DNA of 20,235 nucleotides from a virus. The position numbers and the translations under genes were made by a program. Shown here piece after piece: positions 1 to 20,235 of this stretch; position 1 is the stretch's first letter, and each line of letters starts with the position of its first letter. The notes under the pieces were generated by a model, which did not search any database, was not told where the DNA came from, and worked only from the letters and a program-made list of their open reading frames with translations. The stretch is taken from positions 1 through 20,235 of the IMG/VR virus record IMGVR_UViG_3300042549_001462, one strand, 5' to 3'.

Positions 1-154
1 GGCTTTGTGTTATAAATCCATTATTACCATATTTATCTGGGATTTCATTCACAAATCCTGATAAATTTAGCCATGAATTGCCGTTTTTGTCGATTGTTAA
101 TCGTGATTGATCAATTTTATTAAAATTAATACTAATGTTTGTTAATTGTCCCAT
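1..154 (-). CDS. Partial early protein, cut at the left edge
   Basis: An open frame starts with ATG at 154, two bases after the stop of the coiled-coil gene, and stays open to base 1. The visible 51 residues begin MGQLTNISINFNKIDQSRLT and continue with DKNGNSWLNLSGFVNEIPDK and YGNNGFITQ. The sense-strand layout (I-I---KID-SRL, then L-L--FVNE-PD-YGN-GF) resembles small early proteins found near phage recombinases, some proposed to bind single-stranded DNA. The fragment is too short for a firm call. Confidence 0.6.
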   Translation of the reverse strand, partial: MGQLTNISINFNKIDQSRLTIDKNGNSWLNLSGFVNEIPDKYGNNGFITQS

Positions 155-156
155 AA

Positions 157-624
157 TTATTTAACTGTTTTTTTGATTGATGTTGTAGATTTTTTTGATG
201 CCGGATAAAATTCGTGTGCCTCACCTGTGTCCGGATCCACTGTTGTGGTTAAATTGGTGATGGCTTTACAGAATGATTCTATTTCTTTTTGTTGCCTTTT
301 AAGGAAACTAATTTGATCCTCTAAATCATTCCATTTCTTGGTGGCTGTGTAATCATAAGATGTTCCGACCTCTGCTATGGCAAATTCTACCCCATGCACA
401 TTGTGTTTGCCACCTAACTTATGCAGTTCATCAATAGATTTCTGCTTGATTCCCTTATCCACCGTTTCAAATAGAATCTGAAATTTAGATATGATGGCCA
501 ATTGCACTAATGGATCTTTTAATGATACATCAAATTCATCCACCATAACTTGCGCCTGATGGATGATTTCTTGCTTATCCATGTTAATGATCATGGATGG
601 TTTTAATGTTAATTCATTTTTCAT
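157..624 (-). CDS. Coiled-coil early protein beside the annealing protein (155 aa)
   Basis: I cannot name a function. The protein has an acidic helical N-terminus (KQEIIHQAQVMVDEFDVSL), a glycine-containing turn (LHKLGGKHNVHGVEFAIAEVGTSYDYTATKKW), a coiled-coil stretch (WNDLEDQISFLKRQQKEIESF), and an end with DPDTGEAHEFYPASKKSTTS. The pattern VGT-YDY then W--L---I--LK, ending in YP-SK-STTS, recurs in small phage proteins placed next to recombinase or exonuclease genes. It is translationally coupled to the Sak gene and may act with it, but this is only inferred from position. Confidence 0.7.
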   Translation of the reverse strand: MKNELTLKPSMIINMDKQEIIHQAQVMVDEFDVSLKDPLVQLAIISKFQILFETVDKGIKQKSIDELHKLGGKHNVHGVEFAIAEVGTSYDYTATKKWNDLEDQISFLKRQQKEIESFCKAITNLTTTVDPDTGEAHEFYPASKKSTTSIKKTVK

Positions 625-1259
625 AATAATTGGTTTTTACGGTTAGTGAATAATTTTTGGACTTGATTTATTTTTTTGTATTCGGGTGATAATTGATTCC
701 ATAATTCTAATACATGGAAGATTTCAGTACAGGTATTTAATGAATTAATTAATTCTGTTTCCTCATCTTTGGTTAACGTAATTTCATCCACTACTACATT
801 AGGTTTGGTTTTTGCAGATGGTTTGTCTGTATCATTTGTATCTGGCAAATCCTCACCTGCATAGATATATAATCCTAATCCAAACATCGCCAAATTTTTA
901 ACCAAACATCTCATAATGGTTTTGTTTACATCGAATGATGTTGCTGCCTCCACTGTCTTATCACCATATTTAGTTTTATAGCTATATGGTTTTTTAAGCA
1001 TTGATTTATTTGCTCCATCCATAACAGGTAACCACATTTCTAAAGTTTCGCCTTCAATTGTTACTTCTGTGTGGCACATAAAACCCAATATTTCATCAAA
1101 TTCGGTTTCTTTAATAACATAGCGAGCATCTGGGCATTCTCTTTTAACTTCTGCCCATGCCCATGGCCATGATAAATATGTCAAATCTTTTTTCTTTTCG
1201 ACATGGCCATTTACATTAATAGCTGATAATCTTTCAAATACGGATTTTTTCTTTTCCAT
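621..1259 (-). CDS. Single-strand annealing protein, DUF1071 / Sak type
   Basis: This 212-residue protein is a phage recombinase of the Sak (RAD52-like, DUF1071) group, which binds single-stranded DNA and anneals complementary strands during recombination and replication. Family signatures are INVNGHVEKK with YLSWPWAWAEVKRECP (28-44), TEVTIEGETLEMWLPVMDGANKSM (64-87), and the highly conserved block DVNKTIMRCLVKNLAMFGLG with YIYAGEDLP (110-139). The C-terminal ~70 residues are variable, acidic and helical, as usual. It lies among small early genes. Its stop overlaps the next ATG by 4 bases (ATGA). Confidence 0.9.
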   Translation of the reverse strand: MEKKKSVFERLSAINVNGHVEKKKDLTYLSWPWAWAEVKRECPDARYVIKETEFDEILGFMCHTEVTIEGETLEMWLPVMDGANKSMLKKPYSYKTKYGDKTVEAATSFDVNKTIMRCLVKNLAMFGLGLYIYAGEDLPDTNDTDKPSAKTKPNVVVDEITLTKDEETELINSLNTCTEIFHVLELWNQLSPEYKKINQVQKLFTNRKNQLL

Positions 1260-1454
1260 TTACTTATTGGTTTGGTTTAGGATGTTAATAACTTTTTCTA
1301 TTTCTGCATTGATCACAGGATCATTTACCTTTCGGCTAATAATACTCTGGATGTTATGGGGTTTAAACTCCCTTGCACTATGTGGCAAATAACCCATTTT
1401 ATTTAGATTATCTGCCACCATTTGATGTATTTCGTACTGCTTTACTTTACGCAT
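1260..1454 (-). CDS. Small helical protein of unknown function (64 aa)
   Basis: This is a Lys-rich helical protein: MRKVKQYEIHQMVADNLNKMGYL, then HNIQSIISRKVNDPVINAEI and EKVINILNQTNK. The two halves could form a helix-turn-helix-like or other small nucleic-acid-binding fold, which remains a guess. It overlaps the upstream gene by 8 bases and abuts the Sak gene with no gap (stop at 1260-1262, next ATG at 1259). Its last codons contain AAACCAAT, the element found before the next start. Confidence 0.6.
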   Translation of the reverse strand: MRKVKQYEIHQMVADNLNKMGYLPHSAREFKPHNIQSIISRKVNDPVINAEIEKVINILNQTNK

Positions 1455-1644
1455 GATTGATTTGATTAGATTGGATTGGATCCGGTATATCCATGATCTG
1501 TACTAACCGGCCCCTAAATATGCGCCATTCTTTATCTAAAAAAGACTGCGCCTCATTAAAGGTGTAAAACTCCTTGATCACCGTATAATATCCGGCATCA
1601 TCACGAAATTTCATTTTCAAAATAAACGATTCATCATTTTTCAT
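1447..1644 (-). CDS. Small protein of unknown function (65 aa)
   Basis: This protein has no family I recognise. It is a compact alpha/beta sequence: MKNDESFILKMKFRDDAGYY, a helix FYTFNEAQSFLDKEW, and a last strand RLVQIMDIPDP. The strand-helix-strand look resembles small phage accessory proteins with an F-x-x-E/A helix, but this is not diagnostic. It overlaps the 42-aa gene by 4 bases and the next gene by 8, and so belongs to the early cluster. Confidence 0.6.
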   Translation of the reverse strand: MKNDESFILKMKFRDDAGYYTVIKEFYTFNEAQSFLDKEWRIFRGRLVQIMDIPDPIQSNQINHA

Positions 1645-1769
1645 GGTTTGATAATTGGTAGGATGTGGAACAATAATAAATAAATAAAACTATAAATGGC
1701 AATGCCACCATATAATCCCTGTGGATCCTGATGGTGGAAATCTGTGATGTAATTAATGATTTTTTTCAT
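1641..1769 (-). CDS. Small membrane protein (42 aa)
   Basis: A short open frame fills what would otherwise be an empty gap. It runs from an ATG at 1769 to a TGA at 1643-1641 and codes 42 residues beginning MKKIINYITDFHHQDPQG. Residues about 21-40 (GGIAIYSFIYLLLFHILPII) form one membrane helix. Its stop overlaps the next ATG by 4 bases (ATGA), the same coupling seen at 621-624, which supports it being real. It starts 12 bases after the T tract of the upstream terminator. No function can be suggested beyond a small inner-membrane protein, probably expressed early with the recombination genes. Confidence 0.55.
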   Translation of the reverse strand: MKKIINYITDFHHQDPQGLYGGIAIYSFIYLLLFHILPIIKP

Positions 1770-1781
1770 GGTTTAAGAAAT

Positions 1782-1809
1782 TAAAAAATGCCATGGAATC
1801 TGCCATGGC
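1782..1809 (-). terminator. Terminator after the 65-aa gene
   Basis: GCCATGG (1790-1796) pairs with CCATGGC (1803-1809) around a 6-base loop. On the minus strand the 7-bp GC-rich stem is followed by ATTTTTTAATT. It begins 12 bases after the stop at 1821. Confidence 0.75.
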
Positions 1810-1820
1810 TCAGGGTTTTA

Positions 1821-2018
1821 TTAATAAGGAAAATAACTTTTTGATCTTGGATTTGATACCTCTTTGTTCATTTTACGAACATTGATAATTTTTCTAATTG
1901 CTTCTTTTTCTGCATCAGTTTCTGAATATTTAAATTCATCTATAAAAAATTGTTTTGTGTACTTAAAAATAACTTTTTCTGATCCATTACGTAACTCAAA
2001 TTGTGCTAAATTTTCCAT
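1821..2018 (-). CDS. Small protein of unknown function, single-gene unit (65 aa)
   Basis: I do not recognise this protein. From the ATG at 2018 it has 65 residues: strands at the start (MENLAQFELRNGSEKVIFKY), then a charged helical part (DEFKYSETDAEKEAIRKIIN) and a basic, Tyr/Pro-ending tail (SKSYFPY). A TTG at 2078 would add 20 His-rich residues, but that TTG lies in the apparent -33 element of the promoter, and AAACCAATAAAAAAA stands just before the ATG, so the shorter start is preferred. It has its own promoter upstream and a terminator directly after its stop, and so resembles a moron gene. Confidence 0.65.
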   Translation of the reverse strand: MENLAQFELRNGSEKVIFKYTKQFFIDEFKYSETDAEKEAIRKIINVRKMNKEVSNPRSKSYFPY

Positions 2019-2048
2019 TTTTTTTATTGGTTTATGTGTTGTGTGATG

Positions 2049-2080
2049 TAAATGTACTGCCTTATTTGATATTTCCAAAA
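2049..2080 (-). promoter_or_regulatory. Promoter of the 65-aa single gene
   Basis: The minus strand has TTTTG at 2080-2076, then 19 bases, then TACATTTA at 2056-2049. This is the Bacteroidota -33/-7 layout with the preferred spacing and one mismatch to TAnnTTTG (last base). A start near 2042 gives a leader of about 24 bases before the ATG at 2018. Confidence 0.5.
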
Positions 2081-2140
2081 CATTTTAAAACTTTTTTAAA
2101 AAATAAGTAAATAATTTTCCATGAATACTTTAAATATAAG

Positions 2141-2170
2141 AAAAAAGCACCTAAAATTAGATGCTTTTTT
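2141..2170. terminator. Bidirectional terminator after the phosphoesterase gene
   Basis: AAAAAAGCA (2141-2149) pairs with TGCTTTTTT (2162-2170), and CTA/TAG closes further after one mismatch, around a small AT loop. On the minus strand the stem leads into TTTTTTCTTATATTT. It lies 38 bases past the phosphoesterase stop. Confidence 0.7.
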
Positions 2171-2208
2171 GCTTTTTTAACCCTATAAACCATTATGAAT
2201 AAACGAAT

Positions 2209-3207
2209 TTACAAAACTTTTCCATCTTTTATTATCATGTTATGGACATTGCTTTTACCATTTTCAATTTCTACAATGGCAAACCCTTGATTATGTTGGG
2301 CCATAACCATGTATTTAGGTGATGTATATGTTAAACATCCTGTTGTGTATGTTTTAATTGATTCTTTAAATCCTGTTTTCTTCATGGCAAAACTTGTTTT
2401 ATGGACATGGCCTATTAGCGCATTACACATTACCTTGTTCATTAAATTTTGCGCAGGATTAGCGCCACCGGATCCATACAATTCATGGCCATGTAGCACC
2501 AAAAGATCACCCATGTAGCAACCTTGCCAATCTTGCACCATGTTATAACCCAACCTTTCCAGATGGAAAAATATTTCAAATTGTAAATCATGTATTTGGG
2601 CAAATTCTTCGGCTTGATTCTGTAAGATTCTGGCATACCGGTTCTCATGATTTCCTAATTTAAAATAGATGGGAATATGCTTAAAAATATCCCTAATCCT
2701 TTGCATAAATTCTCGGCACATATCCACCTCCCTTGGGAAATCCCTAAGATCGGGTTCCTTTTGGTGCATACTTAGGCTGTACACATCAAAAATGTCCCCA
2801 TTAAGATACAGGCAATCAATTTCTTGTTTCTTTAAATAACTAATAGCACAGGCCAATGATTCACGATGGTGGAATGGCACATGAATATCTGATAAAATTC
2901 CAACCTTTTTAAATTGATTTGGCAAATAGAACGGTAAATGATCTTTACCTATTGATTCAGCTATACCAAAATAGTCTAAACTGTCTAAATTGTAATCTTT
3001 AAATTCAGCTGTTTGCTTGGTGCTTTGCTTTTGTATGAATTCGTTTTTTGCTTTTAATGTAATGCCTTGCATTACCATTGCATCTTTTAGCATTTTAGGA
3101 TTTTTATATCCATAATCTTGGTAATGCTGCTCGTGAAAATTCTTTAGATTATAATGGCATTTGAAAAAATGATCTCGGATAATATTATATTTTTCCTCTT
3201 TACTCAT
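2209..3207 (-). CDS. Calcineurin-like metallophosphoesterase
   Basis: This 332-residue protein is a two-metal phosphoesterase. All metal-binding motifs are visible in order: D107-I-H109 in SDIHVPFH, G137-D138 in NGDIFD, GNHE at 185-188, HGHE at 239-242, and GHVH at 266-269. The first ~95 residues are a separate helical region (YNIIRDHFFKCHYNLKNFHE) with the look of a small DNA-binding domain, but this is uncertain. Such enzymes are frequent in Bacteroidota phages; possible substrates are nucleic acid ends or nucleotides, and nothing here decides between them. It is not part of a polycistronic run: hairpins lie on both sides, at 3268-3300 and 2141-2170. Confidence 0.88.
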   Translation of the reverse strand: MSKEEKYNIIRDHFFKCHYNLKNFHEQHYQDYGYKNPKMLKDAMVMQGITLKAKNEFIQKQSTKQTAEFKDYNLDSLDYFGIAESIGKDHLPFYLPNQFKKVGILSDIHVPFHHRESLACAISYLKKQEIDCLYLNGDIFDVYSLSMHQKEPDLRDFPREVDMCREFMQRIRDIFKHIPIYFKLGNHENRYARILQNQAEEFAQIHDLQFEIFFHLERLGYNMVQDWQGCYMGDLLVLHGHELYGSGGANPAQNLMNKVMCNALIGHVHKTSFAMKKTGFKESIKTYTTGCLTYTSPKYMVMAQHNQGFAIVEIENGKSNVHNMIIKDGKVL

Positions 3208-3220
3208 GATTAGTTTTTTT

Positions 3221-3228
3221 CAAAATTA
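3221..3228 (-). promoter_or_regulatory. Candidate -7 box for the phosphoesterase gene
   Basis: TAATTTTG fits TAnnTTTG, 13 bases before the ATG at 3207. No TTG stands at the ideal -33 distance, although TTTG repeats occur nearby. The leader would be very short. Kept at low confidence because a gene bounded by terminators needs a promoter here. Confidence 0.25.
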
Positions 3229-3267
3229 GTCAAATAAACAAATAGAAATCACATTTGTAAATTAACA

Positions 3268-3300
3268 AAAAAGACCACTAACATAGTTAATGATCTTTTT
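3268..3300. terminator. Bidirectional AT-rich terminator hairpin
   Basis: AAAAAGA (3268-3274) pairs with TCTTTTT (3294-3300); CA/TG and TAAC/GTTA continue the stem across two mismatches to a 3-base ATA loop. Both strands carry a T run after the stem, so it can act in either direction. It is the second hairpin in the gap between the tail tip and phosphoesterase genes and isolates the latter from late transcription. Confidence 0.6.
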
Positions 3301-3316
3301 GCATCCCAACCTAACC

Positions 3317-3342
3317 AATAAACAACCCGATTAAAAATCGGG
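3317..3342 (-). terminator. Terminator of the late tail unit
   Basis: CCCGATT (3326-3332) and AATCGGG (3336-3342) make a 7-bp stem with loop AAA. On the minus strand it is followed by TTGTTTATT. It lies 45 bases past the stop of the tail tip gene. Confidence 0.65.
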
Positions 3343-3386
3343 CCATTTACACAAACACAACCTATTTACTATGAAAACAAACTAAA

Positions 3387-5321
3387 CTATTCCTGATAAC
3401 TAACCCTGTAATTATTGGCAATATCTGTATAATTATTAGGGATATGACACCTTACAGTATACACATTTGATTTAACTGATAATTTAATGGAATCCATAAT
3501 CGCTGAATCGGTTTCTGGTGTGGCAAAATTAATAAAAAATTTATGTGCCATACTTAACATATTGTATTGAACCTGATTATAAAAATCACCTTCATAAGTT
3601 TTACTATATTGCCTAAAATCATTAATCCTTTGCTGTGTTACAATTTCTTCAATCACTTTGGCTGTAGAATCTTGCGCCCTTTTAAAAGTATTATTAGTAA
3701 AAAATGCCCCTAAAAATATGAAATCAGGAACACTACTTTGATAAATTCCCTCATGTTCCATTAGATCTGTAGCTATAAAAGATGTATTTTGTACCCTTAT
3801 AAATAGAATCTCTTTATACACATTTTGCTCTGTATCTATATTTCTTAAAACAAAATTATCAATGTATGTAGCTGTGTAACTACCTGATGCATCTATATAA
3901 GTTACCCCAATTCCTATTTCCATAGGGCCACCATCTGGCGCTGCACCTGTGGTAATTTTAATTACTTCATATTCTCCCTCGGCATCTAATATTTTTTCAT
4001 CATTCCATATAATTGTTCCGGAATTACCCCATGCCTGATTAACTGTTGACCAATACCAATAATTACCTGAATTAAAATACCTAATATAATACGGAATTCT
4101 GGTGCCGTTAAATCCACCACTTGCCTCATCTACATTAACTGAAATTAACAATTGATATTGATTTCCTTTTACAATATTTAAACCACCGGTGCTATGCAAT
4201 TTCTGTGTATACGTTCCTAATACTGTCGTAAATTCAGTAAATCTATAGCTTTTTAATCCTGCAAATGGCACATCTGAAATCGTATAAGATCCAGAATCAT
4301 TAGACCAATTTTCTAAATCAAATTCAAAGGATCCATTATAGTTTAGATCTATTTGCTTTTGCTCAATATTGACTATTTCTTGGTATCTTTTTACAGGCCG
4401 TTTAATTTCCCTAACCATATTATTATTAATTGGCTGTGCTTGGCTTGGTGCTATGTAAAGCATTGATGGCTGTGTGGTGGATTGATAAACACCTAAATAA
4501 TTGTAAATTAAATATTTAATTTCCTCTGTGCCTCCGGCTAAAAATGCTTGTTTAGCAGTTAAAATACCATTACCTGTGTATGTACCATTTTGAATACCTG
4601 CTATGATTCTTTGATCACCATAAGATGATGAATTAACAATGTACCATCTGCCAAATGATTGAAAAATCTTGCAATTAAATCCTATTAATATTGATCTTAA
4701 TACAGTTTTAGCATCCCAAATAATGTAATTTTTGTGGAACATTCCTGTTTTTTTAATGTTCACAATATTAAAAACATTTGCCCATTCACTTTCTGCTGAT
4801 CCCCTAATGTCATTAGATATCAAAATGTCAAAATCTAAATTCAAATAGTTTAAATTATTATGGATAAATTTCCACAATGTCGGATCAGGTTCACCATTTG
4901 CCGGCATCCATGTATTAAATCCTTCTAATGATCCTAAACCATCTGTAGCATTTATTGTTAATGGATATGGCTTTGTCGTTATTGCTTCGATGTAAATGTC
5001 ATTACTAATAAATCCCATCCAATATGGACTATAAACACCGGCTGATGATTCATAAGATATTTTTAATAAATATTCTCTTTCATCATATTCATAGAAATTG
5101 TCATAAGATACCGTATCTGTTACCATTAAATGTAAAGATGCGTTTGATCCTATTAATGGCTCATAAATATCATTATCTGCTCGCCATTCTATTGTTACCG
5201 GTTCCCCTTGGCAAACCATAGGCAAAACACCTCCATTATAATCCTTTTTAAGAATTTCGGCTTTTCTTTTATTGCCTTTAACATCAGAAAATTCTAATCT
5301 GTATTTAACACCGTATGCCAT
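3387..5321 (-). CDS. Tail tip / hub protein with carbohydrate-binding-like module
   Basis: This 644-residue protein directly follows the tape measure gene, the place of distal tail or hub proteins. The N-terminal ~130 residues (KYRLEFSDVKGNKRKAEILKK, EPVTIEWRADNDIYEPLIGS, YWMGFISNDIYIEAI) form strands typical of tail-tip proteins in Bacteroidota phages. Residues about 190-245 contain WDAKTVLRSILIGFNCKIFQ and GRWYIVN, a small alpha/beta element seen in hub proteins. Residues about 328-490 look like a CBM4/9-type jelly roll: NGSFEFDLENWSNDSG at its start, SYTATYIDNFVLRN at its end. The C-terminal part has helices and HKFFINF. It is probably the last gene of the tail unit, since two hairpins follow. 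Exact role (distal tail, hub or receptor binding) is not certain. Confidence 0.75.
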   Translation of the reverse strand: MAYGVKYRLEFSDVKGNKRKAEILKKDYNGGVLPMVCQGEPVTIEWRADNDIYEPLIGSNASLHLMVTDTVSYDNFYEYDEREYLLKISYESSAGVYSPYWMGFISNDIYIEAITTKPYPLTINATDGLGSLEGFNTWMPANGEPDPTLWKFIHNNLNYLNLDFDILISNDIRGSAESEWANVFNIVNIKKTGMFHKNYIIWDAKTVLRSILIGFNCKIFQSFGRWYIVNSSSYGDQRIIAGIQNGTYTGNGILTAKQAFLAGGTEEIKYLIYNYLGVYQSTTQPSMLYIAPSQAQPINNNMVREIKRPVKRYQEIVNIEQKQIDLNYNGSFEFDLENWSNDSGSYTISDVPFAGLKSYRFTEFTTVLGTYTQKLHSTGGLNIVKGNQYQLLISVNVDEASGGFNGTRIPYYIRYFNSGNYWYWSTVNQAWGNSGTIIWNDEKILDAEGEYEVIKITTGAAPDGGPMEIGIGVTYIDASGSYTATYIDNFVLRNIDTEQNVYKEILFIRVQNTSFIATDLMEHEGIYQSSVPDFIFLGAFFTNNTFKRAQDSTAKVIEEIVTQQRINDFRQYSKTYEGDFYNQVQYNMLSMAHKFFINFATPETDSAIMDSIKLSVKSNVYTVRCHIPNNYTDIANNYRVSYQE

Positions 5322-5323
5322 AT

Positions 5324-7561
5324 TTATCCAATTCTATTTCGTGTTTTTTCTGCTCTTTGTAATGCTAAAATTAAATCTTGGCCCCTAACTACAAATTCCC
5401 CAGATAAATTCATGTCATTGCCTCCACCAAAATCCATCATGTTTTGTAGTTTAGATAATGGCGCAATTACTTCCGGATTCGATTTAGCACCCATGTACTC
5501 ACCCATTAATCCCATTGTAGGGCCACTAACTATACCACCTTTAGCAAATGCGCTAATTCCTGTAAATGCACCCTGTACCACTCCCATTGCAGCTGCAATA
5601 AATGGCGCTAATGCTACTAAACCTGCCGGCCCTGCTGCTGCTGCTGCGTTTGTACCAATTGTAACTGCATTTGCTTGTGATTCTGCATATTTTGTGGCAA
5701 CTTTTTTCTTTCCAAATATAGATTCAGCTATGGCCATTGCACCCATTTGTATTAATACATTTGCCATTGCGCCTATAAATCCTTCTAATCCTGTCTTGGC
5801 TAATCCAAATGAATTTACAATGCTATTGCCTATGCTTTGAAATACTTGCTGTGTGGTATTTTTTAGCATATCCATTGACTGCATATACATATTAAATTGC
5901 TCTGATTGCAGCGCCAATTGTTCTTGAATTACAGTTGTACTTGCAGTGATTTGCTGATCCATTACTGCGAATGGTGATGCTATATTACTAACCTGCCCAT
6001 ATAATTTTTGAACTGATGTAAAAAATTCAGATTGGGTAATATCATAATTAAAAAAGCTGCGCAAAAGTTTACCAAATTCCTGACCTTTTGTTGATGTTGT
6101 AGCTAAAAATCTGTTTAAAACATTTTCTTGGCCTGATGTTACTGTCCTGCTAATTGATTGTAGATCCGAAAATATATCTTTATTAAGATCGCTAATTTTA
6201 CCACCTAATGCACTAAAATCAAATTTAGCTGCTGCGCTTTCTTCATCGCCACCCAAAACACTTAAATCTGGGCCACCACCTACATTAATACTTTGTGCCT
6301 TTTTTAATTGAGCAATTATGGCTTTATTTTCATTATATAATTTAGCCTGTTCATTTCTTGCTGCTAAAATTTGTTGTGGTGTTCTTTGCATTGGCGCAGC
6401 CGTACTCATTGTAGTTAATTGCGGCTGATTTAACATTCTTGCTTCTTGATCAAGCAATGCAATTTTTTTCTTTATAGCTTCATTAGTTGCTAAAACTACA
6501 TCAAGATTCTTTTTTTGATCTTCTGTTAATTTATTTGTTTCGCCTAATGCCTTATTATAATCATAGGCTGATTCAGCGACATATCCTAAACCTGCTATTA
6601 ATACACCTAATGCGCCTCCCTTGCCTATTGTTAAATTAAATTTACCTGCTGCACTTGTTAATAATTTAAATCCGGTTAATACTTTTGGCAAAATAGATCC
6701 TGCTAAAAATAACAATGGCCCTGTGGCAGCTGCTATTCCTGCAATGGTTAAAATAAATGTTTTTGTGGCAGGTGATAAATCACGCAAATACCCTAAAATA
6801 GAATTAAACTTTGTAATTATTTGTGTAACTGCCGGCAATATTACCGAACCAAATTGGACTCCCAATTCTTTTAATGATTCATTAAACATCCTCATTTGAT
6901 TGGCTGCACCTCCACCTGTTCTCTCAAAATCTCCTTGTGCATTGGAATTACTTTTTAAAACATATTGATATCTTAAAAGTACTTTTTCGCCTTGTGTCAT
7001 TTCAGAATACAATTTTTTAACACCATTTGCCAATGCAAATGTTTTTAAATTGTCCTCTGTCATAACAGTTCCCAATCTTTTAAGTGATTCAGTTTCACCG
7101 GTAAAAACTCCACTTAAAGCTGTTGTAACTTCTTCAATGTTCATGTTTTTAAACGATGATAAATCACCGGCTAAACCCACCATTGATGTACTTAATTTGG
7201 CTGCTTGGCTTGTAGATAATCCCATAGATGTGGCCATATCTCCAAACTGTGCTGACATATCTAATGCCGTTCCCTCTGCTATTCCAAATGATTTTAAAGA
7301 TGTTTTTGCGAATTCTTGAACTTCTTTAGATGAATCCTTAAAAGCTACATTAACTTTATTTAAAGATTCTTCAAAATCAGATGCTAATTTAATTGCTGCC
7401 CCTCCGGCTAATGCTAATGGCGCTGTCAATCGCAATGATAATGACTGACCTATGTCCTTCATTTTACTGCTAAATCCTGCTAATTTCTTTTCAGCTGATG
7501 ATAAGGCTGCCTCCAGATCTTTGGAATTGCCATTAATAAATATTTCTAATGTATTTGCCAT
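5324..7561 (-). CDS. Tail tape measure protein
   Basis: This 745-residue protein sets tail length and is the likely lead in DNA ejection. The N-terminus is characteristic of TP901-type tape measures: DLEAALSSAEKKLAGFSSKM, then PLALAGGAAIKLASDFEESL and the GVFTGETESLKRLG region. A hydrophobic stretch (about 275-310, TKTFILTIAGIAAATGPLLF) and a second one near 655-695, rich in Ala, may cross the membrane. The end, SAFAKGGIVSGPTMGLMGEY and later EVIAPLSKL, is the usual tape measure C-terminus. At about 0.15 nm per residue the tail would be roughly 110 nm, which is an inference. It follows a terminator hairpin and is separated by 2 bases from the next gene. Confidence 0.92.
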   Translation of the reverse strand: MANTLEIFINGNSKDLEAALSSAEKKLAGFSSKMKDIGQSLSLRLTAPLALAGGAAIKLASDFEESLNKVNVAFKDSSKEVQEFAKTSLKSFGIAEGTALDMSAQFGDMATSMGLSTSQAAKLSTSMVGLAGDLSSFKNMNIEEVTTALSGVFTGETESLKRLGTVMTEDNLKTFALANGVKKLYSEMTQGEKVLLRYQYVLKSNSNAQGDFERTGGGAANQMRMFNESLKELGVQFGSVILPAVTQIITKFNSILGYLRDLSPATKTFILTIAGIAAATGPLLFLAGSILPKVLTGFKLLTSAAGKFNLTIGKGGALGVLIAGLGYVAESAYDYNKALGETNKLTEDQKKNLDVVLATNEAIKKKIALLDQEARMLNQPQLTTMSTAAPMQRTPQQILAARNEQAKLYNENKAIIAQLKKAQSINVGGGPDLSVLGGDEESAAAKFDFSALGGKISDLNKDIFSDLQSISRTVTSGQENVLNRFLATTSTKGQEFGKLLRSFFNYDITQSEFFTSVQKLYGQVSNIASPFAVMDQQITASTTVIQEQLALQSEQFNMYMQSMDMLKNTTQQVFQSIGNSIVNSFGLAKTGLEGFIGAMANVLIQMGAMAIAESIFGKKKVATKYAESQANAVTIGTNAAAAAGPAGLVALAPFIAAAMGVVQGAFTGISAFAKGGIVSGPTMGLMGEYMGAKSNPEVIAPLSKLQNMMDFGGGNDMNLSGEFVVRGQDLILALQRAEKTRNRIG

Positions 7562-7574
7562 GCCTCAAAGTTAT

Positions 7575-7607
7575 AAAAAAAACCAATCCTTACTTTGATT
7601 GGCTTTT
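7575..7607 (-). terminator. Terminator hairpin between chaperone and tape measure genes
   Basis: On the minus strand CCAATC and GATTGG (plus-strand arms 7583-7588 and 7597-7602) form a 6-bp stem with an 8-base loop, followed by eight T residues (7582-7575). The stem overlaps the end of the chaperone frame. An exact TAnnTTTG box (TAACTTTG, 7573-7566) follows the T tract, only 4 bases before the tape measure ATG. Confidence 0.6.
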
Positions 7608-7892
7608 CTTGATTTGTTCCATAAATGCTTTTAATTCTTCCGGTGATGATTTCGGTGTACCCTTATTTAAATAAACATCCTGTGGCAAAGGAAATAGTTT
7701 ATCTGGTGTAATTAATTGTGATCTCTTTTTGGCTGTAGAATTGACAATCATAGTACTTTCAAATCTACTCATTTCCCAAAATAGATTCATTTTAATTGAC
7801 CAACTCTCCCCTAACAACGCATTTTCTTTCCATGTATTGCGCCAAAAATGATCTGGTAAAATACCTGCTTGACCAATGTAATAATCAAGCAT
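7590..7892 (-). CDS. T-domain frame of the tail assembly chaperone (ATG-start reading)
   Basis: Read from its first ATG this is a 100-residue protein beginning MLDYYIGQAGILPDHFW. Helices rich in aromatic residues (ENALLGESWSIKMNLFWEMSRF) and a Lys/Ser-rich end are typical of small proteins before the tape measure gene. The ATG comes 12 bases after the stop of the gpG-like gene, but the same frame is open upstream to the slippery site, so this is more likely the C-terminal part of the frameshift fusion than a free-standing gene. Independent initiation at the ATG cannot be excluded. Confidence 0.5.
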   Translation of the reverse strand: MLDYYIGQAGILPDHFWRNTWKENALLGESWSIKMNLFWEMSRFESTMIVNSTAKKRSQLITPDKLFPLPQDVYLNKGTPKSSPEELKAFMEQIKKSQSK

Positions 7893-8296
7893 GGCATCCC
7901 ACGTTAAGGGTTTATCAGCTTTGGGTTTTTTGTCGATTTAGATACGTTCCTGCGCACTCCGGCATTTAGATCATTACCCAATACCCTTGATTCCATCAAA
8001 GTATTTATAATTGTGCCTAATGCTTCTTGATCAATGTCATCCATCCAAGCACCTACAGAAAATTTATTGTAATCTATTTCATTATTAGATTCCTGATCAT
8101 AAGCAATGATACCGGCATAAACCATATCACGCATTGTGGCCATGGATAAACCGGATCCAAAGATCTTATCTACTTCGGATATTTTAAATCCTGATGCTTC
8201 CTCAAATGCTGCCCAGAAATTCATTGAAAAATGTAATGTACGGGTTTTGCCTCCCAAATCTAATTGGCAGTAACCCCTTTTTTTGTTGACTTCCAT
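7590..8296 (-). CDS. Frameshifted tail assembly chaperone, gpGT-like fusion
   Basis: A minus-1 shift at A_AAA_AAC (7931 to 7925, minus strand) lets ribosomes pass the gpG-like stop. Reading is 8296 to 7925, then from 7925 again to 7590. The fusion is 124 + 111 = 235 residues. The shifted frame has no stop between the slip site and the downstream open frame, and its junction residues PKADKPLTWDAM make a natural lead into DYYIGQAGILPDHFWRNTW, a T-domain-like start. In lambda and many siphophages a G/GT pair is made this way and chaperones the tape measure. The heptamer, frame and gene order are seen directly; shift efficiency is unknown, and I see only weak downstream RNA structure. Confidence 0.8.
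7904..8296 (-). CDS. Tail assembly chaperone, gpG-like (unshifted product)
   Basis: This 130-residue protein is the likely short tail assembly chaperone, equivalent in role to lambda gpG, that coats the tape measure protein before tube assembly. The N-terminus (CQLDLGGKTRTLHFSMNFWAAFEEASG) is a typical opening for such chaperones, followed by helices MATMRDMVYAGIIAYDQ and DDIDQEALGTIINTLM. It sits between tail tube and tape measure genes, the conserved position. Codons 122-124 form ACA AAA AAC, an in-frame A_AAA_AAC slippery site, six codons before the stop. Normal reading ends in KNPKLINP; shifted reading continues into the next frame. Confidence 0.82.
   Translation of the reverse strand: MEVNKKRGYCQLDLGGKTRTLHFSMNFWAAFEEASGFKISEVDKIFGSGLSMATMRDMVYAGIIAYDQESNNEIDYNKFSVGAWMDDIDQEALGTIINTLMESRVLGNDLNAGVRRNVSKSTKNPKLINP
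7925..7931 (-). promoter_or_regulatory. Programmed -1 frameshift slippery site A_AAA_AAC
   Basis: The minus strand reads GACAAAAAACCC; in the gpG-like frame this is ACA AAA AAC CCA, placing the heptamer in the exact phase needed for tandem slippage by one base. It is the point of transition to the gpGT-like product. Confidence 0.8.
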
Positions 8297-8315
8297 TTGT
8301 TTTTATGATTAGATT

Positions 8316-8350
8316 AAATTCAAATACCCAACACCATTGCTGATGTTGGG
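8316..8350 (-). terminator. Hairpin after the major tail tube gene
   Basis: A 7-bp inverted repeat (CCCAACA at 8327-8333 and TGTTGGG at 8344-8350) with a 10-base loop lies 22 bases after the tube gene stop. On the minus strand it is followed by TATTTGAATTT, a poor T tract, so it may be a weak terminator or a message-stabilising hairpin. Confidence 0.55.
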
Positions 8351-8372
8351 CTAATATATTTATTGCAAATTA

Positions 8373-8780
8373 TTACAATACTGATTTAACAATCGCACCT
8401 GTAACGGTGATTGTACCACTGAAAGTTACAGCAGCTTCCATCTCACCTGTTTGCTCTAATGATGAAATAAATCCATCACAGGTATAAATTGAATCACCTG
8501 CCGTTGCTGTTCCAAATATCGCAGTTAATTGAGTTCTTGCAATTAACAAATCCAATAATTGCTCTGCATTATTAGCATCTGAATAATCTACCAAACCATC
8601 AAATGAAATCTCACCTGATTTTAAACCTGCAATTCCTTCCGACCAACCGGATGAATCTTTTGTTGTAGCATCAGCCACATCCAAATTAACTGATAATGTA
8701 CATGATGTGGTGTGTCCTACCACTGTGCCTTCAACCTTTAATAATAGATTGGTGCCGTTAAATACTCCTGCTGTTGCCAT
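8373..8780 (-). CDS. Major tail tube protein (paralogue B)
   Basis: This 135-residue protein likely forms the stacked rings of the tail tube. It resembles the TP901-1 family: MATAGVFNGTNLLLKVEGTVVGH, LSVNLDVADATTKDSSGW, GEISFDGLVDYSD, and a last strand with AAVTFSGTITVTGAI. It lies just before the tail assembly chaperone pair and tape measure gene, the classical position. A hairpin follows its stop, as for the capsid gene, which suits a highly expressed structural protein. I assign the main tube role to this copy because it has the standard length and position; the extended copy upstream is the less usual one. Confidence 0.82.
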   Translation of the reverse strand: MATAGVFNGTNLLLKVEGTVVGHTTSCTLSVNLDVADATTKDSSGWSEGIAGLKSGEISFDGLVDYSDANNAEQLLDLLIARTQLTAIFGTATAGDSIYTCDGFISSLEQTGEMEAAVTFSGTITVTGAIVKSVL

Positions 8781-8830
8781 ATTTGTTTAAATTTTATTGC
8801 TCTTTTTTTGTGTAAAAATAGAAAAATATA

Positions 8831-9280
8831 TCACACATTTTCCCAATTAATATTTATATTTTCCCAATTCGTAAAAACTAAATTCCATGGCAATCTCGGC
8901 TCCCAATAAACACGACCATCGATCACAATATCAAGTGAATATCTGACTACTGTTTCAGTTTCTGCAATTTCTTCTACAGCTGTTACATAGCCTCCACCAA
9001 AATAAAACATTCCGGCTGTTTGGAATACCCATTTAGTGTATTTTTTAGTGATCAATAAATTGACAAATTGATCATAATTCATCTGATCGCTGTAATCCAC
9101 TAAACCTTCAACCTTCATTGTAACAGATCGTTTACCTGCTATACATTCGGCCCATCCCCCACTATTTTTATTTGTGGTACTTGGTAAATCTAAATTCATT
9201 GATAATACAGCATTGGTGCTATGGCCCAACGCTATATCATTATTATAAATTACAACATTTGATCCATTATATAATGGCAT
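8831..9280 (-). CDS. Tail tube protein paralogue A
   Basis: This protein of about 149 residues is homologous to the next gene, the likely major tail tube protein. Shared landmarks are a GSNVVIYNNDIALGHSTN-type opening, LSMNLDLPSTT, GGWAECIAG, GLVDYSD and the strand/loop order of the TP901-1 tail tube group. It carries an extra C-terminal extension of some 20 residues with repeated WEN motifs (NWENININWENV). A TTG at 9289 would add three residues, but the ATG at 9280 gives MPLYNGSNVV, matching the paralogue's opening, so I place the start there. It may be a minor tube, tip or decoration subunit, since two complete tube genes in a row are uncommon. Confidence 0.72.
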   Translation of the reverse strand: MPLYNGSNVVIYNNDIALGHSTNAVLSMNLDLPSTTNKNSGGWAECIAGKRSVTMKVEGLVDYSDQMNYDQFVNLLITKKYTKWVFQTAGMFYFGGGYVTAVEEIAETETVVRYSLDIVIDGRVYWEPRLPWNLVFTNWENININWENV

Positions 9281-9653
9281 TTTCTTCAATTGGTGGCACC
9301 GGTACCGGCTCCCATGGCAATGGTAATGTAATTACCGATGGATTTACTAAATCTTCTATTTGCTTTGCCAAATTAATGTCTAATGCCGGCACATCCAATG
9401 ATGATTCTAACCATCCACAAACAATGTCAAATGTTAGTTCTGCATAAGGTATGTAGGTATCACCTTCTTTTTGACTATATGTCTGGCATCCGTAAACATC
9501 GGCCACATATTCTTCAAATGTCGCATTTCTGCGCCAATGTACATTTACTACAAAATCTGTTTCACCTTCATAAGATGGAAAACATTGCATCTGGCTGATC
9601 ACCCATTCATAGGATAAATCTGTGGTTTTAATTTCTCTATAATTCGACATCAT
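9267..9653 (-). CDS. Unrecognised tail-region protein with PLPW-type end (about 128 aa)
   Basis: No function can be named. The body has alternating strands (EWVISQMQCFPSYEG, TDFVVNVHWRRNATFEEYVA) and a helix (LTFDIVCGWLESSLDVPALD), followed by QIEDLVNPSVITLPLPW and a Pro-rich end. Similar small proteins (I--W-I----..., NP---T--LPW) occur widely in tailed phages without known role. The frame could open at a TTG at 9656, but the next two codons are ATG; I choose the first ATG at 9653. The start overlaps the upstream gene by 17 bases and the end overlaps the first tail tube paralogue by 14, so translational coupling is likely. Confidence 0.65.
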   Translation of the reverse strand: MMSNYREIKTTDLSYEWVISQMQCFPSYEGETDFVVNVHWRRNATFEEYVADVYGCQTYSQKEGDTYIPYAELTFDIVCGWLESSLDVPALDINLAKQIEDLVNPSVITLPLPWEPVPVPPIEENAII

Positions 9654-10038
9654 CAATTGTTTCTATATCCTTAAATTTTACCCCTGTAACCCATCCATTT
9701 AAAAATGGATAAATATCTAATCCCTCTGGATTGTTTACCACAATAGGATCAAAATCAAATTCTGATAAATTCAGATCCTTACTTTGTTGGTTTAATTTCT
9801 TTAATCCATCCTTTGAAAATGAATAACTACCCTTTTCATTTAGGATCAGGTTTCCATCTTTGTCCACAGATGCTGCATCTAAACGCAATTCCTCTGCTTT
9901 TTCATTGTATTGATCCAAATAGATCTGTACTTTTTTGGCAATTAGGACTAACTTTTTTTGCCCTTTTGTCTTACCATCTTTTGCATTATTGTTTAAAAAA
10001 TGCACTAAAATGAATAATTCTGCATAACTTTTTTTCAT
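9637..10038 (-). CDS. Unrecognised tail-region protein (133 aa)
   Basis: I cannot assign this protein to a family with confidence. It has an N-terminal helical part (MKKSYAELFILVHFLNNN, then GQKKLVLIAKKVQIYLDQY), a middle hinge with the small beta phrase KDGNLILNEKGSYSFSKDGL, and an acidic C-terminus (FKDIETIDDVEL). The layout recalls DUF1617-type small phage proteins, in which helices are followed by a -DGN-- beta turn, but this is only a resemblance. It is the first gene after a candidate promoter and overlaps the next gene by 17 bases, so it is likely the first cistron of the tail tube unit. Confidence 0.65.
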   Translation of the reverse strand: MKKSYAELFILVHFLNNNAKDGKTKGQKKLVLIAKKVQIYLDQYNEKAEELRLDAASVDKDGNLILNEKGSYSFSKDGLKKLNQQSKDLNLSEFDFDPIVVNNPEGLDIYPFLNGWVTGVKFKDIETIDDVEL

Positions 10039-10062
10039 TGTATTTATTGATTTGATTTATTG

Positions 10063-10091
10063 CAAAGGTAGAAAAAATTATATCACAAAAA
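10063..10091 (-). promoter_or_regulatory. Candidate promoter for the tail tube unit
   Basis: The minus strand has TACCTTTG at 10070-10063, an exact TAnnTTTG -7 box, and TTTTTG at 10091-10086 as a possible -33 element. The spacer is 15 bases, shorter than the common 19 or so. A start site near 10056 would leave a leader of about 18 bases before the ATG at 10038. Confidence 0.4.
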
Positions 10092-11003
10092 TTAGGTAGC
10101 AATTTTAACAGTTCCACCATCATTCCATATTGCTCCACTACTCAATCCGGCTGATGATGTTGGAATATCTAAATATACGTTATTAGTATCCATTTGAATT
10201 TTTGTTTTATAATATATACCATCTTTAACACCTAACTTTAATGCACCTTCTTGTGTTGACCAAATTCCAGATGTTGCTCCCCATGTAGGTGATGCATATC
10301 CAATAGCAATTCCTAAATTTGATGTTGTATCACCCATAAATCTTGCCATAATTTGCACTAAAGATCCTGATCCTTTATATACTGCATTAAATTGTGTTGA
10401 TGTAGATGTAATTGCATTTAAGGTATAACCTGTTGTAGTTGTATTAATATTTAATCCACCTGCTGTTGTTAAACGCATTTTTTCACTTCCATTGTAATCA
10501 AAAATTAAATTATAGCCTGATGCTAATGGATCTGTATAAAATGCCCATTGCCCTGCACCGGTTCCTGATGTTGAATTATATGCGCTACCTAATATTATTG
10601 ATGCATAAGAATTATTTGAATTTCTATTTAATCGTATGTTTTCATTATAATTTGCACCTATTGAACTTGTTTGTACTATTAATGTGCCAATTATTGTTGT
10701 CGTAGAATTTAATGCAGATAATGGACTTGCTGTACCTATTCCAATATTAGATCCATTATCAAAAATTTGACTATTGCCTAATGCTGTTGTTCCGGTAAAT
10801 TTTGGGATATAATTTGTTGTACCTGATCCGGTAAATCCTACCCCTGCTGTTGTTAAAATATTGCCACTTGTATCAAATCCTAAATAGCCTGCAATCGTTC
10901 CTGTAAATGCCGTAGCTGATGTGTACGCAGGTGCATTTAATCGGCCTGTAACTTGGCCTTTTATATAATTTACTAATGATCCTAAATCAGTATTTTTTGA
11001 CAT
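10092..11003 (-). CDS. Second, shorter tail fibre-like protein
   Basis: This 303-residue protein has the same Gly/Thr/Ser-rich fibre composition as its upstream neighbour and shares motifs with it: TTNYIPKFTGTTALGNSQIF, DNGSNIGIGTASP, and GSEKMRLTTAGGLNI. It lacks the S74 chaperone and coiled coil. Instead it ends in YLDIPTSSAGLSSGAIWNDG, a terminal motif common in Bacteroidota phage fibres. It begins one base after the stop of the large fibre and may be an accessory fibre, a partner on the same fibre, or a remnant of duplication that lost its chaperone end. The candidate promoter after its stop marks the start of the next unit. Confidence 0.75.
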   Translation of the reverse strand: MSKNTDLGSLVNYIKGQVTGRLNAPAYTSATAFTGTIAGYLGFDTSGNILTTAGVGFTGSGTTNYIPKFTGTTALGNSQIFDNGSNIGIGTASPLSALNSTTTIIGTLIVQTSSIGANYNENIRLNRNSNNSYASIILGSAYNSTSGTGAGQWAFYTDPLASGYNLIFDYNGSEKMRLTTAGGLNINTTTTGYTLNAITSTSTQFNAVYKGSGSLVQIMARFMGDTTSNLGIAIGYASPTWGATSGIWSTQEGALKLGVKDGIYYKTKIQMDTNNVYLDIPTSSAGLSSGAIWNDGGTVKIAT

Positions 11004-11004
11004 T

Positions 11005-14000
11005 TTATTTAGCTTTTAATTGATCTAATTCTGCTTTTAATTCTTGAATTTGAATCTGTTGTTCTTGAATGGCTTTGAATGCTAATGTAACCATATTTGG
11101 ATAAGCTAATGAATCAGGACTTCCATCTTCTGCATATTGCACAAATTCAGTTAATCCTAATTCGTGTACTTCCTCTGCTATTAAACCAGCAAATACTTTA
11201 TCGCCATCATTATTACCTTTATAATAAACTGATCTTAATTGATTAACAATATCCAACCCTTTATCATAATCTTCAACACTATTTTTGTATTTTAATGATG
11301 ATGTGCTTCTATATATAGTACCACCAACAGTCATGTGTACATTAGCCGAATTTGCAGTTGTTGGAGTTGCTAACATTGCAACACTTCCATCAGAATTAAT
11401 TCGCATCCGTTCATAAAAAACCCCACTAACTCTTGTTAAAAAAGTTAAATCTACCCCACTTGAATCTGTTGCAATTTGTGGATTTGTTCCATCTGTTCCA
11501 ATATTTAATCCACCTGAACCTGCTCCATAAAATTTAGCAACAGGATAAGTCATTATTGAGTTTGCAGTTCCATATCCTTCTACGACTAATTTATTAGTTG
11601 TAACAGAACTTGTACCAATACCTACATTTCCTGCAAATGTTATTCTTAATTTTTCAGATCCTGATGTATAAAATGATAATGTATCCCATTGTGATGATGT
11701 TATGCCACCAATTCCAAGTACATTGGCTGTAACATTTTGCATTACTAACCATGCAGTTAAAGAAAATGTAGTATTTGCATTAAAATCACCTGCAACGTGT
11801 AATTTATATGCAGGACTTGCAGTACCTATTCCAACATTTGTTCCATTATCATAAATAATACTATTATTTACAGCTGATGTGCCTGTCCATTTAGTTAAAA
11901 AATTAGCAGTACCGGTACCGGAAATTCCTGCTGTAAATGTGGCTGTGTAATTAACTACATCTACAATATCATTTAAAACTGCACCGGTTCCTAAAACTAC
12001 TGTAGTTGAATTTGTTGCCGTATAATCTGCTGTGCTTAATCTTGCACCGTTTATAAATACATCAATTAATCCAACAGTATATCCACCAATAATTGTAAAT
12101 GTAGTCTGTCCAGATGTCGCAGTAAATGTGCTTACGTTTCTTACAGCTGATGATCCGGCACTATAATTAGGTACATTTAATGTAGATCCTACCAATGTTG
12201 CCGGCCCACTTGTACCTGTTGTAGTTAATGTGGATATTCCTGCTGCAATTGTCCATGATCGATCAGCTGTTAAATCATAGGTAGTTCCATTAATCGTTAA
12301 TGTTCTTGCATTTGTTACCGGTGTAAAACCTAAAGCCGATGTAACATTTAGACTTGTTAATGATAATGTGCCACCTAATGTTAATGATCCTGTGGTAGTT
12401 ACGGTGCCTGTCAATGTCAAACCACTAACTGTGCCTGTGCCACTTACACTTGTTACCGTTCCTGTTGTATTGGATTTATTATTAAATGTTGTCCAATCTG
12501 TACTGCTTAAATAACCATTTGTAGATCCAGATGCCTGACTAATTGAAATTACATTTGTCGTAATGCTTAATGGCCCTGTAGCGCTTGTAATTCTATTTAA
12601 ATATGCAATATCCCAATTTGTGGTGTCTGTTGTTGTTGGGATCTCAAATCCTGCTGTCAAACTAATAACCCCTGTAGTATTGGTATATGTTAAACCAAAT
12701 GCTGTTGTAGAAATTGCAGTTAATGGAATAAAACTATTTGGATTGCTTGCTAAATAATATAAATTACTATCCACCGATCCATCAGCTTTTAAAAACTCTG
12801 TTGCTATGCCACCGGTTTTCTTTATTGATGTGGCAATAATTGATCCGTTTACTTGTACTATGTTAACATTATCGTTTACATTTGTTCCAAATAACCATTT
12901 TCCATCGCTTGCTATTCTTGCACTTTCAATATCATCAGCTGTAAATATTACCGGATGTGGTGTATATGATCCAAATGTAACCCCACCATTTAAGGTACTA
13001 AATACCCCTTTGATTGAATTGTCCATGTGAGTTACCCCAATCATGGCAGCTGCTGAAATACCCTGTACAATAAAGTTTGTGGCCCCTGTATAATATGCAG
13101 GCAATTGACCTATAAAACTATTTCCAACCGAATCAATCCCACCTTTTGCAGTGGATGATCCATTGGTATAAAATTTAATCCCTTGGCCTGCCCTTGTAGC
13201 TACTATTGCAGCATCAGATGTAGTATTTGCTTGCCATGCACCCGAAACACCAAATATGGCCGTTTCTGTGCCGTTCTGCCTTGCGCTAAATGATCCACCA
13301 CCTGTTGCCCCTGTATTATCAATTATGATTTTTCCGTATGCCGTAGAATCTTTTGCATGGATCATGCTTGATGGCGATGTAACACTTAATCCTAAATTAC
13401 CTGCTGCCGTTAATCTTGCTTTTTCGCTTGTTCCAGCATATAAAGTAATAAAATCCCCTGCTACATCTGTACCTATTCTAAATTCCCCTGTCGCATTAGT
13501 TCTTTTTAATATCTGATGTGTATCAATTCGGTAACTATATGCCCCATCAATGGCTATATTACCATTTAAAACGGTTAACATATCAGCTACCCCAAATGGA
13601 TTTGGAATAATTCCAATCGTTCCACCTACAATTACATTTTCTAAATCATCAAAAATTAACGAATTTGAAATACTATTTGTGCCATCAAATCGTGGCACAT
13701 AGTTAATATCACCTAAACCAATTATCCCACCTGCATTCTCTAAAGCAGTTGCAAATAGTATGTTTCGCCATACCAAATCATCCTCATACCATTGTAATAT
13801 GTCTGTATCTGTACGATCAATAACCTGTACATCGTGCAATTCCTCTATTTCATAGCCATTATCTACCTTTACATAAATTTTACCATGTATTGCATGGGCA
13901 TAAACTACAAAACCAATAATCACTGTATGATCTGGCGCTAATGGTTTTACATTGGTAATATCACCGGCAACTAATGGTGATAAATAAAGTATATCGCCAT

Positions 14001-14898
14001 CGGCCCATGTTTCGCCTTGCAGATCACCTGTGGTGTCAATTTCATTAACTAATCCAGATGATGTTACAAATCCTTCCTGATTGTTGTTTATATTTTCAGT
14101 AACTAATCCTAATGTGCCGGCTGATGTTCCATCTGTAGTGGCTAATGCCAAATCTACTTTTAATCTTTGGCCTTGCGCCCCACTAATGTAAACAGCTTGA
14201 TAATTTTCCTCTAATAAATTGCCACCGGTTTTATTTACTACCCTTGTAACTTGTTCTTGACCTACCTGTAATGTAACATTACCACCCTTTAATCTTAAAT
14301 CAGCTGTGCCATCTGTGTTATTCCACGACATGGTGCCAACTGCTGTTGGTACTGCTGAATTTGATACATTAAATTGTACAAAATCACCTAATAAACCGTA
14401 TGTACCTAAATTTAGATTTTGTGTGGCCCCTGTGTATGGCACATAGCCTCCACCTCCACCACCACCATTGACAATGTTCCACCATATTTTATCTATGGCT
14501 GTCAAAATAGTATCGCTTGCCGTTACTGTTCCTGCTGTTGCAACAAATCCTGTTAATGTGGTGGCTAAAACTCTGGCTGTGGTAAAATATAATCGTGTTC
14601 CCTCGGCTATTGCTGTTGTGGTGGATCCTATTGGTAGATATAAAGCATTGGCAGCAGCTAATGATAAATAGGTATTTGAATCTAATGATCCATCAGCTTT
14701 TAAAAATTGTGATGATGTGCCACCTGTTACCTTATATTGTACTGCTCTTAAAAATCCATTTTGATCAATAAATACGTTTGATCCACCACCAAAACCATCT
14801 GAAATCTGCTTTTCACTTGCCGTTAATATATCATTATCTATTAATTTTAATAGCGCTTTGTAGGTATCTGCAACAAGTTTACCGGTTAATGTAGCCAT
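11005..14898 (-). CDS. Large tail fibre with C-terminal S74 chaperone domain
   Basis: This 1297-residue protein is the likely receptor-binding fibre. It is rich in Gly, Thr, Ser and Asn with repeated short beta motifs such as GTNVGIGTASPAYKLHV and GSEKLRITFAGNVGIGT. A seven-Gly hinge lies near residue 148. The phrase FLKADGS-DSN occurs twice, near residues 65 and 695. Segments like EIEELHDVQVIDRTDTDILQ (near 360) and DVFINGARLSTADYTATN (near 950) recur in phage fibres. The last ~110 residues are an S74 (endosialidase-type) intramolecular chaperone: SSLKYKNSVEDYDKG near 1200, AGLIAEEVHELG, then a coiled coil EQQIQIQELKAELDQL. In this family the chaperone trimerises the fibre and cuts itself off at the conserved Ser; here the next residue is Ser rather than the usual Asp. 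It starts 28 bases after the spanin candidate. Confidence 0.9.
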   Translation of the reverse strand: MATLTGKLVADTYKALLKLIDNDILTASEKQISDGFGGGSNVFIDQNGFLRAVQYKVTGGTSSQFLKADGSLDSNTYLSLAAANALYLPIGSTTTAIAEGTRLYFTTARVLATTLTGFVATAGTVTASDTILTAIDKIWWNIVNGGGGGGGYVPYTGATQNLNLGTYGLLGDFVQFNVSNSAVPTAVGTMSWNNTDGTADLRLKGGNVTLQVGQEQVTRVVNKTGGNLLEENYQAVYISGAQGQRLKVDLALATTDGTSAGTLGLVTENINNNQEGFVTSSGLVNEIDTTGDLQGETWADGDILYLSPLVAGDITNVKPLAPDHTVIIGFVVYAHAIHGKIYVKVDNGYEIEELHDVQVIDRTDTDILQWYEDDLVWRNILFATALENAGGIIGLGDINYVPRFDGTNSISNSLIFDDLENVIVGGTIGIIPNPFGVADMLTVLNGNIAIDGAYSYRIDTHQILKRTNATGEFRIGTDVAGDFITLYAGTSEKARLTAAGNLGLSVTSPSSMIHAKDSTAYGKIIIDNTGATGGGSFSARQNGTETAIFGVSGAWQANTTSDAAIVATRAGQGIKFYTNGSSTAKGGIDSVGNSFIGQLPAYYTGATNFIVQGISAAAMIGVTHMDNSIKGVFSTLNGGVTFGSYTPHPVIFTADDIESARIASDGKWLFGTNVNDNVNIVQVNGSIIATSIKKTGGIATEFLKADGSVDSNLYYLASNPNSFIPLTAISTTAFGLTYTNTTGVISLTAGFEIPTTTDTTNWDIAYLNRITSATGPLSITTNVISISQASGSTNGYLSSTDWTTFNNKSNTTGTVTSVSGTGTVSGLTLTGTVTTTGSLTLGGTLSLTSLNVTSALGFTPVTNARTLTINGTTYDLTADRSWTIAAGISTLTTTGTSGPATLVGSTLNVPNYSAGSSAVRNVSTFTATSGQTTFTIIGGYTVGLIDVFINGARLSTADYTATNSTTVVLGTGAVLNDIVDVVNYTATFTAGISGTGTANFLTKWTGTSAVNNSIIYDNGTNVGIGTASPAYKLHVAGDFNANTTFSLTAWLVMQNVTANVLGIGGITSSQWDTLSFYTSGSEKLRITFAGNVGIGTSSVTTNKLVVEGYGTANSIMTYPVAKFYGAGSGGLNIGTDGTNPQIATDSSGVDLTFLTRVSGVFYERMRINSDGSVAMLATPTTANSANVHMTVGGTIYRSTSSLKYKNSVEDYDKGLDIVNQLRSVYYKGNNDGDKVFAGLIAEEVHELGLTEFVQYAEDGSPDSLAYPNMVTLAFKAIQEQQIQIQELKAELDQLKAK

Positions 14899-14926
14899 TT
14901 AATATTGCCTTTATATTTCGTGCAAT

Positions 14927-15367
14927 TTAGGCAAAAAATCGTTTAAAAATTTGTTGGCCGATTGCTAACAATATAAGGATAATTAATATCTGATTTATTA
15001 ATGTTTGAATCCATCCTATTTTTTTGGTTTCGGATTCCCTGTAAATAGTCTTTGTTATGTATCTATATTCGATCCTATATTCATTGCTATTTATATAAGG
15101 ATAGTAATGTATTGTTGCTTGTAGCTTGCCTTTTTTTTCACTTATGATCACTTCACCTTGTTGACCTTTTATCCTCTCTCTAAATGGCTTTAAAATGCCA
15201 TTGGAATCGCATGGATTTATAATCAATATGGTATCTTTTAACTCTTTGTATTCTGTGATTATTTTAGTGATTACCACAGAATCTTTTTGATCTGTAAACA
15301 CAGGTGATTGCTTGACTGATCTACATGAAAAGCTAAAAATGATTAATAAAAATGCAAGATATTTCAT
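14927..15367 (-). CDS. Lipoprotein with C-terminal membrane helix: u-spanin candidate
   Basis: This 146-residue protein joins two features rarely seen together. The N-terminus is a lipoprotein signal (MKYLAFLLIIFSFSC, lipid attachment expected at C15, in the loose style of Bacteroidota lipoboxes). Near the C-terminus is a single membrane helix (about 119-140, WIQTLINQILIILILLAIG) followed by FKRFFA. The part between is rich in beta-type residues and charged. Lipid anchor in the outer membrane plus helix in the inner membrane is the design of unimolecular spanins such as phage T1 gp11 (131 residues), which fuse the two membranes after lysozyme action. It overlaps the lysozyme gene by 4 bases (ATGA). 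No acidic export signal follows the Cys, consistent with facing the periplasm. Function is inferred from topology and position, not from sequence similarity. Confidence 0.72.
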   Translation of the reverse strand: MKYLAFLLIIFSFSCRSVKQSPVFTDQKDSVVITKIITEYKELKDTILIINPCDSNGILKPFRERIKGQQGEVIISEKKGKLQATIHYYPYINSNEYRIEYRYITKTIYRESETKKIGWIQTLINQILIILILLAIGQQIFKRFFA

Positions 15368-15822
15368 GATTGAAAATATAGTTTAACCTCTGCCATTCTT
15401 CTAATGGTTAATCCGGTTAATGTTTTACCACCTGATTTATTCCATTTTAAAAATTCATCTCTGATTGTTAGATCATTTGGATCCTTATTTACTTTCTTTA
15501 ATAACGTAGATCCTTTTAAATTGTTTGGCCCTACATTATAGCAAAATGAACATAACGCACTAAATTGATTGCTGTTTACATCATCCCTACAGAATGAATC
15601 TACTGATTTTTGGAATGGCTTTAATAAATCCATCAATAATTCTGTGGCTTTTTCCTCTGTGATTGCAGGATCTGTTAATTTTACTTTGCTCCCATCTGGA
15701 TAAAATGTAGATCCATACCCAATTGTATTAACTCCGGCAGGACATTTGTATGGTTTTGCTTTAAACCCTTCAAATTTCTTAATTAAATCTATTCCTAACT
15801 GATTGCAGGATGTTATTTTCAC
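15364..15822 (-). CDS. Endolysin: T4-type lysozyme (GH24)
   Basis: This 152-residue enzyme cuts the glycan chains of peptidoglycan at the end of infection. The glycoside hydrolase 24 signature is plain: IDLIKKFEGFKAKPYKCPAG and NTIGYGST. The catalytic Glu is E18; C27 stands where T4 lysozyme has Asp20, and T33 matches T4 Thr26, with the same 9 and 6 residue spacings. The Cys variant is known in this family. The C-terminal lobe includes NSNQFSALCSFCYNVGP and LTGLTIRRMAEVKLY. There is no signal peptide or anchor helix, so export should depend on a holin. The start is GTG, overlapping the upstream stop, with AAACCAAT three bases upstream. Its own stop overlaps the next ATG (ATGA). Confidence 0.93.
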   Translation of the reverse strand: MKITSCNQLGIDLIKKFEGFKAKPYKCPAGVNTIGYGSTFYPDGSKVKLTDPAITEEKATELLMDLLKPFQKSVDSFCRDDVNSNQFSALCSFCYNVGPNNLKGSTLLKKVNKDPNDLTIRDEFLKWNKSGGKTLTGLTIRRMAEVKLYFQS

Positions 15823-16112
15823 TTTATTGGTTTTGTTTTAATAACCTTTGGCGCTTTTCCTATTTTTAAATTGTGGTTTTCTACCCTTAAACCTTCAATT
15901 TCTATGGTTAATTCATCCACCTTTTTGCTCAATTGATCCACTTTCGCTTCCAATTTTTCATTCATGGCAGTAAACATATCAATAACTTTCTGGGAGTTTT
16001 CTAATTGTATTGTACTTATATCGGCATTTTCTTTTCTTCTACCAACGATCCATCCTATAAATGCTGATCCTGCTGATGTAATAATGCCTATGATTGCTTC
16101 CCTTGATTCCAT
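15819..16112 (-). CDS. Membrane-anchored coiled-coil protein, holin candidate
   Basis: This 97-residue protein has one clear N-terminal membrane segment (about residues 6-24, AIIGIITSAGSAFIGWIVG), followed at once by RRK, so the N-terminus is likely outside and the body inside the cytoplasm. A long coiled coil follows (about 40-85, KLEAKVDQLSKKVDELTIEI), with a basic tail. I infer a holin or holin-associated role because the next gene is a lysozyme without a secretion signal, which needs a membrane pore. It is not a sequence match to a holin family that I can name; an alternative is a neck-region structural membrane protein. Its stop overlaps the lysozyme GTG start by 4 bases (GTGA). Confidence 0.6.
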   Translation of the reverse strand: MESREAIIGIITSAGSAFIGWIVGRRKENADISTIQLENSQKVIDMFTAMNEKLEAKVDQLSKKVDELTIEIEGLRVENHNLKIGKAPKVIKTKPIK

Positions 16113-16552
16113 TATGATAATTGTTGAATTTTATTTGATATTTCTACGATGCCACGAAAATAGGTATAATCTGAATCCTCATCAGTCAAATAGGTAGTTC
16201 CTTCATTTACGCAGGTAAATACAGAAAACCCATCAGCTGACAAATCAAAATAACCTGCTGATCTTGTTCTAATTAATTGTAAAATTTGTGAAATTGCTTG
16301 ATTGGCTTGTAGTTCTCCCCCCGAATCGCCACTAAATCGTGTAACTACTTCAATTCTTGTTAAGGTTTCAGTTATATAACTTGATCTGTTAAAATCAGCT
16401 TCATTGGTACTGACTGAATAAACGTAAATGTATGGGTAAACTGATGTGCTTGGCACCCTGTTGAAAACAGGTAACACCGTAGCATTTAATGTAATGGTTC
16501 CGGTTAATCTGGTGATGATCGCCTTGCGAATAAATTGGATTGCCTCTAACAT
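16112..16552 (-). CDS. Tail completion protein, DUF3168 / gp17-like
   Basis: This 146-residue protein looks like the DUF3168 / SPP1 gp17-like tail completion protein, which caps the tail tube end that meets the head. It shows the order expected for the group: an N-terminal helix (LEAIQFIRKAIITRLTG), a strand with PVFNRVPSTSVYPYIYVYS, a TRIEVVTRFSG strand, a helix QANQAISQILQLIRTR, and a final strand with YTYFRGIVEISNKI. It directly follows the gp10-like gene. The sequence is diverged, so I rely partly on gene order. Confidence 0.75.
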   Translation of the reverse strand: MLEAIQFIRKAIITRLTGTITLNATVLPVFNRVPSTSVYPYIYVYSVSTNEADFNRSSYITETLTRIEVVTRFSGDSGGELQANQAISQILQLIRTRSAGYFDLSADGFSVFTCVNEGTTYLTDEDSDYTYFRGIVEISNKIQQLS

Positions 16553-17004
16553 TATTTAGTCAATTGTTTTATTTTATTATCTAACCTTATTTCTAATTTA
16601 TTCAGTTCCTTTTTAATGTTTGTAAAAAAAAATGGTCTTGCAGGTAGTATTACTTCTTTAATTCCCTTTCCTTTAAACTGCGCTGCGTAACTATCATTAA
16701 AACCTAATGCCTTTAAATGGCTTAAATCTACCTTTCTACCTGTGCCAAATTCAACGTATGGCGCATAAGGTGCCTTGGCAAATATACTCACTCTATTTTT
16801 TCCTACTCTTTCAAAAAAGATACTTTGCATCAAATTGCCTGTATCTTTTACCACATCTACTTTCATTCCCTGTACTGCAAATGCAGCTGTATAGGCCAAC
16901 TCATTTGATAATTCCTGTGCAGCCAATTGCCCTAACTGTTGGATTTTTTTCTTTAATGAATTTAAATCCCCTTCATTAATTGTTATGCCATCCTTTTTAG
17001 CCAT
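16552..17004 (-). CDS. HK97 gp10-like neck/tail completion protein
   Basis: This 150-residue protein belongs to the HK97 gp10 group, needed to join head and tail. Key signs are the N-terminal helix LNSLKKKIQQLGQLAAQ, the DTGNLMQSIFFE stretch, the strongly conserved APYAPYVEFGTG, and the later PARPFF. The C-terminus is a helix rich in Lys and Glu. Length is typical. It shares one base with both neighbours (TAATG on each side), which implies translational coupling through the neck operon. Confidence 0.88.
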   Translation of the reverse strand: MAKKDGITINEGDLNSLKKKIQQLGQLAAQELSNELAYTAAFAVQGMKVDVVKDTGNLMQSIFFERVGKNRVSIFAKAPYAPYVEFGTGRKVDLSHLKALGFNDSYAAQFKGKGIKEVILPARPFFFTNIKKELNKLEIRLDNKIKQLTK

Positions 17005-17339
17005 TACCCTTCAATCTTGGTAGCTGTTATTTTAACCCAAAAATTCTCAATGGTTTGGTACCCAGAATTAATCCTGTATGTGGAGGCATTCCCTTCAACC
17101 TGTAATATATCCTGATTCTGAATTAGATCAGCTGTTGGCCTTCTAATCATGATTTCAATTTGGGTTTCAAGGGATCTAATTCCATTCTTTGCTGAAATAT
17201 CCCCAGATGTTTCCAAAACTCTACACCAATATGTTCCAATCACAGCTGTGGTAGATGTCCACCCACCATAACCATCAGCAGTTTTTGTCAATCTGCTAAC
17301 TATAATTCTTTGCTTTAGATCACCTGATGTTAATGCCAT
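17004..17339 (-). CDS. Head closure protein, SPP1 gp16-like
   Basis: This 111-residue protein is the head-tail adaptor/stopper that seals the filled head below the connector ring. Diagnostic features are the opening SGDLKQRIIVSRL, the DGYGGWTSTTAVIGTYWCRV segment (the family commonly has D--GG----W-----WA-V) and the strand pair ending in FWVKITATKIEG. Length is typical (about 105-115). It is packed between the gp6-like and gp10-like genes with one-base TAATG junctions on both sides, as usual for neck operons. Confidence 0.85.
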   Translation of the reverse strand: MALTSGDLKQRIIVSRLTKTADGYGGWTSTTAVIGTYWCRVLETSGDISAKNGIRSLETQIEIMIRRPTADLIQNQDILQVEGNASTYRINSGYQTIENFWVKITATKIEG

Positions 17340-17857
17340 TATACAAACATTGCTTTATACCCATTTAAAATACTTTGTGCTGATGATGGTACATCCTGCA
17401 CAATGGTTCCTGTAACGTAATCAGTTCTATTATCATAATAAGTACTTACCATCATTAACAATGCCTGCTTTAATAGGCCATCATTCATGCCAGCTGTAGT
17501 GTAATTTATCTTAATATTAACTGCATCACCTATTAATTCTACGATCTTATCATCTAAACCAAATACATTATATGTCAATGCCGTATTATCTACTGTACCT
17601 GTAACACTTTGAATTGATGCTATTGGGCCAAATGGCACATCAATTAACAGATCTAATCTAACTGATGGTAAATAATATGTTCTTGTCTTTGCGACTATAT
17701 CTCTGGACATAAAGTTTTCGGCTGCTATTCTTGCAGCTGTAATCATAGTACCAATCAGCGCATCATCAGCAGATGTATCAATCCTAACAAAGTTTTTAAC
17801 ATCATTAACAGTAATAATTTCTGATCCTGTAGTGCTATTTATTTTTATTTGGCGCAT
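17339..17857 (-). CDS. Head-tail connector, gp6-like / phiE125 gp8-like
   Basis: This 172-residue protein is probably the adaptor ring that binds under the portal (HK97 gp6 class, related to the phiE125 gp8 group). The typical pattern is visible: an N-terminal stretch EIITVNDVKNFVRIDTSADDALIGTMI followed by helix AARIAAENFMSRDIV, a central beta part starting with the RTYYLP strand and DVPFGPIASIQSV, and a C-terminal helix LLKQALLMMVSTYYDNR. Length and order fit the family: it lies after the capsid gene and before head closure. It overlaps the upstream gene by 23 bases, and its stop shares one base with the next ATG (TAATG). Confident as connector class; the exact subfamily is less sure. Confidence 0.85.
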   Translation of the reverse strand: MRQIKINSTTGSEIITVNDVKNFVRIDTSADDALIGTMITAARIAAENFMSRDIVAKTRTYYLPSVRLDLLIDVPFGPIASIQSVTGTVDNTALTYNVFGLDDKIVELIGDAVNIKINYTTAGMNDGLLKQALLMMVSTYYDNRTDYVTGTIVQDVPSSAQSILNGYKAMFV

Positions 17858-18074
17858 TTTTCTTTTTGTTTATAGCTTTAGTTTCGTAAACTATTTTTTC
17901 TTCTTTGGTTTCTACTTCGGCCATTACTACTTCCTTTGTTTCTGCCTCCACCATTACACCAATTTTCTTTTCTAAATAATATTTTTCAAGATCCTTTGGT
18001 AAATAATAGGATTCACCTGCAATGTGCATAGTGCCTCCATTTAAAACAGTCTTTAATATTTTAACTTGTGCCAT
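17835..18074 (-). CDS. Small head-region protein, paralogue 2
   Basis: This 79-residue protein has no function I can name. Residues 1-45 (MAQVKILKTVLNGGTMHIAGESYYLPKDLEKYYLEKK) match the family-like domain of the preceding gene. The middle has Glu/Val/Lys repeats (VEAETKEVVMAEVETKEE) and the end is strongly basic (KKKNAPNKNK), unlike the acidic tail of its paralogue. Small proteins of this kind (LK-V--GG----G, LP--L-) are common between capsid and connector genes in HK97-like genomes. Its 3' end overlaps the start of the connector gene by 23 bases, which suggests translational coupling. Confidence 0.7.
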   Translation of the reverse strand: MAQVKILKTVLNGGTMHIAGESYYLPKDLEKYYLEKKIGVMVEAETKEVVMAEVETKEEKIVYETKAINKKKNAPNKNK

Positions 18075-18075
18075 G

Positions 18076-18300
18076 TTAATCTATGTTTTCGGATATTTCC
18101 AATGATTCATCATCAATAACCGGATTAATTATTTCTTCTATTTCTTCTTCTACTATTTCTTCTACTTTCTTGGATGATTTAATGGCCCATCCTTTTGATA
18201 TAAACAATTTTTCAACCTCGGATGAAACATCAAAAATACCGTATGCCTTATAATAGTTTATACCATCATTGACATTTTTTAGCATTGTTATTTTGCCCAT
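18076..18300 (-). CDS. Small acidic head-region protein, paralogue 1
   Basis: I do not recognise a named family for this 74-residue protein. Residues 1-41 (MGKITMLKNVNDGINYYKAYG...KGWAIK) look like a small beta domain often found between capsid and connector genes. Residues 42-74 are very acidic with a Glu-rich stretch (VEEIVEEEIEEI) and are probably disordered. The N-terminal half aligns with the next gene (LK-V--G, then EK with a nearby Lys), so the two are probably tandem duplicates that diverged. It follows the capsid terminator and stops one base before the next start. A role as capsid accessory or decoration protein is possible but is only inferred from position. Confidence 0.7.
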   Translation of the reverse strand: MGKITMLKNVNDGINYYKAYGIFDVSSEVEKLFISKGWAIKSSKKVEEIVEEEIEEIINPVIDDESLEISENID

Positions 18301-18318
18301 ATTGTTTTATTTTTTGAA

Positions 18319-18326
18319 CAAATATA
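18319..18326 (-). promoter_or_regulatory. Candidate -7 box (TATATTTG) upstream of the first neck-region gene
   Basis: The minus strand reads TATATTTG, an exact fit to the Bacteroidota -7 consensus TAnnTTTG, placed about 20 bases before the ATG at 18300 and overlapping the T tail of the capsid terminator. I find no TTG at the usual -33 distance because the terminator stem occupies that space, so promoter activity is uncertain. Confidence 0.3.
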
Positions 18327-18359
18327 AAAGAAAATGGCACCCGAAATTCAGGTGCCATT
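18320..18359 (-). terminator. Intrinsic terminator after the major capsid gene
   Basis: A 9-bp inverted repeat (AATGGCACC at 18333-18341 and its complement at 18351-18359) encloses a 9-base loop. On the minus strand the stem is followed by TTCTTTTATATTT. It lies 24 bases past the capsid stop codon. It is the clearest rho-independent terminator in the window. Confidence 0.85.
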
Positions 18360-18383
18360 ATTCTATTTGGATTTTACAATTGA

Positions 18384-19577
18384 CTAAACACCAATTGCAG
18401 CAATATCAGTAGAGAATGTACCACCAACAAAGGCCAATGGCGCATAGTTAGTTAATGCAATTCTTTCTGTTAAACGAACTGTTACAAATCCTTCACGCAC
18501 GTTAATTCCATCCTCACGGAAAAATTCTAATGCAAGATTCTCACGCACCCACATTTGAGTTCCTAAAGCAAAGTTACCAACCAAATAAGTTCCGGCATTA
18601 ACAGCAGTATTAACTACTACAGGTACCCCTAAAAAACTTGGTGTTAAACCTTGATATACTTGATCTTTCAAGTACTCATTTGTAGTGGCTTTCAATAATA
18701 AGATTTTTGTGAAATCTGTTGGTGAAAGCATAATGTAATCAGCTGTGTAATTAACTAAAGCTAATTGATTAATTGCCACTGTTAACACATCAAATTGATT
18801 GGCAGCTGTAATAGTATCTGCGAATGAACCTGCTGCAAATGCTGTAGCAATTGAATTAATACCCTCAATGTTTTGACCTGATCCATTACCATAAAGCAAT
18901 TGTGTATCCTCAACTGTCAATAATTTCTCTGGCGCGCGCGCTGATAAATATGATGTCAATTGTGCTGTATCAGCTAACATTTCTTCGGAAATACGGAAAT
19001 AAGTACCGATTTTTCTTACGTTTGCATCCTCTGCTGTCAAATCGAAATCTGATTCTGGATATAATCCACCTTGTGCGATTGGCGCTGCACCATTATCATA
19101 AGCAGTTTCACGCACGAAACGTACCACCTCTGATTGTGTAGATCCCTGTGCTAACAATTGGCGCACATGGACTGCTCTTGTAGGATCAAACTTAATACCT
19201 GCAACATATTGAGCAGGAATAACCTCACCTGTAAAATTGTTAGCTACAGTCATATCACCTGCTTTGATTTCAAATGCAGCTGAACGACTTTTACCATTAA
19301 TCATACCTTCTAAAGCACCTTTGCTGATTCCTTCTAACAAACCTTGCTTAAATGATTTCACTGTAGCGCCACTTGCTGTCTTTTTAGCAGCAATTTCCTG
19401 CGCATCAATGCGTGAATGAATTTCAGTGAATTTAGTTTCTAAATTTCTGATTTCACTTTTCAATAATTCATCAGCCTTTCCTGTTGCGCTTGCAACTGCT
19501 TGGCCTTCTGCTTTCTCAATTCTTGAGTCAATGGCTGAATTTAATTCATCCAATTGTTTTTTGATATCCTCTGACAT
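18384..19577 (-). CDS. Major capsid protein, HK97 fold
   Basis: This 397-residue protein forms the icosahedral shell. Residues 1 to about 70 are charged and helical (KKQLDELNSAIDSRIEKAEG), resembling the delta domain that acts as an internal scaffold and is removed by the protease encoded just upstream. The rest reads as an HK97 shell subunit: an N-arm with MTVANNFTGEVIPAQY near residue 107, a P-domain with YFRISEEMLADT, a segment rich in hydrophobic strands, and a C-terminal part with GVPVVVNTAV and FREDGINVREGFVTVRLTER. Length is typical for the family. It starts with ATG 3 bases after the protease stop. A hairpin with a T tract follows the stop directly, so its message may be partly insulated from downstream genes, fitting the need for high expression. 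Confidence 0.93.
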   Translation of the reverse strand: MSEDIKKQLDELNSAIDSRIEKAEGQAVASATGKADELLKSEIRNLETKFTEIHSRIDAQEIAAKKTASGATVKSFKQGLLEGISKGALEGMINGKSRSAAFEIKAGDMTVANNFTGEVIPAQYVAGIKFDPTRAVHVRQLLAQGSTQSEVVRFVRETAYDNGAAPIAQGGLYPESDFDLTAEDANVRKIGTYFRISEEMLADTAQLTSYLSARAPEKLLTVEDTQLLYGNGSGQNIEGINSIATAFAAGSFADTITAANQFDVLTVAINQLALVNYTADYIMLSPTDFTKILLLKATTNEYLKDQVYQGLTPSFLGVPVVVNTAVNAGTYLVGNFALGTQMWVRENLALEFFREDGINVREGFVTVRLTERIALTNYAPLAFVGGTFSTDIAAIGV

Positions 19578-19580
19578 ATT

Positions 19581-20235
19581 CTATTTTTTTATACTTGTTT
19601 TTAAATAATTAAATATTTCTGATATGTCCTCACTTTTATCTACCGGCAATGTGGCATCTGGTGCCGGCACTGTGGTAATGTCAATAAATAATGATTTCAA
19701 TTTCATCAATTCACCTTCAATTGCGTATCCAAGTTCATCAGATACATTTTCTTTTTTGATCATTTTTGCCAAAATGTCAAATCGCTTTGATAATAAATCC
19801 TGATCGATCATACCCTTGGCATCTGTAATCATTGCTAATGGATTTGCTGCTAATGTAACACATGAAATCTCATATAACTTTACTTCTTTTAATTCACGCA
19901 CCCCATCCTGTCTGAATGATTTTACTATTGGCATAATACCCACAGAGTTCTCATTGATCACCCCATTTTTCATCAATAACAAAATATCTTGGCCCATTCT
20001 TGTCATAGGTATTTCAGCGACAAAATATAAACCATTCCCATCCTCACGCAATTCTGTAAACTTACCTAATGGCTGATCAATACGGTGCTGATTGCAATAA
20101 CGCACTCTGGATCCGTTTTCGTTTAATGTCTTGGTGTATGCACCGGCTAAAATAATGTCATTGTCTGAATCGATATTATTAAACACTGATCCATAGCCTT
20201 TAACAATACCGTTTGATTCATCAATATCCTCTAAT
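19581..20235 (-). CDS. HK97-family prohead protease (5' end outside window)
   Basis: This is the capsid maturation protease (peptidase S78 type), which cleaves the scaffold-like N-terminal arm of the major capsid protein inside the prohead. A GTG at 20186 could be taken as the start, but the frame stays open to the right edge. The upstream residues, ending in VKGYGSVFNNIDSDND, are the typical opening strand of this family, so the gene continues beyond the window and the GTG codes an internal valine. Visible family features are the NIDSDNDIILAGAYTKTL stretch, a histidine in YCNQHRIDQPLGK (the usual nucleophile-partner position), and a serine in NENSVGI. The C-terminal third is helical and acidic. 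It ends 3 bases before the capsid gene, the normal order in HK97-like phages, and both are probably translated from one message. Family call is firm; the true N-terminus cannot be seen. Confidence 0.9.
   Translation of the reverse strand, partial: LEDIDESNGIVKGYGSVFNNIDSDNDIILAGAYTKTLNENGSRVRYCNQHRIDQPLGKFTELREDGNGLYFVAEIPMTRMGQDILLLMKNGVINENSVGIMPIVKSFRQDGVRELKEVKLYEISCVTLAANPLAMITDAKGMIDQDLLSKRFDILAKMIKKENVSDELGYAIEGELMKLKSLFIDITTVPAPDATLPVDKSEDISEIFNYLKTSIKK

Follow-up and report, generated by a model that had tools for sequence, protein, structure and literature searches.

A probable programmed −1 frameshift joining a G/GT-type tail assembly chaperone pair in an uncultured siphophage-like virus

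The window analysed here is a 20,235-nucleotide stretch of viral DNA (IMG/VR record IMGVR_UViG_3300042549_001462, positions 1 to 20,235), and the locus of interest lies among tail genes that are read from the minus strand. Its features are as follows.

8373–8780, minus strand: major tail tube gene, preceding G (Phage_tail_2, E 9e-13; phrog_1407)
7904–8296, minus strand: zero-frame G gene for a putative gpG-like tail assembly chaperone of 130 aa (ATG at 8296, TAA at 7904; from the open reading frame list, phrog_2115 and AlphaFold/Foldseek)
7925–7931, minus strand: slippery heptamer A_AAA_AAC, in the zero-frame phase
7919–7925, minus strand: slippery heptamer C_CCA_AAG, overlapping A_AAA_AAC by one base and in the same phase
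7898–7910, minus strand: CCC/GGG mini-stem of 3 bp, 8 nt after C_CCA_AAG (minimum free energy folds of several relatives, consensus fold)
7856–7902, minus strand: conserved 19-bp RNA hairpin with a single bulge, located beyond the slip sites, a possible stimulator
7590–7925, minus strand: T-like extension in the −1 frame, 111 aa plus stop, whose own start is absent in many relatives
7590–8296, minus strand: predicted GT-like frameshift fusion of 235 aa, junction ...STKN/PKADKPLTW...
5324–7561, minus strand: tape measure gene, downstream of GT (phrog_1535, E 1.7e-39)

An earlier note on this DNA had placed an in-phase A_AAA_AAC heptamer at 7931–7925 on the minus strand, close to the end of G, and this was borne out: in the zero frame (ACA AAA AAC) the first A of the heptamer is the third base of a codon, and six sense codons then precede the TAA, the codons near the end of G being ACA AAA AAC CCA AAG CTG ATA AAC CCT TAA. 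The −1 frame entered at 7925 reads PKADKPLTWDAMLDYYIGQ... and is free of stops to 7590, giving 111 residues, and the arithmetic of the proposed fusion holds (124 + 111 = 235 residues). The proposed gene order of tube, chaperone and tape measure also agrees with the family matches of the neighbours at 8373–8780 and 5324–7561, between which the G/GT pair sits. An automated annotation would present this pair as two small unknown genes, and it is the frameshift reading that supplies a function for them.

Several other genes of the window can be described in passing. Two adjoining tube-like genes on the minus strand, 8373–8780 and 8831–9289, both match phrog_1407 (major tail protein) and Phage_tail_2, and a duplication of the tube gene is possible. 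The minus-strand gene at 9267–9656 encodes a DUF7936 protein. Phages of Synechococcus and Flavobacterium contain distant matches to it, and some of these matches lie under genes annotated as lysozyme. A 1297-aa tail fibre-like protein is encoded at 11005–14898 on the same strand, with a weak C-terminal match to Peptidase_S74 (an intramolecular chaperone) just under the cut-off.

The assignment of G to the tail assembly chaperones draws on both sequence and structure. G matches phrog_2115, annotated “tail protein” (E 1.1e-8), and its AlphaFold model (pLDDT 78.9) was matched by Foldseek to several annotated viral tail assembly chaperones, the best at an E-value of about 4e-4. When the model was compared with solved structures by VIA-align, the HK97 tail assembly chaperone (2OB9) and ORF12 of phage p2 (3D8L) were among the top three, with 5–8% identity and Z scores of 2.7–3.0, which lie below a firm fold assignment. 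The GTA gp10-like families show a weak likeness to both parts of the fusion, G to Phage_TAC_11 (12.4 of 27.8 bits) and the extension to Phage_TAC_6 (13.6 of 23.4 bits), a weak likeness shared by 9 of 16 members; these Pfam matches all fall below the gathering scores, short of the curated cut-offs. The extension is predicted to be mostly helical. A sequence-profile search of solved structures gave chance-level matches only, Foldseek against the PDB gave no match below E 0.001, and nucleotide and tblastn searches of isolated phages with G gave no match.

Support for a frameshift comes from relatives in uncultured virus collections, which are numbered here with the letter L. An IMG/VR scan gathered 66 relatives of G at 55–100% identity. 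In all 66 an in-phase heptamer precedes the stop codon of G by 2–6 codons, and the downstream domain is encoded in the −1 frame. The heptamer is A_AAA_AAC in L001–L050 and A_AAA_AAA in L051–L066, and wider scans reach relatives with C_CCA_AAG, G_GGA_AAG, A_AAA_AAG and mixtures of these. In the unfiltered listings, every relative that could be read has the downstream domain in the −1 frame, and none has it in the zero or +1 frame. A set of 149 distinct loci was drawn up under the filter that the −1 frame be open, and AAA is the second triplet of an in-phase heptamer in 148 of them. After thinning at 85% identity the in-phase heptamer is present in 55 of 56 (98%), compared with 21% and 16% for the other two phases and 4–5% for upstream stretches of G. 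The slip sequences turn over (G_GGA_AAG, A_AAA_AAG, A_AAA_AAA, C_CCA_AAG, A_AAA_AAC) with function and phase held constant, and synonymous divergence is lowest near the slip site, at about 0.3–0.35 of expectation versus 0.75 overall. In one locus, L355, the overlap is devoid of any X_XXY_YYZ heptamer. L314 is counted among those with a heptamer, but the one it has, TTTAAAC, is 15 codons upstream, and another signal may be used there. L355 and L314 share a GCA AAG context, where a tetramer may be used.

A programmed −1 frameshift is supported by what the relatives show, a slippery heptamer in phase and an open −1 frame. The earlier note had named relatives lacking the heptamer as a finding that would refute its reading; some do lack A_AAA_AAC, but they shift to the identical frame by way of another slippery heptamer, and this speaks for the mechanism. 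The relatives also refute the idea that the two frames result from a sequencing or assembly error or from a decaying gene, a reading for which no favourable points were found: the same arrangement recurs at 149 distinct loci from many metagenomes, and its probability is negligible. The family of uncultured phages that shares the frameshift arrangement is large and mostly unannotated, and one scan alone confirmed at least 583 related stretches.

A plainer explanation would be two separate small genes, the second beginning at its own start codon, and the window does contain a 100-aa open reading frame within the extension that starts with ATG at 7892. A stop closes the −1 frame 4–19 codons ahead of the slip site. 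The ATG at 7892 is not conserved, however, as it is missing in L030, in L047–L050 and in the whole A_AAA_AAA group, and conservation of the protein begins upstream of it (LTWD). In the A_AAA_AAA group a search for ATG, GTG or TTG found none before codon 55 of the extension, yet the block LTWDDLLDYYIGQ...NTWNEN (LTWD..YYIGQ..NTW) is strongly conserved. Separate initiation therefore fails for the conserved block in this group, where, judging from the sequences, the block is expressible only by a frame change or from a non-standard start. Separate genes would also leave unexplained the phase-specific heptamers of 55 of the 56 lineages, and this alternative, largely refuted by comparison, is considered very improbable.

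A frame change could also arise before translation, if the polymerase were to add or drop an A within a run. Runs of nine or more A are able to cause transcriptional slippage, and such runs are carried by L051, L300 and similar groups. The run in the window, however, is of six A, the lineages with G_GGA_AAG and C_CCA_AAG have no long run, and what is conserved is the phase of the heptamer together with downstream RNA structure, so that transcriptional slippage is judged even less probable than two separate genes.

With ribosomal frameshifting as the preferred reading, the next question concerns which sequence slips. The bare AAAAAAC heptamer is common by chance in this AT-rich window (11 found versus 11.2 expected), and the case therefore rests on phase, place and conservation. 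The first A of A_AAA_AAC comes from a Thr codon. In 63 distinct relatives, picked solely by the encoded peptide and the downstream context, this codon is ACA in 60, and the preceding Ser codon takes all four TCN forms, so that A_AAA_AAC seems to be under selection. The earlier note had thus been right about the phase and position of this heptamer, but in treating it as a single site it missed the overlapping in-phase C_CCA_AAG at 7925–7919. Both heptamers shift to the same frame, and slippage at either would yield the peptide STKNPKAD.

That A_AAA_AAC alone is functional would fit the retention of its completing A in the 60 relatives and its use elsewhere, since it is a proven insertion-sequence frameshift site (PMC4066793) and the g-t site of the archaeal virus HCTV-2 (PMC5009743). 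Against this, the shift from AAC to AAA is poorly tolerated by bacterial ribosomes, as found in E. coli (PMC4066793; also PMC5009743), and the highest efficiency among the heptamers measured in that species belongs to C_CC.A_AA.G, at 54% with the IS3 pseudoknot (PMC4066793). Furthermore, A_AAA_AAC has been lost, with C_CCA_AAG retained as the sole perfect heptamer, in L087/L088 (ACT AAA AGC CCA AAG TAG), L109 (ACC AAA AAC) and L292, which are placed apart in the tree as three lineages. The opposite loss is seen in the L110/L293 lineage, which has an A run in place of C_CCA_AAG. A single functional A_AAA_AAC is thus unlikely. The rank of C_CCA_AAG in E. coli and its survival in the three lineages lead us to infer that slippage probably occurs mainly there, that A_AAA_AAC plays an accessory part, and that either site can serve. 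Between the two, A_AAC_CCA also has the formal phase of a slip site, but it was rejected as one because AAACCCA is among three motifs that were below threshold in E. coli (PMC4066793).

The overlapping double slip site is the one unusual trait of the G/GT system of the window. A parallel double tract, A AAA AAG GGA AAG, lies directly before the stop codon in L120, L127, L297 and L326. It is tentatively suggested, at somewhat short of even odds, that the composite tract A AAA AAC CCA AAG sets the G:GT ratio by offering two successive chances to slip, together with an unusually distal hairpin.

The earlier note had judged the downstream RNA structure to be weak, and here it was mistaken. The folding energy of the 101 nt that follow A_AAA_AAC is −29.5 kcal/mol (z −3.37, with none of 200 shuffles as stable), and the 19-bp hairpin at 7902–7856 surpasses both shuffled and synonymous-codon nulls. 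Across clade representatives the alignment mean for the hairpin region is about −16.3 kcal/mol versus −10.6 with random synonymous codons, a comparison in which the sequences are related and do not count as independent tests, and the region is a clear outlier along the extension (about −5.8, versus −2.4 to +1.9 elsewhere). Covariation is modest, with one pair showing double changes and 83% of cells paired versus 81.7% when shuffled; the best covarying column pair takes five pair types. RNAalifold finds little consensus in the region, although better results come from folding sequences singly and from the named structure. Over 55 lineages the mean z against synonymous nulls is −1.58 for the 60 nt that directly follow the site, and about 0 for later stretches.

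The placement of this structure differs between groups. For IS3-type sites a stimulator hairpin is expected 4–10 nt after the motif (PMC4066793), and most G_GGA_AAG relatives fit this rule, the first helix starting 5–6 nt after the motif in 22 of 30 lineages, as in known cassettes. In the clade of the window, by contrast, 16 nt separate C_CCA_AAG from the start of the large hairpin, and only the 3-bp CCC/GGG stem lies at 8 nt. At such a spacing, beyond the 4–10 nt rule, the large hairpin is no more than a possible frameshift stimulator; in structural terms, the mini-stem is an alternative that could stack on it.

The earlier note had spoken of a Bacteroidota host, which none of the tools used here showed. 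Twenty of the 24 gene starts in the window have no Shine-Dalgarno core and lie behind AT-rich leaders, and the GC content is 34%; such a weak Shine-Dalgarno signal would fit, and does not prove, a host among the Bacteroidota. A first scan of genomes for relatives found none. A profile scan of genomes gave three MAG contigs, but the bins that hold them belong to unrelated taxa, and no host inference is therefore drawn from them.

Taken together, these observations favour, with a probability of about 0.93, a programmed −1 frameshift that joins a G/GT-type tail assembly chaperone pair in an uncultured siphophage-like virus. On comparative evidence the G/GT frameshift appears established, and from the sequences we infer slippage, its rate, the dominant heptamer, the role of the hairpin and the function in assembly. 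Most ribosomes would translate G and terminate at 7904, and a minority would pause on A AAA AAC CCA AAG. The paused ribosomes would slip back by one base, most likely at C_CCA_AAG, A_AAA_AAC offering a second chance, and would continue in the −1 frame as far as 7590 to make the 235-aa fusion. If the parts act as in lambda, G would coat the tape measure protein, and the tube protein would be recruited by the C-terminal extension. The natural replacement of slip sites, with protein and frame constant, offers a data set on the evolution of bacterial frameshift signals that covers overlapping double heptamers and hairpin spacing, in hosts that probably make little use of Shine-Dalgarno sequences.

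The production of two versions of a tail helper from one message by a −1 slip is a well-known phage trick and is the mechanism of lambda G/GT. The lambda pair likewise sits between the genes for tube and tape measure, with a −1 slip towards the 3' end of G, and its C-terminal extension too has no start of its own, here a feature of the relatives, as the window itself has the ATG at 7892. The lambda heptamer, G_GGA_AAG, is identical to that of many distant relatives, and the lambda G:GT ratio is given as 30:1 in PMC5009743. The clade of the window differs from lambda in its overlapping A_AAA_AAC and C_CCA_AAG and in its distal hairpin. As its g-t frameshift site the haloarchaeal virus HCTV-2 has the identical heptamer A_AAA_AAC (PMC5009743), for which the passage concerned names no overlap with C_CCA_AAG; the gene pair has the same function, in this case in a virus of archaea.
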